Assembly: GCA_002256985.1 (NCBI GenBank)
Contig: NCGO01000016.1
Coordinates: forward strand, 1-60,658
Length of the DNA: 60,658 nt
Source of the DNA: Novosphingobium sp. 28-62-57
GTDB taxonomy: Bacteria > Pseudomonadota > Alphaproteobacteria > Sphingomonadales > Sphingomonadaceae
Direction of reading: 5' to 3'
The notes under the pieces were generated by a model that saw nothing but the letters and a program-made list of their open reading frames with translations, ran no database searches and had not been told where the DNA came from. Positions 1 through 60,658 of the stretch are shown here, in pieces. Numbering within the stretch: position 1 is the first letter of the stretch; each line of letters starts with the position of its first letter. The position numbers and the translations under genes were made by a program.

Positions 1-238
1 GGACTGAGTGTCCGTCTATGTCGGCGACCGCTCCAAAGCTGCTCAGCAACTCCGCTGCGGTGAGAGGCCCTCTAAGTCCACTCGCGATTCGGGTCAACAG
101 TCGTTTTGACTTTTTTCTGAAATTTCTCAGTTTGGCCCCGTTCGGCCCAATTCAGACCGAGTTGCTGCATATGCCCAGCTTCCCGCCACACTGCCCGTAA
201 CACCGGGTTAACGGCCCACGCTGTAAGGGCTGTGTGGC
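1..238. other. Left-edge non-coding stretch
   Basis: I see no convincing gene here. The short open frames lack coding-like codon use and a ribosome binding site. A T-rich patch near 92-125 could belong to a promoter for the downstream flippase gene, but no clear -35/-10 pair is visible. The first bases may be the tail of a neighbouring gene cut by the window edge. Confidence 0.4.
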
Positions 239-1780
239 ATGAACAAGATATCGACACCTGCAATGACGCCAACGGCCCCGCGTGAGTCGTTCGAACCTGC
301 ACCGCTTGCCGGGCAGGAAACGCTGGCGGGTGATGTAAAGAAAGCAATCATCTGGCGATCAGGCAGCCAGATTGCCGCACAGATCGTCAGTTGGTCCTCC
401 ACATTGATCGTGATGCGACTGCTATCGCCTGCAGACTATGGCTTGTTTGCCATGTCGCTCGTGATGCTGAGCTTTCTGACGTTCCTCAATGGCTATGGCT
501 TCGCCAGCGCCCTTATACAGGAGCGCGACCTTGATCAGTTCCGCATTCGGCAGGCATTCGGCTTGCTGCTTTCGGCCAACGTCCTGATTGCGGCCGTCCA
601 GTGGTTTTCAGCTCCTGCTGTTGCAGCATACTATGGCCAGCCCGTTGTTGCCGACATGCTGCGCGTGCAGACGCTGATCTATATCTCAACGCCGTTCATC
701 GCGATTCCCGAAGTGCTGATGGGGCGCCGGCTCGATTTCCGCAGCCAGGCCGTGGTCAATCTGACATCGGCCGTGACGGGCGCCGTGATCTCGCTGGCCA
801 TGGCTTGGGCGGACTTTGGCGTGTGGACGCTGGTCTATGCGCCGATCGTGATGTTCTGGGTGCGGGCCATCGGCCTGACGGTGCTTGCGCGATCGCTGGT
901 TTGGCCAAGTTTCGATTTTCGCGGGTGCGGGAATATCTTCCGCTTTGGCCTTGCCATCTTGCTGACCCAACTGTTCTGGCTGGTGCAGACGCAGAGTGAC
1001 ATCTTCGTGATCGGGCGCAAGCTGACCCCGCACGAAGTCGGCGTTTATTCGCAGGCCGTGTTTCTGGCGACGATCTTCTATTCGCGCTTCGTGCCGCCGC
1101 TTAACGAAGTGGCGTTCCCGGCCTATTCGCGCCTGCAGGACGATCTGCCAGCGCTGCGTTGGTCCTTCCTGCGCTCGGCCCGCCTGATCATGCTGATTGC
1201 CGCGCCGCTTTATGTGGGCATGGCTGTCAGTGCCAAGCCGCTGGTCGCGACCCTGTTCGGCCCGACATGGAGCGAACTTCCGCCGCTGATCGAATTCATG
1301 GCTTTGGCGATGCCCTTCATGACGCTGCAGATCCTGTTTGCCCCCGCTCTCAATGCCATCGGCAAACCGGGCGTGCCGGTGCGCACGGCCATTGCCGGAG
1401 CCGTGATTTTTGCAGCCTCGTTCATCGGTGCCGCGCAATTTGGGATCATCGCCGTGGCTGCGATCTGGTGCGTGGCAGCACCTCTGCTGCTGCTGGCGAC
1501 CATTCTGCTGTCACGTCCGGCGCTCGGTATAGGTCTTGGCGATATGTGGGAGCCGCTGGCTTTGCCGGTGGGTAGCAGCATCGCGATGGGCGCCATTGTG
1601 TGGACTGCAGATCGATGGGTAATCGCGGCTAGGCTCGATGCCCTGCCCTTGCTGCATCTGGGCTTGCTAGTGGCAATCGGCATCGCTGCCTATACAGCGG
1701 TCATCCACACCACCGACCGCAAGGCGCTTGGCCAAATCTGGGCGCTGATCCGCCGCAAGCCCGAAGCGGCGGCTGCCTAA
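239..1780 (+). CDS. Lipopolysaccharide/oligosaccharide flippase (Wzx/PST family)
   Basis: This 513-residue polytopic membrane protein has the layout of the PST/Wzx flippases, which move lipid-linked sugar units across the inner membrane. About 35 polar N-terminal residues come first. The first helix then starts at the family's usual opening, around residue 36 (AIIWRSGSQIAAQ), and is followed by MRLLSPADYGLFAM, where an LxPxDYG motif is typical of WzxC-like proteins. Hydrophobic segments continue to the C-terminus, probably 12 to 14 helices. The gene converges with a glycosyltransferase on the other strand and overlaps its end by 4 bases. A methyltransferase follows, so this is likely the edge of a surface polysaccharide cluster. 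The ribosome binding site is weak and the exact substrate cannot be told. A MATE-type role is less likely because of the DYG motif. Confidence 0.85.
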   Translation: MNKISTPAMTPTAPRESFEPAPLAGQETLAGDVKKAIIWRSGSQIAAQIVSWSSTLIVMRLLSPADYGLFAMSLVMLSFLTFLNGYGFASALIQERDLDQFRIRQAFGLLLSANVLIAAVQWFSAPAVAAYYGQPVVADMLRVQTLIYISTPFIAIPEVLMGRRLDFRSQAVVNLTSAVTGAVISLAMAWADFGVWTLVYAPIVMFWVRAIGLTVLARSLVWPSFDFRGCGNIFRFGLAILLTQLFWLVQTQSDIFVIGRKLTPHEVGVYSQAVFLATIFYSRFVPPLNEVAFPAYSRLQDDLPALRWSFLRSARLIMLIAAPLYVGMAVSAKPLVATLFGPTWSELPPLIEFMALAMPFMTLQILFAPALNAIGKPGVPVRTAIAGAVIFAASFIGAAQFGIIAVAAIWCVAAPLLLLATILLSRPALGIGLGDMWEPLALPVGSSIAMGAIVWTADRWVIAARLDALPLLHLGLLVAIGIAAYTAVIHTTDRKALGQIWALIRRKPEAAAA

Positions 1781-2649
1781 AGCGCTTTTGCCTGCATCCG
1801 GGCAAGAGCGCGCCGGTCAAACCAGGACCATAGGCCGCCGCGCGGCTTGAATCCGGACAGATGCTGCGGATAGAGGCTGGCCAACCGTTCCGGCAAGCCC
1901 TCCGGCCCTTGATCACGCAACACGTGGGTAATGATGCGGTCCTGAAAGTGGCGCACCGCATAATTGATCATGCGGCCATGTTGCATGCGCCAACTGCGCG
2001 GATTGAGCGGAGCAAAGGGCTCACACCGAAACCCTGCTGCCATAACGGGACACACCCGCTCATCGCGCCATTGCGACAGTGCGCCAAGATCGGTCTTGGC
2101 CAGCGCACCGACTAGGCCGTCATCCCCCACCAGGTCGACCGGCAGACGAATGCCGCTGGCGCGCAGCCGGTCCACAAAACTGCCGCGCAGGGCATAAAGA
2201 TCGCCGAAGACCCCGTGCGATTGGAGCATAAGGCGACGATAGTGATCAGCACGGCGGCCATTGAGCGGCGGCGCGGAGGCCAGATTCGCTTCAGGGTGCG
2301 AATCAAACGCAGCCAACAGCGCAGGAATCGCACCTGCTGCCACTTCGGCATCGCCATCGACCAGCACCACCGCGGGCGAACCGGAAGGCAGGGTGTCGAG
2401 GACGATGCGGTTCCAACTACGCGCCTTGCCCGGCTCGGGCCAGTCATGCAGCGTTAGATTATCGTGCTGCGCGGCGATGCTGGCAACGATGGCCGCCGTG
2501 CTGTCACGCGAGCCATTGACGACGACGTGGATCGCAAACCCTGCATCCGACAGGGGTAGTGTTGCCAGGCAGCGGGCAATGCGGCGTTCCTCGTTGTGCG
2601 CGAGGACCACCACTGCGACTGGCGCAGCATCTGCGCCGCCGTTGATCAT
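1777..2649 (-). CDS. Glycosyltransferase family 2
   Basis: A soluble 290-residue protein with a GT-A fold. The N-terminal strand and loop VVVLAHNEERRIARCL (residues 13-28) form the nucleotide-binding start of GT2 enzymes. VLVDGDAEV around residues 95-103 supplies the acidic metal-binding DxD-type motif (DGD at 98-100). It probably transfers a sugar from a nucleotide donor to a lipid-linked or surface glycan. The ATG overlaps the stop of the upstream methyltransferase as ATGA at 2646-2649, so the two are likely translated together. The stop overlaps the convergent flippase gene. No membrane helix is evident. Donor and acceptor are unknown. Confidence 0.8.
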   Translation of the reverse strand: MINGGADAAPVAVVVLAHNEERRIARCLATLPLSDAGFAIHVVVNGSRDSTAAIVASIAAQHDNLTLHDWPEPGKARSWNRIVLDTLPSGSPAVVLVDGDAEVAAGAIPALLAAFDSHPEANLASAPPLNGRRADHYRRLMLQSHGVFGDLYALRGSFVDRLRASGIRLPVDLVGDDGLVGALAKTDLGALSQWRDERVCPVMAAGFRCEPFAPLNPRSWRMQHGRMINYAVRHFQDRIITHVLRDQGPEGLPERLASLYPQHLSGFKPRGGLWSWFDRRALARMQAKAL

Positions 2650-3305
2650 GCTTCAGCCATCGCCCAGATCGTCACCGGGAAACGCTCGTCATTGGCAAAG
2701 CGCTTTTGCCACCCCGCTCGCGCCCAACGGAACAGGTTCCCGCGCACGGCGGCGGCATTGCCCCAGCCGCCAGTTTCGATTCTTGCCGGATCAAAGCCGC
2801 ATTCCTCAAGGAAATGCACCATGCCCAGCTGCGTCCAGCGCGAACAATCGGTGGGGATAGGGTGATAACGGATCAGAAACGGGGTGATGTTGATGAATAC
2901 GCCGCCGGGCTTCAGCATCGCGCGCACATTCTTGGCCGCGCGATAGGGATAGAGCAGGTGCTCCCACACATTATCGGCAATGATGACGTCAAACTTGGCG
3001 TCCAGCACATCGTTGCAGATGTCATGGTCGGGCCAGTTCATCTCGGTATAGCTGCCCCACTGGCGCTGCCGCCACTTCCAGCCGGCCGAAATCTCCAGCG
3101 CGTCAAGGTTCTGCGTCCCGCGCTTATCAAGCCAAGCGTCAATCTCGCGATAGGCGACAACGCGCGTGATATGCGTCTTGTCATAGCCCACGGCGCGCGC
3201 CGCTGTTTCTGCCAGACCGATGGCGCGCGTGCGCCAGGTGGGAGATGCCGAATCCATGCTCATCATGCCCGCATAGCGGCAGGGGATTGCCACGGCGTTA
3301 AGCAC
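2646..3305 (-). CDS. Class I SAM-dependent methyltransferase
   Basis: The protein contains a methyltransferase_11/23-like Rossmann core: LDALEISAG (degenerate motif I), an acidic residue in the following strand (HDICND), the motif FDVIIADNVWEHLL and then MLKPGGVFINITPF. The C-terminal segment RYHPIPTDCSRWT resembles methyltransferases found in glycan and surface polymer clusters. The frame opens at 3416 with an ATG, but the first 37 codons are antisense to the signal peptide of the divergent gene and look non-coding. I therefore favour the GTG at 3305; ATG codons at 3269 and 3266 are further alternatives. It is coupled to the glycosyltransferase by a 4-base overlap. The substrate may be a sugar or a lipid-linked glycan (inference from context). 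Confidence 0.7.
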   Translation of the reverse strand: MLNAVAIPCRYAGMMSMDSASPTWRTRAIGLAETAARAVGYDKTHITRVVAYREIDAWLDKRGTQNLDALEISAGWKWRQRQWGSYTEMNWPDHDICNDVLDAKFDVIIADNVWEHLLYPYRAAKNVRAMLKPGGVFINITPFLIRYHPIPTDCSRWTQLGMVHFLEECGFDPARIETGGWGNAAAVRGNLFRWARAGWQKRFANDERFPVTIWAMAEA

Positions 3306-3368
3306 CCGATCGAACAGGCTGGAGACTTTGTCAAAACAGGCGTAAACTTGGCCTACGGGAGAAGTGTG

Positions 3369-4301
3369 ATGCGCTTGGGTTTCGCTGGTTTGGCTGCAGC
3401 TTTGGTGATGACGCATGCACCGGCACGTGCAGCTGAAGATCCGCTGCTACCGACCGGAAACACCGAACTCGTCAAGATCACCGACGACCGGTATGACCGG
3501 ATGACCGTGCCGGTGCAGATCGGATCGCATGGCCCTTTCCGCTTTCTGATCGACACCGGCTCGGAACGCACCGTGCTGTCGCGCCAGATCGCCACCACGA
3601 TGGGCCTGCCGGTTACGGGCAACGGCGTTGTGGTGGGCGTGGCCGGGTCGCAAGCGGTTGAACTGGTTGATGTGGACGAGATCAGCCTGGGCAAACGCAC
3701 CTACTACACACTGACCGCACCGCTACTTGAACAGCAGCACATCGGCGCAGACGGCATTGTCGGGCTCGACAGTCTGCAGGAGCAGCGCGTGCTGATCGAT
3801 TTCCCGAAGGACGCCATTACCATCGGCGATGCCAAATCGCTGGGCGGATCAAAGGGCTTCGAAATCGTGGTCAACGCCCGGCGGCGTTCGGGCCAGCTGA
3901 TCATGACCAACGCCGTGGTCGATGGCGTGCGCACCGACATCGTGATCGATACAGGGTCTGACAGTTCCATCGGCAACATGGCGCTGCGCAATGCCCTGAC
4001 TCGGCGGCGCAAGGCTGAACAGACCACGCTTTACTCGGTTACCGGCCAGCAATTGAGCGCAGACCTGATCATGGCCTCCACCATCGAGGTCACCGGGCTG
4101 AAAATGCACAACACGTTCCTTGCCTTTGCCGATTCGCCGGCCTTTCACCGGCTGGGATTGGCCAAGCGTCCGGCGATGTTGATGGGCATGGCGCAACTGC
4201 GCATGTTCAGGCGCGTGGCGATCGATTTTTCGACAAAACGCATCCTGTTTGACCTGCCTACCGGGATCGCCAGCGCAGACCATTGGGGCGTGAACTACTG
4301 A
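3369..4301 (+). CDS. Secreted retropepsin-like aspartic protease
   Basis: A 310-residue protein with a signal peptide (residues 1 to about 21, ending ARA before AED). Two retropepsin-like half domains follow, each with a DTG triad: FLIDTGSERTVLS (D62-T63-G64) and IVIDTGSDSSIGN (D194-T195-G196). A single-chain protein with two DTG lobes could form its own pseudo-dimeric active site, as in eukaryotic pepsins, whereas retroviral proteases must dimerise. This fits the bacterial aspartyl protease family (PF13650/PF13975) seen in alphaproteobacteria. The ATG at 3369 follows a GGGAGAAG-like ribosome binding site and starts the signal peptide; the frame remains open upstream but looks non-coding there. 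The protein is periplasmic or exported. The substrate is unknown. Confidence 0.8.
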   Translation: MRLGFAGLAAALVMTHAPARAAEDPLLPTGNTELVKITDDRYDRMTVPVQIGSHGPFRFLIDTGSERTVLSRQIATTMGLPVTGNGVVVGVAGSQAVELVDVDEISLGKRTYYTLTAPLLEQQHIGADGIVGLDSLQEQRVLIDFPKDAITIGDAKSLGGSKGFEIVVNARRRSGQLIMTNAVVDGVRTDIVIDTGSDSSIGNMALRNALTRRRKAEQTTLYSVTGQQLSADLIMASTIEVTGLKMHNTFLAFADSPAFHRLGLAKRPAMLMGMAQLRMFRRVAIDFSTKRILFDLPTGIASADHWGVNY

Positions 4302-4309
4302 TCCGGGAA

Positions 4310-4335
4310 ACCAGAGCTTTGGCCAAAGCTCTGGT
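4310..4335. promoter_or_regulatory. Perfect 26-bp palindrome upstream of the Atm1 exporter gene
   Basis: Bases 4310-4335 read the same on both strands: the half-site ACCAGAGCTTTGG is followed directly by its reverse complement. It sits 8 bases after the protease stop codon and 31 bases before the exporter start. There is no T-run on the plus strand, so it is a poor intrinsic terminator. It could be an operator for a dimeric regulator of the exporter, or a stable hairpin separating the two transcripts. Confidence 0.5.
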
Positions 4336-4366
4336 ATAGTTGGGCACGGCCCCTATGTGAGACGCC

Positions 4367-6193
4367 ATGCCACCTGATACCTATACGAGTCCCAAGGACG
4401 CCCGCCACGATGGCTGGGCCACGCTCAAGCGCTTCCTGCCCTATCTCTGGCCTGCCGATAACGCAGTCTTGCGCCGCCGGGTGCTGGGCGCGCTGCTGAT
4501 GGTGCTGCTGGGCAAGGCGACAACGCTCGCCCTGCCCTTCGCCTACAAGAAGGCGGTCGATGCGATGACGCTTCCTGAAGGGGCGCAGCCTGCGCTGACC
4601 GTGGCGATGGCGTTCGTGCTGGCCTATGCGCTCGGGCGCTTTGCGGGCGTGTTGTTCGATAACTTGCGCAACATCGTGTTCGAGCGGGTAGGACAGGATG
4701 CCACGCGACATCTGGCCGAAAACGTGTTTGCCCGCCTGCACCGTCTGTCGTTGCGCTTCCACCTCGCTCGCCGCACCGGTGAAGTGACCAAAGTGATCGA
4801 GCGCGGGACCAAGAGCATCGACACGATGCTCTACTTTCTGCTGTTCAACATTGCGCCGACCGTGATCGAACTGACCGCGGTGATCGTGATCTTCTGGATC
4901 AATTTCGGGCTGGGGCTGGTGACAGCAACGATCCTTGCGGTCATTGCCTATGTCTATGTCACCCGCACGATCACCGAGTGGCGCTCGGCTCTGCGCGAGA
5001 AGATGAACCGGTTGGACGGCCAAGCCCTCTCGCGCGCCGTCGATTCGCTGCTGAATTATGAGACGGTGAAATACTTCGGCGCCGAATCGCGCGAAGAGGC
5101 GCGTTATGCCTCCGCCGCCCGCGCCTATGCCGATGCTGCGGTGAAGAGCGAGAACAGCCTTGGCCTGCTGAACATTGCGCAGGCCGTGATCGTCAACCTG
5201 CTGATGGCAGGCGCGATGGCGTGGACGGTGTGGGGCTGGTCGCAAGGGAAGCTCACTGTGGGCGACCTCGTGTTCGTCAACACCTACCTCACCCAGCTAT
5301 TCCGCCCGCTCGACATGCTGGGCATGGTCTATCGCACGATCCGGCAGGGCCTGATCGACATGGCCGAAATGTTCCGCTTGATCGATACGCCGGTCGAAGT
5401 GGCTGATGTGCCGGGCGCGCCTGCATTGGTGATCCAGCGGCCTGGCGTGACGTTCGAAAATGTCGTGTTCGGCTATGACCGGGACCGCGAGATTCTGCAC
5501 GGCCTGTCATTCGAAGTGCCCGCAGGCAGCCGCCTTGCCATCGTCGGGCCATCGGGTGCGGGCAAATCGACCATCGCGCGCCTGCTGTTCCGCTTCTACG
5601 ATCCATGGGACGGCCGCATCCTGATCGACGGGCAAGACATTGCGAAGATCACGCAAGCCAGCTTGCGCGCAGCACTCGGCATCGTGCCGCAGGATTCAGT
5701 CCTGTTCAACGACACCATCGGCTACAACATCGCCTATGGCCGCGATGGCGCTGGCATGGCCGAAGTCGAAGCCGCCGCACGCGGTGCCTCCATTGCCGAG
5801 TTCATTGCGCGCTTGCCCAAGGGCTATGACACCGAAGTCGGCGAACGCGGACTGAAGCTCTCCGGCGGCGAAAAGCAGCGCGTGGCCATTGCGCGCACAT
5901 TGGTGAAGAACCCGCCCATCGTGCTGTTTGATGAAGCGACCAGCGCGCTAGACAGCCGCACCGAGCAGGACATCCTCACCACGATGCGCGACGTTGCCAG
6001 CCAGCGCACGACGATCTCGATCGCACACCGTCTTTCCACCATTGCGGATTCGGACACGATTCTGGTGCTGGATCAAGGGCGTCTGGCGGAACAGGGCAGC
6101 CATACGGACCTGCTGCGCCGCGACGGTCTCTATGCCGAGATGTGGGCGCGACAGGCGCAGGAAAGCGCCGAGGTCAGCGAGGCGGCGGAGTGA
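4367..6193 (+). CDS. atm1: Atm1/ABCB7-type ABC exporter (glutathione-linked, heavy-metal and Fe-S related)
   Basis: A 608-residue half transporter: six membrane helices (residues about 35-330) fused to an ATPase domain. Walker A GPSGAGKST is at 394-402, the ABC signature LSGGE at 498-502, Walker B ends VLFDEATSALD with catalytic E523, and the switch His lies in SIAHRLS. Length, numbering and sequence match, from memory, the Novosphingobium aromaticivorans Atm1 whose structures contain bound glutathione species. That protein exports oxidised glutathione and metal-glutathione complexes and supports resistance to silver and mercury; mitochondrial homologues serve cytosolic Fe-S assembly. It works as a homodimer in the inner membrane. 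A palindrome lies just upstream. The stop overlaps the convergent acetyltransferase gene by 20 bases. Confidence 0.93.
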   Translation: MPPDTYTSPKDARHDGWATLKRFLPYLWPADNAVLRRRVLGALLMVLLGKATTLALPFAYKKAVDAMTLPEGAQPALTVAMAFVLAYALGRFAGVLFDNLRNIVFERVGQDATRHLAENVFARLHRLSLRFHLARRTGEVTKVIERGTKSIDTMLYFLLFNIAPTVIELTAVIVIFWINFGLGLVTATILAVIAYVYVTRTITEWRSALREKMNRLDGQALSRAVDSLLNYETVKYFGAESREEARYASAARAYADAAVKSENSLGLLNIAQAVIVNLLMAGAMAWTVWGWSQGKLTVGDLVFVNTYLTQLFRPLDMLGMVYRTIRQGLIDMAEMFRLIDTPVEVADVPGAPALVIQRPGVTFENVVFGYDRDREILHGLSFEVPAGSRLAIVGPSGAGKSTIARLLFRFYDPWDGRILIDGQDIAKITQASLRAALGIVPQDSVLFNDTIGYNIAYGRDGAGMAEVEAAARGASIAEFIARLPKGYDTEVGERGLKLSGGEKQRVAIARTLVKNPPIVLFDEATSALDSRTEQDILTTMRDVASQRTTISIAHRLSTIADSDTILVLDQGRLAEQGSHTDLLRRDGLYAEMWARQAQESAEVSEAAE

Positions 6194-6641
6194 CCGCTAT
6201 GTCGAAGTGGAGGACTTCGGCGCGCCTGCCCAGTTTCTCATAAAGCGCGATGGCAGGTGGATCTTCATAATCCGCCTGCACAAACACGACATGTGCGCCC
6301 CGCTTGCCAGCGATAAGCACACAAGCTTCGATCAGAGCCGTGGCAACGCCTTTCCGGCGATGCCACTTTGCTACGCCCAGATCATAGATGTAGAATTCAC
6401 TGCGGGCCTGTTCGAACTTCTCAAGTTCATAACCGACGAGCGCACCGATAACCGCGCCGTCACGCTCTGCCGCCAAAGCTACGAAATGCGGTAGTGACAG
6501 CAAGCGTTCGAGATAGGCCCGGTCTGGCCGGGCGCTGGCATAACTATCAGAGTCCTCGAACACTTCAGCAAAAAGCGCGTTCACGGATTCGAGCGATGAT
6601 CCATCACCTTGCTCAAGCTGCCGGATGCTGAACCCGCTCAC
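6174..6641 (-). CDS. AAC(3)-I family aminoglycoside N-acetyltransferase-like GNAT protein
   Basis: A 155-residue GNAT protein. The acetyl-CoA pyrophosphate loop HRRKGVATAL is at residues 94-103. The stretches HFVALAAERDGAVIGALVGY, LEKFEQARSEFYIYDLGV and FVQADYEDPPAIALYEKLG line up, from memory, with gentamicin 3-N-acetyltransferases AAC(3)-Ia/Ib, including a shared ending AEVLHFDI. These enzymes acetylate the 3-amino group of the 2-deoxystreptamine ring. It starts with GTG at 6641, which overlaps the stop of the upstream DUF1737 gene as GTGA, suggesting coupled translation. There are no integron or insertion sequence signs nearby, so it appears to be a resident chromosomal gene. Activity on aminoglycosides is inference. 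Confidence 0.8.
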   Translation of the reverse strand: MSGFSIRQLEQGDGSSLESVNALFAEVFEDSDSYASARPDRAYLERLLSLPHFVALAAERDGAVIGALVGYELEKFEQARSEFYIYDLGVAKWHRRKGVATALIEACVLIAGKRGAHVVFVQADYEDPPAIALYEKLGRRAEVLHFDIAVTPPPR

Positions 6642-6841
6642 TTCACCACATCAGCCTCATGCCACACCACGGCCTGCGCCACCTTGATGCAGTCCATCCC
6701 GCCGTCATAGGTCATCGATGGCGAGCCATAGAGCCGCCAACCCTGCTCCAGCGCCTCGGACACGCGATCGCAAAAGGCACGGTCATCCTTGCCGGTGAGA
6801 AGGCGGTAAACGGGGCGGTTATCGGGAGTCTGGTAGGTCAT
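6638..6841 (-). CDS. DUF1737 domain-containing small protein
   Basis: A 67-residue protein from the ATG at 6841 (MTYQTPDNRPVYRLLTGKDD). The core VYRLLTGKDDRAFCDRVSEA...GWRLYGSPSMTYDG matches my memory of DUF1737, a short domain of unknown function. A GTG at 6862 in frame would add 7 residues. No catalytic residues are evident; a beta-alpha-beta fold is plausible. It is the first gene of a two-gene unit with the AAC(3)-I-like gene. A paired GC-rich repeat lies directly upstream. Confidence 0.7.
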   Translation of the reverse strand: MTYQTPDNRPVYRLLTGKDDRAFCDRVSEALEQGWRLYGSPSMTYDGGMDCIKVAQAVVWHEADVVK

Positions 6842-6863
6842 GGAGAAGTCATAACACAGCACT

Positions 6864-6946
6864 GCGCCCCCGCGAAGGCGGGGGCCTTGGTGTTGTTACG
6901 GAACCGTTCAGTCAAACGCACGCGGCCCCCGCCTGTGCGGGGGCGC
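6864..6946. repeat. Dispersed GC-rich paired-hairpin repeat (family A, copy 1)
   Basis: Two hairpins face each other: GCGCCCCCGCGAAGGCGGGG at the left and a matching CCCCCGCCTGTGCGGGGG at the right, separated by about 45 bases containing GTTGTTACGGAACC. Related copies lie at 19077, 44755, 52130 and 52199. The hairpins may act as transcription terminators between hslU and the DUF1737 gene. Confidence 0.8.
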
Positions 6947-6950
6947 ACGC

Positions 6951-8252
6951 TTACAAGATATACTTCGAAAGATCAGCGTTGCCTGCCAGTGCGGTCAACT
7001 TGCCCGCCACATAGGCCTCGTCGATCAGCACCGTCTCGCCTGTGCGGTCCTCGGCTTCGAAGCTTACTTCTTCCAGCAGCTTTTCCATCACCGTTTGCAA
7101 GCGCCGCGCGCCGATGTTTTCGACGCTTTCGTTCACTTGCGCCGCCGTGCGGGCAATCGCGCGGATCGCTTCGGGCGTGAAGTCCAGCGTCACGTTCTCG
7201 GTGGCGATCAGCGCGCGGTATTGTTCGACCAGATTGGCGCGCGTTACCGAGAGGATGCGCACGAAATCGTCTTCGGTCAGCGCCTGCAACTCCACGCGGA
7301 TCGGCAAGCGGCCCTGCAATTCGGGCAGCATATCGCTGGGCTTGGCCACATGGAACGCGCCGCTGGCGATGAACAGGACATGGTCGGTCTTCATCGGGCC
7401 ATACTTGGTGGCGACCGTGGTGCCTTCGATGAGCGGCAGCAGATCGCGCTGCACGCCTTCGCGCGAAACAGAACCGCCACGCACATCGGACACCGCAATC
7501 TTGTCGATCTCGTCCAGGAACACGATGCCGTTGGTTTCGGCATTGCGGATCGCCTCACGCTGGACATCATCCTGATCCATGCGCTTTTCGGCTTCTTCCT
7601 CGACCAGCTTGTCCCAGGCATCGGCCACGCGCATCTTGCGGCGCTTGAGGTTCTGCTTGCCGAATGCCTTGCCCATCATGTCCGACAGATTGATCATGCC
7701 AACGCCGCCGCCCATGCCCGGAATCTCCATCGGCATCGAAGGCGCATCTTCCACCTCGATCTCAACCTCGACCTCGTTCATCGAACCATCGGCCAGCCGC
7801 GCCTTGAAGCTCTCGCGCGTTGCCTCGCTCGCGCCATCGCCGACCAGCGCTTTCAGCAGACGGTCCATCGCGGCCTTGCTGGCAGCCTCGCGCACGGCTT
7901 CGCGGCGGCGTTCCTTTTCCAGCCGGATCGCCTCTTCCACCAGATCGCGGGCAATCTGTTCCACATCGCGGCCAACATAGCCGACCTCGGTGAACTTGGT
8001 CGCCTCGACCTTGATAAACGGGGCATCGGCCAGCTTGGCCAGGCGGCGGCTGATTTCAGTCTTGCCGCAGCCCGTCGGCCCGATCATCAGGATGTTCTTG
8101 GGCGTCACCTCATCGCGCAACTCAGCCGACAACCGCTGCCGCCGCCAGCGATTGCGCAGCGCCACGGCGACGGCTTTCTTGGCATCGGTCTGGCCAACGA
8201 TATGCTCGTCCAGCGCGCGGACAATGGCTTTTGGGGTAAGGAATTCGGTCAT
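6951..8252 (-). CDS. hslU: ATP-dependent protease ATPase subunit HslU (ClpY)
   Basis: A 433-residue AAA+ unfoldase that feeds unfolded substrates into the HslV peptidase. Walker A GPTGCGKT is at residues 58-65, Walker B is [10 protein letters not shown], and the C-terminal tail DLSKYIL is the conserved hook that inserts into HslV. The acidic intermediate domain lies between the two Walker motifs (about residues 110-230). The ATG at 8252 begins [11 protein letters not shown], the usual start; the open frame upstream runs through a repeat element. hslV lies upstream on the same strand, but the two are separated by an inverted repeat at 8269-8336 instead of the short gap usual for hslVU. Confidence 0.97.
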
Positions 8253-8268
8253 GGCAATCTCACAACAT

Positions 8269-8336
8269 CCGTTCGTGTCGAGCGAAGTCGAGACACTTCG
8301 GCGCTCGCGTGTCTCGACTTCGCTCGACACGAACGG
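8269..8336. repeat. TCGAC-type inverted repeat (family B, copy 1) between hslV and hslU
   Basis: Two perfect 28-base arms, 8269-8296 and 8309-8336, are separated by 12 bases. The arms contain TTCGTGTCGAGCGAAGTCGA. The same element occurs at 57562-57630 and, less perfectly, at 40711-40777; a half copy lies near 19178. It would form a long hairpin in the hslVU transcript. Confidence 0.9.
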
Positions 8337-8348
8337 GGATGGATCAGT

Positions 8349-8906
8349 TCAGACTTCCTCGACCGTCACGCGGTCGTTGGTGAAGACGCAGACTTCGGCG
8401 GCCACCTGCATGGCGCGGCGGGCGATCTTTTCGGCGTCGTCCTCGTAATCGTCCAACGCCTTGGCGGCGGCGAGAGCATAGTTTCCGCCCGAACCGATGG
8501 CCGCGATCCCGCCTTCCGGTTCCAGCACATCGCCATTGCCGGTCAGAATCAGCAGCGTTTCAGCATCCGCCACGATCATCAGCGCTTCAAGATTGCGCAG
8601 ATACTTGTCGGTCCGCCAGTCCTTAGCGAGTTCCACCGCCGCACGCATCAATTGGCCGCGGTGCTGCTCCAGCTTGCGCTCAAGCCGTTCAAACAAAGTG
8701 AACGCATCGGCTGTCGCCCCGGCAAACCCGGCGATGACCTTGCCGTCTCCGATGCGTCGCACCTTGCGGGCATTGGGCTTCATCACCGTGTTGCCCATGG
8801 AAACCTGCCCGTCACCAGCGATGACGGTGCGGCCGTTCTTTTTCACCCCGATGATGGTGGTGCCGTGCCACTGGATAAGGCCGTGGCTCGCCCTGCTATC
8901 GTCCAT
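8349..8906 (-). CDS. hslV: ATP-dependent protease peptidase subunit HslV (ClpQ)
   Basis: A 185-residue proteasome-beta-like threonine protease. The conserved start of the mature protein, [20 protein letters not shown], begins at T16, so a 15-residue propeptide is expected to be removed to free the catalytic threonine; such propeptides are usual in alphaproteobacteria. NARKVRR and [10 protein letters not shown] are family signatures. It forms the double hexamer degraded-substrate chamber capped by HslU. It is upstream of hslU on the same strand and is probably cotranscribed, with a long inverted repeat in between. Confidence 0.97.
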
Positions 8907-8951
8907 GCTCTGCGATATGAGGCGCAGTGCATGGATTTCAAGCAGTACTGA

Positions 8952-9443
8952 TTAGCTGCCGTTCGGACCCGTGCCGCCCGGAGCCTGTCCCTGCCCGCCG
9001 GGAATCGCGCCGACCGCGCCGATATTGCCGAACAGATCCTGGAAGAACGACCGGTCGCGGCCCAGCGTCTCGGTCTTGTCGCTCTCAGGCGAAAGGCGCG
9101 CGACCTTTTCCATGCCTTCGCGGCTGAGCGAGGCGACGTTGCCCTTCGGGTCAAAATCAACGACCAGAATGCTCTGGTCCGAAGTGCGCGGGCGGTTGAA
9201 CGGGCGCTGCTTGGTGTTCATCGCCACGTAGTACCAAGCTTCCTTGCCATACTGGCTCGTGAAGGTCGGGCGGCCAAGCGCGCGTTCCACCGATTGCTTG
9301 TTATCCACGCCCGGCTGGACCGAGGACACCAGCACTTCATCGATGATGTAGCCGCGGTGGTCCTTGATGCTGGTGCAACCTGCCGCCACCACGCACAGCG
9401 CAAGCATTCCTGCACCCTGCACCATCAGCCGACTGTTCCGCAT
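8952..9443 (-). CDS. bamE: Outer membrane protein assembly factor BamE (lipoprotein)
   Basis: A 163-residue lipoprotein. The lipobox VVAAGC places the lipidated cysteine at residue 23. The SmpA/OmlA (BamE) domain follows, recognised by VQPGVDNKQSVERALGRPTF and EAWYYVAM. The protein is part of the BAM complex that folds outer membrane beta-barrels. The C-terminal tail is Gly/Pro-rich (about residues 135-163) and may be disordered. I chose the ATG at 9443, which follows GCGGAG at a good distance; a TTG two codons upstream would be too close to it. It is divergent from the cytochrome bc1 chaperone gene. Confidence 0.9.
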   Translation of the reverse strand: MRNSRLMVQGAGMLALCVVAAGCTSIKDHRGYIIDEVLVSSVQPGVDNKQSVERALGRPTFTSQYGKEAWYYVAMNTKQRPFNRPRTSDQSILVVDFDPKGNVASLSREGMEKVARLSPESDKTETLGRDRSFFQDLFGNIGAVGAIPGGQGQAPGGTGPNGS

Positions 9444-9640
9444 TCGCAAACTCCGCTCTTTACTCTCAGGCCGTCATGCCCATTTGCATAGAATATGCAC
9501 AACCACTATCGCCCGGTCCCGCTGACAAGCCCTTAGGGTCCAATCGGGATTACCGCAATGCCGCCAGCATCCGCCAAGGCCTGCTGGACGGTAATGATTT
9601 AATCGCCCCTGAACAGGCCAGATACCAAGGATCAAGCGCA

Positions 9641-10159
9641 ATGTCATTGTTGGGAAAGCTGTTCGGACAGAAGGACGATGACCGTGCCGTCGCGCGGCCG
9701 CTGTGGCACCGCACGGTGGAAATCGCGCGCGAGAAGGAATGGTACCGCGATTGCGGCGTGGCCGATACCGTGGCTGGGCGATTCGACATGATCACGCTGA
9801 TCCTGTCCATCGTGATGATCCGCATGGAACGCGATGCCGAACTGGTCGAACCTTCGGTGCGGCTGACCGAACTGTTTGTCGATGACATGGACGGCCAGTT
9901 GCGCGAAAGCGGCGTGGGCGATCTGGTGGTGGGCAAGCGCATGGGCAAGCTGATGAGCGTTCTGGGCGGCCGCCTTGGGGCCTATCGCGAAGGACTTACC
10001 TCAAGCGATGAAACCGTGATGGCCGAAGCCGTAGCGCGCAATGTCAGCCTGCACGAAGGCACCGATCCGCTGCTCGTTGCTCGCCGCGCCCGCGCCTTTG
10101 CCGCCGGGCTCGATCTGGTGCCAGCTTTCCGCGTGCTGGACGCAGAGATCGGAAAATGA
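9641..10159 (+). CDS. Ubiquinol-cytochrome c chaperone family protein (CBP3/UQCC1-like)
   Basis: A 172-residue protein of the PF03981 family: WHRTVEIAREKEWYRDCGVADTVAGRFDMI near the N-terminus and ELFVDDMDGQLRESGVGDLVVGKRMGKL in the middle are the family's conserved blocks. The mitochondrial relative CBP3 helps assemble cytochrome b of the bc1 complex; a matching role in this respiratory chain is inference. The ATG at 9641 begins MSLLGKLFG; the open frame upstream is unlikely to be translated. It overlaps the DUF177 gene as ATGA. Confidence 0.85.
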   Translation: MSLLGKLFGQKDDDRAVARPLWHRTVEIAREKEWYRDCGVADTVAGRFDMITLILSIVMIRMERDAELVEPSVRLTELFVDDMDGQLRESGVGDLVVGKRMGKLMSVLGGRLGAYREGLTSSDETVMAEAVARNVSLHEGTDPLLVARRARAFAAGLDLVPAFRVLDAEIGK

Positions 10160-10683
10160 GCGCACACGATCCAGCCGGGCCGGAATTTCCGCACATCGTG
10201 GACTTGCGCCAGATTGGCGATGAACCGATCGTGCTCGTGCCCGATGAAGCAGCCCGCCACAGGCTGGCAGGACGGTTTGGCATAACGTCCATCGATTCAA
10301 TGCGCGCAGAGCTGCGCCTTACGGTCGATGGCCAGAAGGTTGAGGCAAAAGGCCACCTTGCCGCCAGCATCGTGCAGATGTGCGCGGTTTCGGGTGAGGA
10401 CTTTCCGGTCAAGATCAGCGAGCCGGTGGCCTTGCGCTTTGTGCCCCCGCGCGCGCCGCTTGCGCCTGACGAGGAAATCGAGATTACCGCCGACGATTGC
10501 GACGAAATCGAGTACGAAGGCACCTCCTTCGATCTTGGCGAGGCTGTGGCGCAGAGCCTGGCGCTTGCCATCGATCCCTTCGCCGAAGGGCCCAATGCCG
10601 ACAAGGCGCGGGCCGAACATAAGCTTGGCGGCGATGTTGCCTCGGGCGCCTTTGCAGCGCTTGCTGCGCTGAAAAAGGACTGA
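10156..10683 (+). CDS. DUF177 (YceD-like) protein
   Basis: A 175-residue protein of the DUF177/YceD family, recognised by the central block KGHLAASIVQMCAVSGEDFP and the acidic stretch EIEITADDCDEIEY. In many bacteria yceD precedes rpmF and is linked to 23S rRNA maturation; here rpmF is not next to it. The ATG lies inside the stop region of the chaperone gene (ATGA at 10156-10159). This bamE/CBP3/DUF177 neighbourhood is, as I recall, common in sphingomonads. Confidence 0.85.
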   Translation: MSAHDPAGPEFPHIVDLRQIGDEPIVLVPDEAARHRLAGRFGITSIDSMRAELRLTVDGQKVEAKGHLAASIVQMCAVSGEDFPVKISEPVALRFVPPRAPLAPDEEIEITADDCDEIEYEGTSFDLGEAVAQSLALAIDPFAEGPNADKARAEHKLGGDVASGAFAALAALKKD

Positions 10684-10687
10684 GTTC

Positions 10688-12157
10688 TTGGCAGCGAGCA
10701 TGGCCCGCCCGCAATCAGGTGCCCGCTCTGGCGGTCGCGATCTGACCAGCGGGCCTATTCTCAAAACGCTGGTGCTGTTTGCCGCGCCGACGCTTGCCTC
10801 CAACATTCTGCAATCGCTGAACGGATCGATCAATTCGATCTGGGTGGGCCAGTTGCTGGGCGAAGGCGCGCTGGCCGCCACGGCCAACGCCAACGTGGTG
10901 ATGTTCTTGGTCTTTGCCGCGGCGTTCGGCTTCGGCATGGCCGCCACGGTCAAGATCGGGCAGGCATTTGGCGCAGGCGATGTTCTGGCCGCGCGGCGCA
11001 CGTTCGGTTCGGCGGTGGGCTTTTGCGTGCTGCTTTCGCTGGTGATCGGCACGCTGGGGTGGATTTTCGCACCCGAGCTGCTGACCGCGATGGCCGCGCC
11101 GGGCGAAACTTATGCCATGGCGCTCATCTACTTACGGGTGATCTTCGTGGCGATGCCTGCCTCCATGATCACCGTAATGCTGGGCATGGGCCTGCGCGGG
11201 GGTGGCGATGCGGCCACGCCGTTGAAGTTCATGATCCTGTCGGTCGTGCTCGATATCGCGCTCAATCCGCTGCTGATTGCAGGCTTCGGTCCGGTTCCGG
11301 CCATGGGCATAGCCGGATCGGCGCTCGCCACCGCCATTGCCTCGATTGCCTCGATGATCGGCATTGTCGGCTATGTCTACTGGAAGGACCTGCCGCTGCG
11401 CCTGCGCGGGGCGGAATGGGCATGGCTCTGGCCGCGCCGGGACGAGCTGGGCTATATCCTGACCAAGGGCCTGCCGATGGGCGCACAGATGCTGGTGATT
11501 TCAGCGGCTGGCATCGTCGTCATCGGCCTGGTCAACCGCGAAGGTCTGCTGGTCAGCGCAGCCTATGGCGCAGCGTTGCAGCTTTGGACGTATCTGCAGA
11601 TGCCCGCGATGGCAATTTCCGCTGCGGTCAGCGCCATGGCCGCGCAGGCCATCGGTGCGGGCCTCAACGCACGGCTTGGCCGGATCACGCGCTGGGGCGT
11701 CTTGCTCAACCTGTCCGTCACCGGCCTGCTCTGCGCGATGATCCTGCTGTTTGATCGCCCCGCGCTCGAACTGTTTCTCGGTGCAGGCAGCCCGGCGGTG
11801 GAAGAGGCCCGGCATATCCAGATCCTTGCCAGCTGGAGCTACATTCTGTTCGGCGTCACCGTGGTGCTGTTCGGCACGATGCGCGCAGGCGGCGTGGTCT
11901 GGACGCCGCTGATCATCCTCACATTCGTGATGTATCCGGTGCGATTGGGCTTTTATTACGCGCTCTATCCGCAGATCGGCGCGGATGCGCTTTGGCTGGC
12001 CTTCCCGGTCAGTTCACTGGTCGCGGTGGTCCTGTCCGCCTATGCCTACAGCAGGCCGCAATGGCGCCAGCGCGCAAGAGCGGTCCCGCCGAGACAGTGC
12101 AAGGAAGAGACCAAGGCCGACGCTGACCCGGCCGGCCGCTTGGCGCCCAATCTGTAG
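10688..12157 (+). CDS. MATE family multidrug/cation efflux transporter
   Basis: A 489-residue membrane protein with two repeated six-helix halves. Each half opens with the MATE-type pattern: LFAAPTLASNILQSLNGSIN with VGQLLGEGALAATANANV in the first, and KGLPMGAQMLVISAAGIVVI in the second. Such proteins export drugs or metabolites in exchange for Na+ or H+. The start is uncertain. The TTG at 10688 is 8 bases after AAGGA in the end of the DUF177 gene; an ATG at 10700 would shorten the protein by four residues but lies far from it. The last 35 residues are charged and cytosolic. It ends 7 bases from the convergent HerA-like gene. Confidence 0.88.
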   Translation: MAASMARPQSGARSGGRDLTSGPILKTLVLFAAPTLASNILQSLNGSINSIWVGQLLGEGALAATANANVVMFLVFAAAFGFGMAATVKIGQAFGAGDVLAARRTFGSAVGFCVLLSLVIGTLGWIFAPELLTAMAAPGETYAMALIYLRVIFVAMPASMITVMLGMGLRGGGDAATPLKFMILSVVLDIALNPLLIAGFGPVPAMGIAGSALATAIASIASMIGIVGYVYWKDLPLRLRGAEWAWLWPRRDELGYILTKGLPMGAQMLVISAAGIVVIGLVNREGLLVSAAYGAALQLWTYLQMPAMAISAAVSAMAAQAIGAGLNARLGRITRWGVLLNLSVTGLLCAMILLFDRPALELFLGAGSPAVEEARHIQILASWSYILFGVTVVLFGTMRAGGVVWTPLIILTFVMYPVRLGFYYALYPQIGADALWLAFPVSSLVAVVLSAYAYSRPQWRQRARAVPPRQCKEETKADADPAGRLAPNL

Positions 12158-12164
12158 CGTCTCT

Positions 12165-13874
12165 TTACCGGCTCTGCGCCCGCCAGCGCTGAACCGTACG
12201 TTCCACCGCGCGCTCCTCGCCCCCGCTCTTGCTCCACAGTTCATAGAACGAAGGATCGTTCGAAGCAGGACGCTTCATCACCTCCAGCTCATCAAACGAA
12301 ACGCGCATCGGAATGGAAACGCCCTCGCCCGAAATGATGCATTCGCGGTTACGCAGGGCCGGGATCGTATCGACAAAGCCGCGTGCGCCTTCGGGCATAG
12401 CCGCTTTGACGAAGGCCTGATCGCGGTCGTTGTTCAGGCGCATCGAGATGATCGTGCCACACTGCGACAGCACGCCTTCGGCAAGGTCGGAGGGGCGCTG
12501 TGTGATCAGGCCAAGCGAAATGCCGTATTTGCGCCCTTCCTTGGCAATGCGTGAAAGGATGCGGCCCACCGATGAACCATCGGAATTGCGCTCATTCGGC
12601 ACATACCGGTGGGCTTCCTCGCACACCAGCAGCACAGGCCGCGTCTCTTCCTCACGCGCCCAGATCGCATAGTCGAATACCAGACGGCTGAGCACGGCGA
12701 CCACGGTTGTGGTGATTTCCGAAGGAACGCCCGAAACGTCGATGATCGAAATCGGCTTGCCGTTAGCGGGCATGCGGAAAATGCGCGAGATGAACTCCAC
12801 CATCGTATCGCCCACCAACATGCCCGAGAACATGAACTGATAACGCGGGTCGCTGCGGATTTCGTCGATTTTGGCCTTCAGCCGCATATAGGGGATCGAG
12901 TTGGTGCCCTTGTCGAGCCGGCCCATTTCATTTTGCAGAATGATCAGCAGATCGGACAGCAGATAGGGAATCGGCGAATCGACCGTGATCTTGCCAATCT
13001 GTTCGGCCAGCCGGTTCTTGCTGCGGGCGGCCAGCAGACACTTGGCAAGGATGTCTGAATCCAGCTGTCGCTCCTGCCCGGTCGTCGTGATGAACACCTC
13101 GCAGTGCTCTTCGAAATTCATCAGCCAATAGGGCATCTGCAGGTTCGACACGTCGAGCAACTGGCCCGTCGTCTTGAAGGCGCTGCCATATTCGCCGTGC
13201 GGGTCGATCATCACGATGTGGCCTGACGGTGCCATCTCGCAAATCCGGTGAAGGATCAGCGCGGCGGCGGTCGATTTGCCCGTGCCGGTTGATCCCAGCA
13301 GTGCAAAATGCTTGCCCAGCAGCGCATCGACATAGATCCCGGCGCGAATGTCGCGCGTGGGGAAGACCGTGCCGACAGAAATATTGGTGCGGCCATCGCT
13401 GGCATAGATCTGGCGCAAGTCGCTCGATGTCGCAGGATAAACCAGCGCGCCGGGCACCGGGAACCGGGTGACGCCACGCCGAAAGCCGTAGATGCGCCCG
13501 GTCAGCCGCTCTTCCTCGCCTTCGCCCAAGAAATCGATCAGCGCGACAATGCCGCCATCTACCGATGTGTCCTGACGCTGCGTGCGCACACTGGCCAGCA
13601 ACCATGAATTGCCAACACGGATCTTGATCTGGCTGCCAACCTTGCCCGAAAGCGCAATCGAGGGATCGATATCGTCAGAGCACTGCTCCAGCCGCGCCAA
13701 ATCCAGCGCGATGGCCGAACTGGACCCGGCAATTTCACGCACGTGCCCGATTGGAATAAGGGCATTTTCCGAAATCGGAGCGTCTGCGGGCAGAATGCGC
13801 GGTGATCGTGCATCGATCCGTCCTTCGGCCAGGTTATCGCGCGCGGCAAAACCCTGCATCCCCATTTCAGACAT
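12165..13874 (-). CDS. HerA-like hexameric ATPase (DUF87)
   Basis: A 569-residue ATPase of the HerA/FtsK superclass. The N-terminal HAS-barrel region covers about residues 35-140. Walker A GSTGTGKST is at 194-202, Walker B PVLLVCEEAHRYVP lies in the C-terminal half, and an arginine-finger-like LITQRPSDL follows. A helical insert lies between the Walker motifs. HerA proteins move DNA and in archaea partner the nuclease NurA in end resection; bacterial versions often sit alone. No nuclease gene is adjacent here. The gene stands on its own strand block, with 94 bases to the TIGR02186 gene downstream of its start. Its exact function is unknown. Confidence 0.85.
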   Translation of the reverse strand: MSEMGMQGFAARDNLAEGRIDARSPRILPADAPISENALIPIGHVREIAGSSSAIALDLARLEQCSDDIDPSIALSGKVGSQIKIRVGNSWLLASVRTQRQDTSVDGGIVALIDFLGEGEEERLTGRIYGFRRGVTRFPVPGALVYPATSSDLRQIYASDGRTNISVGTVFPTRDIRAGIYVDALLGKHFALLGSTGTGKSTAAALILHRICEMAPSGHIVMIDPHGEYGSAFKTTGQLLDVSNLQMPYWLMNFEEHCEVFITTTGQERQLDSDILAKCLLAARSKNRLAEQIGKITVDSPIPYLLSDLLIILQNEMGRLDKGTNSIPYMRLKAKIDEIRSDPRYQFMFSGMLVGDTMVEFISRIFRMPANGKPISIIDVSGVPSEITTTVVAVLSRLVFDYAIWAREEETRPVLLVCEEAHRYVPNERNSDGSSVGRILSRIAKEGRKYGISLGLITQRPSDLAEGVLSQCGTIISMRLNNDRDQAFVKAAMPEGARGFVDTIPALRNRECIISGEGVSIPMRVSFDELEVMKRPASNDPSFYELWSKSGGEERAVERTVQRWRAQSR

Positions 13875-13968
13875 TACGCGTCAAACCTCTTGGCCGGATT
13901 TGGCATGGCCACCATGTTTAGTTTGGCACAGTTAATATCGGCTAAACCTTGGGTAGCCTGCCAAACGA

Positions 13969-14748
13969 TCAGACGAGCGCGAAGAGCCGTCCTGCCACCC
14001 ATCCCATACCCACCGACAAGAGCACCGCAAACAGGCCGTAAATCCAGCCATTGCGATCAGCCGCCACCGCGACGAAACGCTCAAACCCCTGTTTTCTCAC
14101 CTCTACCCGGGTGATCGCCGATGCCACCACCTTGCCGCCGCGAATGGCAAAGGTTTCGGCCGTATAGGTCCCTGTCTGCACGCTGGAGGGCAGGCTGATC
14201 CGGGCCTGATACAGCACCTGACCGCTGATCTTCACCCCGCCCTCTTCTTCGCGATAGAGCCCCTGCCTGCGCATCAGATCGACCAGCCCTTCGGAGAACC
14301 GCCGCTGTTCCTTGGGATCGATCACGCCGATGGGAGAGAGCTGCAACCATTTGAGGCCCAGCTCGTAAATGGCCGCCGTCTTGTCATCCACGATCTGGGC
14401 AATCGGTCGCGACGAGGCCACCGCGAAATAGGCAGGAGCAGAACGGAATTCGAGCGAATCGGCATTGAGCCAGATCCCTGCAAGCTTTTGCTTCTCGCGC
14501 AGGACGATAGATTGCACCGGCCCTTCGAGCACTACGACGATATCGTATTCCTGCGCCGCACGGCTGCCTTCGGGGCTGAGAATCGCGCCGAACAGCAGCA
14601 GATCAGCCCCGGTAAAGCCCTGACGGACCTGAATTTCGTGCTGCGAGATTTCCGGCACAAGAATCGGATCGCGCGCGCCGAGCAGAAACATGCACGCCAG
14701 CAAGGCAAGGAACCGCCATCGTCCACCAGAAGATGCGCGGGCGGTCAC
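13969..14748 (-). CDS. TIGR02186 family membrane-anchored periplasmic protein
   Basis: A 259-residue protein with an N-terminal signal/anchor (residues about 11-25), a periplasmic beta-rich domain, and a C-terminal helix (about 233-255). The segment DPILVPEISQHEIQVRQGFTGADLLLFGAI is the hallmark of TIGR02186, a family usually encoded beside TauE/SafE exporters. It starts with GTG at 14748 and overlaps the stop of the TauE gene as GTGA, so it is translationally coupled. It probably assists export of, or response to, a sulphur-containing anion (inference from the neighbour). Confidence 0.8.
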   Translation of the reverse strand: MTARASSGGRWRFLALLACMFLLGARDPILVPEISQHEIQVRQGFTGADLLLFGAILSPEGSRAAQEYDIVVVLEGPVQSIVLREKQKLAGIWLNADSLEFRSAPAYFAVASSRPIAQIVDDKTAAIYELGLKWLQLSPIGVIDPKEQRRFSEGLVDLMRRQGLYREEEGGVKISGQVLYQARISLPSSVQTGTYTAETFAIRGGKVVASAITRVEVRKQGFERFVAVAADRNGWIYGLFAVLLSVGMGWVAGRLFALV

Positions 14749-15659
14749 AGCGGCACCACCGAATAGATCTCGGCCGGCCGGTAGCCAAGGCCAAGCGCCA
14801 TTTGCATCGCCACCAGCAGCACGATGACCGCCAGGATCAGGCGCAGATGCTCGGGCTTGGCCTTCTGCGCAAACTGCGCCCCAACTTGTGCGCCGGTCAC
14901 CGATCCGATCAGCAGCATCACCGCCAGCACGATATCCACCGCGCGCGTGGTCAGGGCATGCATCATCGTGGTGGCCATGGTCACGAACAGGATCTGGAAC
15001 AGCGATGTCCCCACCACCACGTTCACCCCCATGCCGAGGATATAGAGCAGTGCAGGCACAAGGATAAACCCGCCGCCTATGCCCATCAGCATGGTCAGAA
15101 TGCCCGTCAGCATACCCAGCAGCAGCGGCGCGAGCGGGGATATGTAAAGCCCGGAGCGATAGAACCGCCAGCGCAGCGGCAGGCTGGCCACCAAGGGATG
15201 ATGCCGCCGCTTGCGCGCGGGCTGTGGCAGGCCCGATTTCTGCGCGCGCAAGGTGGTGATGCTCTCGTGCGCCATTAGGCCGCCGATGCTCCCCAGCATT
15301 ACCACATAGAGGATGTTGATGACCGTATCGATCTGCCCCAGCGATTGCAGCAGGCGGAACAGCAGCGAACCAAGGCCCGTGCCGATCACACCCCCTGCCA
15401 CCAGCACCGCACCGATATGATAATCGATCCCGCCGCGCCGGGCATGGGCAAAAGCGCCGGAAACGCTGGCACCGGTGACCTGGCTGGCCGCTGATGCTGC
15501 TGCCACGGTAGGGGGCACACCATAGAAGATCAGCAAAGGCGTGGTCAGAAAGCCGCCACCGACACCAAACATGCCGGACAACAGCCCTGTCAACGCGCCC
15601 AGACCAATGATCACCAGCCCGTTGACCGAAAGGTTCGCGATCGGAAGATAAACATCCAT
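14745..15659 (-). CDS. TauE/SafE family sulfite/anion exporter
   Basis: A 304-residue membrane protein with two repeated halves carrying the TauE signature: LGALTGLLSGMFGVGGGF near residues 16-33 and LLGMLTGILTMLMGIGGGF in the second half. Family members export sulfite, sulfoacetate or similar organosulfur anions. I chose the ATG at 15659 (MDVYLPIANLSVN); the frame is open to 15761 but the extra residues are Arg/Ala-rich and unlike the family. It is the first gene of a two-gene unit with the TIGR02186 protein. Confidence 0.88.
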   Translation of the reverse strand: MDVYLPIANLSVNGLVIIGLGALTGLLSGMFGVGGGFLTTPLLIFYGVPPTVAAASAASQVTGASVSGAFAHARRGGIDYHIGAVLVAGGVIGTGLGSLLFRLLQSLGQIDTVINILYVVMLGSIGGLMAHESITTLRAQKSGLPQPARKRRHHPLVASLPLRWRFYRSGLYISPLAPLLLGMLTGILTMLMGIGGGFILVPALLYILGMGVNVVVGTSLFQILFVTMATTMMHALTTRAVDIVLAVMLLIGSVTGAQVGAQFAQKAKPEHLRLILAVIVLLVAMQMALGLGYRPAEIYSVVPL

Positions 15660-15744
15660 TGCACTTGCAACGCTAGGCCCGGCGCGCGCTGCCAGCAACC
15701 CCGCGGGTCTGGTTTTGCGGCAAAAAGCTGTAGTTGATTGCGCG

Positions 15745-16872
15745 TCAGAACGATGACGCAATCGTCAGCGCCGGACCGCTGGCTGGCCGGGCATTTCCGG
15801 CAAGGCGAAAGCGCCAGTCCACCGCAATCCGCGCAGGGTTGATATCGCCAAGGTCCAGCCGGAATGATGCGCGCGGCCCCACGTCAAGCCGGACCGCCCC
15901 CTTTTGCCCACCCGACCAAACCCCGGCCCCCACGCGAATATCGCGCTTGTTGCCGCCAACCCCCGGAATCCCGCGCTCCATGACCAATTGCGCGTCATAA
16001 AACGGCGTCGCCCCGCGCCCTCCAGCATAACCCGCCTGCGCATAGGCCTCTGCCGTAAAGCCCAGCGGCAAGCGCTGTGGAGGCAATTCCGTGATCACCG
16101 TGGCCACCGGGCGCATCTGCATCGGGCTGGCCACGGTATCCTGCAGCCGCGCCTCGGCCAGCACCCGCAACGGCAAGCGCGCGACAGGCCGAACGCCAAA
16201 CCCGAGCGCGATTTCCTTGTCCTTGCCCGGCGCATTGATCGCCAGCGATGTGCGCAGATAGCCAAAGCTTTCGTGCAGATCGCCGCGCCCCAGCCGGTAC
16301 CGCACGATCGCGCCTGCCTGACTAGCCCCATAGGACGCCGCCCCGGGCGCCTGCGCCGCCGCCCCACTGCCCGCGCGCATCAGCAGCCAGTTGTCCCCAC
16401 TCCAGCGCGGATCGTCCTTTGCAGGTGCCGCAGCCGCGTCGGGCAAAGGCTCTGCTTGAGGCTTTGGCATGCCAACGCCAATCGGGGGACGTCGGCGGGA
16501 AGGCCATGCCAAAGCCGGGTTGAAATCCGTCAAAGCACTGATGCGGATCAAGGCCGATGGGTTGTGAAAATCGTCGTCCATGGCGCGAGACTCAGCCCCC
16601 ACCAACAGCGGATCAGGTGGCCTTGTCAGCACTTCGCGAACGGCTGGCCTTGGTGCCACTGGTGACTGCGGAGCCGGCCGCGAGACTTGCGCAGCCATGG
16701 CCTGCTCCGATGGCTGCTGGGCCGCAGACTTGGCACTGGCCGTGATCAACGGCCCGCTCGCGTTCGACACGGCGCTGTCCCACACCGCCAATCGCGCGCC
16801 GACCCACGCTGTCATGATCAGCACCAGCGCGATGACCGGCTGGCCCTGCCATCGGCGTCCAAGGCCTGCCAT
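15745..16872 (-). CDS. NfrA C-terminal-like outer-surface protein (low-certainty assignment)
   Basis: A 375-residue protein with one N-terminal hydrophobic segment (about residues 12-30), a Pro/Ala-rich linker to about 130, and a beta-rich C-terminal domain containing IVRYRLGRGDLHESFGYLRTSLA and ALGFGVRPVARLPLRVLAEA. The C-terminal part reminds me of the C-terminal domain of NfrA, the outer membrane receptor of phage N4, which works with the glycosyltransferase NfrB. The gene directly upstream is an NfrB-like glycosyltransferase. The ATG at 16872 gives a good signal-anchor start; a GTG at 16875 is an alternative. It lacks the tetratricopeptide half of E. coli NfrA. Assignment rests on remembered similarity plus context. 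Confidence 0.5.
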   Translation of the reverse strand: MAGLGRRWQGQPVIALVLIMTAWVGARLAVWDSAVSNASGPLITASAKSAAQQPSEQAMAAQVSRPAPQSPVAPRPAVREVLTRPPDPLLVGAESRAMDDDFHNPSALIRISALTDFNPALAWPSRRRPPIGVGMPKPQAEPLPDAAAAPAKDDPRWSGDNWLLMRAGSGAAAQAPGAASYGASQAGAIVRYRLGRGDLHESFGYLRTSLAINAPGKDKEIALGFGVRPVARLPLRVLAEARLQDTVASPMQMRPVATVITELPPQRLPLGFTAEAYAQAGYAGGRGATPFYDAQLVMERGIPGVGGNKRDIRVGAGVWSGGQKGAVRLDVGPRASFRLDLGDINPARIAVDWRFRLAGNARPASGPALTIASSF

Positions 16873-16879
16873 CACACGT

Positions 16880-18313
16880 CTAGCCCGAGGTGCGCAACAG
16901 GGCGGCTGCAGGCTCTGCTCCCCCTGCACACACTTGCGCCACATGCACACGGTGCACGGTGTGCTCCCAGCGCAGCCGCCCTCCGGCAAGTACGCGGATA
17001 TAGGCGCTGATCGCGCGGCGGGTGGCGATGATCGAGATGACATTGCCGATCGGGAACCGCAGCAAGGCCCGCACCCCTTCGGACCAGCCATATTCCCGCC
17101 CCGAAAAGAACGCGCGCATCGCCAACCGCCAGAGCAGGCTGACGATGTTGAACACCAGCAACCCCTGAAGAAAATCACCCGGCGGCAGGGCGGCGATCAG
17201 TCCCAATGCCTCGAGCACCAGCAGCGCCGGCCACAGCACGATCAGCAAATAGGCCACCGCCAGCACCATCGCCACCAATGGCCCGCGCCGATCGCGCAAC
17301 CGCATCCACAGGTCAGTTGGCCGCGCGCTCCAGCCAAGCCGGTCCCAGCCCTGAAACGCTATGCCGTGAATCCACCGCGCCTTCTGCCGCACAGATGCAG
17401 CCAGCGTGCCGGGAAAGTACTCGCGCGTGGCGATCAGCGCGCCGTTCTCATCGCGCATGCGCAGGAAGATGGACCGGCCTCCAGTCTCGTTCACCAGCAA
17501 CCCGCATTCATAATCTTCGGTCAGGCAATCGGCGGCAAATGGCGCGGCGCTCGCGCGGTTCGCCAGAATGCGATCAATCGCAGCCCGTGAAAACGCACAG
17601 CCTACGCCCGCCGCAGGCAGTGCCGCTCCGATCCAGTCACGCACCACCATGTCGCGCGCATGGGCCTCGGCAAATTCATCGCTGTAGTGCCCGCCGATCC
17701 AGCGCGATTGCACCTCGGGTTCAGGCCGGACCGGCAATTGCACAAAATCTGCCCGCTCCAGCGCATCGTCCATCAGCGCTAGCGCAGATGGGTGCACCAT
17801 GTCTTCGGCATCGTGCAGAACCATCGCCCGCACACGTTGCCCACAGCGCCGCTCGTCCTCGCAAATCGCCCGATAGAGGCGGTTCAGGCAATCGGCCTTG
17901 GTAGTAGGGCCATCGCGATCATGCAGCACCACCCGCAGCCGATGATCCCCACCGGCAGCGATCAGAGCCGCCAGCGTCGCCTCGTCATTGCGGTAACAGC
18001 CCACATAGATGCGCAAATTGCGCTGCGGCCATGATCGGAACGAATGGCGCACCATAGCGCCAATCACGCCATGCTCCTGCCAGGCGGGCACGAGCACCGC
18101 CACCATCCCGCGCAATTCCCCCAGCGCGGGCGCGCAAAGCCGCCGGGTGCGCACGTTGCCGGTCAACCGGAGGCGGAACCAGACCAGATCGACGAGCATT
18201 TCATCAATGGCGAAAACAGCAAACCAGATTGCCGCGAACAGCAACAATTCATGCTGGGCAACAGCGAGCCATTGCCATGCCAGTGGACACGGCCCCAATG
18301 TGGACCACCCCAT
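16880..18313 (-). CDS. NfrB-like membrane glycosyltransferase (family 2)
   Basis: A 477-residue inner-membrane glycosyltransferase. A membrane segment at about residues 20-45 comes first (ELLLFAAIWFAVFAIDEM), then a GT2 domain with VAVLVPAWQEHGVI, the acidic motif VLHDAEDMVHP, a TEDYE motif (acceptor-site ED) and QKARWIHG (QxxRW). Two or three C-terminal helices end the protein. QxxRW with TED is typical of processive beta-glycosyltransferases, and the closest relative I recall is NfrB of the N4 receptor system, an enzyme building a secreted surface polysaccharide. The C-terminal MshEN domain of E. coli NfrB is missing. I chose the ATG at 18313; upstream in-frame ATGs (18475, 18508) are possible but lack coding character. 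The NfrA-like gene follows 7 bases after the stop. Confidence 0.75.
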   Translation of the reverse strand: MGWSTLGPCPLAWQWLAVAQHELLLFAAIWFAVFAIDEMLVDLVWFRLRLTGNVRTRRLCAPALGELRGMVAVLVPAWQEHGVIGAMVRHSFRSWPQRNLRIYVGCYRNDEATLAALIAAGGDHRLRVVLHDRDGPTTKADCLNRLYRAICEDERRCGQRVRAMVLHDAEDMVHPSALALMDDALERADFVQLPVRPEPEVQSRWIGGHYSDEFAEAHARDMVVRDWIGAALPAAGVGCAFSRAAIDRILANRASAAPFAADCLTEDYECGLLVNETGGRSIFLRMRDENGALIATREYFPGTLAASVRQKARWIHGIAFQGWDRLGWSARPTDLWMRLRDRRGPLVAMVLAVAYLLIVLWPALLVLEALGLIAALPPGDFLQGLLVFNIVSLLWRLAMRAFFSGREYGWSEGVRALLRFPIGNVISIIATRRAISAYIRVLAGGRLRWEHTVHRVHVAQVCAGGAEPAAALLRTSG

Positions 18314-18595
18314 GAGGGAGGGCCCTGATATGGACGGACACGCCAGCAAGCCCCTGACCCCGTGTGACGCACCGAAGATCCGTCGGCACAAAATCAATGG
18401 TATGCCCGCTTGGCACGGTTCGGGAACCAAGGGATGGTTCGAAAATGGCAGGATTTTCAGATCACCCAGTGCCATTAGTCCGCAGTATTGATCGCATATA
18501 TCGATCATTGTCGCTGCAATTACGCGTGAAACCTTTCACCAATTTCAGCGTATAAAGGGCACAACAAACCATCCAACCGACCAAGGGGAAACATT

Positions 18596-19051
18596 ATGCC
18601 CGGCGACAATGCCAAAAAAGCCCTGATCGACAGCCTGAACGGCCTGCTGGCTGATTACTTCACGCTCTATCTGAAGACCAAGAACTACCACTGGCACGTG
18701 GCCGGACCGCAGTTCCGCGATCTGCACCTGCTGTTCGATGAACAGGCGACCGAGCTTTTCACGCTGACCGACACCATTGCCGAACGCGTGCGCAAGAACG
18801 GCGGTGACACGCTCACCGGCATTGGCGCAATTGCAGCCAAAGCCAGCATCAAGGATGATGACCGGGCCAAGGTTGACGCGATGGACATGGTCAAGGCTCT
18901 GCGCGACGATAATGTGGCGCTGGTCAAGGCGATCCGCGCGGTCAAGGACGCGGCCACTGCCGCGGGTGACAATGCCACCGAAGGCATGGCCGATGACTGG
19001 ACCGATCAGGCCGAACAGCGCGCCTGGTTCCTCACGCAGATCGCGGCCTGA
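18596..19051 (+). CDS. dps: Dps family DNA-protecting ferritin-like protein
   Basis: A 151-residue Dps protein. The interfacial ferroxidase residues are present with the expected spacing: H32 (KNYHWHV), H44 and D48 (RDLHLLFDEQ), D59 and E63. Twelve subunits form a shell that oxidises and stores iron with peroxide and shields DNA in starvation or oxidative stress. The ATG at 18596 follows the strong ribosome binding site AAGGGGAA. The N-terminus is short, so direct DNA binding by a Lys-rich tail is not obvious. It is transcribed divergently from the glycosyltransferase gene. The 282-base spacer between them is AT-richer and probably holds its promoter; I could not pick a specific OxyR site. 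Confidence 0.95.
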   Translation: MPGDNAKKALIDSLNGLLADYFTLYLKTKNYHWHVAGPQFRDLHLLFDEQATELFTLTDTIAERVRKNGGDTLTGIGAIAAKASIKDDDRAKVDAMDMVKALRDDNVALVKAIRAVKDAATAAGDNATEGMADDWTDQAEQRAWFLTQIAA

Positions 19052-19076
19052 GCCACCGCACTCGCACCATAACCCC

Positions 19077-19161
19077 GCACCCCCGCGCAGGCGGGGGCCT
19101 CGTGGTTGTTGCGGAGCATGCGCGGAAAATGCCTGAGGCCCCCGCCTACGCGGGGGCGCGG
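19077..19161. repeat. Dispersed GC-rich paired-hairpin repeat (family A, copy 2)
   Basis: Same structure as the copy at 6864: a left hairpin CACCCCCGCGCAGGCGGGGG and a right hairpin GGCCCCCGCCTACGCGGGGG, separated by GTTGTTGCGGA-containing sequence. Half of the family B repeat follows at about 19178-19199. It separates convergent dps and gspN and may terminate both transcripts. Confidence 0.8.
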
Positions 19162-19212
19162 GACTTTCGTATCCGCTCATGTCGAGCGAAGTCGAGACGC
19201 GAGCGAAGTCGC

Positions 19213-19938
19213 TCAAAACGTCCCGCTGGTCGCAATCCCGATCCCGCCGGGCCGCGTATCAAAACCGCCCGCGCGCAAGGCGTCTGCCGTCTCTTGCGAC
19301 AGCCCGGACAGAGTCAGATCAGCCTGCCAGCGCCCATCTCCGGTCAGGCGCAGCGTCAATTGCTCCATACCCTGCGCCCCGCGCATCGGCACCACCAGCG
19401 CGCCCTTTTCGCACCGCGCCTTGCCCGAAAGCATGATCGCATCGGGCAGGAGCGGCCCAAGCGAAGCCAGCGTCAGGCCCAGCGTACCTTCGGCTTGCAT
19501 GCAAGTCCCGCCTGCAAATCCGGCTGAAAAGTCGGTAAAGTTGATCGCCGTCACCGGCAGTCCGCCCAGCCCGTCGGGCAGGGCCAAGCTGCCATTGGCG
19601 CGGGAAACGCCGCCCCCGGCATAGGCTTTGGCCGAAAACCCTTCGCGCATGACGGAAAACTGCGCGCGCCCGATCAGCAAAGGCAGCGGCTCCAGCCCTG
19701 CTTCGACCGTGCCCAGCGGCAACAGCCCCAGATTGAGATCGGCGATTCGCCCATCCCAGACGGACCCTTCAACACTGCGCGCAGATACATTCTCCGGCGC
19801 GGCCAGCCCCAGCACCAGCCGCAGCGGCAATAGCACAATCAACCCCACAACCACTATCGCGGCCAAGGTCAGCCTACCCCAGCGGCTGCCCGGCCCTTCC
19901 AGCGCAGCATCGCGGACAAAGATCCAGCGCCCGATCAC
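19213..19938 (-). CDS. gspN: Type II secretion system protein N
   Basis: A 241-residue bitopic protein: one membrane helix at about residues 25-48 after a short cytosolic stretch, then a periplasmic domain with VEGSVWDGRIADLNLGLLPLG, the conserved GspN opening (W-x-G). GspN is an accessory, poorly understood part of type II secretion. It starts with GTG at 19938 overlapping the stop of gspM as GTGA. It is the last gene of the operon read from gspC; repeat sequences follow. Confidence 0.85.
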   Translation of the reverse strand: MIGRWIFVRDAALEGPGSRWGRLTLAAIVVVGLIVLLPLRLVLGLAAPENVSARSVEGSVWDGRIADLNLGLLPLGTVEAGLEPLPLLIGRAQFSVMREGFSAKAYAGGGVSRANGSLALPDGLGGLPVTAINFTDFSAGFAGGTCMQAEGTLGLTLASLGPLLPDAIMLSGKARCEKGALVVPMRGAQGMEQLTLRLTGDGRWQADLTLSGLSQETADALRAGGFDTRPGGIGIATSGTF

Positions 19939-20450
19939 GATCCGCCCCGCTGTTCACTTTGGCCTGCACTTTGGCCGACAACCCGCCGCAGCGTGACATT
20001 GACCGAGATCGTGCCATCGGGCGCAGGCGTCATCGTCAATTGCTCCACGGCAAGCCCTTGCCCGCCCAGTCCATCCAGCCACGCAAGGGCTGCGGTGGCG
20101 CGGGCCGTCGGGATCGTCAGCACCACCATGTCGCTGCCCTGCCGCTGGCTGGATTGCACGACAAACCCTGCGGCCTGCGCGCTGGCACCGGCTACTTGCT
20201 CAACCGGCCCGGCCAGCGCCGCAGCCTTGGCCGCAGGCGCACGCTTCAACGCTTCAAGCCCTGCGACTATCCGCCCGGCGCGCATGGTCACCTCGCGGTG
20301 GCGCAGAGCGGCATCGTCCAAGGCGGTGCCCAGTGGCAGGATAATGCCATAGACCAGCACGATCAGCGCCGTCAGCCCGCCCGCTACGCTAACAAGCCAG
20401 CGCTCGCGCCCGGTGAGGCCGATAAACCACGCAGAAACCCGGCCCATCAT
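19935..20450 (-). CDS. gspM: Type II secretion system protein M
   Basis: A 171-residue inner-membrane protein: short cytosolic N-terminus (WFIGLTGRERWLVSVAGG), one helix at about residues 19-39, then a periplasmic ferredoxin-like domain including the block LAWLDGLGGQGLAVEQLTM, typical of GspM. It partners GspL in the inner-membrane platform. Its ATG overlaps the stop of gspL as ATGA, and its stop overlaps gspN. Confidence 0.88.
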   Translation of the reverse strand: MMGRVSAWFIGLTGRERWLVSVAGGLTALIVLVYGIILPLGTALDDAALRHREVTMRAGRIVAGLEALKRAPAAKAAALAGPVEQVAGASAQAAGFVVQSSQRQGSDMVVLTIPTARATAALAWLDGLGGQGLAVEQLTMTPAPDGTISVNVTLRRVVGQSAGQSEQRGGS

Positions 20451-21565
20451 GGTGCCCTTACCGTGATGGCCGCGACTGTTGCGCCGGTGGGATCGGGGGC
20501 CAATGATGGTGGCACGGTCACTTTCCAGCCCTGATTTTGCAATGCAATCAGCACGGCATTCACATCATCGGCGCGCGGGGCCGCCGCGGTAAAGCGCAAG
20601 GTGCCATCCGCGCCATAACCCATATCGCGCAAGGTCACCCCCGGAACGCCGCGCAGAATATCCAGCAAGGCCGCAGCGGGCGCGGCAAAGCTCGCCCCGC
20701 CTTCGCCCCGCTGGGCAAGCTCAGCATTCAACAGGCGTTCTGCCGCATCAAGATCAGTCGCTGCCGGAAACCGCGCTTGCGCCAATTCCAGCGCGCGCGC
20801 CTCTTCGGCATTGCTGTCCATGTTCCATTTCATCACCCATACCAGCATCAGCGCCAGCGCCAGCAGCGCAGCGATGGCCGCCATGCGGGCAAGGCCAATC
20901 CAGTTGGCACTGCGAAACACCGAAACTCGGCGCGGCGCATATTGCCCTTGCCGCAGGTTCAGCGGCGGCGCGGTATGCAACGCGGCCAGGCGGCCCAGCA
21001 GTTCATCGCCGGTCAGCGCCGATTGCTCCTGCCCCTCGGCCAGCACGGCGATCAGCCCAGGCTCTGCCGCAAAGGCCGCCTCGGCCGTGCGTGACAGCAA
21101 CTGCCCGCCCAGATCAGCCAGCATCAGGCCACGCTCCGGGCGCGGCAACAAAAGGGCCGCCGGCACAATCGCCTGCGGATCAATCCCCCGCTCCGCCAGC
21201 AGCGCCAGCCAGCGATCCATCGTGGCGGTGCCAACGCGGCAGGCCAGCAATCGCCCTTCGTCTGCGCCCACGGCCAGATGCTGCACCGCTTCAAGCCCGC
21301 CCTGCGCCAGCCCCAGCCGCTCAGCCGCCAGCGCCTGCGCCACCGGCATGTCGGGCAAGGGCTTGTCGATCACCGGGGCATCTGCCGCCGGAACCAGCAC
21401 CGTCACTGCGCCATGATCGCCCCATGGCGCCGCCTCAGCCGCCGCATCAAACGCCATTTCGCGCCCGACGCCGCCCTGCCCCACGCTCCACCAGTGCCAG
21501 GGCGCATCGGCCTGTGCAGGCAGCAGAACGATCAGTCCGTCAGCTAAAGGTGGGGCAGCAGCCAT
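20447..21565 (-). CDS. gspL: Type II secretion system protein L
   Basis: A 372-residue protein: cytosolic actin-like domain (residues 1 to about 220) that recruits the GspE ATPase, one membrane helix at about 231-250, and a periplasmic ferredoxin-like domain ending GWKVTVPPSL. Blocks such as LPDMPVAQALAAERLGLAQ and LLLPRPERGLMLADLGGQ are typical of GspL. The gene starts 9 bases after the stop of gspG; in standard operons gspH, I, J and K lie between G and L. Confidence 0.88.
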   Translation of the reverse strand: MAAAPPLADGLIVLLPAQADAPWHWWSVGQGGVGREMAFDAAAEAAPWGDHGAVTVLVPAADAPVIDKPLPDMPVAQALAAERLGLAQGGLEAVQHLAVGADEGRLLACRVGTATMDRWLALLAERGIDPQAIVPAALLLPRPERGLMLADLGGQLLSRTAEAAFAAEPGLIAVLAEGQEQSALTGDELLGRLAALHTAPPLNLRQGQYAPRRVSVFRSANWIGLARMAAIAALLALALMLVWVMKWNMDSNAEEARALELAQARFPAATDLDAAERLLNAELAQRGEGGASFAAPAAALLDILRGVPGVTLRDMGYGADGTLRFTAAAPRADDVNAVLIALQNQGWKVTVPPSLAPDPTGATVAAITVRAP

Positions 21566-21574
21566 CGTGGGCGG

Positions 21575-22138
21575 TCAGTTCTGCCCGGCGTAGATATCGG
21601 CGTTCAGATCCGTCCCGCCCGGCTGGCCATCGGCCCCCAGCGAGAAGATCTCGAACGGTTTCCCATCGCGCCCCGGCACCTGATACTGATAGGGGCGGCC
21701 CCACGGATCGTTCGGCACGTCTTTCACATAGCCACCCGAACGGTAATTCTGCGGCATCGAAAGATTGGCAGGCGGGGTCCTCAGCGCATTCAGCCCTTCG
21801 CCCTGCCCCGGATAGCTGGACAGATCGAGCCGGTACATTTCCATGCCCTGTTCCAGCGTGGCAATATCGCTGCGCGCCTTGACCACCATCGCCTTGTCCT
21901 GGCTTGGCAGCACGTTGATAAGCACCACGGTGGCCAGCAGGCCGATGATGAAGATCACCACCATCAGTTCAACCAGGCTGAAACCGTTGGCCTCGGGCTC
22001 GCGGCCTTCCTTGTTCGTCATTGCGAGCGGCCGCAGGCCGCGCGGCAATCCAGAGCGGCACTCGCTGCCACTGGATTGCTTCGTCGCTTCGCTCCTCGCA
22101 ATGACGATCTGGGTGTTATCTGTCTGAGTCATAATCAC
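21575..22138 (-). CDS. gspG: Type II secretion major pseudopilin with repeat-extended leader
   Basis: The mature part is a normal major pseudopilin: cleavage motif NG/FSLVELMVVIFIIGLL with Gly52, Phe53 and the +5 Glu57, then a helix and a C-terminal globular domain with DPWGRPYQYQVPGRDGKPFEIFSLGADG, the Ca2+-binding region. The leader is abnormal. From the GTG at 22138 (overlapping the gspF stop as GTGA) or the ATG at 22132 it is 50 or more residues long, and residues 11-41 are encoded by a dispersed repeat (22016-22106). The ATG at 22021 inside the repeat would give a usual 13-residue leader but has no ribosome binding site. The protein builds the pseudopilus after processing by a prepilin peptidase, which is not in this window. 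Confidence 0.88.
   Translation of the reverse strand: MIMTQTDNTQIVIARSEATKQSSGSECRSGLPRGLRPLAMTNKEGREPEANGFSLVELMVVIFIIGLLATVVLINVLPSQDKAMVVKARSDIATLEQGMEMYRLDLSSYPGQGEGLNALRTPPANLSMPQNYRSGGYVKDVPNDPWGRPYQYQVPGRDGKPFEIFSLGADGQPGGTDLNADIYAGQN
22016..22106. repeat. ATTGCGAG-type dispersed repeat (family D, copy 1) inside gspG
   Basis: An imperfect inverted repeat bounded by CGTCATTGCGAG and CTCGCAATGACG, with inner CAATCCAG and CTGGATTG boxes. A close relative lies at 50765-50858 between genes. Here it is translated in frame without stops as part of the GspG leader. Confidence 0.85.
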
Positions 22139-23364
22139 AGTCCGGTAAGGTTCTGAAGCTGCAAAATCGGCAGCAGGATGGCCAGAATGATCAGCGCCAC
22201 CGCCGTGCCCATCACCACGATGATCGCGGGCTCCAGCAGCGCCATGGCAGCGGCAGTAAAGGCTTCGAACTCGCGTTCAAGATAATCGGCGGCGCGCTCC
22301 AGCATCGGCCCAAGCTGGCCCGCTGCTTCGCCGCTGGCCGCGAGATACACCAGCAGCGGCGGAAATGTCCCCGCCTCGCGCAATGCGGTGGAAAGCGATC
22401 CACCCGCGCGGACCTTTTCCGAAATGCCTGCCAGTGATTGTGCCTGCACGGCGTTGGACACGGTGCGCGTGGACAGCCGCAGTCCATCGACCAGCGGCAA
22501 CCGCGCCTCGATCATCGTGGCCAGCGTACGCGCCAAGGACGCTGCGTGAACATCGCGGATCAGCTTGCCGACAAACGGCAGGCGCAACAAAGCGGCATCG
22601 AAACGCAGCTTGAACGCCGGTTGGCGCAATCCGCGCACAAAGCCCAGCACGCCCAGCGCCAGCAACAACAGCAGCGCCCACCACCACGTGCTAAGGAACT
22701 GCGAAATCCCGATCACCACCCGCGTCAGCATCGGCAATTGGCGTGCCGCATTGTCAAACTGCTCGACCACGCGCGGCACAACCGAAACCATCAGCCCTAC
22801 CACCACCGCGATGGCCACCAGCGAAAGCACGATGGGATAGGCCAGCGCCGCAATGATCTTGCCGCGCACTTGGGCCTGCTTTTCCAGCATATCGGCCAGC
22901 CGGTCGGCAATCGCGGGCAGGCTGCCAGAGTTCTCACCTGCCGCAATCATCGCGCGGTAGATCGGCGGAAAGCTGGGCTCCTCGCGCCGCATCGCCTCGG
23001 CCAGCGGCAGGCCCTCGGTCACCCCGGCATGGACGTTTGACAAGATGGCCTGAGCCTTGGGCTTTTCGGTCTGCCGTGCAATCGTGCGCAGCGTTTCCTC
23101 CAGCGGGCTGACCACCATCAGCGACGACAATTGCCGCGTGAATAGCGCCAGCTGCTTGGCCGAGAGCTTTGCGGCAAACCACGCGATGCCGCTGGTGCTG
23201 GTCGCCGCGCGCCGGGCCGATGTGGCCGCATCGGCGCTGATGCTCACAACATAAAATTCGCGCTTTGTCAGCTTCTCCCGCGCCACGGCTTCGCTCGGCG
23301 CTTCAATCGCGCCGCACCGTTCATCCCCTTTGGGGTCAATCGCATGATAGGCAAAGCGCGCCAT
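22135..23364 (-). CDS. gspF: Type II secretion inner-membrane platform protein F
   Basis: A 409-residue protein with two GspF/PilC domains. The first cytosolic domain contains FTRQLSSLMVVSPLEETLRTIARQ, followed by a membrane helix near residues 170-190. The second contains LARTLATMIEARLPLVDGLRLS, and the last helix is at the C-terminus (PAIIVVMGTAVALIILAILL). It forms the rotor-like core of the platform, driven by GspE. Its ATG overlaps the last base of the gspE stop; its stop overlaps the GTG of gspG. Confidence 0.93.
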   Translation of the reverse strand: MARFAYHAIDPKGDERCGAIEAPSEAVAREKLTKREFYVVSISADAATSARRAATSTSGIAWFAAKLSAKQLALFTRQLSSLMVVSPLEETLRTIARQTEKPKAQAILSNVHAGVTEGLPLAEAMRREEPSFPPIYRAMIAAGENSGSLPAIADRLADMLEKQAQVRGKIIAALAYPIVLSLVAIAVVVGLMVSVVPRVVEQFDNAARQLPMLTRVVIGISQFLSTWWWALLLLLALGVLGFVRGLRQPAFKLRFDAALLRLPFVGKLIRDVHAASLARTLATMIEARLPLVDGLRLSTRTVSNAVQAQSLAGISEKVRAGGSLSTALREAGTFPPLLVYLAASGEAAGQLGPMLERAADYLEREFEAFTAAAMALLEPAIIVVMGTAVALIILAILLPILQLQNLTGL

Positions 23365-24890
23365 CAGCCGTCCCGCCGCATGATGCGCGCGGCTTCCTCG
23401 GCGCTGGTCACGCCATCGCGCACCATGCGGCGCACCGCCTTGGCCAGCGTGGGCGAATCGGCGAAGGCGTGGCGCGCGATTGCCGCTTCATCGGCATTGT
23501 CGTGGATCATCTGGCGGATCGTGTCATCCACCCGCACCGCCTCAAACACACCAACGCGGCCCTGATAGCCAGTCTGCGCGCATTGATCGCAACCCTTGGC
23601 CGTCCACACCGTGCGCACTTTCTTCAGGCCCAGCGCTTCGGCCATGCCAGCATCGATCTCGCGGCTTTCCCGACAATGCGGGCACAACCGCCGCACCAGC
23701 CGCTGCGCAATCACCGCGCGCAGGGTAGAGGCCAGCAGGAACGGCTCCACCCCCATATCACGCATCCGCGTGATCGCGCCCGCCGCATCGTTGGTGTGCA
23801 CGGTGGACAATACCAGATGCCCGGTCAGCGATGCCTGCACCGCAATGTCCGCTGTCTCCTTGTCGCGGATTTCGCCGACCATCACCACGTCCGGGTCCTG
23901 CCGCAAAATCGCGCGCAGACCGGCGGCAAACGTCAGCCCCACCTTGGAATTGACCTGCGTCTGGCCCACGCCATCCACAGCGTATTCCACAGGGTCTTCC
24001 ACAGTCAGGATGTTGCGCTGCCCATCATTCAGCCCGCGCAGCGCGGCATAGAGCGTCGTTGTCTTGCCTGAACCGGTGGGACCAGTGACCAGCACAATAC
24101 CGTTGGGTTCGGCCAAAGCGCGGCGCAGCGTGTCTTCGGCCTTCGGATCAAGGCCCAGCTGGACCAGATCGATCCCGGCGTTGTCCTTGTCCAACAGGCG
24201 CATCACCACCCGTTCGCCCGCGCGGTTGGGCAGGGTGGAGACGCGCACGTCCACCAGTTTTCCGCCCAGACTCAGCGAGATACGCCCATCCTGCGGCACA
24301 CGGCGCTCGGCAATATCGAGCCGCGCCATCACCTTGATGCGGCTCACCAGCACCGGCGCAACATGCGGCGGCATCCGCAATTTCTCGGTCAGCACACCAT
24401 CAACGCGCATCCGCACCACCAGCGCGGTTTCATAGGGCTCGATATGGATGTCCGACACGCCCTGCCGCAGGCTTTCGGCGATCAACCCGTTGATCAGGCG
24501 GATGGCCGGAGCATCATCGGCGCTGTCCAACAGGTCTTCGGCGGACGGCAAACCGAGCGCGAGCGGGTCCAGCCCATCGCCTGCGATACCCATGTCACCG
24601 GCCACTGCGGCAGCCGCGCCATCGACCGCGTAAACCTCTGACAAGAGCCGCTCAAAGTCGGCTTGGTGCACTTTATGTGCAGTTAGGTGTCGTTCAGAAA
24701 CGCGCCTGATTTCGAGCAGGGCCAGCGGATCGCCCCCTTCGCGCATGGCCACCACCACCTCGGTGTCGGTCACGCTTTCCACCAGCACACCCCGGTCCCG
24801 CGCAAAGGCATAGGGCACGTTTGGCACCATGCTGGCCACCGCATCCGGCACCATCACGGTCAGCCCTGCAATGTCCTGCGCTTCGTCCAT
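23364..24890 (-). CDS. gspE: Type II secretion ATPase
   Basis: A 508-residue cytosolic ATPase. An N-terminal N1E/N2E region is followed by the N2E-C1E core with Walker A GPTGSGKTT (270-278), an Asp box (TVEDPVEY), Walker B (VVMVGEIRD) and a His box (HTNDA). The four-cysteine zinc module is complete: C403, C406, C434, C437 (CPHC...CDQC). It drives pseudopilus assembly through GspL and GspF. It starts 4 bases after the gspD stop. All catalytic motifs look intact. Confidence 0.95.
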   Translation of the reverse strand: MDEAQDIAGLTVMVPDAVASMVPNVPYAFARDRGVLVESVTDTEVVVAMREGGDPLALLEIRRVSERHLTAHKVHQADFERLLSEVYAVDGAAAAVAGDMGIAGDGLDPLALGLPSAEDLLDSADDAPAIRLINGLIAESLRQGVSDIHIEPYETALVVRMRVDGVLTEKLRMPPHVAPVLVSRIKVMARLDIAERRVPQDGRISLSLGGKLVDVRVSTLPNRAGERVVMRLLDKDNAGIDLVQLGLDPKAEDTLRRALAEPNGIVLVTGPTGSGKTTTLYAALRGLNDGQRNILTVEDPVEYAVDGVGQTQVNSKVGLTFAAGLRAILRQDPDVVMVGEIRDKETADIAVQASLTGHLVLSTVHTNDAAGAITRMRDMGVEPFLLASTLRAVIAQRLVRRLCPHCRESREIDAGMAEALGLKKVRTVWTAKGCDQCAQTGYQGRVGVFEAVRVDDTIRQMIHDNADEAAIARHAFADSPTLAKAVRRMVRDGVTSAEEAARIMRRDG

Positions 24891-24894
24891 CGGC

Positions 24895-27156
24895 TCAATT
24901 CTGCGCGTTGCTGGGGGGAAGTTCGGCCTGTTCCAGCGGCGCAGGCGTTGCGCGCGGGCGGATCAGCGTATCGCCGGGGGCCACCACCGCCACTTGCGCC
25001 GTAGGCGCGGCTGGCAGGGTTGCGCCCATGTAATCGACGATCAATTCATCGATGCTTGGTTCCCGCCGTGGTTCGAACGCAACCTGCGCATCGCGGACGG
25101 TGCCATAGCGGCGGGCAGACAGCGCCTGACGATCTGCGGCATTGCGCAGGATCGTGGGGCGGATGAACACCATCAGATTGGTCTTCACCCGGCTGCGCGC
25201 GCGCGATTTGAAAGCCTCACCGATGATCGGAATGTCGCCCAGAAACGGCACTTTTTGCAGTGTGCGCTGTTCGTTGTCGTCCAGCAAACCGCCCAGCGCC
25301 ACGATTTCGCGGTCACCCACGGTCACCGTTGTCTTGATCTCGCGCTTGTTGATGATCAGCTCGTTCGACGTGCGCGATACGGTGCCCGCGATCGAGCTGA
25401 CTTCCTGCCGCAGGTCCAGCCGCACGAGGTTTCCGGCATTGATCTGGGGCGTAACGTCCAGCTCGATACCCACATTCTGGCGCTGGATCGTGCGGAATGT
25501 ATCGCTGAAATTGCCGCCCGAAAGCGCCTCTCCGGTGGTTATCGGCACTTCCTGCCCGAACAGGATCGAGGCGGGCACATTGTTGTTGGTGGTGATGTGC
25601 GGGGTGGACAGGATGTTGGAATCCTTGTCCGTCTGCACCGCCGTGATCAGCGCGCCAAGATAGGTGCTATTGCCAAGATCGGTCAGGAAGCCGGAATATC
25701 CGCCGCGTGCCGAGCTAATGGCATTGACCGCATTCTGGCGCAGCAGATCGCCTGCTGCGCTGTTGGTGGAGGTGGTGACGGTCTGCCCGTTGATCAGCGT
25801 GGTCGTCTGGTCAAAATTGTCGGCCAGCAAGCCGCCTGCAATATCGATGATATTGGGCGACGAGTTGGAGAAGTTGGTGACGGTGAAGGGCTTGTTTTCC
25901 CCGCCGAATAACAGCTGCACACCCAGTTCGCGCGCCACATTGTTGGACACTTCAACGATGATCGCTTCGACCAGCACCTGCTGCTGCGGAATATCGAGCT
26001 GGCGGATCACTTCGGAAATGCGGCGCTGTTCATCAGCGGGCGCGGCGATGATGATCGCGTTGGCCCCCGGATAGCGTGTGACCGTGGCATTGCCGCGCCC
26101 GTTGGCCAGCTTGATCGGGCCGCTGCCCAGCCCGCCTGCGGTTGCGCCGATGGGGCTGGTGGCATTGCCGCCGCTGGCCGCAGAAGGCCCGGTGGAGCCT
26201 TGCGTTCCGGCAGACGACGTGCCGCTGCCGCCCACGCCGCCCAGCGAAATGGGGGCCGCGCTGGCTGAGACAACCTCGCCGCCGCCCTGCCCGCCAAGCA
26301 GGCGTTCAAGCACCGGCACCAGTGCGGCGGAATCGGCATGATCGAGCCAGACGACCTTGATCTCGCCGCCCAAGGCCGCCTTTTCATCCAGTTGGCGGGC
26401 CATGGCTGCCAGCTTTGCCAGCGTCGCCGGTTCGCCGCGCATCAGCACGGCATTGGCGCTGTCCACGGCCACCACGGTGGCCAGCGAACGCCCGCCTTCG
26501 CCGCCTGCGGGCACCAGTTGCGTGAGCGCAGTGGCAATCTCGCGCGCGCCAGCGTGTTCGAGCATCACAGTCTGCGTGGCGGCATTATCACGATCAATAT
26601 CGGCCAGCAGCGCACGGATGCGGCGCATGTTGTCGGCATAATCGACCACGACCAGCGAATTGCCCGATTTGTTGGCGGTAATCGCGCCGTCCTTGCTGAT
26701 CAGCGGGCGCAGGGTTTCCACGGCCTGCAAAGCGTCAATCGCGCGCAGGCGAATCACTTCGGTGACCATCTGGCTTTGCATCGCGCCCCGGCTGCCAATG
26801 CGGCTGGGGTTGCTGGCCGCGCCGTCGGCGGGCTGGATGCGGAACGCGCCGTTGCCGGTGGGCACGGCGATCAGGCCATTGGCGCGCAAGGTGGACAGGA
26901 ACACTTCGAAGTATTCCGAACGGCTCAAAGGCCGGTCCGAGACGACGCTGACCTTGGTCTGCACGCGGCTGTCGACAATGAAGGTGCGTCCGGTGACTTC
27001 GGCGGCATCGGCCACGAAGGCGCGAATATCAGCCTCGCGCACATTCAGCGTGTATTGCGCCAGCGCAGCCTGCGGCACGGCCAGCGCAAGCGCGGCGGCA
27101 CCCAGCAGCAGTTTGGGGGAGAAAATCGAGCGCAGTTTCATGGTGAATTCGTTCAT
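24895..27156 (-). CDS. gspD: Type II secretion secretin
   Basis: A 753-residue outer-membrane channel protein. A signal peptide (to about ALA, residue 33) is followed by the N0 domain (YTLNVREADIRAFVADAAEV), N1-N3 repeats joined by a Gly/Ser/Thr-rich linker (about residues 295-350), and the secretin core with QVLVEAIIVEVSNNVARELG, VPITTGEALSGGNFSDTF, IELDVTPQINAGN and a C-terminal GGLLDDNE. The protein is periplasmic and outer membrane. The ATG at 27156 overlaps the gspC stop; a second ATG five codons later would also give a signal peptide. No pilotin gene is visible nearby. Confidence 0.95.
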   Translation of the reverse strand: MNEFTMKLRSIFSPKLLLGAAALALAVPQAALAQYTLNVREADIRAFVADAAEVTGRTFIVDSRVQTKVSVVSDRPLSRSEYFEVFLSTLRANGLIAVPTGNGAFRIQPADGAASNPSRIGSRGAMQSQMVTEVIRLRAIDALQAVETLRPLISKDGAITANKSGNSLVVVDYADNMRRIRALLADIDRDNAATQTVMLEHAGAREIATALTQLVPAGGEGGRSLATVVAVDSANAVLMRGEPATLAKLAAMARQLDEKAALGGEIKVVWLDHADSAALVPVLERLLGGQGGGEVVSASAAPISLGGVGGSGTSSAGTQGSTGPSAASGGNATSPIGATAGGLGSGPIKLANGRGNATVTRYPGANAIIIAAPADEQRRISEVIRQLDIPQQQVLVEAIIVEVSNNVARELGVQLLFGGENKPFTVTNFSNSSPNIIDIAGGLLADNFDQTTTLINGQTVTTSTNSAAGDLLRQNAVNAISSARGGYSGFLTDLGNSTYLGALITAVQTDKDSNILSTPHITTNNNVPASILFGQEVPITTGEALSGGNFSDTFRTIQRQNVGIELDVTPQINAGNLVRLDLRQEVSSIAGTVSRTSNELIINKREIKTTVTVGDREIVALGGLLDDNEQRTLQKVPFLGDIPIIGEAFKSRARSRVKTNLMVFIRPTILRNAADRQALSARRYGTVRDAQVAFEPRREPSIDELIVDYMGATLPAAPTAQVAVVAPGDTLIRPRATPAPLEQAELPPSNAQN

Positions 27157-28136
27157 GGCGCGAGGGTGATCGCGAGGGGAAGCTGGCGATCACCGCGCTT
27201 GACGGTGACCGCAATCGAAGCGCCGGGGCGCAATGCGGCAGACAGGGTGGCCGCATCCGCAGCGCCGGTAATGGCTTTGCCATCAACGGCCTGAATCACA
27301 TCGCCTGCCTGAAACCCGGCGGCGCGAAAGGTGCTGCCATCGCCTGTGGCCAGCAATTCAAGGCCGACCACCCGCCCCCCTTCGGCGCGCGGGCCGAAGT
27401 TCACGCCAGTACGCAGCGCTTCCACGCTGATCGCGCCGCCTGCAGGGGTGGCTCCGGGCGGCGGCGCAACGGGGTTTGCCGCAACCACATTGGCCGCATC
27501 GGGTGCCGCGCCGGACTGGTCCAGATAGAGCAGTTCCTTTGCGCCATTGTGCATGAGTTCAACGTGATCGAACGTCACCGCAGAAAGTGTGACGCCGCCC
27601 TGCACTTCGGCCCCCACGCGATAGACCTGCTGCACCCCATCAGCCCCGGCGATGATCGCGGTGCCGCCACCGCCCGGCGTGGCGCGGGTGGCAAAGAGGG
27701 TGAGCGCGAGCGACGTGACCGCACCGGTCGATTCGGCCTGCGCCACAGGTGCTGCATTGCGGTTGAACGGATCGACGCTGGCAAAGAGCGCCGCGCGCGC
27801 AGTGGGCGAGAGGACCCGCACGCCTTGGGGGCGCCACTCACCCACTGGCGATACCGGCGTGATGATAGCCCAGAACAGCGCAGCCCCCAGCAGGGCACTG
27901 ACCACTGCCAATAGCCACCAAAGCACCGCGTGCATCGAAGGCAGACTTGCTGCCCCGCCCAGCTTGCTTCCCGGCCTGATCAGCGTGATCCCCCCGAATC
28001 TCAAATGCGCTTTCCCTTCAGATGCGGCCGGCCCTTCCGACGCGGCAGACCCTTCCGATACGGCAGGCATAGCTTGATCGCCCCGATTCACAAATGCCTG
28101 CCGCCAATCGCTCTGCCGCAAGGTCCAAGCAGGCAT
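27153..28136 (-). CDS. gspC: Type II secretion system protein C
   Basis: A 327-residue bitopic protein that links the inner platform to the secretin. The cytosolic N-terminus carries a tandem repeat of SEG-containing units (about residues 27-41). One membrane helix is at about 69-91. The HR domain follows (FNRNAAPVAQAES...SLALTLFATRA), and a C-terminal PDZ domain with GLELLATGDGSTFRAAGFQAGDVIQAVDG. Two starts are possible: ATG 28136, or ATG 28070 (MPAVSEGS); neither has a clear ribosome binding site. It is the first gene of the gsp operon. Confidence 0.87.
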   Translation of the reverse strand: MPAWTLRQSDWRQAFVNRGDQAMPAVSEGSAASEGPAASEGKAHLRFGGITLIRPGSKLGGAASLPSMHAVLWWLLAVVSALLGAALFWAIITPVSPVGEWRPQGVRVLSPTARAALFASVDPFNRNAAPVAQAESTGAVTSLALTLFATRATPGGGGTAIIAGADGVQQVYRVGAEVQGGVTLSAVTFDHVELMHNGAKELLYLDQSGAAPDAANVVAANPVAPPPGATPAGGAISVEALRTGVNFGPRAEGGRVVGLELLATGDGSTFRAAGFQAGDVIQAVDGKAITGAADAATLSAALRPGASIAVTVKRGDRQLPLAITLAP

Positions 28137-28270
28137 TTGCTACGGTGGTGTGACAAACACTTGGCAATCCCAACCGGCTGCAAACGCGGCTTCGCCACCA
28201 GCCATAGCGGCGGCAGATGACAGTTTGCACCAGATGACAATGGCCAAGTCTTAAGCCAGAGATTGGGGCG

Positions 28271-28768
28271 ATGCTATCCCTTCTGCCCTCCCCGGTTCAT
28301 CGCATGGTGCTGCGCACGGCCCACGCCCTGCGCCTGCGCTGGTGGCGGCTGACAAAGCGGACAGTGCGTGGCTGCAGCGTGATTGCCATTGATGCGCAAG
28401 GCCGCATTCTGCTGGTGCGCCACAGCTATCACGCCCGCGACACATGGATGTTGCCGGGCGGAGGCTTGGGCCGGGACGAAAACCTGCTCTCTGCCGCGGT
28501 GCGCGAACTGGCCGAGGAGACTGGCTGCGTTTTGACAGAGGCTGCGCATATCGGATCGGTCACTCTGGACCGTAGCGGATGGACCAACCTGATCGAAGTG
28601 ATCTGCGGCCGCGCGGAAGGCACTCCGGCGCCGGATGGGCGCGAGATCGAAGAGGCGCGCTTTTTTGCGCCTGATGCCCTGCCTGAGCGGACAAGCGGGC
28701 CGACACACCAAATGATTGCGAAGTGGCAGGATTACAAAGCGAAGCTTCAAAACGGTAATTCGGCCTGA
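28271..28768 (+). CDS. Nudix hydrolase
   Basis: A 165-residue protein with a complete Nudix box at residues 64-86: G64, E70, R78-E79, E82-E83 and G85 (GGLGRDENLLSAAVRELAEE then TGC). It hydrolyses a nucleoside diphosphate linked to another group, with metal bound by the RE..EE glutamates; the substrate cannot be read from the sequence. An N-terminal Arg/Trp-rich stretch (residues 11-33) comes before the domain. Its end overlaps the end of convergent dinB by 22 bases. A housekeeping or sanitising role beside the translesion polymerase is possible, but the two are on opposite strands. Confidence 0.88.
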   Translation: MLSLLPSPVHRMVLRTAHALRLRWWRLTKRTVRGCSVIAIDAQGRILLVRHSYHARDTWMLPGGGLGRDENLLSAAVRELAEETGCVLTEAAHIGSVTLDRSGWTNLIEVICGRAEGTPAPDGREIEEARFFAPDALPERTSGPTHQMIAKWQDYKAKLQNGNSA

Positions 28769-29883
28769 AGCACCGGCAGCGCCGCGTCCTGTGCGGCTTC
28801 ATCGGCATCTTCCCCTTCCAGCGCGGACAGTGTCAAACCCATCAGGCGGATCGGTTTGGGCAGCGGCAATTGCGCGTCGAGCAGGTCGCGTGAAAGCGTT
28901 GCAAACTCGGCCTTGTCTGCAATCACGCGCGGCAGCGATTTGGCCCGGGTGCAGGGGGTGAAATCGTTGAACTTCATCTTGAGCGTGACCGTACGCCCCT
29001 TTGCCCCACTGCGTTCGATCCGCTCCCACACGATCTCGATGATGTGTTCCAGCGTCTCACGCAGGGCCGACCCTGACGAGATATCACGCTCGAACGTGCG
29101 TTCGCCGCCCACCGATTTGCGGGCGCGGTCTGCTTTTACCTGCCGCAGATCAATGCCGCGCACGGCGCGATAGAGGTAATCGGCCTGACTGCCGAAGTTT
29201 GCGCGCAGGAAGGCAAGGTCCTTGGCGCGCAAGTCGGCCCCGGTTTCTATGCCCAGTCTGGCCATTTTCTCCGCCCCGCGCGGGCCGATGCCGTGGAAGC
29301 GGCGGACCGGCAGAGCCGCAACAAAGGCTGCGCCCTCACCGGGACGGATCACGCACAGGCCATCGGGTTTGTTCTGATCGCTGGCGATCTTGGCCAGAAA
29401 CTTGTTGTAGGAAACGCCCGCGCTGGCGGTCAGGCCCGTTTCGGCGTGGATGCGCTGGCGGATCAGTTCAGCGATGCGGGTGGCAGAGCCGATGCCGCGA
29501 ATGTCATCGGTGACGTCGAGATAGGCCTCATCGAGCGAGAGCGGTTCGACATGCGGGGTGAAGTGCAGGAAAACGCTGCGGATTTTCTGCGAGACCGCCT
29601 TGTACACCTCGAAACGGGGCCGGCAAAAGATCAGGTCCGGGCACAGTTGCACCGCGCGGGCCGATGGCATGGCCGAGCGCACGCCAAACTTGCGCGCCTC
29701 ATAGCTGGCGGCTGCCACCACCCCGCGCCCGGATGACCCGCCAACCGCCACGGGCAATCCGCGCAGCGAAGGATCATCACGCTGTTCCACGCTGGCAAAG
29801 AAGGCGTCCATATCGACATGGATGATCTTGCGAATGCCAAGTGCCGTGCGGTCTGGTTCAAGATCGGCGGGCGAAAGCTCCAT
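28747..29883 (-). CDS. dinB: DNA polymerase IV (Y-family translesion polymerase)
   Basis: A 378-residue Y-family polymerase. The palm has the metal ligands in IIHVDMDAFFASVEQR and LSLDEAYLDVTDD; the thumb has helix-hairpin-helix GIGPRGAEKMARLGI; the little finger follows and the protein ends QAELPF, a good beta-clamp binding peptide. The polymerase copies damaged or misaligned templates with low fidelity. I chose the ATG at 29883 (MELSPADLEP); another ATG at 29916 adds 11 residues. No obvious LexA box was found in the short upstream region, which is shared with the divergent transporter gene. Confidence 0.95.
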   Translation of the reverse strand: MELSPADLEPDRTALGIRKIIHVDMDAFFASVEQRDDPSLRGLPVAVGGSSGRGVVAAASYEARKFGVRSAMPSARAVQLCPDLIFCRPRFEVYKAVSQKIRSVFLHFTPHVEPLSLDEAYLDVTDDIRGIGSATRIAELIRQRIHAETGLTASAGVSYNKFLAKIASDQNKPDGLCVIRPGEGAAFVAALPVRRFHGIGPRGAEKMARLGIETGADLRAKDLAFLRANFGSQADYLYRAVRGIDLRQVKADRARKSVGGERTFERDISSGSALRETLEHIIEIVWERIERSGAKGRTVTLKMKFNDFTPCTRAKSLPRVIADKAEFATLSRDLLDAQLPLPKPIRLMGLTLSALEGEDADEAAQDAALPVLQAELPF

Positions 29884-29957
29884 ACAGGGATGATACGCTG
29901 TTTTGCAGCGCAACATAAAGGGTAGGAATCACAGGCGTTCTGGGCCACTAGGCAGTT

Positions 29958-31220
29958 ATGCCTTCGAACAACACTCCGGCCGGCAAGCGCACCATGGGCG
30001 AGCGCGAGACGATTGCGATGATGGCGCTGGTCATGGCTTTGCAGGCTTTGGCGGTGGACGCGATGCTGCCTGCGCTGGGCTTCATCGCTGGCGATTTGGG
30101 GGTGACCGATCCCAACCGGCGGCAGCTGGTGATCGGTGCGTTCATGCTGGCTTCGGGCTTTGCTTCGCTATTTCCCGGATCGCTGGCAGACCGTTACGGG
30201 CGCAGGCCGGTGCTGCTTTCATGCATCGGTCTGTACATTGTGTTTTCGCTGGGATGCGCGCTGGTCACCTCGTTCGATGCGCTGCTGGTGATGCGTGTGC
30301 TGCAGGCGATTGGCTGCGGCGGCCTTGCCGTGCTGCCGGGTGCGATCATCCGCGATCGCTTTGCCGGCGACCAGATGGCCAAGCAGATGTCGATCATATC
30401 GATGGTGTTTCTGGTGGTGCCAATGCTGGCCCCCAGCATTGGGCAGATCGTGCTGCTGTTTGCCGGGTGGCGCTGGATCTTTGTGTTTCTTGCTGTGATG
30501 GCCGTATTGATGGCGGCATGGGTGTTCATCCGCCTGCCCGAAACGCTGCATCCCGAATATCGCCAGCCGATCCGCCCGATGGCCATAGCGGTAAACATGG
30601 CGGGCGCTGCCACCAACCGTTCGGCCATCGGCTATGTGCTGGGCGGGGCTATGACGTTTGGCGGGCTGATCGGCTATGTCAATTGTTCGCAGCAACTGGT
30701 GGCCGAGCACTTCGGCGCGGGCGAGACGTTCCCGCTGCTGTTCGGCCTTTCGGCGCTGATGATGGCGGTGGCCAACTTTTCAAACTCGCGCATTGTCGAA
30801 CGGTTTGGCGCGCGGCGCGTGTCGCATACGGCGGTGCTGGTGTTCATTGCGGTGAGCGCGGTGCAAGTGTGGTTTGCCAGCGGAACGGGCCAGACGCTGT
30901 GGCAATTCATGCCGCTGATGATCATGAACATGATCCTGATCGGCTTCATCGGCGCCAATTTCGGCTCGATTGCATTGCAGCCCTTTGCCAGCACGGCGGG
31001 ATCGGCCAGTTCGATGCATGCCTTCCTGCGCATGGTCATCGGATCGGTCATCGGGATCATTGTCGGTCAAGCTTATGACAACACCGCGCTGCCGCTGGCC
31101 ATTGCCCTGCTGGTGTGCGGTCTGATCAGCCTTTCGCTGGTGCTGTTCAGCGAGAAGGGGAAGCTGTTCCGCCGCATCCACCCGCCGGGCACGCCGCGCC
31201 CGATCGTGCTGGAACATTGA
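29958..31220 (+). CDS. MFS transporter, Bcr/CflA drug-resistance type
   Basis: A 420-residue protein with 12 predicted helices. Residues 20-50 (MALVMALQALAVDAMLPALGFIAGDLGV) hold the DHA1-type motif D with A-DAMLPALP-like sequence, and motif A is GSLADRYGRRPVLL in loop 2-3. This pattern fits the Bcr/CflA group, which exports bicyclomycin, chloramphenicol and also dipeptides or cysteine. It is divergent from dinB. Substrate unknown. Confidence 0.87.
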   Translation: MPSNNTPAGKRTMGERETIAMMALVMALQALAVDAMLPALGFIAGDLGVTDPNRRQLVIGAFMLASGFASLFPGSLADRYGRRPVLLSCIGLYIVFSLGCALVTSFDALLVMRVLQAIGCGGLAVLPGAIIRDRFAGDQMAKQMSIISMVFLVVPMLAPSIGQIVLLFAGWRWIFVFLAVMAVLMAAWVFIRLPETLHPEYRQPIRPMAIAVNMAGAATNRSAIGYVLGGAMTFGGLIGYVNCSQQLVAEHFGAGETFPLLFGLSALMMAVANFSNSRIVERFGARRVSHTAVLVFIAVSAVQVWFASGTGQTLWQFMPLMIMNMILIGFIGANFGSIALQPFASTAGSASSMHAFLRMVIGSVIGIIVGQAYDNTALPLAIALLVCGLISLSLVLFSEKGKLFRRIHPPGTPRPIVLEH

Positions 31221-31226
31221 CCGCTT

Positions 31227-33260
31227 TCAGGCGCGCGAGGCCACAGACCTTTTCTTTTTGGTGACGCTGGCCTGCATGGCCGCAAGCGCCACTTCCACGC
31301 TCTCCGGTCGGCCAAAGTGGTATCCTTGCACCAGCCGGATACCCATGGCGCGGGCGGTGGCGGCTTGTGCCTCATCCTCTACGCCCTCGATCGTGCAATC
31401 GATGCCAAGCTGCCATGACAGCGAAATGATCGTGCCAACCAGCGCACGCGCGCCCGGATCGGTGGCAAGGGCGCGGGACAGTTCCTGATCGATCTTGATC
31501 ATGTCCAGCGGGAGCCGGTGCACCTGGCTGAGGCTGGACCAGCCTGCGCCGAAATCATCGAGCGCGATGCGGAAGCCTTTGGCACGGAACGTCTGCAACT
31601 GCGCCTCGGCACGCTTGGCATCGGCCAGCAAGGCGCGCTCGGTCACTTCGAGGATGATCGCACCCGCAGGTGCGCCAGCCTCTTGTGCCAGCCGCCACAG
31701 GGCGTCCGCCGTCCCGGCGCGCATCACATCGCGCGGGGCAAGGTTGATCGACAGGGTGCGGCCATAATCCCACGCGCGGCATTCACGCAGGGCGCGGGCC
31801 ATGACCATGCGGGTCAATTCGCCGGTCCGGCCAGTGGCTTCGGCCAGCGCCATGAATTGCCCGGGAGCGAGCCAGCGTTCGCCATCCGGGCTCCAGCGGA
31901 CGAAAGCCTCGTACCCGGAAATCGCGCCGGACTGGCCATCGATGATCGGCTGATAGAGCAAGCGCAGCCGGTTGTTCAGATCGCTGTCATTGAACAGACG
32001 GGTGATGGACGCGCGGTCCTGCAGTTCGGCCTCGTCATCGGGGGTGAACACCACCACGGTGCCATCAGACTGCTCCTTGGCCTTGTAGAGCGCCGCGTCT
32101 GCGCGTTCGAGGCAGTCGCTGACGCTGGCGCCGTCCATCCGGTGCACTCCCACCGAACCCGACAGGCGCAAGACTGCTCCGGCATGCGGAACCGGCGCGC
32201 GCAAGGCCTCGGACAGCTCCATGGCCAGCGCACGGACCGCGTCTTCATCAAGATCGGCATCGAACACAGCGGCAAATTCATCACCGCCAAGGCGGCCAAA
32301 GCAGCGCACGCGCTCAAACGTGGCCAGACGGTTCGCCACTGCGGCAAGGACGGTGTCGCCCGCGGCATGGCCATACGTGTCGTTGATATGCTTGAAGCCA
32401 TCGAGGTCGATCAGCGCGAGCCATGCCTTGCCCGGCTCGAGGTTCGGCGCGGCAAGCTCCTGCTCCAGTTCGGCAAGGATCGCCCGGCGGTTCAAGGCCC
32501 CGGTCAAGGGATCGATGGTGGCCTGCTGCAGATTTTCATGCGCCAGTTGCGCCGCTTCGCGTTCGCGCCGGAACAATTGCTGGCGCGACAGTTCAAGCCG
32601 CACGAAATCGCGGTGATGACCATTGGTAATGAGCAGCAAGATCGACGTGATAATCACCTGCACCAGTAACACCATCAGCGTGTTCGGGTGGCCACTGAAC
32701 AGGATTTGCCCGCTTGTGGGAATTGTGACGGCGATAGCAATGCGCAAAGCCGTCAGCGGCGAATGGCCAAGCCCAAGAATGCCGGAAAACAGCGTTATTG
32801 CCGTTACATAGTGAATGAAGGACTGCTGGGCCGTGTCGCCGTAGGCGTAAAGAACCATGGTCCAGAGCGCGAGCACGAAGGCCGACACTGCGCCGATCCA
32901 GCTCATCGCGCGCAAATCGCGGCGCAACACGGCCAAAGAGCGTTGGGCAACGGCACCCGGCCGCCAGTAAATCGCCCTCCACACGGCAAAGCTGCCTACG
33001 ACCACTGGCCCGAACAACGTGAGCCAGTCTGGCGCATGACCGTGGAACTTCAGGGCCGTCAAAACTGCAATGAAAGCCACGACCACGTAGAGCAACGGCA
33101 GGCGGTGCGACAGGCTTCTGGCATAGGCCAGGGTAAAGCCATCCCCTTCATGAAGATCCCAACGGCCAAAAACCCCCCGGCCAAGGCGGGACACCCAGCC
33201 AGACAGCCCGGGCCGTGCCGGACTGGAAAGATCGGGAAGGGGACTGGGCCGCATGGACAT
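31227..33260 (-). CDS. Membrane-bound GGDEF-EAL cyclic-di-GMP protein
   Basis: A 677-residue protein. An N-terminal membrane region of five or six helices (about residues 53-212) is followed by a coiled-coil-like stretch (216-246), a GGDEF domain with an intact GGDEF at 325-329, and an EAL domain. No RxxD inhibitory site lies before GGDEF. In the EAL domain the first motif reads EAF (451-453) instead of EAL, but the metal and catalytic residues look present: N506, E538, the DDFG pair at 568-569, K589 and E625. Both c-di-GMP synthesis and breakdown are therefore possible. The membrane domain may sense an input through its helices. It is a single-gene unit between the MFS transporter and the LysR gene. 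Confidence 0.92.
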   Translation of the reverse strand: MSMRPSPLPDLSSPARPGLSGWVSRLGRGVFGRWDLHEGDGFTLAYARSLSHRLPLLYVVVAFIAVLTALKFHGHAPDWLTLFGPVVVGSFAVWRAIYWRPGAVAQRSLAVLRRDLRAMSWIGAVSAFVLALWTMVLYAYGDTAQQSFIHYVTAITLFSGILGLGHSPLTALRIAIAVTIPTSGQILFSGHPNTLMVLLVQVIITSILLLITNGHHRDFVRLELSRQQLFRREREAAQLAHENLQQATIDPLTGALNRRAILAELEQELAAPNLEPGKAWLALIDLDGFKHINDTYGHAAGDTVLAAVANRLATFERVRCFGRLGGDEFAAVFDADLDEDAVRALAMELSEALRAPVPHAGAVLRLSGSVGVHRMDGASVSDCLERADAALYKAKEQSDGTVVVFTPDDEAELQDRASITRLFNDSDLNNRLRLLYQPIIDGQSGAISGYEAFVRWSPDGERWLAPGQFMALAEATGRTGELTRMVMARALRECRAWDYGRTLSINLAPRDVMRAGTADALWRLAQEAGAPAGAIILEVTERALLADAKRAEAQLQTFRAKGFRIALDDFGAGWSSLSQVHRLPLDMIKIDQELSRALATDPGARALVGTIISLSWQLGIDCTIEGVEDEAQAATARAMGIRLVQGYHFGRPESVEVALAAMQASVTKKKRSVASRA

Positions 33261-33326
33261 TGCCGCGCGGTCTAGCAGGCTTTGGTTAACAGCGCGTAAG
33301 AAGCAACTATCTGGAAAAAGGGGAGT

Positions 33327-34124
33327 CTATTGCGAAAGCGCTTCGACAAGCGCCTTGACCTTTTTCTGGCGCCACTGCGGCAGCGGCGCGACCAGCCAAT
33401 ACCCGCGCCGGACCCTTTCGGCCTCCCCAATGGTCACGACGCGGCCCGAGGCGATGGCCCCCTCGGCCAGTTGCAGCGGCACGTGCGCCCGGCCAAGTCC
33501 TGCGCGCGCGGCGCTGATGGCCGTGCCTGCATCACCCACCGAAAACCCGACATCACCGCCGCCCGGTGCAGGATCGCCGGGCCAGCCGATCCACGGACAA
33601 TCAGCCGCCGGATCAGGCGCGCACACCGTTACCATCAGCGGTTCACCCAGCGCGATCCCTTCAAGATCACCGGGGCCTTCGGACCAGCGCACGGCCAGAT
33701 CAAGATTGGCCTCGGTAAAATCAATATCGGCATCACCACCGACCAGCGAGAAACGCATTTGCGGATTGCCCGCGCGGAATTCGGCCAATCGTGGTGAGAG
33801 CCATGCGGCGAAGAAATCGCGGGGGCAGGCAATGGTATAGACGTGGCTGGATTGCCCCGCCTGCATCGACTGCACGCCCTCTTCAAAGCGCAGGAAACCT
33901 TCGCGGATCGCATCGAGCCCCGCGATGGCCTCGTCGGTCAGTTCCAGCCCTTTGGACGTGCGGCGGAACAGGACCACGCCCAGCAAGTCTTCCAAAGCCC
34001 GGATCTGCTGGCCGACCGCCGCCGGGGTTACCGCCAGTTCATCGGCGGCGCGCGTGAACGACAGGTGGCGTGCGGCAGCATCCAGCACGCGCAGGCCGTT
34101 CAGCGGGAGATGGGTCCGTTTCAT
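33327..34124 (-). CDS. LysR family transcriptional regulator (GcvA-like)
   Basis: A 265-residue regulator. The winged helix-turn-helix is at residues 6-65 (LNGLRVLDAAARHLSFTRAA, then ELAVTPAAVGQQIRALED). The effector-binding domain follows with IACPRDFFAAWLSPRLAEF and DLAVRWSEGPGDLEG. The N-terminal sequence resembles GcvA-type regulators. It is about 35 residues shorter than usual LysR proteins; the reduction seems to be in the effector domain's second lobe. No divergently transcribed target is present: the next gene in front of its promoter is apaG on the same strand. Target and ligand unknown. Confidence 0.87.
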   Translation of the reverse strand: MKRTHLPLNGLRVLDAAARHLSFTRAADELAVTPAAVGQQIRALEDLLGVVLFRRTSKGLELTDEAIAGLDAIREGFLRFEEGVQSMQAGQSSHVYTIACPRDFFAAWLSPRLAEFRAGNPQMRFSLVGGDADIDFTEANLDLAVRWSEGPGDLEGIALGEPLMVTVCAPDPAADCPWIGWPGDPAPGGGDVGFSVGDAGTAISAARAGLGRAHVPLQLAEGAIASGRVVTIGEAERVRRGYWLVAPLPQWRQKKVKALVEALSQ

Positions 34125-34136
34125 TGCGAAACGTCG

Positions 34137-34535
34137 TTAGTTTGCCGGAGCAGGTGCCGCCAGTGGAAAAAACGGGATGGCCACATCGAACAGCGATCCA
34201 TCGGCGCGCTGCATGGTGTAGTGACCTTCCATGCTGCCATGGTGCGTGCCGAGCGGACAGCCGGAAACGTAATCATGGCTCTGCCCCGGCTGGAGCACGG
34301 GCTGTTCACCGACCACGCCATCGCCGTCGACGAAATTGACCATGCCGCGCCCATCAGTGATCCGCCAATGCCGCGAGAGCAGATGCACGGGTTGGCCCGA
34401 ATCGTTTTCGATCCGGATGTGATAGACCCAGAACCATTTGCCGGCTTCCACCCGCGATTGTTCGGGCAGGAAGTTGACGGCGACTCGCACCGTGACCCCA
34501 TCGGTCATCGCGGCGTGCTGAAAAAGCTGCTTCAT
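34137..34535 (-). CDS. apaG: ApaG domain protein
   Basis: A 132-residue protein that is essentially one ApaG domain (fibronectin III-like): VRVAVNFLPEQS, FWVYHIRIEND, LLSRHWRITDGRG, PGQSHDYVSGCPLGTHHGSM and FDVAIPFFPL are the family's blocks. ApaG is tied to Co2+ resistance and Ap4A metabolism, but its biochemical role is unclear. The ATG at 34535 has AAGGGAC just upstream; the frame extends to 34571 but runs into the divergent recO region. It ends 12 bases before the LysR gene starts. Confidence 0.93.
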   Translation of the reverse strand: MKQLFQHAAMTDGVTVRVAVNFLPEQSRVEAGKWFWVYHIRIENDSGQPVHLLSRHWRITDGRGMVNFVDGDGVVGEQPVLQPGQSHDYVSGCPLGTHHGSMEGHYTMQRADGSLFDVAIPFFPLAAPAPAN

Positions 34536-34630
34536 GTCCCTTAAACTACCGCAGAACGACCTGTGTTCCAATGCGCTTGTTCAACTTTGTGGTGCTTGCC
34601 CGAAAAGGCAATGCAGCGCAGAGACTCCCC

Positions 34631-35239
34631 ATGCTGATCCGTGCGCCTGCCATTGTCTGCTCGGTTCGCCCACACGGCGAAACCGGCGCAATCGTGCGGG
34701 TGATGACCGCAGATCACGGTCTGGCCGCAGCGTTCGTGCCCGGCGCACGGGGGCGAACATTGCGCCCGGTGCTGATCCCCGGCAACCAGATTGCCATCGA
34801 AGTGCGCGCACGCGCCGGGGCGCAGCTGCCCACTGCTCGAGTCGAACTGGTATCCAGCCGGGGGCCATGGCTTTCCGAACCCTTGCCCAGTGCAGGAATC
34901 ACCTGGGCCTGCGCGCTGACCGCCTCTACCCTGCCCGAAGGCCACGCCTATCCGCTGCTGCACGATTCGCTGGCGGCGCTGCTCGATGCCATCTGCCATG
35001 CACCTTCTGCGCGCGGATGGGCGCGGGTGCTGGCAGGCTATGAAGTGCTGCTGCTGCGCGAGGTGGGCTATGGCGCGGCTCCGGCCCCACCGCCCGAGGA
35101 AGATTGGGAAAGCCTGCTTGCGCGGCTGGAACGACAGGGCAAGGCCATTGCCAACCGCCTGCTTGCCGAACGGGCGCGCGATGTTATGGGAGCGCGCACG
35201 ATTCTGCTGGACCGCCTGCGCCGTATCGGCGGCGGGTGA
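34631..35239 (+). CDS. recO: DNA repair protein RecO
   Basis: A 202-residue protein: N-terminal OB-fold ([20 protein letters not shown]...[18 protein letters not shown]) and a helical C-terminal half with [21 protein letters not shown]. RecO loads RecA onto SSB-coated DNA with RecR and anneals strands. It is shorter than the 230-250 residues common in the family, and the zinc-type cysteine pairs of some RecO proteins are absent. I chose the ATG at 34631; the frame is open 20 codons upstream but the OB-fold starts here. It is followed by leuB on the same strand after 40 bases. Confidence 0.9.
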
Positions 35240-35279
35240 AGGGCAAGCGGATGACGGGAATGACAAAAAGGGGTCGATG

Positions 35280-36338
35280 ATGAAGATTGCGGTTCTGCCG
35301 GGCGATGGCATTGGCCCCGAAGTGACGCGTGAAGCCGTGCGCGTGATCGAAGCCCTTGGCATTGCCGGGGTGGAAATGACGCAAGGCTTGGTCGGTGGCG
35401 CGGCCTACAAGGCCAGCGGTCACCCCCTGCCGCCCGAAACACTTGAGATTGCCCGCGCCGCCGACGGCATCCTGTTCGGCGCGGTGGGTGACCCCGATTG
35501 CGACGCGCTGGAACGCCACTTGCGCCCCGAACAGGCGATCCTCGGCCTGCGCAAGGCACTGACCCTGTTTGCCAATCTGCGCCCCGCAAAAGTCTTTGCC
35601 GGTTTGGAAGGCCACTCGGCGCTGCGCCCCGAAGTGGCCGGTGCCATCGACATGGTGATCGTGCGCGAGCTGAACGGCGATGTCTATTTCGGCGAGAAGG
35701 GCTTTCGCACCGCCGCCAATGGCGACCGCGAAGGGTATGACGTGATGTCCTATTCGGAAAGCGAAGTGCGCCGCATCGCGCATGTCGGTTTCCGCACCGC
35801 CATGGGCCGCGCCAAGCGGCTGTGTTCGGTGGACAAGGCCAATGTGCTCGAAACCAGCCAGCTGTGGCGCGATGTGGTGATCGAGGTGGCCAAGGAATAC
35901 CCCGAAGTTACGCTCGAACACATGTATGTCGACAATGCCGCGATGCAGCTCGTTCGCGCGCCGGGCAAGTTTGACGTGGTGCTGACCGGCAACCTATTTG
36001 GCGACATTCTTTCGGATCAGGCCTCGATGTGCGTGGGCTCCATCGGCCTGCTGGCTTCGGCCTCGCTGGGCGAGCGGGAGACGGCATACGGCACGTTTGG
36101 CCTGTACGAACCGATCCATGGGTCTGCTCCGGACATCGCCGGGCAAGGCCTTGCCAACCCGATGGCAACGATCCTGTCCGCCGCCATGCTGCTGCGCCAT
36201 TCGCTGGGCCTTGCCGCCGAAGCGGACCGCGTGGAAGCCGCAGTGGCGAAGACTTTGGCCGATGGGGTGCTGGGCCGTGACCTTGGCGGGACGGCGGGAA
36301 CCATAGAAGTTGGTGACGCGGTGCTCGCAAGGCTCTAA
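35280..36338 (+). CDS. leuB: 3-isopropylmalate dehydrogenase
   Basis: A 352-residue enzyme of leucine biosynthesis that oxidises and decarboxylates 3-isopropylmalate with NAD+. The N-terminal [15 protein letters not shown], the substrate-binding [13 protein letters not shown] and [25 protein letters not shown], and the metal-binding region [14 protein letters not shown] followed by [12 protein letters not shown] are all present. Two adjacent ATG codons (35277, 35280) follow AAAAAGGGG; the second has the better spacing. leuC and leuD are not in this window, so the leucine genes are split. Confidence 0.97.
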
Positions 36339-36350
36339 GGGCCGCGCACC

Positions 36351-37475
36351 ATGCTTCAGCTTGCTGTCATTCTCCCCACGTATCGCGAACGTGCCAATAT
36401 CGCGCCGATGGTCGCGCGCCTTGATGCCGCGCTGCAGGGCGTGGCGTGGGAAGCGATCTTTGTTGATGACAATAGCCCCGATGGCACCGCCGAGGAAGCG
36501 CGCCGCATCAGCCTGTCCGATCCGCGCATCCGCGTGATCGAGCGCATCGGGCGGCGCGGCCTGGCTTCTGCCGCGATCGAAGGCATGTGCGCCACCGCCG
36601 CGCCGATTGTGGCAGTGATGGACGCCGACCAGCAGCACGATCCCGCCTTGCTGCCCAAGATGCTGGCCGCAGTTGAAAGCGGCGAATACGACATCGCCTA
36701 TGCCTCGCGCTTTGCCGAAGGGGCGAGCACGGAGGAATGGGGCCGTCCGGACCGGGTCAAGGCATCGGGTCTTGCCAACCGCATCGCCAACAAGGTGACC
36801 GGTGTGGAATTGTCCGACCCGATGAGCGGTTACTTCATGCTGCGTGCCGAAACGCTGCGTGCCGATGCGCACCGCCTTTCTGGTGTCGGCTTCAAGATTC
36901 TGCTCGACATTCTGGCCACGGTGGACAAGCCGCTCAGGGTCAAGGAATTCCCCCTCAATTTCGTCGCCCGGACCGAGGGTGAGAGCAAGCTGGACCAGAC
37001 CGTGATCTTCGAATTCCTAGTAGGCCTGTATGACAAGTGGCTGGGCCGGATCATCCCCACGCGCTTTGCGCTGTTCGGCACCGTGGGCGCGATGGGCGTG
37101 GCGGTGCAGCTGGGCGCGCTGTGGGTGCTGCTCAAACTCGTTGCCGGCGAACGCTTCGTCTATGGCAACTGGTCGGAAAGCGCGACCTTCAACACCGCCA
37201 ATACGCTGGCGGCGATCATCGCGATGAGCTTCAACTTCGTTTTGAACAACGAGCTGACCTATTCCGACAAGCGGTTGCGCGGCTTTGGCCCGCTGCTGCG
37301 CGGCTGGGCCCAGTTCGCGCTCACCTGCTCGCTGGGCCTGCTGACCAACGTGGGATCGGCTGCCGTGCTGAAGACCATCGGCTTCCCGGCAGTCATCGCG
37401 GTGATCGTGGGCATCGTGCTGGGCTCGGTCTGGAACTTCGCGCTGTCGTCACGCTTCGTTTGGGGCAAGTACTGA
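36351..37475 (+). CDS. Polyprenyl-phosphate sugar synthase (DPM1-like GT2) fused to a GtrA domain
   Basis: A 374-residue fusion. The GT2 half (residues 1 to about 220) has LAVILPTYRERANIAPMV, the donor-binding VDDNSPDGT and DADQQHDP, and SGYFMLR. These are typical of dolichyl-phosphate mannose synthases, which put a sugar from a nucleotide donor onto polyprenyl phosphate. The C-terminal half (about 230-374) is a four-helix GtrA domain (RFALFGTVGAMGVAVQLGAL...FNFVLNNELTYS), thought to flip or hold the lipid-linked sugar. A PMT-type glycosyltransferase lies close by at 38094, a natural user of the product. It starts 12 bases after leuB. Confidence 0.88.
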   Translation: MLQLAVILPTYRERANIAPMVARLDAALQGVAWEAIFVDDNSPDGTAEEARRISLSDPRIRVIERIGRRGLASAAIEGMCATAAPIVAVMDADQQHDPALLPKMLAAVESGEYDIAYASRFAEGASTEEWGRPDRVKASGLANRIANKVTGVELSDPMSGYFMLRAETLRADAHRLSGVGFKILLDILATVDKPLRVKEFPLNFVARTEGESKLDQTVIFEFLVGLYDKWLGRIIPTRFALFGTVGAMGVAVQLGALWVLLKLVAGERFVYGNWSESATFNTANTLAAIIAMSFNFVLNNELTYSDKRLRGFGPLLRGWAQFALTCSLGLLTNVGSAAVLKTIGFPAVIAVIVGIVLGSVWNFALSSRFVWGKY

Positions 37476-37476
37476 A

Positions 37477-38121
37477 TTGCGCGCGGTCGCGGGGATACCG
37501 GGACTGCAGGCGCTGCTGCTGGGCCTGACAGCAGCGGGGGCTTTGTTCAGCCTGATCGACACCCCTTACCCCGCGCTCGCCCCGCTGCAAAACCTGCCGA
37601 CACTCGCGATCGTCACCGGATTGTGGTTCGCACTGCGCCGCTGGCCGATGCCGACGAGCGCTGTAGTGTGCATTGGTGTGTTCATGGCGCTCCACACCAT
37701 TGGCGGACGCTACATCTATTCCAACGTGCCCTATGAAGCGTGGCTATCGGCCATAGGGCTGCCATCGGTTGATAAGGCCCTGGGTCTGGGCCGCAATTCA
37801 TGGGACCGGCTGGTGCATTTCAGCTTTGGCCTGTTGTGGGCATGGCCGATTGCGTGCTGGCTGGCCCGGCATCAGCGCATGGCGACAGGGCTTGCCGCCT
37901 ATATTGCCGTGGAGTTCGTACTGGCGGGCAGCGCGATCTATGAAATCTTCGAATGGCTGCTCACAGTCGTCATGGCCGGGCCGGATGCCGATGCTTACAA
38001 CGGGCAGCAAGGGGATATGTGGGACGCGCAAAAGGACATGATGCTGGCCGGGTTTGGTGCGGTCACCGCCGTAGTGTGGCTGCGGCTACGTGCCTATTTC
38101 CAGCTATCAAGCCAAGTGTAG
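37477..38121 (+). CDS. DUF2238 (YjdF-like) membrane protein
   Basis: A 214-residue membrane protein with about six helices. Family-like blocks are MALHTIGGRYIYSNVPYE, NSWDRLVHFSFGLLWAW, SAIYEIFEWLLTVV and DMWDAQKDMMLAGFGA. The conserved His, Asp and Glu residues in helices suggest a buried polar site. Function is unknown. The likely start is TTG at 37477, one base after the stop of the previous gene, with no better ATG before the first helix. The 3' end overlaps the convergent PMT-type gene by 28 bases. Confidence 0.8.
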   Translation: MRAVAGIPGLQALLLGLTAAGALFSLIDTPYPALAPLQNLPTLAIVTGLWFALRRWPMPTSAVVCIGVFMALHTIGGRYIYSNVPYEAWLSAIGLPSVDKALGLGRNSWDRLVHFSFGLLWAWPIACWLARHQRMATGLAAYIAVEFVLAGSAIYEIFEWLLTVVMAGPDADAYNGQQGDMWDAQKDMMLAGFGAVTAVVWLRLRAYFQLSSQV

Positions 38122-39398
38122 TCCCTATACGAATCCTTGCGCGGCAGTTCTGCGGCTGAAATGATCGGGTAGAAGCCGATGAACAAGCCGAAGGCGAGGA
38201 CCAGCGTCACTTTGGCGGGCCAGCGTAGGCCCAGGTCCCACCACTCGGCAAGCACCAGCGCCAGTGCGGCATAGAGGAAGCAACTGGCCAGCATGTAGTG
38301 GTAGTAGAACTGCACTGGCTTGCCGTTCACCGCCCAGAATCCCACGAGCAGGGCATAGGCGGCGAACACCAGCAGACGTAAGCGGTTGCCCCTGAAGCCG
38401 TCCCAAGCGCAGAACAGCAGCGCGGGCAGACCTGCCAGCATCGTGAACGGGTTGCCCAGCATCAGCACGCCGCGTTGCGCACCATCGACGTTTTCATAGA
38501 GGAACCAGATCGGCCGGATGTTGGCCATCCACTGCCACCACACGCTCATGTAGGTGTGCGGCTTCTTCACGCTGTCCTGCAGTTGCAGCATGTATTGCTG
38601 CCACTCGATGAGTCGGCCCACCGTCAGCGGGTCCTTGTCATAGAAGAACGCCGGCAGAAACGTCGCAAAATAGACCAGCAGCGGCAGCACGCCCAGCCAC
38701 AGCGCCGCCTCGATCAGCGACACGCCGGGGACGGGCCCCGCCTGCCGGGACGCCCAGAGCAACCCGATGCGGCAGCCCTTCAGCGCTTCCCAGCGGTTCA
38801 GCGCAAAGATCAGCCCCGGCAGCGGCACCAGCAGGGCGCCGTTCCACTTGGCCCCCAGCGACAGGCCCATGAACAGGCCGGTGAGCATCAGGTGCAACCG
38901 CGCTCGGCCCGGCTTGCCCGAAGGATTGCGCCATGCCAACGCCCATTGCCACACGGCCAGCGCCATGAACCCGCCCATCGCCATGTCGAGCAAGGCAATG
39001 CGCGACATCATGAACCAGATGAAATTGGTGGCCAGCAGCAGGCCAAACCCGATCGTGGCGGTGCGCGAAAGGCTGGCCCACCACAGGCTGCGCATCATCG
39101 CCCACAGGCCGATCACGCCCAGCAAGGCCGAGGGAAAGCGCCAGCCGAACGCGGTATCGCCGATCAATTGCATCGACCACGCGATCAATTGCTTGGCCAG
39201 CAGCGGATGTTCGGGATTGAGCCGCTCTGTCAGTTCGATCAGCCGACGCGCTGCGGGAAGGTAATGAATCTCGTCGAACATCATCGTCGACGGGATTGCG
39301 ATGCGGTGCATCACAACGACGAAAAACGCAGCGGCGATCCCCGCACACCAAAGGGCGGGGTCATTTTCGCGCGGACGATCAGTAATGGAGAGCATCAT
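38094..39398 (-). CDS. PMT-type (GT39/GT83-like) polyprenyl-phosphate-dependent glycosyltransferase
   Basis: A polytopic membrane enzyme of about 434 residues. The first external loop holds the catalytic acidic motif FDEIHYLP followed by NPEHPLLAKQLI, the pattern of protein O-mannosyltransferases (DE...HPP-K). The middle and C-terminal parts have WNGALLVPLPG, a long loop with QLQDSVKKPHTYMSVWWQW, and a C-terminal four-helix block (PVQFYYHYMLASCFLY) like PMT_4TMC. It moves a sugar from a polyprenyl carrier to protein or glycan on the periplasmic side; the DPM1-like fusion encoded nearby could make the donor. The start is uncertain between ATG 39398, ATG 39395 and a TTG at 39428 preceded by AGGA. 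Confidence 0.82.
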   Translation of the reverse strand: MMLSITDRPRENDPALWCAGIAAAFFVVVMHRIAIPSTMMFDEIHYLPAARRLIELTERLNPEHPLLAKQLIAWSMQLIGDTAFGWRFPSALLGVIGLWAMMRSLWWASLSRTATIGFGLLLATNFIWFMMSRIALLDMAMGGFMALAVWQWALAWRNPSGKPGRARLHLMLTGLFMGLSLGAKWNGALLVPLPGLIFALNRWEALKGCRIGLLWASRQAGPVPGVSLIEAALWLGVLPLLVYFATFLPAFFYDKDPLTVGRLIEWQQYMLQLQDSVKKPHTYMSVWWQWMANIRPIWFLYENVDGAQRGVLMLGNPFTMLAGLPALLFCAWDGFRGNRLRLLVFAAYALLVGFWAVNGKPVQFYYHYMLASCFLYAALALVLAEWWDLGLRWPAKVTLVLAFGLFIGFYPIISAAELPRKDSYRDYTWLDSWK

Positions 39399-39480
39399 CT
39401 GCGCGGTGGAATAGGGCCGCCACGCCAAGTTCGCAATCCTGCTGCTTGCGCAGGCCCCCGCGCAAAACTAAGGCAGGCTC

Positions 39481-40689
39481 ATGAAACGCACCACCGGCCA
39501 GGACCGTTCGATCACCCGCAATTGGCGCCCCGCAACGCAAGCCATCCGTGGCGGCACGTGGCGTTCGGAAATGGGCGAGACGTCCGAAGCGCTATTCCTG
39601 ACCTCGGGCTTCACTTATGACGATGCCGCCACCGTAGCCGCGCGCTTTGCGGGTGAGGCAGACGGCATGACCTATTCGCGCCTGCAAAACCCCACCGTGC
39701 AGATGCTGGAAGAACGCATCGCGCTGATGGAAGGGGCCGAGGCTTGCCGCACCCAGGCCACCGGCATGGCCGCGATGACCACTGCGCTGCTGTGCCAGCT
39801 GTCGGCAGGCGATCACATCGTCGCCGCCAAGGCCGCGTTCGGATCATGCCGCTGGCTGGTAGACAACCTCCTGCCGCGCTTTGGCATCACCGGCACGACC
39901 ATCGACGCGTCTGACAACGCTGCATGGGAAGCCGCGATCAGGCCCAACACCAAAGTGTTCTTCTTCGAAAGCCCGGCCAACCCGACGATGGACGTGGTCG
40001 ATCTCGAATTCGTCTGCGGTCTGGCCAAAAGCCATGGCATCACCACCGTGGTCGACAATGCCTTCGCCACCGCCGCGCTTCAGCGGCCGATGGACTTTGG
40101 CGCCGATGTCGTCGCCTATTCGGCTACCAAGATGATGGACGGTCAGGGCCGCGTGATGGCAGGGGCGGTCTGCGGATCGGCGGACTGGATCAACAACGTC
40201 TTGCTGCCGTTCCAGCGCAACACCGGCCCGAACATCGCCGCGTTCAACGCCTGGGTGGTGCTCAAGGGCCTCGAAACGCTCGACCTGCGCATCCAGCGGC
40301 AGAGCGAGAACGCGCTCAAGGTCGCCAGCTTCGTCGAAAGCCGCGTGCCGCGCCTGCTCTATCCGCACCTGCCCAGCCATCCGCAGTATGACCTTGCGAT
40401 GAAGCAGATGAAGGCAGGCGGCACGATCTTCTCGTTCCATCTGGATGGCGGGCTGACGCAGGCTCATGCACTGCTTGATGCGCTGCAACTGATCGACATT
40501 TCGAACAACATCGGCGATTCGCGTTCGCTGATGTGCCACCCGGCCTCGACCACGCACTATGGCGTGGGCCCAGAAACCCGCGCCGATATGGGCGTAGGCG
40601 AAGGCATGCTGCGGCTGAATGTCGGGCTGGAAGACCCGGACGACCTGATCGAGGATCTCGATCAGGCGCTGCGCAAAGCGGGCCTCTAA
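39481..40689 (+). CDS. metZ: O-succinylhomoserine sulfhydrylase
   Basis: A 402-residue PLP enzyme of the Cys/Met metabolism family that makes homocysteine from O-succinyl- or O-acetylhomoserine and sulfide. The PLP lysine is K217 in AYSATKMMDGQGR, the ring-binding aspartate D192 is in VVDNAFAT, and YSRLQNPT and STTHYGV are family blocks. The N-terminal IRGGTWRSEMGETSEALFLTSGF is characteristic of MetZ. The ATG is preceded by AAGGCAGG. The leader contains a small GC hairpin but does not fit the SAM-II riboswitch consensus. Confidence 0.94.
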   Translation: MKRTTGQDRSITRNWRPATQAIRGGTWRSEMGETSEALFLTSGFTYDDAATVAARFAGEADGMTYSRLQNPTVQMLEERIALMEGAEACRTQATGMAAMTTALLCQLSAGDHIVAAKAAFGSCRWLVDNLLPRFGITGTTIDASDNAAWEAAIRPNTKVFFFESPANPTMDVVDLEFVCGLAKSHGITTVVDNAFATAALQRPMDFGADVVAYSATKMMDGQGRVMAGAVCGSADWINNVLLPFQRNTGPNIAAFNAWVVLKGLETLDLRIQRQSENALKVASFVESRVPRLLYPHLPSHPQYDLAMKQMKAGGTIFSFHLDGGLTQAHALLDALQLIDISNNIGDSRSLMCHPASTTHYGVGPETRADMGVGEGMLRLNVGLEDPDDLIEDLDQALRKAGL

Positions 40690-40710
40690 AGTTCAAAACT
40701 CACACAAATG

Positions 40711-40777
40711 TCCGTTCGCTTCGAGCGGAGTCGAGAAGCCCAGCATCGGTGTCTCGACTTCGCTCGACACGAACGGA
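40711..40777. repeat. TCGAC-type inverted repeat (family B, copy 2)
   Basis: The right arm (40749-40777) is the same as in the copies at 8269 and 57562; the left arm (40711-40736) is degenerate (GCTTCGAGCGGAGTCGAGAA). It lies between convergent metZ and ubiK, where the hairpin could help end both transcripts. Confidence 0.85.
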
Positions 40778-40809
40778 GGTTTGGGTTGATTGTCCGGCTA
40801 GGGACGGAG

Positions 40810-41061
40810 TTACTCGCCCTTGGCGGCCGCTTCCAGTGCGTCGATCCGGGCTTTCAACGTTTCCACTTCCTCGCGCGCGGTGGCGGCGAGTTCCTTGACC
40901 GCGTCAAATTCCTCGCGGCTGACCAGATCGAGGCCGCCAAAGATTTCGCGGGCCTTTTCGCGCGCGTTTTCACCCGCTTCGCGGCCCATTCCGGCAATCG
41001 TCCCGGCGGCGCTGTTCAGCAGCTTGACGAAATCGGCGATGACGGGATTTTCACTTTGCAT
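40810..41061 (-). CDS. ubiK: UbiK family accessory factor (BMFP domain)
   Basis: An 83-residue, strongly helical and charged protein: MQSENPVIADFVKLLNSAAG, then LVSREEFDAVKELAATAREEVETLKARIDALE at the C-terminus, which is a coiled coil that trimerises in relatives. UbiK (YqiC) is an accessory factor of the ubiquinone biosynthesis metabolon and interacts with lipids. I chose the ATG at 41061; the frame is open to 41130 but that part looks non-coding. A TspO gene lies upstream on the same strand. Confidence 0.87.
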   Translation of the reverse strand: MQSENPVIADFVKLLNSAAGTIAGMGREAGENAREKAREIFGGLDLVSREEFDAVKELAATAREEVETLKARIDALEAAAKGE

Positions 41062-41148
41062 CGGGCTTTGATCCTGATTGGCGTTATGCCTGCTATGTGG
41101 GCAGGCCGCGCGCAACCCGCAAGTGCCCATATTGGCAATCGGACCGGA

Positions 41149-41703
41149 TCAGATTTCCACGCGCACGACGCTGGAGGTTCCGAACTTGCCATCGGCATCA
41201 GGGTTCAATTGCAGGAACTGGTAAGTCAGCACTGCAGCAAAGCAGACCCACGCCAGATAGGGCAGCATCAGCATTCCGGCGACCGGGCGAATCCGCCAGA
41301 ACAAGGCAAGCGTGACGACAATGGCCACCGCCATCGCCACCGTGATCCAGAAGGCCCCGGTAATCTGATGCAGCGCAAAGAATGTGGGCGACCATGACAG
41401 GTTGATGATCAGTTGCACCACGAAGGCTGCCGTCGCCAAGGCGCGGCCCTGTGCTCCGCGCGCCGACAGGATCATCGCCAACGCGATGCCGATCATCACA
41501 TAAAGGATCGACCAGACGATCCCGAAAGCGGCAGGCGGTGGATAGATCGCCGGTTTTTCAAGCGCATCGAACCACGGATTGCCCGGCCCGCTACCAGCCG
41601 CCTGACCAGACAGGAACCCGAGGGCAACAACGAGCGGCACCGTGAAGAGTGACCAGCGCAGCAGGCTGGCACGAAGTTGGCCGGAGGAAGCAAGGTAGTT
41701 CAT
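41149..41703 (-). CDS. tspO: TspO/MBR family protein
   Basis: A 184-residue protein with five membrane helices. The TspO hallmarks are NPWFDALEKPAIYPPPAAFGIVW (the WF..L.KP...PP..F..VW pattern), NLSWSPTFFA and PYLAWVCFAAVLTYQFLQLN. TspO binds tetrapyrroles and cholesterol-like ligands and in photosynthetic alphaproteobacteria regulates pigment genes. This copy has a normal length plus a short N-terminal extension. The ATG is at 41703. Confidence 0.93.
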   Translation of the reverse strand: MNYLASSGQLRASLLRWSLFTVPLVVALGFLSGQAAGSGPGNPWFDALEKPAIYPPPAAFGIVWSILYVMIGIALAMILSARGAQGRALATAAFVVQLIINLSWSPTFFALHQITGAFWITVAMAVAIVVTLALFWRIRPVAGMLMLPYLAWVCFAAVLTYQFLQLNPDADGKFGTSSVVRVEI

Positions 41704-41837
41704 GTCACCCGTTGGTTGTGCGCCTGTTCAACGTGGTGCGGCGCGATTCGCCGTGGATATTGGCGGGGTGCAGGCTTGTGCGCAATGCAGGTTCAATCCT
41801 GCGGCAATCCCGGATGGACACGAAAACGGGGGAAAAC

Positions 41838-42605
41838 TCAGCTTCTATGAGCACTGATCAGGAATTCGACATTGCCTTCAGGCCCGGTGATCGGGCTTTG
41901 CACAATCCCCTGCACCGTCCAGCCTGGGCATTCTGCTCCATTTTCCAGCCAATTGCGCACGTCTTCGCACACGCGGCTGTGCAGGGCGGGATCGCGCACC
42001 ACCCCGCCTTTACCCACTTCGGCTTTGCCCACTTCGAACTGCGGCTTGATCAGCGCGACCAGTTGCGTTGGCCGCGCGGCAAGCGCCAAAGGCACCTCCA
42101 GCACTTTGTGCAGCGCGATGAAACTGGCATCGCAGACCACCCAGGTGACCGGTCGGTCGATATGCGCCGGCGTCAGAATACGCGCGCTGGTCTGCTCCAG
42201 CACCGTCACCCGCGGGTCCTGCCGCAGCTTCCATGCCAGTTGGTTTGTGCCTGAATCCACGGCAAAAACATGTTCAGCGCCGCCTTGCAGCAGCACGTCG
42301 GTAAATCCGCCGGTGGAGCTGCCGATGTCCATCGCGATGACCCCTTTCGGATCGAGCCCGAAGTGTTCGATCGCATGCGCCAGCTTGATCCCGCCGCGCG
42401 AAACCCACGGATGGTCGCGTCCGCGCACGTCAAGCGGCGCCTCCAGCGGCAGCGATTGCCCGGCCTTGGCAATCTTGGTTTCGCCCGAGAACACCAGCCC
42501 CGCAAGGATCAGCGCCTGCGCGCGGGCGCGGCTTTCGGCAAGGCCGCGTTCGACCAGCAACTGATCGGCGCGCAGCTTCTGTTTGGGTGAATGGGTTGAG
42601 GTCAC
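41838..42605 (-). CDS. tlyA: TlyA family 16S/23S rRNA 2'-O-methyltransferase
   Basis: A 255-residue protein: N-terminal S4 RNA-binding domain (KLRADQLLVERGLAESRARA), then an FtsJ-like methyltransferase with GVIAMDIGSSTGGFTDVLLQ (SAM-binding motif I), VFAVDSGTNQLAWKL, the VVCDASFIAL block and ALIKPQFEVGK. Family members methylate the 2'-O of ribose in 16S and 23S rRNA, which sensitises mycobacteria to capreomycin. The GTG at 42605 follows a strong GGAAGGGAAG site, so I prefer it to the ATG at 42632, which would overlap the start of the divergent lipoprotein gene. Confidence 0.9.
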   Translation of the reverse strand: MTSTHSPKQKLRADQLLVERGLAESRARAQALILAGLVFSGETKIAKAGQSLPLEAPLDVRGRDHPWVSRGGIKLAHAIEHFGLDPKGVIAMDIGSSTGGFTDVLLQGGAEHVFAVDSGTNQLAWKLRQDPRVTVLEQTSARILTPAHIDRPVTWVVCDASFIALHKVLEVPLALAARPTQLVALIKPQFEVGKAEVGKGGVVRDPALHSRVCEDVRNWLENGAECPGWTVQGIVQSPITGPEGNVEFLISAHRS

Positions 42606-42630
42606 GCCGCTTCCCTTCCATACCTGCCCC

Positions 42631-43197
42631 ATGAAGATCAATCGCCCAGCGCCATTCGCCCCGCTTTTTTCAGGCACGCTTTTTTCAAGGCTAACTGTTG
42701 CCTGTGCCCTTGCCCTGATGGCCAGCGCCTGCAGCGCGCCGCAGATGGTGCCGCCGCCTGCGCCGCAACCCACCACCCGGCCTGCGCCGCCCCCGCCGCC
42801 GATCCCGCAATCACCGCCGATCAAGGACTGGCGCGATGCGCCGCAGACCGCGGGCGATTGGCGTTATGAAAGCGGCACCGCGCAATTCGGTTCGGCCACG
42901 TCGACCCTTTTCGCCTTGCGTTGCGACCGTGCAAACCGCACGATCAGCCTGTTTCGGACCGGAAATGCACCGCAAGACTTGCCCATGACCGTCTCCACCA
43001 CCAGCGAAACCCGCTCGCTTCTGGCCACGCCGCAAGGGGCGGCGCAACTGGCAGTAACCCTGCCCGCCAACGACCGCCTGCTTGATGCGATGGCCTTCAG
43101 CCGGGGGAGATTTGCGGTAGAGGTTAATGGCCTGCCGACGCTCTATCTTCCAGCATGGCCGGAAGTGGCGCGGACGGTCGAAGATTGTCGCAGATAA
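42631..43197 (+). CDS. Hypothetical proline-rich lipoprotein
   Basis: A 188-residue protein. The signal peptide ends in a lipobox-like MASACS (Cys34). A proline-rich linker (residues about 40-63) leads to a small C-terminal domain with DWRYESGTAQFGS, ALRCDRANRTISLFR, LDAMAFSRGRFAVEV and WPEVARTVEDCR; two cysteines (in ALRCD and EDCR) could form a disulphide. The domain occurs, as I recall, in other sphingomonads as a hypothetical protein; I cannot name the family. It is divergent from tlyA. Confidence 0.7.
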   Translation: MKINRPAPFAPLFSGTLFSRLTVACALALMASACSAPQMVPPPAPQPTTRPAPPPPPIPQSPPIKDWRDAPQTAGDWRYESGTAQFGSATSTLFALRCDRANRTISLFRTGNAPQDLPMTVSTTSETRSLLATPQGAAQLAVTLPANDRLLDAMAFSRGRFAVEVNGLPTLYLPAWPEVARTVEDCRR

Positions 43198-43333
43198 CGC
43201 CGCTGCGACCTGTCGTTTCGCAACTGCGAAGGCGCGCATAGTGACGCCAAAATAATTTCATGCAAGACTTGTTGTTTGCCAGCGAATGAATCACATTGAA
43301 GCCAAGTCAGCAGGGCACGGCACCTGCGGCCCA

Positions 43334-43351
43334 GCAGCCTGAAAGGGCTGC
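43334..43351 (+). promoter_or_regulatory. Small hairpin upstream of the micro-ORF
   Basis: GCAGCC (43334-43339) pairs with GGCTGC (43346-43351) around a TGAAAG loop. It ends 19 bases before the extended Shine-Dalgarno sequence at 43371. It may be part of a structured leader of the micro-ORF transcript. Confidence 0.4.
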
Positions 43352-43385
43352 GATTTGGCTCAACAGCGCGAAAGGAGGTGATCCG

Positions 43386-43442
43386 ATGTCTCATGGTTCA
43401 GCACAGAGGTCGGTACAGTCCCGCGCGAGGCATTATCGCTGA
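43386..43442 (+). CDS. 18-codon micro-ORF with extended Shine-Dalgarno sequence
   Basis: The ORF encodes MSHGSAQRSVQSRARHYR, a basic peptide with four Arg and two His. It is preceded at 43371-43384 by AAAGGAGGTGATCC, which is complementary over 14 bases to the usual 3' end of 16S rRNA, with 7 bases between GGAGG and the ATG. A small hairpin lies upstream and a strong hairpin lies downstream (43499-43531), so the region looks like a self-contained short transcript in the 415-base gap between the lipoprotein gene and ilvE. The peptide is not rich in Ile, Leu or Val, so a classic attenuator for ilvE is unlikely. I do not recognise it. It may be a real small protein, or an RNA that captures ribosomes. 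Confidence 0.55.
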   Translation: MSHGSAQRSVQSRARHYR

Positions 43443-43498
43443 GTTTCGATTAAGCGATAGAGGCTTCGTGGGCGGCACTTCCGGCCGCTGACCATGCG

Positions 43499-43531
43499 AA
43501 GGGCCGCTTCGGATTGACCGACGCGGCCCTT
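43499..43531 (+). terminator. Strong hairpin, probable terminator of the micro-ORF transcript
   Basis: AAGGGCCGC (43499-43507) pairs perfectly with GCGGCCCTT (43523-43531), and inside the loop TCGG pairs with CCGA. The following CACATTTATTAC is only moderately T-rich. It separates the micro-ORF from ilvE. Confidence 0.65.
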
Positions 43532-43614
43532 CACATTTATTACAGCCCCCTTGCGTTTCACGCAACAATAGTTCACGGCGCTGCATCTTCGATTCTAGCG
43601 CAAGGACTGCCCCA

Positions 43615-44715
43615 ATGGCGACGCCCGCCGAAAACAGCCTGACTTTTGCTCACCATCCGCACCCTTCCCCGGTTGCTGCGGACGTGCGGGCGCAAGTGCT
43701 GGCCAACCCCGGCTTTGGCGCTGCCTTCACCGACCATATGGTCGAAATCGACTATACCGAAGGGTCCGGCTGGCACGATCCCCGCGTCATTCCCTATGGC
43801 CCGATCGCGCTCGATCCTGCGGCTGCCGTGCTGCATTATGCGCAGGAAATCTTCGAAGGGCTGAAGGCCTATCGCCTTTCAGATGGCGGCATCGCGCTGT
43901 TTCGGCCCGAGGCCAATGCCCAGCGCTTCAACGCCTCGGCCCATCGCCTCGCCATGCCGGAATTGCCCGAAGACCTGTTCGTCGAAGCCGTGCGCCAGCA
44001 GGTGCTGATCGACAAGGACTGGTTCCCCACGGTCGAAGGCGGATCGATGTATCTGCGCCCCTTCATGTTCGCCAGCGAGGCCTTCCTCGGTGTGCGCCCG
44101 GCCAGGCAGTACAAGTTCATGGTCATCGCGAGCCCGGCGGGCAACTATTTCAAGTCGGGCGCACCTGCCGTTTCGATCTGGGTTTCGGACTATACCCGCG
44201 CGGCGCCGGGCGGCACAGGCGCAGCCAAGTGCGGCGGCAACTACGCCGCCAGCCTTGTCCCCACGGCAGAAGCCTTCTCGCGCGGGCACGATCAGGTGCT
44301 GTTCCTCGATGCCGCCGAACACAAATGGGTCGAGGAACTGGGCGGCATGAACCTGTTCTTCGTGTTCGACGATGGCTCGATCCTGACCCCCGAACTCACC
44401 GGCACGATCCTGCCCGGCATCACCCGCTCCAGCCTGCTGAAACTGGCCGCCGAAGAGGGTCTGACCGTGCGCGAAGGCCGCTACAGCCTTGACCAGTGGC
44501 AGGCTGATGCTGCTTCGGGACGCTTGCTCGAAACCTTTGCTTGCGGCACCGCTGCGGTGGTCACCCCGGTGGGCAAGGTTGCAAGCCAAACGGGCGAATT
44601 TGCCATCGGATCGGGCGGTCCGGGCCAATTGACGCAAAGCTTGCGCGCCAAGCTCGTCGGCATCCAGCGCGGCGAGATTGCTGACACGCATGGCTGGGTA
44701 AAGCGCATCGCCTGA
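43615..44715 (+). CDS. ilvE: Branched-chain amino acid aminotransferase
   Basis: A 366-residue fold-type IV PLP enzyme that transaminates Leu, Ile and Val with 2-oxoglutarate. The PLP lysine is K205 in GGTGAAKCGGNYAASL. Other family blocks are LHYAQEIFEGLKAYR, SMYLRPFMFASEAFLGV, WVEELGGMNLFFVF and FACGTAAVVTPVG. The length fits the 340-370 residue bacterial/eukaryotic BCAT2-like type rather than the 309-residue E. coli type. AAGGA lies 9 bases before the ATG. The promoter probably lies between the hairpin at 43531 and the start. Confidence 0.95.
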   Translation: MATPAENSLTFAHHPHPSPVAADVRAQVLANPGFGAAFTDHMVEIDYTEGSGWHDPRVIPYGPIALDPAAAVLHYAQEIFEGLKAYRLSDGGIALFRPEANAQRFNASAHRLAMPELPEDLFVEAVRQQVLIDKDWFPTVEGGSMYLRPFMFASEAFLGVRPARQYKFMVIASPAGNYFKSGAPAVSIWVSDYTRAAPGGTGAAKCGGNYAASLVPTAEAFSRGHDQVLFLDAAEHKWVEELGGMNLFFVFDDGSILTPELTGTILPGITRSSLLKLAAEEGLTVREGRYSLDQWQADAASGRLLETFACGTAAVVTPVGKVASQTGEFAIGSGGPGQLTQSLRAKLVGIQRGEIADTHGWVKRIA

Positions 44716-44754
44716 AGGCCAACCCGTAAACTACACACGCAAACAAAGCACCAT

Positions 44755-44839
44755 GCGCCCCCGCGCAGGCGGGGGCCTCAGGGTTGTTACGGAACCCAAG
44801 CGTAAAAGGCCTGAGGTCCCCGCCTGCGCGGGGACGCGG
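44755..44839. repeat. Dispersed GC-rich paired-hairpin repeat (family A, copy 3)
   Basis: Left hairpin GCGCCCCCGCGCAGGCGGGG and right hairpin GTCCCCGCCTGCGCGGGGAC, with GTTGTTACGGAACC between, as in the copy at 6864. It follows ilvE and may act as its terminator. Confidence 0.82.
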
Positions 44840-44897
44840 ATTGCGTTCAGGCAGTTGTCATTCCGCAATCATCATGGCATCGCTCACTCCGAATTAA

Positions 44898-44914
44898 ACG
44901 CCCAGTTAGGGCGT
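44898..44914 (+). promoter_or_regulatory. Small inverted repeat before the SDR gene
   Basis: ACGCCC (44898-44903) is repeated in inverse as GGGCGT (44909-44914), 17 bases before the SDR start codon. It could be an operator or a hairpin in the 5' leader near the ribosome binding site CGGAG. Confidence 0.35.
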
Positions 44915-44931
44915 CACCCGGAGTGTCTTGC

Positions 44932-45840
44932 ATGACCATTTCCTTCGAAGGCCGCGTGGCCATCGTCACCGGCGCAGGCGGCGGACTGGGCCGCGCCTAT
45001 GCGCTCGAACTGGCAAAGCGCGGCGCGAAAGTGGTGGTCAACGATCTTGGCGGATCGCGCGATGGCACCGGCCATTCGGACGCGGCGCTCAAAGTGGTCG
45101 AGGAGATCGAGTCTGCGGGCGGCGAGGCGATGCCAAACGGCCGCTCGGTCAGCGAATACGAACAGATGGTCGAAATGGTCGCCAAGGCCCGCGAGCGCTG
45201 GGGCGGCGTCCACGTGCTGATCAACAACGCCGGCATCCTGCGCGACAAGAGCTTCACCAAGATGGACCCGGCTGACTTTGAGACGGTAGTCAAAGTCCAT
45301 CTGATCGGCTCGGCCTTCGCCACCAAGGCCTGCTGGGACCTGATGCGCGAACAGAACTACGGCCGCATCCTGATGACCGCCTCGTCCTCCGGCCTGTTCG
45401 GCAACTTCGGCCAGGCCAACTACGGCGCGGCAAAGCTGGGCGTCGCAGGCCTTGCCAAGACGCTCTACCTCGAAGGCGCGAAGAACAACATCAAGGTCAA
45501 CACGCTGGCCCCCGTCGCCGCCACGCGCATGACCGAAGACATCTTCCCCGAAGAAGCCTTCAAGCTGTTCAACCCCGAAACCGTCGTGCCCGCCGCCCTC
45601 TTCCTCGTCTCGGAAGACGCCCCCACCAACGCCATCGTCGGCGCAGGCGCTGGCGGCTATCACTCGGCTTGGGTCACGATGAACAAGGGCGTGTTGCTGC
45701 CGCCTGCAGAGCAAACCGTCGAAGGCTTCGCCGCGAACTGGGACAAGATCAGCGACCGCGCGGATGATTTCGTGCCGCGTTCCGGGCCGGAGCAGGCGCA
45801 CATAATCATCAGCCAATTGCAGGCGGCGATGAAGGGGTAG
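44932..45840 (+). CDS. SDR family dehydrogenase (peroxisomal MFE-2/HSD17B4-like hydroxyacyl-CoA type)
   Basis: A 302-residue short-chain dehydrogenase. The NAD(P)-binding TGAGGGLG is at residues 13-20, VNDLGGSRDGTG follows, NNAG is at 98-101, and the catalytic Ser (SSS at 151-153), Tyr164 and Lys168 lie in TASSSGLFGNFGQANYGAAK. The VVNDLGG-(R/S)DG pattern and the long C-terminal tail fit the (3R)-hydroxyacyl-CoA dehydrogenase domain of multifunctional enzyme 2, here as a stand-alone protein. It probably acts in fatty acid or steroid side-chain oxidation (family inference). ATG 44932 has CGGAG upstream; a GTG at 44923 is an alternative. A small lipoprotein gene starts 10 bases after the stop. 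Confidence 0.88.
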   Translation: MTISFEGRVAIVTGAGGGLGRAYALELAKRGAKVVVNDLGGSRDGTGHSDAALKVVEEIESAGGEAMPNGRSVSEYEQMVEMVAKARERWGGVHVLINNAGILRDKSFTKMDPADFETVVKVHLIGSAFATKACWDLMREQNYGRILMTASSSGLFGNFGQANYGAAKLGVAGLAKTLYLEGAKNNIKVNTLAPVAATRMTEDIFPEEAFKLFNPETVVPAALFLVSEDAPTNAIVGAGAGGYHSAWVTMNKGVLLPPAEQTVEGFAANWDKISDRADDFVPRSGPEQAHIIISQLQAAMKG

Positions 45841-45850
45841 GTGTAGAAAG

Positions 45851-46210
45851 GTGCGCTATTTCGTTTTGGTCCTTGGCCTCTTGCTGGCCTCATGCACAGT
45901 TCAGCCAAAGAACGAAGCGCAGAGGGTTGCATTGCAAGCCGTTCGGGCAGCCGAAAACGGAGATCACGAGACGTTGGAGCGCCTGACCAAAGGAGCGAAG
46001 TTGCCTCCTTATCTAACGCCACCATCTGGTCTGACTTTGATGGCAATCCTGACTCCACCAAATTGTGATGTCGATCGGCTTTGGGGACCCGATGCAGATA
46101 GCCCGGCTACGCAGGTGCAATGGACTTGTGATTACGAAGCAGGACGTGAAATCAACTTCACTGTTCGCGACGGCCGGATCGTCGAGGTCGACTGGTATCC
46201 CGAAGAGTAA
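45851..46210 (+). CDS. Small hypothetical lipoprotein
   Basis: A 119-residue protein starting with GTG. The signal peptide MRYFVLVLGLLLASC ends in a lipobox with Cys15. The mature part has a helix (NEAQRVALQAVRAAENGD) and a compact region with two cysteines (NCDVDRLWG, WTCDYEAG) ending GRIVEVDWYPEE. I do not recognise the family. Its base composition is less GC-rich than its neighbours, a possible sign of acquisition. It may be cotranscribed with the SDR gene. Confidence 0.6.
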   Translation: MRYFVLVLGLLLASCTVQPKNEAQRVALQAVRAAENGDHETLERLTKGAKLPPYLTPPSGLTLMAILTPPNCDVDRLWGPDADSPATQVQWTCDYEAGREINFTVRDGRIVEVDWYPEE

Positions 46211-46234
46211 CGGTAGAAGCCGAGATGGCCAATC

Positions 46235-47014
46235 TTACTCCGCCCGCAACACCACCACGATCCCGCCCTCAGGCACCGCATCCCCCGCCAGCACTCGCAC
46301 GGCATCAGCCCTCGCGCGCGACAGGATCTCCGGCGCTACGCCAGCATCATACACCACCACGTCCGCCTGCCCGAGCAGCCGCGCGGTGCGTAGCGTGAGG
46401 TCCTCAGGGTTGTTCGACGTCAGGACAATCTCGAACCGCCCCGACTGCCCCTCGGCGCCCGCAGCGAGCCACGCACCGACCTTCCCCTCGCTCCCGGCCC
46501 GGAACAGGTCCAGTTCCCCGCCCTCATCCAGCGCCGCGTCCAGCGCCCGCCGCCGATCAGCCACTGACGCCCACCGAGCCCGCATCCCCTCGCGCGCTTC
46601 TTCAAGCGCCCTTGCCAGCGCGCCCAACCCTTGCGGTAGCAACCGCTCCAGCCGCAGCCGCAAAATCTTCGCCAGCCCCGCCGAAGCCCCGCCCGTCCCC
46701 ACCGCGATCAGCACCGGGTCACGGTCCAAAATCGAAGGCGTGGTGAAATCGCACAGTTCGGGCCGGTCCACCACGTTGACCAGCAGCCCCGCACAGCGCA
46801 GCCGGATCGCATCGCCCTGCGCCATGTCGGGATTGTCGTGCGCGATGAAGGCCAGCCGCGCGCCGTCGTCGATCCCGGCGTTGATTTCGCGGTAGATCAC
46901 CCCGCCTGCGCGCTCAATCAGGCGCTGCTTGGCGGCTGCCGCATCCCCCTCACCCAGCAGGATCACCGGCTGGCCCGCGATGCGGTGAAAGAGGGGGAGG
47001 CTGTGGAGGGTCAT
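46235..47014 (-). CDS. Siroheme synthase N-domain protein (precorrin-2 dehydrogenase/ferrochelatase-like) with a vestigial SUMT segment
   Basis: A 259-residue protein. The N-terminal Rossmann domain (LPLFHRIAGQPVILLGEGDAAAAKQRLIERAG) and VNVVDRPELCDFTTPSILDRDPVLIAVGTGGASAGLAKILRLRLE blocks are those of CysG-N/Met8, which makes siroheme from precorrin-2. After the dimerisation region the last 60 residues (SNNPEDLTLRTARLLGQADVVVYDAGVAPEIL) look like the first part of a uroporphyrinogen III methyltransferase, but the GxGPGD-type SAM loop is altered and the rest of that domain is absent. So it is either a shortened CysG or a specialised form; a separate SUMT would be needed. Siroheme serves sulfite and nitrite reductases. 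Confidence 0.8.
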   Translation of the reverse strand: MTLHSLPLFHRIAGQPVILLGEGDAAAAKQRLIERAGGVIYREINAGIDDGARLAFIAHDNPDMAQGDAIRLRCAGLLVNVVDRPELCDFTTPSILDRDPVLIAVGTGGASAGLAKILRLRLERLLPQGLGALARALEEAREGMRARWASVADRRRALDAALDEGGELDLFRAGSEGKVGAWLAAGAEGQSGRFEIVLTSNNPEDLTLRTARLLGQADVVVYDAGVAPEILSRARADAVRVLAGDAVPEGGIVVVLRAE

Positions 47015-47036
47015 GGCGTGGCAATCACGGTTTGCG

Positions 47037-47215
47037 CCAGCGTCCTTCGACAGGCTCAGGACGAGCGGAGGTGGATTCTCAAATCCCTTATCCGCTCATG
47101 CTGAGCTTGTCGAAGCATCCCGCGCAAGGCCAGCGTCCTTCGACAGGCTCAGGACGAGCGGGGTTTGAGGTGAACGCCCCTCCCAAACCCGCTCATGCTG
47201 AGCTTGTCGAAGCAT
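47037..47215. repeat. CTTCGACAGGCTCAG-type repeat, two tandem copies (family C)
   Basis: Copy 1 spans about 47037-47119 and copy 2 about 47130-47215. Each begins GCGTCCTTCGACAGGCTCAG, continues GACGAGCGG, and ends with CCGCTCATGCTGAGCTTGTC GAAGCAT-like sequence, forming an imperfect inverted repeat. They fill the 218-base gap between the siroheme-type gene and lysA. Confidence 0.85.
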
Positions 47216-47232
47216 GCCCGCAACACCTCGCA

Positions 47233-48492
47233 TCAGGCAAGCCACTCCGGCACGCGCTCGGCCGCCAGAATCGTCGCCGGATCAATCCGGTCGGCCACTA
47301 CGGCCCACTTGTCACCATCGACCATGACTTCGGGCACCAGCGGCCGCGAATTGTAGGTGTTGGCCATCGTCGCGCCATAAGCGCCCGCGGTGCGGAACAC
47401 CGCCAGATCGCCGCGCTCCACCGTGTCGATGGTACGCGCCATCGCAAACGTGTCCGAGCTTTCGCAGATCGGGCCGACGATGTTGGCAACCACGGTCTCG
47501 CCCTTCGGCTCCACCGCCACGAAATCGTGCCATGCGTCATAAAGCGCAGGCCGCGCCAGATCGTTCATCGCGGCATCGACCACGACCCACGGATTGCCTG
47601 CACCTTCCTTCACGCGGATGACCTGCGTCACCAGTACGCCGGTGTTGCCGGTGATCACCCGGCCCGGTTCAAACATCAGCGTCACGCCCCAGTTGCCGGT
47701 CACGCGCGCAACCATCGCGGCGTATTCCTCGGGCTGCGGGAACACTTCGCCCTGTTTGTAGGGCACGCCGATGCCGCCGCCCAAATCCATGTGCGTGACG
47801 GTGTGGCCCGCCGCGCGGATCTCCTCCATCAGCCCGCCCACCTTGGTGAACGCGGCTTCCAGCGGCTCAAGCTTCGAAAGCTGGCTACCGATATGCAGCG
47901 TCAACCCGCGCATGTTCAGTCCCGGCGTGCCCGCCAGCCGTGCGTAGATTGCTGCTGCCCGGTCAAACGGAACGCCGAACTTGTTCTCGGCCTTGCCGGT
48001 GGAAATCTTGCCATGCGTGCCAGCATCAACGTCCGGGTTCACGCGCAGCGCGGCCGAGGCCACCTTGCCCATCGACGCGGCAATCTCGGCCAGTTCCAGC
48101 CCTTCTTCCTCGCTTTCGAGGTTGAACTGCCCGATCCCGGCCTCGATCCCCCGGCGCATTTCAGCGGCGGTCTTGCCCACGCCGGAAAACACGATGCCGT
48201 CCGGGTCCATGCCAGCGGCCAGCGCGCGCTCCATCTCGCCGCCCGAGACTACGTCCGCGCCATATCCCTCTGCTGCCAGCACTTTCAGCACCGACAAGTT
48301 GGGATTGGATTTCACCGCAAAGGCGATTCTGGCATTGCGCAAGATGCCCAGCGCATCGCGGAACACGCGGGCGTGGCGCGTCAAAGTTGCGCGTGAATAG
48401 ACATAGACGGGCGTGCCTACCTCGGCAGCGATCAGCGGCAGCGGCACGTCTTCGGCATGCAGCACGCCGTTCTTCAGTTCAAAATGGTCCAT
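47233..48492 (-). CDS. lysA: Diaminopimelate decarboxylase
   Basis: A 419-residue fold-type III PLP enzyme for the last step of lysine biosynthesis. The PLP lysine is K61 in IAFAVKSNPNLSVLK. The LHIGSQ, MDLGGGIGVPY and EPGRVITGNTGVLVT blocks bind the cofactor, and the catalytic cysteine lies in GPICESSD. It follows a small lipoprotein gene by 9 bases, the lptM-lysA order seen in many proteobacteria. dapF is not adjacent here; a repeat cluster follows the stop. Confidence 0.96.
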   Translation of the reverse strand: MDHFELKNGVLHAEDVPLPLIAAEVGTPVYVYSRATLTRHARVFRDALGILRNARIAFAVKSNPNLSVLKVLAAEGYGADVVSGGEMERALAAGMDPDGIVFSGVGKTAAEMRRGIEAGIGQFNLESEEEGLELAEIAASMGKVASAALRVNPDVDAGTHGKISTGKAENKFGVPFDRAAAIYARLAGTPGLNMRGLTLHIGSQLSKLEPLEAAFTKVGGLMEEIRAAGHTVTHMDLGGGIGVPYKQGEVFPQPEEYAAMVARVTGNWGVTLMFEPGRVITGNTGVLVTQVIRVKEGAGNPWVVVDAAMNDLARPALYDAWHDFVAVEPKGETVVANIVGPICESSDTFAMARTIDTVERGDLAVFRTAGAYGATMANTYNSRPLVPEVMVDGDKWAVVADRIDPATILAAERVPEWLA

Positions 48493-48501
48493 CGGAAAAA
48501 C

Positions 48502-48753
48502 TCAGCCTTCGGGTGGCAGATCAAAAGGATCGTCTTCACGATCCTGCGAGCGGCGACGCGGCTCGACATTGCGCGCAGGGGCTGCCTGCGCGGGAGGTTT
48601 GAGCAGATCGTCCGCGCCCGGCTGCACTTCGCGGCCATAGGGGATCGGCGGAGACGTCTGGTCCGGTGCCAGCTTCAGCTCGGCCCGGTTGCCGCAAGCC
48701 CCAAGGGCAAGCGCGGCCAGCGTAACAGCCAATGATGTGCGCAGTACGCTCAA
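48502..48753 (-). CDS. Small LptM-like lipoprotein
   Basis: An 83-residue lipoprotein with a TTG start that overlaps the argH stop as TTGA (48750-48753). The signal [20 protein letters not shown] has a lipobox with Cys20 followed by [20 protein letters not shown], then a Pro/Arg/Asp-rich tail. The position directly before lysA and the CG-containing mature start resemble LptM (YifL), a lipoprotein that helps LptD mature. The identification rests on position and lipobox; sequence similarity is slight. Confidence 0.65.
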
Positions 48754-50159
48754 GCCGATTCCTCCAGCCCCAGCGCCACACGCGCCTCGGCCACGCGCTT
48801 CCTTACCTCGTCTGGCGCGGTTCCGCCATGGCTGCACCGCGCCGCCACGCTCGCTTCGACCGAAAGCGCGGCATAGACGCGGTCGTCGATCCGCGCATCA
48901 ATCGCCGTCAGGTCCTCCATGGACAACTGATCAAGCGCGATCCCGCGCGATTCCGCCAGCTTCACCGCGCTGCCGGTGATGTGGTGCGCTTCCCGGAACG
49001 GAATGTTGGCCTGCCGCACCAGCCAATCGGCAAGGTCCGTTGCCGTGGCATAGCCAAGCTCTGCCGCAGCGCGCATCCGCTCGGTACGGAACTTCGCCTC
49101 GGCCACCATCCCCGTCATCGCCGCGATAGAAAGCGCCAGCAACGAAGCCGCTTCGAACACCGGCGGCTTGTCGTCCTGCATGTCCTTCGAATAGGCCAGC
49201 GGCAGGCCCTTCATCGTGATCATCAGCGCAGTTAAGCACCCCACGATCCGCCCCGAATGGCCGCGCACCAGTTCGGCGGCATCGGGATTCTTCTTCTGCG
49301 GCATGATGCTGCTGCCGGTCGAAAGACTGTCAGGCAGCGTCACGAAACCGAACGGCTGGCTGGCCCAGATGATGAACTCCTCAGCCAGCCGCGACAGGTG
49401 CAACGAGCATTGCGCGGCCGCCATCAGGTAATCGAGCGCAAAGTCACGGTCGGACACCGAATCAAGGCTGTTGTCGGTCGGCCCCTCAAAGCCCAGCGCC
49501 TCTGCCGTGCGGAAGCGGTCGATGGGAAAGCCAGTGCCAGCCAGTGCCGCTGCGCCCAGAGGGCTGCGGTTCATCCGCACCCGCGCATCGGCAAAGCGCG
49601 AACGATCCCGCCCGATCATCTCGTAATAGGCCATCAGGTGATGCCCCAGCGTCACCGGCTGAGCGGTCTGCAGATGGGTGAAGCCGGGCATGATCGACCC
49701 GGCATGTTCGCCCGCGCGGCCCACCAGCGCCACCTGCAACTGCTTCAGGCCCAATTCGGCCTGATCCATCGCATCGCGCACCCACAGGCGGAAATCGGTC
49801 GCCACCTGATCATTGCGGCTGCGCGCGGTGTGCAGGCGGCCTGCCACCGGACCGATCAATTCGGCAAGGCGGCTTTCGGTGGTCATGTGGATGTCTTCAA
49901 GGTCCCAGTTTTCTGGCACACCGTTGGCTTCATATTCGGCAGCAACCGCATCCAGACCATCAGCAATGGTGGCCGCGTCCTTGGCTGAAACAATGCCTTG
50001 CGCGCCTAGCATGTCCACATGGGCCTTTGACGCGGCGATATCTTGCCGCCACAGCGCCTTGTCGAAGGGAATCGAGGCGTTAATCTCGCGCATGATCGCC
50101 GAGGGACCGCCTGCGAAGCGCCCGCCCCACATCTGGTTGGAGCCTGAATTGCCGCTCAT
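48750..50159 (-). CDS. argH: Argininosuccinate lyase
   Basis: A 469-residue enzyme of the fumarase/aspartase superfamily that splits argininosuccinate to arginine and fumarate. N-terminal [34 protein letters not shown], and the signature loop [12 protein letters not shown] (282-293) with the catalytic serine are intact. I chose the ATG at 50159, before [15 protein letters not shown]; the open frame beyond it overlaps the divergent thioredoxin gene. It overlaps the LptM-like gene at its end, so argH-lptM-lysA look like one transcript. Confidence 0.96.
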
Positions 50160-50742
50160 ATCCGTCCGTTCGCCCCAAATGGTGGTCTTGGTCGCAGCGC
50201 TTGCCGCAGCGGGGTGCGATAAGCAAGCCGCGCCCGACTCGCAACCGCAGAGCAGCGCGACGCCAGCGGAATCTGCGCCGAAGAACGAATTCAACGGCAC
50301 GCTCGACATCACCAACCGCGGCAAGGCCATGCCCGACTTCACCGTGACCGACCCATCGGGCAAGGCGCTGAAGCTGACCGACCTCAAAGGCACACCGGTT
50401 CTCTTGAACGTCTGGGCCACGTGGTGTGGCCCGTGCAAACTGGAAATGCCGCAGCTGGACAAGCTGGCCGCAGACAACGCGGGAACCTTGCGCGTCCTTA
50501 CCGTGTCACAGGACATCGACGGCGCAGCCAAAGTCGCGCCGTACTATGCCGAAAACAAGTTTGCGAAGCTGGAGCCGTGGCTCGATCCTGAAAACAACGT
50601 CGGTTTCTTCTACGAAACCGGGATGTTGCCGACCACCGTGCTTTACGACGCACAAGGCAAGGAAGTGTGGCGCATGATCGGCGCGCATGACTGGTCGGGG
50701 CCACGCACTGCCGCAATGCTGGCGGAGACTTTGGGGAAGTAA
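50149..50742 (+). CDS. TlpA-family thioredoxin-like lipoprotein
   Basis: A protein of about 197 residues. The signal peptide ends in a lipobox AAAGC (Cys23), a disordered Ser/Gln/Pro linker follows, then a TlpA/ResA-like thioredoxin domain with [16 protein letters not shown]; the redox pair is C93/C96, and the cis-proline is in MLPTTVL. It acts in the periplasm, likely in cytochrome c maturation or general thiol reduction. The TTG at 50149 has GGAG at good distance and gives a basic residue in the signal; the ATG at 50179 is the alternative. The start overlaps the divergent argH start by 11 bases. Confidence 0.87.
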
Positions 50743-50764
50743 TCCGCGCCTGAGCCACCGAATT

Positions 50765-50858
50765 CGTCATTGCGAGGAGCGCAAGCGACGAAGCAATCCA
50801 GAGCAACAGCCCGCAACGCTCTGGATTGCCGCGCTCCCTCCGGTCGCTCGCAATGACG
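50765..50858. repeat. ATTGCGAG-type dispersed repeat (family D, copy 2)
   Basis: Bounded by CGTCATTGCGAGGAGCG and CGCTCGCAATGACG, with inner CAATCCAGAG and CTCTGGATTG. This is the same family as the repeat inside gspG, here in an intergenic position between the thioredoxin and serC leaders. Confidence 0.88.
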
Positions 50859-50889
50859 ACAAAGGGGCAATACCGAAACTTAGTTTGAC

Positions 50890-50968
50890 AAACCCCACCG
50901 CGCCGCTAGGGCCGTCGGCGGGCCACGCGGTCCCAACGCCGCGCGTGCTCTCTGTAAGGAGAGACTAC
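50890..50968 (+). ncRNA. serC leader RNA (Rfam serC motif type)
   Basis: GC-rich pairings (CCGCG at 50898 with CGCGG at 50926; CGCCG at 50901 with CGGCG at 50916) are followed by a hairpin in which CTCTC (50948-50952) pairs with GAGAG (50959-50963). That hairpin contains the serC ribosome binding site AAGGAGAG. This fits the published description of the serC leader in alphaproteobacteria, a putative regulatory RNA before serC-serA whose last stem overlaps the ribosome binding site. The ligand is unknown. Confidence 0.7.
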
Positions 50969-52126
50969 ATGACTGTTGCTGTACCGGCTCGCAAACCTGC
51001 GCGCCCCTTCTTCTCGTCCGGTCCCTGTGCAAAGCCGCCCGGATACTCCCCCGAAAAACTCGCCACCGAATCGCTGGGTCGGTCACACCGCGCCAAGATC
51101 GGCAAGGCGCGCCTTCAGTACAGCATCGATCTGATGCGCGAAGTGCTGCAACTGCCCGATACGCACCGCATCGGCATCGTTCCGGGGTCTGACACCGGCG
51201 CTTTTGAAATGGCGATGTGGACGATGCTTGGCGCGCGCCCCGTCACCACGCTGGCATGGGAATCGTTCGGTGAAGGTTGGGTCACCGATGCGGTCAAGCA
51301 GCTCAAGATCGATCCCACCGTCATGCGCGCCGATTATGGCCATATCCCCGATCTGAACGCCATCGACTGGAGCAACGACGTGCTGTTCACATGGAACGGC
51401 ACCACCTCGGGCGTTCGCGTTCCGAACGCCGATTTCATCCCTGCGGATCGCGAGGGCCTGTCCTTTGCCGACTCCACTTCTGCAGTTTTCGCCTACGATA
51501 TCGACTGGTCGAAAATCGACGTTGCCACCTTCTCCTGGCAAAAGGTCCTTGGCGGCGAAGGCGGCCACGGCGTGCTGATCCTCGGCCCCCGCGCGGTCGA
51601 ACGGCTTGAAACCTACACCCCCGCATGGCCGCTGCCGAAGGTGTTCCGCCTTGTTTCCAAGGGCAAGCTCACCGAAGGCGTGTTCAAGGGCGAGACGATC
51701 AACACCCCCTCGATGCTCGCTGTCGAAGACGCGATCTTCGCGCTCGAATGGGCCAAGGATCTGGGCGGCCTCGAAGGCCTGAAGGCCCGCAGCGATGCGA
51801 ATGCCGCCGCGCTCGACAAGATCGTGGCAGAACGCGATTGGCTGCACCATCTGGCTGCAGATGAAGCTTATCGCTCAAAGACAAGCGTTTGCTTGTTCGT
51901 GACACTTTTCGATCAGGACATGATTAAACGCTTCGCAGCGCTCCTTGAGAAGGAAGGGGCAGCATACGATATCGCAGGGTATCGCGATGCACCGGCAGGC
52001 CTCCGAATTTGGTGTGGTGCCACTGTAAACGTGGAAGACATTGAGGCTCTTGGGCCATGGCTCGACTGGGCCTACCAGACCGTCAAGGCTGAAGAGCAGG
52101 CGAAACACAGCGCGCCACATTCATGA
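50969..52126 (+). CDS. serC: Phosphoserine transaminase
   Basis: A 385-residue fold-type I PLP enzyme that makes 3-phosphoserine. The PLP lysine is K192 in SWQKVLGGEGGHG. The N-terminal ARPFFSSGPCAKPPGYSPEKL and the length fit the alphaproteobacterial/archaeal type, longer than the 362-residue E. coli SerC. serA follows after two repeats. The codon use changes sharply near 51860: upstream codons are strongly GC-biased, while from about residue 298 to 365 many rare codons appear (ACA, GTT, TTG, CTT, CGA, GTA). The frame is intact. This suggests that the 3' third came from another lineage by recombination. Confidence 0.93.
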   Translation: MTVAVPARKPARPFFSSGPCAKPPGYSPEKLATESLGRSHRAKIGKARLQYSIDLMREVLQLPDTHRIGIVPGSDTGAFEMAMWTMLGARPVTTLAWESFGEGWVTDAVKQLKIDPTVMRADYGHIPDLNAIDWSNDVLFTWNGTTSGVRVPNADFIPADREGLSFADSTSAVFAYDIDWSKIDVATFSWQKVLGGEGGHGVLILGPRAVERLETYTPAWPLPKVFRLVSKGKLTEGVFKGETINTPSMLAVEDAIFALEWAKDLGGLEGLKARSDANAAALDKIVAERDWLHHLAADEAYRSKTSVCLFVTLFDQDMIKRFAALLEKEGAAYDIAGYRDAPAGLRIWCGATVNVEDIEALGPWLDWAYQTVKAEEQAKHSAPHS

Positions 52127-52129
52127 CCT

Positions 52130-52152
52130 GCGCCCCCGCGAAGGCGGGGGCC
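52130..52152. repeat. Single GC-rich hairpin (family A, half copy)
   Basis: GCGCCCCCGCGAAGGCGGGG lies 4 bases after the serC stop. It is the left half of the paired repeat seen at 6864 and could attenuate transcription into serA. Confidence 0.75.
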
Positions 52153-52198
52153 TCCCTCGGCAGCGCGCTACCCAAACAATCGTCACACTACCCAAATT

Positions 52199-52286
52199 CG
52201 TCATCCCCGCGCAGGCGGGGATCCAGCTTCAACCTCACACCCAAATGCGATGCCGGGACTGGATTCCCGCCTTCGCGGGAATGACG
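52199..52286. repeat. CGTCATCCCCGCG-type paired repeat (family A variant) before serA
   Basis: The left part CGTCATCCCCGCGCAGGCGG continues GGATCCAG; the right part is CTGGATTCCCGCCTTCGCGG followed by GAATGACG. The two ends are inverted relative to each other. The right end lies against GAGGAA, the ribosome binding site of serA, 12 bases before its ATG. Confidence 0.88.
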
Positions 52287-52297
52287 AGGAATTCAAA

Positions 52298-53884
52298 ATG
52301 ACCAAGCCCCGCGTACTCATTTCCGACAAGATGGACCCCAACGCCGCCCGCATTTTCACCGAAATGGGCTGCGACGTTGACGTCATCACCGGCGAAACGC
52401 CCGAACAGTTGATCGCCCGCATCGGCGAATACGATGGCCTCGCCATCCGCTCGTCCACCAAGGTGACCAAGGCGATCCTCGATGCCGCCACCAACCTGAA
52501 AGTCATCGGCCGCGCCGGCATTGGCGTGGACAACGTCGATATCCCCTATGCCTCGGGCAAGGGCGTGGTGGTGATGAACACCCCGTTCGGCAACTCGATC
52601 ACGACGGCTGAACACGCCATCGCCATGATGTTCGCGCTCGCCCGCCAGATCCCCGAAGCCAACGCGCAGACGCAGGCGGGCCTGTGGCCCAAGAACGGCT
52701 TCATGGGCATCGAAGTGACCGGCAAGACGTTGGGCCTGATCGGCGCAGGCAACATCGGCTCGATCGTCGCTTCGCGCGCGCTCGGCCTCAAGATGAAGGT
52801 TGTCGCCTTCGACCCGTTCCTCACGCCCGAACGCGCCGTGGAAATGGGCGTGGAAAAGGCCGATCTCGATACGCTGCTGGCCAAGGCAGACTTCATCACG
52901 CTGCATACGCCGCTGACCGACCAGACCCGCAACATCCTGAGCCGCGAAAACCTGGCCAAGACCAAGAAGGGCGTGCGCATCATCAACTGCGCGCGTGGCG
53001 GGCTGATCGATGAAGCCGCGCTCAAGGATGCGATGGATTCGGGCCAGGTCGCAGGCGCCGCGCTCGATGTGTTCGAGACCGAACCCGCCAAGGAATCGCC
53101 GCTGTTCGGCACCCCGAACTTCATCTGCACCCCGCACTTGGGCGCCAGCACGACCGAAGCGCAAGTCAATGTCGCGCTGCAAGTGGCTGAGCAGATGGCT
53201 GATTTCCTCGTCACCGGCGGCGTCACCAACGCGCTGAACATGCCCTCGCTCTCGGCTGAGGAAGCGCCGAAGCTCAAGCCCTATATGGCGCTGGCCGAAA
53301 AGCTGGGCAAGCTGGTCGGCCAGCTGGCGCATGACAATCTGACCAAGATCGCCATCGAGGTCGAAGGCGCAGCCGCGCAGCTCAACCAGAAGCCGATCAC
53401 CGCTGCCGTGCTCGCTGGCCTGATGAGCCAGTATTCGCAGGCCGTGAACATGGTCAATGCGCCGTTCCTCGCCAAGGAACGCGGGCTGGACGTGCGCGAA
53501 GTGCGCCATGATCGCGAAGGCGAATACCGCACGCTGGTGCGCGTCACCGTGAGCACCAGCCAGGGCGAACGCTCGGTTGCAGGCACGCTGTTCGGCAACG
53601 GCCAGCCGCGCCTCGTCGAAATCTTCGGCATCGGCATCGAGGCCGATCTTGATGGCGACATGCTCTACATCGTCAACTCCGACGCGCCGGGCTTCATCGG
53701 CCGCATCGGCACGCTGCTGGGCGAAAACAGCATCAACATCGGCACCTTCCACCTCGGCCGCCGTCAGGCCGGGGGCGAGGCGGTGCTGCTGCTCTCGCTC
53801 GACAACCCGGTCCCCGCCGACGTCCTCAAGCAGGCCAGCGAACTGCAGGGCGTGCGCACGGTCAAGGCGCTGAAGTTCGTCTGA
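52298..53884 (+). CDS. serA: D-3-phosphoglycerate dehydrogenase
   Basis: A 528-residue long-form SerA that starts serine biosynthesis by oxidising 3-phosphoglycerate with NAD+. Substrate and NAD domains carry GLIGAGNIGSIVASRALGLK (dinucleotide loop), the catalytic Arg and Glu region (NCARGGLIDEAAL) and the catalytic His in PHLGASTTEA. The allosteric ASB domain and a C-terminal ACT domain (YIVNSDAPGFIGRIGTLLGE) follow, suggesting feedback control by serine. ATG 52298 follows GAGGAA; the frame is open upstream only because it runs through the repeat. It forms a serC-serA unit. Confidence 0.96.
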   Translation: MTKPRVLISDKMDPNAARIFTEMGCDVDVITGETPEQLIARIGEYDGLAIRSSTKVTKAILDAATNLKVIGRAGIGVDNVDIPYASGKGVVVMNTPFGNSITTAEHAIAMMFALARQIPEANAQTQAGLWPKNGFMGIEVTGKTLGLIGAGNIGSIVASRALGLKMKVVAFDPFLTPERAVEMGVEKADLDTLLAKADFITLHTPLTDQTRNILSRENLAKTKKGVRIINCARGGLIDEAALKDAMDSGQVAGAALDVFETEPAKESPLFGTPNFICTPHLGASTTEAQVNVALQVAEQMADFLVTGGVTNALNMPSLSAEEAPKLKPYMALAEKLGKLVGQLAHDNLTKIAIEVEGAAAQLNQKPITAAVLAGLMSQYSQAVNMVNAPFLAKERGLDVREVRHDREGEYRTLVRVTVSTSQGERSVAGTLFGNGQPRLVEIFGIGIEADLDGDMLYIVNSDAPGFIGRIGTLLGENSINIGTFHLGRRQAGGEAVLLLSLDNPVPADVLKQASELQGVRTVKALKFV

Positions 53885-53907
53885 CCGCACGCCAGTGTGA
53901 AATCATA

Positions 53908-53943
53908 GGGCGGGTGCAGCAATGCTCCCGCCCTTTGCTTTTG
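53908..53943 (+). terminator. Rho-independent terminator after serA
   Basis: GGGCGGG (53908-53914) pairs with CCCGCCC (53927-53933), followed by TTTGCTTTTG. It lies 24 bases after the serA stop codon. Confidence 0.85.
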
Positions 53944-53965
53944 TAGGGTGTGCTTTGGCGCTTTT

Positions 53966-54139
53966 TGTTTCGCGCAGAGGCGCAGAGGAAGCAGAGACCG
54001 CCAAGAGGCCCTGCTTGCGGCGAAGCCGCTCTCCCCGATCAATCTCGCGTTTGACGCATCGTTGCAGGGGAGAAGTGGCCTTGCGGCCAAAAGCTACCTC
54101 TTCGCGCTCTCTGCTTCCTCTGCGCCTCTGCGCGAAACA
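53966..54139. repeat. Long inverted repeat with perfect 32-base arms
   Basis: Arms 53966-53997 and 54108-54139 are exact inverted copies; each contains two short direct units (GCGCAGAG). The 110 bases between contain GCGGCGAAGCCGC and GGCCTTGCGGCC-like smaller palindromes. This element fills most of the 326-base gap between serA and hisZ; no gene is seen in it. It resembles a dispersed intergenic element; a second copy is not present in the window. Confidence 0.85.
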
Positions 54140-54210
54140 CGAATCAGCGCGACCTTGATCGCAGCGCAAGGGTTCGACATTTCCCCACCCACCCGCTAAG
54201 CGCCACACCC

Positions 54211-55329
54211 ATGACCGACCTCGATTCCAGCCTCCTGCCCGAAGGCCTCGAAGACCGCCTGCCCCGCGAAGCGGCGACCACCACGCGCGTGATGCGCAGC
54301 CTTCAGGATGTGATGCACGGCCACGGCTATGACCGTGTGCTGCCGCCGATGATCGAGTTCGAAAAGAGCCTCGCCACGCGCATGGCGGGCATTCAAAGTC
54401 GCCGCATGTTCCGCTTCACCGATCCGTCCAGCTTGCGGATGATGGGCCTGCGGTCGGACCACACCCCGCAGATCGGCCGCATCGCGCAAACCCGCCTTGC
54501 CGAAGCCGCGCGCCCGTTGCGCCTGATGTATGCAGGCCAAGTCCTCACCATCAAGAGCGACGGGTTGAACCCCGCGCGCGAAAAGCTGCAGTGCGGTGCC
54601 GAACTGATCGGCGCAGACAATGTCGCCGCCGCCACCGAAATCGTCTCGCTGGCGGTCGAAGCCCTGCAGGCGACCGGCATTTCCGGCGTCAGCGTCGATT
54701 TCACCCTGCCCGATCTGGTCGATACGCTGGCCGCCAAGGCCTTCCCGCTCGAACCCGGCCAGATCGAGGCGGTGCGCCGCGAACTCGATACCAAGGACGC
54801 AGGGGGCCTGCGCGATGTGGGCGGCGAGGCTTACGTGCCCCTGCTCTACGCCACCGGCGAATTCGACAGCGCCATCGAAAAGCTTTGCGAGATCGATGCA
54901 GGCGGCGCGCTTGCCAGCCGCATCACCGCCTTGCGCGAAATCGCCGCCAGCCTGAACGGCACCACCCGCCTCACGCTCGACCCCAGTGAGCGCCACGGCT
55001 TCGAATACCAGACCTGGTTCGGCTTCACGCTCTATGCAGCAGGCGTGCGCGGCCCGGTCGGCCGCGGCGGGACCTACCGCATCGCCGGTGCCGGTGAGGG
55101 CGAAGTCGCCACCGGCTTCTCGCTCTACCCCGACGCCCTGATCGATCTCCTCTCCCCCAGTGAACCCGCCGAAGACCGCGTGTTCCTCCCGCTGGGCCAC
55201 AACCGCGACGAGGCGGCGCGGTTGCGCTCGATTGGCTGGCGCACGGTTGCGGCTTTGACGGATGCGGACAGCGCGGCGGCGCTGGGTTGCACGCATGTTT
55301 TGGGGGTTAGTGGGCCGGAGAAGGTTTGA
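54211..55329 (+). CDS. hisZ: ATP phosphoribosyltransferase regulatory subunit
   Basis: A 372-residue histidyl-tRNA-synthetase-like protein without tRNA-charging function, which activates a short-form HisG in histidine biosynthesis. Class II synthetase-like motifs are visible: YDRVLPPMIEFEKSL (motif 1 region), MFRFTDPSSLRMMGLRSDHT (motif 2-like) and GRGGTYRIAGAGEGEVATGF (motif 3-like). The C-terminal anticodon domain is missing, as expected of HisZ. hisG is not in the window. In other sphingomonads purA often follows; here an atypical hypothetical gene follows. Confidence 0.9.
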   Translation: MTDLDSSLLPEGLEDRLPREAATTTRVMRSLQDVMHGHGYDRVLPPMIEFEKSLATRMAGIQSRRMFRFTDPSSLRMMGLRSDHTPQIGRIAQTRLAEAARPLRLMYAGQVLTIKSDGLNPAREKLQCGAELIGADNVAAATEIVSLAVEALQATGISGVSVDFTLPDLVDTLAAKAFPLEPGQIEAVRRELDTKDAGGLRDVGGEAYVPLLYATGEFDSAIEKLCEIDAGGALASRITALREIAASLNGTTRLTLDPSERHGFEYQTWFGFTLYAAGVRGPVGRGGTYRIAGAGEGEVATGFSLYPDALIDLLSPSEPAEDRVFLPLGHNRDEAARLRSIGWRTVAALTDADSAAALGCTHVLGVSGPEKV

Positions 55330-55367
55330 AATTCAGCGGTCGGCTTTGGCCCGTGTGAAAGGGCGGC

Positions 55368-56231
55368 ATGTTCATGTATGATTTGCATCTTCTTTGGAGC
55401 GGTTTCGGACCTGAAACTAAGGCTGCATTGATTGGTGCGGCATCAACCATCAGCGTGGGCATCATTGGCTTTGGTGGTCTCATCTTACAAATGCGATCAC
55501 AAGGTAAGCAATCCCGCGATGCGATTGCTGAAAATGAACGCCGCCGGTTGAAGGCTGCGATGTATGAAGATGCAGTAGCGGTCTGCCGTGATTTGGCAGA
55601 TCAAGCTATCGAGCTAGCTAACGCCCTTAGGATGATGATGCTTCAGGTAGAATATGCCGCTCAAGCACATCAGAATGGTCAGCCATACGACTTGCCAGCT
55701 GCACGCTATCCTGTGCTTTTAGAGAAATTTGCGCAATTCTCCGACGCAGCAATAAAGTTCGTCTTTTTGGTTGAGAACCGGAGAGTGGTTGATCCACGGA
55801 TACTGATTTTTCGAACTGCGATGAGCGTAGTGCTGCACGACACGCGGAAACTCATGCACGCGGAGTTTGCGGTCAACGTCATGACCTCAATCCCTGCTCA
55901 GCTTCCTGATGGTCGGGCATTTCCTTACACTCCACCGAGTGTTCAACATGCCGCCAACATAAAGCAACTTTGCGAGCGCTTCATCGATGCGACTGATGCC
56001 GCCGTTATGTATACTGAAGATTTTATGGTCGAACTTCAAAATGCATTGTTAGGCGATTTGTTTGAGAAGCAAGTTGCTCACCGTAAGCCGCTCGACCCGG
56101 CGAAGAAGGTCATTACGCTGGAGAATGCTGACGAGCTTGATCGGTGGTTTGCGGCGTCGACCGATTGGGGCAGAGAGATGGCGCGCATAGAGGCCGAGAC
56201 TGCTGCGCGGTTTCTTGCCGACCAACCGTAG
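55368..56231 (+). CDS. Hypothetical membrane-anchored helical protein, atypical composition
   Basis: A 287-residue protein. One membrane helix (about residues 18-41: AALIGAASTISVGIIGFGGLILQM) is followed by a charged, mostly helical cytosolic part (QGKQSRDAIAENERRRLKAAMYEDAVAVC, FVFLVENRRVVDPRILIFRTAM, LENADELDRWFAASTDW). I do not recognise the family. The DNA is clearly less GC-rich than both flanks and uses codons that are rare elsewhere here, suggesting recent acquisition. The start could be ATG 55368 or ATG 55374. It lies between hisZ and a repeat-bearing non-coding gap. A role in phage defence or signalling is only speculation based on the single-helix layout. Confidence 0.65.
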   Translation: MFMYDLHLLWSGFGPETKAALIGAASTISVGIIGFGGLILQMRSQGKQSRDAIAENERRRLKAAMYEDAVAVCRDLADQAIELANALRMMMLQVEYAAQAHQNGQPYDLPAARYPVLLEKFAQFSDAAIKFVFLVENRRVVDPRILIFRTAMSVVLHDTRKLMHAEFAVNVMTSIPAQLPDGRAFPYTPPSVQHAANIKQLCERFIDATDAAVMYTEDFMVELQNALLGDLFEKQVAHRKPLDPAKKVITLENADELDRWFAASTDWGREMARIEAETAARFLADQP

Positions 56232-56551
56232 CAGGCTGTCAAGACTACCGTGACAGGTGCTAAAGCCCCTAAATTTAGCGTGTTCTAAGAAGAAAGCACA
56301 AATCACTGTCCTACACGCCGCCAAATCCCTAACGTCCATCCCGCTCTTTGAACCGTTCAAACCCCAGCAAAGCCCGCCCAAGCGCAGCGCATTCTGCTGC
56401 GGGCGCTGGTAACTCGCCCCCAAAAAAGCCGCCCCACTGGCCCTCCGGTTTTTTTCTCCAGGACAGTGTAAACTGTGTAAACCTGTTCAGGTCAGGCGGA
56501 GCCAACCTGAACAGAGCCGGGAATAGCTGCGACAAACGCGCATCACAAAAC
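56232..56551. other. Non-coding gap with an inverted repeat and a doubtful small ORF
   Basis: 320 bases between convergent genes. The minus strand holds a 77-codon frame (56329-56562, TTG start, overlapping the hydrolase stop) with a protein-like ending GGFFGGELPAPAAECAALGR ALLGFERF. It has no ribosome binding site and may be a remnant. Near 56483-56514 lies a 10-base inverted repeat. I see no RNA gene. Confidence 0.4.
56483..56514. repeat. 10-base inverted repeat
   Basis: CTGTTCAGGT (56483-56492) is repeated in inverse as ACCTGAACAG (56505-56514) around a 12-base spacer. It lies just beyond the end of the alpha/beta hydrolase gene and could be a terminator without a T-run. Confidence 0.55.
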
Positions 56552-57481
56552 CTACCCCCCAAACACCCCCTTCAACCAAGCATCCATAACCGGCGTCGCC
56601 GCATAGCCCGACTCGCCCAGCTTGCGGTTGATCTCGGCATGGCCCTGCAAGCCCTTGCCCGGAAAGCTGCCCACTTCCACGCTCGATCCACCGCGCTTCA
56701 GGGCCGCCGCCAGATCGTTCGCCTGTGCCACGCCGTCCTCGCGCTGCACGTGCAGCAGCAGGAAGCGCGGCGCGTTGGGCGCGGCGGCGTGGAATGTGGG
56801 CGAGAGCGCCTTCTGCCGCGCCGGATCAGTCCCGAACGCCTGTTTGTAGGTGTCCGACATGAACCGGCCCGCCTGCGCCATCTGTTTGGGCACATCATAG
56901 GCAGCGCCATCGTTGGGCATCACGCCGTCCACATCGGCGAACGACAGCCCCGCCTTGCGCAGATATTGCTCGTCCGTGCCCACCAGCGCCACCAGATGCG
57001 CGCCCGCGCTGTGGCCGGTGATGACCACGCGGCTGCGGTCGATCCCCATGTCCGCCGCCTTGCCCAGCACGAAGGCCAACGCCTGCGCCACGTCGCTGGC
57101 CTGCTGCTCTACGGTGGCTTGCGGCACCAAGCGGTAGTTGATCGAGGCGAAGGCATAGCCCTGCCCCACCAGATGCCCCGGCAGGGCATTGCCCATCGCG
57201 GTGTCCTTCGACCCGCGCTTCCACCCGCCGCCGTGGACATAGAGCACCAGCGGTGCGGCCTTCGCGCCCTTGGGCACCCACAAGTCCAGCACTTGCGCCG
57301 GGTCGCTACCATAGCTCAGCGTCTGCGCGCCCGGAGCGCGCTTGCGCTTGGCATCGCCTTCGGCCCGCTTCTCCATCCGCTTGGCCATACGTTCGCGGAA
57401 GCGGCCACCGGGCTCTGCTTCTGCCACGCTGGTGAAAAGCACCGCAGCACCAACCAGCGCTGCCCATACCACTTTAGCCAT
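56552..57481 (-). CDS. Secreted alpha/beta hydrolase (BD-FAE/HSL-like esterase)
   Basis: A 309-residue protein with a signal peptide (to about AEA, residue 22), a Lys/Arg-rich segment (28-48), and an alpha/beta hydrolase domain. The oxyanion motif is YVHGGGWKRGSK and the nucleophile elbow is TGHSAGAHL with the catalytic Ser. The acid is probably in LHVQREDGVAQA and the His in GLQGHAEIN. The HGGGW pattern fits carboxylesterases of the bd-FAE/HSL group. Periplasmic or secreted; the substrate is unknown. The family B inverted repeat lies upstream. Confidence 0.87.
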   Translation of the reverse strand: MAKVVWAALVGAAVLFTSVAEAEPGGRFRERMAKRMEKRAEGDAKRKRAPGAQTLSYGSDPAQVLDLWVPKGAKAAPLVLYVHGGGWKRGSKDTAMGNALPGHLVGQGYAFASINYRLVPQATVEQQASDVAQALAFVLGKAADMGIDRSRVVITGHSAGAHLVALVGTDEQYLRKAGLSFADVDGVMPNDGAAYDVPKQMAQAGRFMSDTYKQAFGTDPARQKALSPTFHAAAPNAPRFLLLHVQREDGVAQANDLAAALKRGGSSVEVGSFPGKGLQGHAEINRKLGESGYAATPVMDAWLKGVFGG

Positions 57482-57561
57482 GAGTTCACCTCACCGTCCC
57501 TGACCACCCGAAAATTGCGCGCGGCCAGATTTACGATGCGTGAACCACAGACCAACGCAAC

Positions 57562-57630
57562 TCCCGTTCGTGTCGAGCGAAGTCGAGACACTGGCGCCCG
57601 GTGTCTCGACTTCGCTCGACACGAACGGGA
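57562..57630. repeat. TCGAC-type inverted repeat (family B, copy 3)
   Basis: Perfect 30-base arms at 57562-57591 and 57601-57630 with a 9-base loop. The same arms occur at 8269 (28 bases). It lies between the hydrolase start and the TonB receptor stop, both on the minus strand, and could end the receptor transcript. Confidence 0.92.
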
Positions 57631-57657
57631 AGGTGTCAATCTACAGTCAACTTGCCG

Positions 57658-59832
57658 TCAAAAACTAAACCGCGCACTCAGCCGGAAATCGCGCCCGAAC
57701 AGCGGGGCCACATCCTTCAAGAAGCTGGTGTGGCGGCGTGCCTCCACATCGAAGATATTGTTGGCCTGCAGCATCAGCGTGGTGGGCGACCCTGCGCCAA
57801 ACGGCTTCCACGAGATGCTGGCATTGACCATGGTCCAGGCCGGCGTTTCGGTTTCGAACGAGGCGATGCGGCGCTGCGCCGTGGCATGTTCGACTTCCAC
57901 CCGGCCACCAACCGCGCTGCCGCTGGCTTCCAGCCCGCCGATCAGGCGCAGCGGCGGAATGCGCGGCACCGCCCCGCCGCCGTTCAACACATCGGCGCGC
58001 GTGTAATCGACCAACCCAGTCGCCTCGAACCGCGTATCGCCCATCTGCGCCAGCGTCACCGCGCCTTCCACTTCAAAGCCATAGAAGCGCGCGTCGGCCT
58101 GCGCATATTGGAACACTGGCAGCTCGTCCTCTTCCGCGCCGGTGGGGTTGAGGAAGATGTAGTTGTCGAACCGGTTGATGAAGCCTGCCACTTCGATTCG
58201 CCATCCTTGGCTAGACCCGCGCAGCACGGCTTCGGCACCCAGCTGGCGCTCCTTGCGAAAATCGGGACTGCCGATTTCGAACGCGCGCGTGGCGGCGTGG
58301 GCACCGTTGGCATACAGCTCTTCGGCCGAAGGCGCACGCTCACTGCGCGCCCCGCTCAACGCCAAGCGGAAACCGCCGCCCAGATTAACCGAACCGCCCA
58401 ACGACAGCGACACCGAGTCAAACGAACGCTCCCGCCCGATCACGGCAGACTTCACATTGGTATGTTCGTACCGCGCGCCGCCTTCCAGCCGCGCGACGCC
58501 CAGATCGAATTCCTGCAACGTGAACAGGCCGATTTGCCGCGTCTCGTTGGCCGGGATATAGGCCTCCTCACCCACCGCGCTGAAATTGCGGCTGAAATAC
58601 TGCACACCGCTCGCGCCCTGCCAGCCGCCCTGTTCGGCCTGCACCAGTTCGGCGCGCGCTTCCCAGCTCTTGTTGAAAAAGCTGGTGCCGATCTCGCCCG
58701 TCGATTCGATCTCGTCATGGCGATAATCGGCCCAGCCGCCGCGCAGCTTCAGTTCCTTGAACGCACCGCCCAATGGCACCGCACCGCGCACGTCCACGCG
58801 GGTCTGGCGCATGTTGAGCGTGATGTCCTCGTGGCCATGCCCTTCATGGTCATGGCCTTCTTCATGATCATGGTCCTCGTCGTGGTCATCATCATGATGT
58901 TCGATCTCAAGCCCGTTGGGAATGCCATAGCGGTTTTCCAGATGGCTCACCGCAAAGCCGAAGTTCGCTCCATCCTGCCCGATCCAGCCAAGACCACCGG
59001 CCACATCCCATGTGCGCGCCGCCGTGTTGCCCAAACGCCCGCGCGCCAGCGATTCCCCGGCCACTTCGCCGCCTTCTTCCGCCGCTTCCTCGCGCAGATG
59101 CTCGCTGAACACGAAGCCCCCGGTGCGGTAATTGCCCGATTCGAAGAAGCTGCCATCGGCATGTGCCACGAACCCGCCACCCAGCGGCGCATTGACCGAG
59201 GCTGCGATGTTCCGCTCTTCGGCGGCAGAGGCGAGACCCGCCACGGCATCGACATGCGGCCCCGCCTCGGGCACTTCACGCGGAATGCGCAGATCGCGCA
59301 TGTTCACCACGCCGCCAATCGCGCCAGACCCATAAAGCAGCGCGGCAGGCCCGCGCAGGATCTCGATCCGGTCCGCCAGCAGCGGATTCACTGCCACGGC
59401 ATGGTCGACCGATGTGTTGGACACGTCAAAGCTGCCGATCCCGTCGGTCAGCACGCGCACCCGCTCGGCATCCAGCCCGCGCAGGATCGGGCGCGAGGCG
59501 TTGGGGCCAAAGAACGTGGACGAAACGCCGGGCTGGCGCGCCAGCGTCTCGCCAATGGTGGACCGCTGCTGCAATTGCAGGTCATCACCCTGCAGCACAG
59601 TCACCGCTGTGGCCACCAGTTGCCGGTCACGCGCATAAGGTGCCGAAACCACGATTTCGGTGGAAGTAACGGAGTGCCCATCGGCCCGCCCATCAGCTCG
59701 CCTATCAGCCCTATTGGCAGTCTGATCAGCCTCTGTCGCCGCGGCTGCAGCGGGTGCCTCTGAGGCATAGGAAGACGGAGCCATGGCAAGACCGCTTAGA
59801 GCCGAACTGCCGAGCAGAGCGAGTAAACGCAT
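57658..59832 (-). CDS. ZnuD-like TonB-dependent outer membrane receptor with metal-binding loop
   Basis: A 724-residue receptor. A signal peptide ends near YASEA (residue 24). A short Arg/Asp-rich repeat (about 41-52) is followed by the TonB box region STEIVVSA and the plug (QLVATAVTVLQGDDL, RPILRGLDAERVRVLTDGIG, EILRGPAALLYGSGAIGGVV). A 22-strand barrel ends in RLSARFSF with the terminal aromatic. An external loop at residues 310-336 is made almost only of His, Asp, Glu and Gly (EHHDDDHDEDHDHEEGHDHE). Such loops occur in ZnuD zinc receptors, so zinc import is the likely role. ATG 59832 follows AGGA. A palindrome like a Zur site lies about 80 bases upstream. Confidence 0.88.
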   Translation of the reverse strand: MRLLALLGSSALSGLAMAPSSYASEAPAAAAATEADQTANRADRRADGRADGHSVTSTEIVVSAPYARDRQLVATAVTVLQGDDLQLQQRSTIGETLARQPGVSSTFFGPNASRPILRGLDAERVRVLTDGIGSFDVSNTSVDHAVAVNPLLADRIEILRGPAALLYGSGAIGGVVNMRDLRIPREVPEAGPHVDAVAGLASAAEERNIAASVNAPLGGGFVAHADGSFFESGNYRTGGFVFSEHLREEAAEEGGEVAGESLARGRLGNTAARTWDVAGGLGWIGQDGANFGFAVSHLENRYGIPNGLEIEHHDDDHDEDHDHEEGHDHEGHGHEDITLNMRQTRVDVRGAVPLGGAFKELKLRGGWADYRHDEIESTGEIGTSFFNKSWEARAELVQAEQGGWQGASGVQYFSRNFSAVGEEAYIPANETRQIGLFTLQEFDLGVARLEGGARYEHTNVKSAVIGRERSFDSVSLSLGGSVNLGGGFRLALSGARSERAPSAEELYANGAHAATRAFEIGSPDFRKERQLGAEAVLRGSSQGWRIEVAGFINRFDNYIFLNPTGAEEDELPVFQYAQADARFYGFEVEGAVTLAQMGDTRFEATGLVDYTRADVLNGGGAVPRIPPLRLIGGLEASGSAVGGRVEVEHATAQRRIASFETETPAWTMVNASISWKPFGAGSPTTLMLQANNIFDVEARRHTSFLKDVAPLFGRDFRLSARFSF

Positions 59833-59911
59833 GAAATCCTGTCCTTTCGAGTTGGCCTGTTGCAAATGCCTTGGCATCAGGTTTCGATCGGCTCCTTAGC
59901 CTCCACTCCTT

Positions 59912-59930
59912 ATTGATACAAGATATCATT
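59912..59930. promoter_or_regulatory. Candidate Zur operator upstream of the TonB receptor
   Basis: ATTGATA (59912-59918) and TATCATT (59924-59930) form a 7-base inverted repeat with one mismatch around CAAGA. Read on the minus strand, GTAATGATATCTTGTATCAA resembles the remembered alphaproteobacterial Zur box (ATGTTATAnTATAACAT type). It lies in the AT-rich promoter region of the ZnuD-like gene. Zinc control is inference. Confidence 0.45.
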
Positions 59931-60001
59931 ACAAACTCGGACAAGACAATTGTTTGCGAAGATGCCGCGCCAGCCCCCGTTGGTTCGACAAGGCGCTCTG
60001 A

Positions 60002-60033
60002 TGTTGATTTCCACTGAGAATTGACCCGGGTGG
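60002..60033. mobile_element. Probable terminal end of an IS21-type element (remnant)
   Basis: TGTTGATTTCCACTGAGAAT followed by TGACCCGG resembles the ends of IS21-family elements as I remember them. Only this end is present: no istA/istB genes follow, and the IS5-type remnant begins within about 20 bases. Confidence 0.4.
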
Positions 60034-60560
60034 TTGTGGGTTCGGTGCCGCCCATGACGGGCGCGTCCAACCGTGATGAACGCGAGGCGATCAAGTCCGG
60101 CATGAGCGCGAAGGAGATTTGGCCCGACGAGCCGACCAAGGCCGCGCAGAAGGACATCGATGCGCACTGGACGCTCAAGATTGGCGGCAAAGTGCGGTAT
60201 CGTGCGGATGGCACGCCGTTGCCCGCGATCGCCCTACCGGTCTTCGGCTATAAATCCCATATCAGCATTGATCGGCGCCTCGGCTTCATCCGGGAGATGG
60301 CGGTAACTTCAGCATCGGCGGCGGACAGGCGGCTTCTCCAGCAAGTCGTGAGCACGCAGAACACGGGCTCCGAGGTCTAGGCTGACAGCGCCTATCGCTC
60401 AAAGCGTAACGAGAAGTGGTTGTTTGATCGAATGCTGACATCCCGAATTCACCGGCGCAAACCCAAGGGTAAGTCCATGCCGACGGCAACCGCGCGGGCC
60501 AACGCCGCAAAATCGACTATCTGCGCTCATGTCGAACACGGCTTCGCCCATCAGAAAAAC
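60021..60560 (+). pseudogene. IS5-family transposase remnant with an in-frame stop, cut by a second element
   Basis: One reading frame encodes IS5-type DDE transposase sequence: YRADGTPLPAIALPVFGYKS, HISIDRRLGFIREMAVTSAS, then after a TAG at 60378-60380 it continues ADSAYRSKRNEKWL, SRIHRRKPKGKSMP and AHVEHGFAHQKN. The TAG most likely replaced a TGG (Trp of the WADSAYRS motif). The N-terminal part with the first catalytic Asp is missing, replaced by unrelated sequence before about 60190. The C-terminal end is lost at 60560, where an IS21-like end begins. The gene is therefore non-functional. Confidence 0.8.
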
Positions 60561-60658
60561 TGTGGATCGGCGTGCAAAAAGGACCCCGTTAGCGGGGTGA
60601 TCGGCGTCTAAAAGGGACCCCTCATTTCGATGGTTTAAGCAGCTGGCTGGATTTTCAG
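60561..60658. mobile_element. IS21-family element end (runs off the window)
   Basis: The end TGTGGATCGGCGTGCAAAAA starts at 60561 directly after the broken transposase. The unit GATCGGCGT-nn-AAAAGGACCCC occurs twice, at 60565-60587 and 60599-60621, a repeated transposase-binding layout typical of IS21 ends. Its istA/istB genes would lie beyond the right edge. Confidence 0.65.

What the first reader, a model, noticed from the sequence alone, without database searches (positions are those of the whole stretch)
43371..43531. Micro-ORF with a 14-base perfect match to the 16S rRNA 3' end
AAAGGAGGTGATCC at 43371-43384 is exactly complementary to the usual 16S tail, far longer than the 4-6 bases of normal sites. 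It precedes an ATG and an 18-codon basic ORF, with a hairpin before and a strong hairpin after. Such pairing may make an extremely strong or, on the contrary, a stalled initiation complex. It could be a small protein gene, a ribosome-sensing leader, or an RNA that titrates free 30S subunits. I do not recall a described family with this layout.
Basis: partly seen in the sequence, partly recalled or inferred. Interest (0 to 1): 0.75.

Follow-up and report, generated by a model that had tools for sequence, protein, structure and literature searches.

The report
Translated micro-gene on a structured RNA
A short RNA gene found across many alphaproteobacteria carries a landing site that matches the end of the ribosome's own RNA over 15 letters, followed by a tiny reading frame whose start and stop are kept while its peptide changes, which suggests that ribosome binding itself matters.

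Summary
GAAAGGAGGTGATCC (43370-43384, one base longer than reported) is complementary to the alphaproteobacterial 16S 3' end and ends 1 nt before an ATG with an 18-codon ORF (43386-43442). The block is a diverged homologue of Rfam RF01867 (Caulobacter sRNA CC2171; 49.4 bits, E 2.5e-8, cut-off 75). It looks like a free-standing gene with promoter-like sequence and terminator, not an ilvE leader. It is in 16 of 16 same-genus genomes sampled and 87 of 290 class genomes match a model of its 5' block. In 78 distinct class loci the codon at the fixed position is ATG 44, GTG 28, TTG 5, other 1; 74 of 77 ORFs have 14-36 codons, against 19 and 22 in the other frames. A helix from codon 3 to just before the terminator covaries. 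Yet in Sphingomonadales the peptide shows no purifying selection. Best reading: a structured, translated small RNA in which ribosome capture and a short translation event matter more than the peptide. Expression, translation and function are inferred from comparison only; whether this ORF is already in print could not be settled.

The parts
43268..43297 (+). promoter-like element CTTGTT-N18-CACATT; start of transcription expected near 43304
   Evidence: read from the sequence; a CTTG / -10-like pattern lies upstream of the SD in 36 of 54 Sphingomonadales loci (spacer 18 in 33 of the 36) against 1.7 expected in shuffles; inferred, no TSS data
43300..43360 (+). 5' leader domain of predicted stem-loops
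   Evidence: MFE fold of 43299-43535; prediction only, not tested for covariation
43370..43384 (+). extended Shine-Dalgarno, 15 nt complementary to the 16S 3' end
   Evidence: predicted duplex -28.0 kcal/mol against -8.7 for GGAGG alone
43386..43442 (+). 18-codon micro-ORF ATG...TGA, MSHGSAQRSVQSRARHYR
   Evidence: a start codon at the same place in 77 of 78 distinct class loci; 50 of 54 complete Sphingomonadales ORFs are 18 codons
43392..43402 (+). 5' strand of helix P1 (CATGGTTCAGC), begins at codon 3
   Evidence: covariation in 57 sequences: 36 cells with changes on both sides against 10.0 shuffled, 0 of 500 shuffles as high
43487..43496 (+). 3' strand of helix P1 (GCTGACCATG), directly before the terminator
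   Evidence: pair probability in the window RNA 0.56-0.99 depending on the assumed 5' end
43499..43531 (+). terminal hairpin AAGGGCCGC...GCGGCCCTT followed by CACATTTATTA, probable transcription terminator with a poor T tract
   Evidence: fold; hairpin after P1 in the alignment

Best explanation
The locus is a free-standing gene for a roughly 230-nt structured RNA, a diverged homologue of the Caulobacter sRNA CC2171. The RNA offers an SD that can pair with the 16S tail over 13-15 bases, a start codon at fixed spacing, and a micro-ORF of 18 codons (mostly 14-36 elsewhere) that ends inside a domain closed by helix P1. P1 begins 6 nt after the A of the start codon, so a 30S subunit on this site must open it; the long SD gives the binding energy to capture a 30S and do so. 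I propose that the RNA works through ribosome engagement: when 30S subunits bind and the ORF is translated, P1 and the inner structure are opened and the RNA is held by ribosomes (probably also protected); when they do not, P1 closes. In Sphingomonadales the peptide is mostly a by-product. Shown by comparison: start, stop, frame, SD and P1 conservation, and promoter-like sequence. Inferred: that it is transcribed and translated here. Hypothesis only: the switch and its output.
For: Homology: RF01867 over 43362-43529 and on 20 of 20 diverged class stretches tried, E 2.9e-15 to 0.07. Independence: ilvE follows in 15 of 45 Sphingomonadales loci and 0 of 50 others; promoter-like sequence. Translation: codon at +16 ATG 44, GTG 28, TTG 5, other 1 of 78, while the base before it is free (A40 G26 T6 C6); ORF of 14-36 codons in 74 of 77 against 19 and 22 in the other frames. 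In 107 distinct P1-positive loci frame-0 length is narrow (sd 0.5 and 2.3 codons against 12.1-22.4 in other frames) and the stop lies inside the P1 domain in 107, against 82 and 79 in the other frames and about 69 in shuffles. Stops interchange TAA/TGA/TAG; CTGG stands in one phase in 43 of 56 occurrences despite length changes. Structure: one P1 pair is UA33 GC16 CG7 AU1. RNA over peptide: pN/pS 1.40-1.84 in frame.
Against: No transcript, Ribo-seq or proteomic data. Non-Sphingomonadales peptides keep a Trp at codons 10-17 in 41 of 61 and 25-codon ORFs give pN/pS 0.59-0.94, so peptide constraint there is possible. Folded alone, the SD is only about half unpaired (mean 0.50-0.54), and with a 5' end at 43303 or 43304 the MFE does not contain P1, although its pairs have probability 0.56-0.62. 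Two of the five covariation measures are weak: pairs with double changes 4 against 2.7 (17 of 500) and further pair types 8 against 7.9 (348 of 500). Schrader et al. 2014 state that most Caulobacter ncRNAs are intergenic and that ribosome profiling showed these regions untranslated, but also that two earlier ncRNAs are translated; which two could not be looked up (PMC4117421, passages).
Confidence: 0.5

Rival explanations
1. A small-protein gene: the clade-specific peptide of 18-26 residues is the functional product and the long SD only gives strong translation.
For: Start, stop, frame and length are kept; Trp at codons 10-17 in 41 of 61 distinct non-Sphingomonadales peptides and CTGG in one phase in 43 of 56; pN/pS 0.59-0.94 in 25-codon ORFs.
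Against: In Sphingomonadales third codon positions are the least variable (mean entropy 0.89, 0.92, 0.65) and pN/pS exceeds 1. Peptides differ between clades (MSHGSA.., VSHC..TWI.A, MSSE..EQPS). A nucleotide run GCAACCTYC/GCAGCCTYC recurs in different frames in MSS-type loci (read by eye).
Confidence: 0.25
2. An untranslated decoy that only titrates free 30S subunits through the 15-nt match.
For: The match is far longer than translation needs; predicted duplex -28.0 kcal/mol; the commonest SD variant, GTGGTCC, keeps pairing through G-U.
Against: No reason to keep a start codon at fixed spacing (77 of 78) or a stop codon in frame.
Confidence: 0.05
3. An RNA sponge whose SD-like stretch binds sRNAs with anti-SD motifs, such as the SisA-D family of Caulobacter (10-mer with an anti-SD signature, PMC12559287).
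For: Sequence complementarity in principle; a sponge RNA acts in Caulobacter (PMC12559287, abstract start and passages).
Against: Complementarity continues through GATCC, which matches 16S beyond CCUCC; start and stop codons unexplained; not tested against such sRNAs here.
Confidence: 0.05
4. A leader peptide / attenuator controlling ilvE downstream.
For: ilvE starts at 43615 on the same strand in the window (Aminotran_4).
Against: Peptide has no Ile/Leu/Val run; ilvE follows in 15 of 45 Sphingomonadales loci and 0 of 50 others; a terminator-like hairpin lies between.
Confidence: 0.03

Closest known systems
Rfam RF01867, caulobacter sRNA CC2171
   Same: Full-length model match over 43362-43529 with the same 5' block CGAAAGGAGGUGAUCC..UGUCUCAU, a long-range helix and a terminal hairpin. 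The Rfam consensus itself reads GUG UCU CAU after the SD.
   Different: The window scores 49.4 against a cut-off of 75; 1 of 20 diverged class stretches exceeds it. Rfam types it as an sRNA gene; the output mentions no ORF. In the window P1 is CATGG/CCATG instead of CAUUG/CAAUG and a longer 5' leader is likely.
STAB-SD of cry3A mRNA (5' stabiliser)
   Same: A strong SD near a 5' end that can hold a 30S subunit and shield RNA (PMC4113751, passages).
   Different: STAB-SD is described there as not directing translation initiation; here a start codon is kept at fixed spacing and an ORF follows.
Dual-function sRNAs / small mRNAs of alphaproteobacteria, e.g. rnTrpL-peTrpL of Sinorhizobium
   Same: Short RNA with a translated micro-ORF (PMC10117765, passages).
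   Different: rnTrpL is leaderless and derives from trp attenuation; this gene is free-standing with an extreme SD, and base-pairing targets are unknown.
Extended SD sites of Staphylococcus aureus
   Same: SD-16S pairing longer than the core, aiding weak start codons (PMC13009471, abstract and passages).
   Different: There a feature of many mRNAs; here one small RNA with 13-15 paired bases kept across a class, while 75.4% of Caulobacter coding genes are reported to lack an SD (PMC4117421, abstract).

Membership tests
RF01867 CC2171 | score at or above the curated cut-off of 75 bits | tested here: not met
   49.4 bits, E 2.5e-8; so described as a diverged homologue, not filed as a member
RF01867 CC2171 | conserved 5' block and full-length model coverage | tested here: met
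   model positions 1-159 of 159; control: at E up to 1 the model also rings weakly in 6 of 14 control genomes, over the cut-off only in one, and at five further weak places in the own genome, E 0.003-0.99
RF01867 CC2171 | long-range closing helix and terminal hairpin | tested here: met
   96.7% of cells paired, slid versions at most 45.5%; fold, but for dependence on the 5' end
RF01867 CC2171 | expressed as a discrete small RNA | not testable with these tools
   no RNA data held; Landt 2008 not held
STAB-SD | SD does not direct initiation | tested here: not met
   start codon at +16 in 77 of 78 distinct loci; comparative evidence only
Dual-function sRNA | translated ORF | tested here: inconclusive
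   comparative support only
Dual-function sRNA | separate RNA function by base pairing | not tested
   no target search was made
Amino-acid attenuator leader peptide | run of regulatory codons and conserved downstream biosynthesis gene | tested here: not met
   peptide sequence; synteny

The most novel reading that the evidence does not exclude
A class-wide sensor of free ribosomes: an RNA whose fold, lifetime or activity is set by whether a 30S subunit captured by a near-complete copy of the anti-16S sequence can open helix P1 and run a short ORF whose length, not peptide, is under selection.
Probability: 0.2. Interest if true: 0.85.

Novelty: new variant of a known kind. Interest (0 to 1): 0.6.

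Why it matters
An RNA family catalogued as a Caulobacter sRNA appears to be a widespread alphaproteobacterial gene with a kept start codon, stop codon and a 13-15 nt SD. If ribosome engagement is its function, it would be a natural read-out of ribosome availability in a class whose model Caulobacter starts most genes without an SD, and a clear test of what very strong SD pairing does in a cell. It also warns that this family should not be treated as non-coding by default.

Tried and rejected
Internal anti-SD that could mask the SD: only a weak tendency (mean z -0.49 in 51 Sphingomonadales and -0.67 in 58 other regions, with 2 and 10 of them in the lowest 5% of shuffles; -1.16 in 50 hand-picked diverged loci, 13 below -1.64); kept as a lead, not claimed. 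SD as a chance or rRNA remnant: rejected, the sequence leaves 16S right after GATCC and is conserved. ilvE attenuator: rejected by synteny.

Limits of the sets. Searches required RTG, so start-codon counts are taken (model-based; start left open; every match shown has ATG or GTG, but the list was cut). Model R1 was itself built from RTG sequences, which biases towards TG, though TTG was found. Of the 90 places, 79 were read for (78 distinct); nine more were read as other loci: all have ATG or GTG at the same place, with ORFs of 23-26 codons in five, 39 in one and at least 50 in three (L204, L207, L209), so the length rule holds less well there; two weak places (G055, G170) were not read, and L294, the one locus without a start codon, may not belong. 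P1: found with a hairpin in 110 of 118 loci; of the 8 without, 4 (L013, L026, L031, L115) end too soon in the held DNA and 4 (L011, L051, L083, L092) lack it. The covariation test used 57 of the 73 references printed, themselves limited to P1-positive loci with a short loop. One search used the P1-positive set too. Loose P1 scan in 78 class loci: 55 positive but 35.9 expected with a shuffled 5' strand, too loose to count. pN/pS values are pooled pair counts of related sequences without an error estimate. One search was given 20 of the 49 stretches fetched.

Literature. No held paper has both CC2171 and Caulobacter; the 5 rows hold no RF01867. Searches showed no account of this ORF in what I saw;'s 774 papers only 40 rows were shown, which by their titles and abstract starts are not about this RNA. 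Papers seen by passages: PMC4117421, PMC5521070, PMC12559287, PMC11005374, PMC10117765, PMC13009471, PMC5082802, PMC4113751; all others only as listings. Landt 2008 is not held.

Full report
Observation. The window holds GAAAGGAGGTGATCC at 43370-43384, ATG at 43386 and TGA at 43440. The exact 15-mer is unique in the genome; the seven other places found at up to two mismatches have two. The 16S gene of this genome was not seen, so complementarity was read from relatives: GGATCACCTCCTTTCTAAGG in one of eight same-family genomes, no match in the other seven, and antisense 16S ends in three class genomes (L214-L216). Predicted duplex energy with the tail is -28.0 kcal/mol against -8.7 for GGAGG.

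Identity. Rfam scan of 41000-46500 gives RF01867, caulobacter sRNA CC2171, at 43362-43529, 49.4 bits, E 2.5e-8, model positions 1-159 of 159, below the 75-bit cut-off. The shared block is CGAAAGGAGGUGAUCC..UGUCUCAU. On 20 short stretches around diverged class loci the same model matches in all 20, at E between 2.9e-15 and 0.07, with one over the cut-off. As a caution, at E up to 1 the model also rings weakly in 6 of 14 control genomes, one of them over the cut-off, and at five further weak places in the own genome. The window element is therefore a diverged homologue, not a formal member.

Distribution. By pattern, 22 of 385 class genomes match, 5 of 5 of the own family in that sample among them, and 168 of 296 in an order sample, including 10 of 16 of the same genus. 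The six same-genus genomes without the pattern all have the element by a sequence-only model of the 5' block (R1), with a one-base deletion in the SD (GGTGACC) but the same start and an 18-codon ORF. So 16 of 16. With R1, 87 of 290 class genomes match at E up to 5e-4 (a few of the weakest may not belong), and 46 of 199 in a phylum sample at E up to 1e-4, all 46 from the window's own class; how many sampled genomes lay outside the class was not listed.

Independence from ilvE. Among 121 sequences (120 loci plus the window), a homologue of the upstream gene (42583-43197, no Pfam family) lies upstream in 48 of 55 Sphingomonadales loci and 0 of 66 others; ilvE follows within 1 kb in 15 of 45 Sphingomonadales loci with enough DNA and 0 of 50 others. 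Upstream, 36 of 54 Sphingomonadales loci carry CTTG and a -10-like box, 33 with an 18-nt spacer, against 1.7 expected in shuffles; in 18 of 63 other loci a -10-like box was found (3.1 expected), 17 of them ending 18-21 nt before the SD, which would put the 5' end close to the SD there. These are pattern matches, not mapped starts.

Translation. Leaving out three Azospirillum-like loci whose ORF looks like a secreted protein leaves 118 loci. Complete Sphingomonadales ORFs number 54: 50 have 18 codons, two 16, one 19, one 20, with stops TAA 26, TGA 24, TAG 4. In 107 distinct P1-positive sequences frame-0 length has a standard deviation of 0.5 codons (51 Sphingomonadales) and 2.3 (56 others), against 12.1-22.4 in the shifted frames; the stop lies inside the P1 domain in 107, against 82 and 79 in the shifted frames and means of 37.6 of 51 and 31.9 of 56 in shuffles. 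In the model-based class set (78 distinct loci, the window among them) the codon at +16 is ATG 44, GTG 28, TTG 5, GCA 1, while the preceding base is free; ORFs of 14-36 codons are 74 of 77 in frame against 19 and 22 of 77 in the shifted frames; the three longer ones look like signal-peptide ORFs. Nine further matches read as other loci all start with ATG or GTG; five have 23-26 codons, one 39, three at least 50. The SD is the perfect 15-mer in 57 of 78; changes fall mostly in its last four bases, and A to G at one position (10 of 78) keeps pairing through G-U.

Structure. Helix P1 joins the bases from codon 3 on to the bases just before the terminal hairpin. On 57 aligned sequences 96.7% of cells pair; 36 cells change on both sides against 10.0 (sd 2.8) shuffled, covariation score 0.327 against 0.149, 0 of 500 as high in both; partners slid by 1-3 columns pair in at most 45.5%. 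Two further measures are weak (pairs with double changes 4 against 2.7, 17 of 500; further pair types 8 against 7.9, 348 of 500). One pair uses UA, GC, CG and AU. The set had been selected for P1, but only four of the 114 loci that reach far enough lacked it. In the window RNA the MFE contains P1 for 5' ends 43299 and 43355 but not for 43303 or 43304, where its pairs have probability 0.56-0.62. In MSS-type loci the helix appears as GTGA/TCAC in front of the terminator, but the loose scan of 78 class loci is not decisive (55 against 35.9 expected).

Peptide. In 42 distinct 18-codon Sphingomonadales ORFs, mean column entropy by codon position is 0.89, 0.92, 0.65 for codons 4-18, and pN/pS is 1.84 to 1.40 in frame against 0.57-0.70 in the other two frames. 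That is the opposite of a coding signature and fits constraint on the RNA. In other clades the picture is mixed: pN/pS 0.59-0.94 for 25-codon ORFs (other frames 0.86-0.96), a Trp at codons 10-17 in 41 of 61. Sequences differ between clades, and a GCAACCTYC-like run recurs in different frames (read by eye).

Mechanism. P1 lies within the stretch a 30S must clear, so initiation and P1 exclude each other (inference from the geometry of initiation complexes, general knowledge). A 13-15 bp SD can pay for opening P1 (predicted -12.9 kcal/mol for the window's P1). Strong 5' SDs can hold a 30S and protect RNA, as described for STAB-SD (PMC4113751, passages). I therefore favour an RNA whose state depends on ribosome engagement, with translation of a short ORF as part of the cycle. 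The output is unknown.

Literature. Schrader et al. 2014 (PMC4117421, abstract and passages) report that 75.4% of Caulobacter coding genes lack an SD, that ncRNAs are mostly intergenic and their regions untranslated, and that two previously predicted ncRNAs are in fact translated; I could not see which. Landt 2008 is not held. No held paper has both CC2171 and Caulobacter. Whether the ORF of this family has been described elsewhere is open.

Noticed in passing
L047, L075, L087, L136/L238, L207, L256 (Azospirillum-like), and L204, L279: The same or nearly the same extended SD and start codon stand before a different ORF of about 50-59 codons that looks like a small secreted protein (signal peptide by eye, then Cys and SH). 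One genome (G712) has both this and the short-ORF gene (L256, L234). No significant Pfam match for the three tried.
   Followed up: partly
L222 and L246 (G012), L268 and L272 (G707): Some genomes carry two copies of the element, in G012 one of MSHG type and one of MSHC type.
   Followed up: no
L205, L208, L212 and other MSS-type loci: A run GGAGCAACCTTC/GGAGCAGCCTCC near position +55 of the ORF recurs in different reading frames; it could pair with the SD or form a small hairpin.
   Followed up: partly
window 44756-44837: Large inverted repeat downstream of ilvE (below cut-off match to MIR8670), probably a terminator or repeat element.
   Followed up: no
window 42583-43197: ORF upstream that looks like a lipoprotein by eye, with a homologue upstream of the RNA gene in 48 of 55 Sphingomonadales loci, without a Pfam family.
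   Followed up: partly
L195-L198, L200, L201, L203: Relatives of the window with a one-base deletion in the SD (GGTGACC) that keep the start codon and the 18-codon ORF: natural variants for testing SD length.
   Followed up: partly
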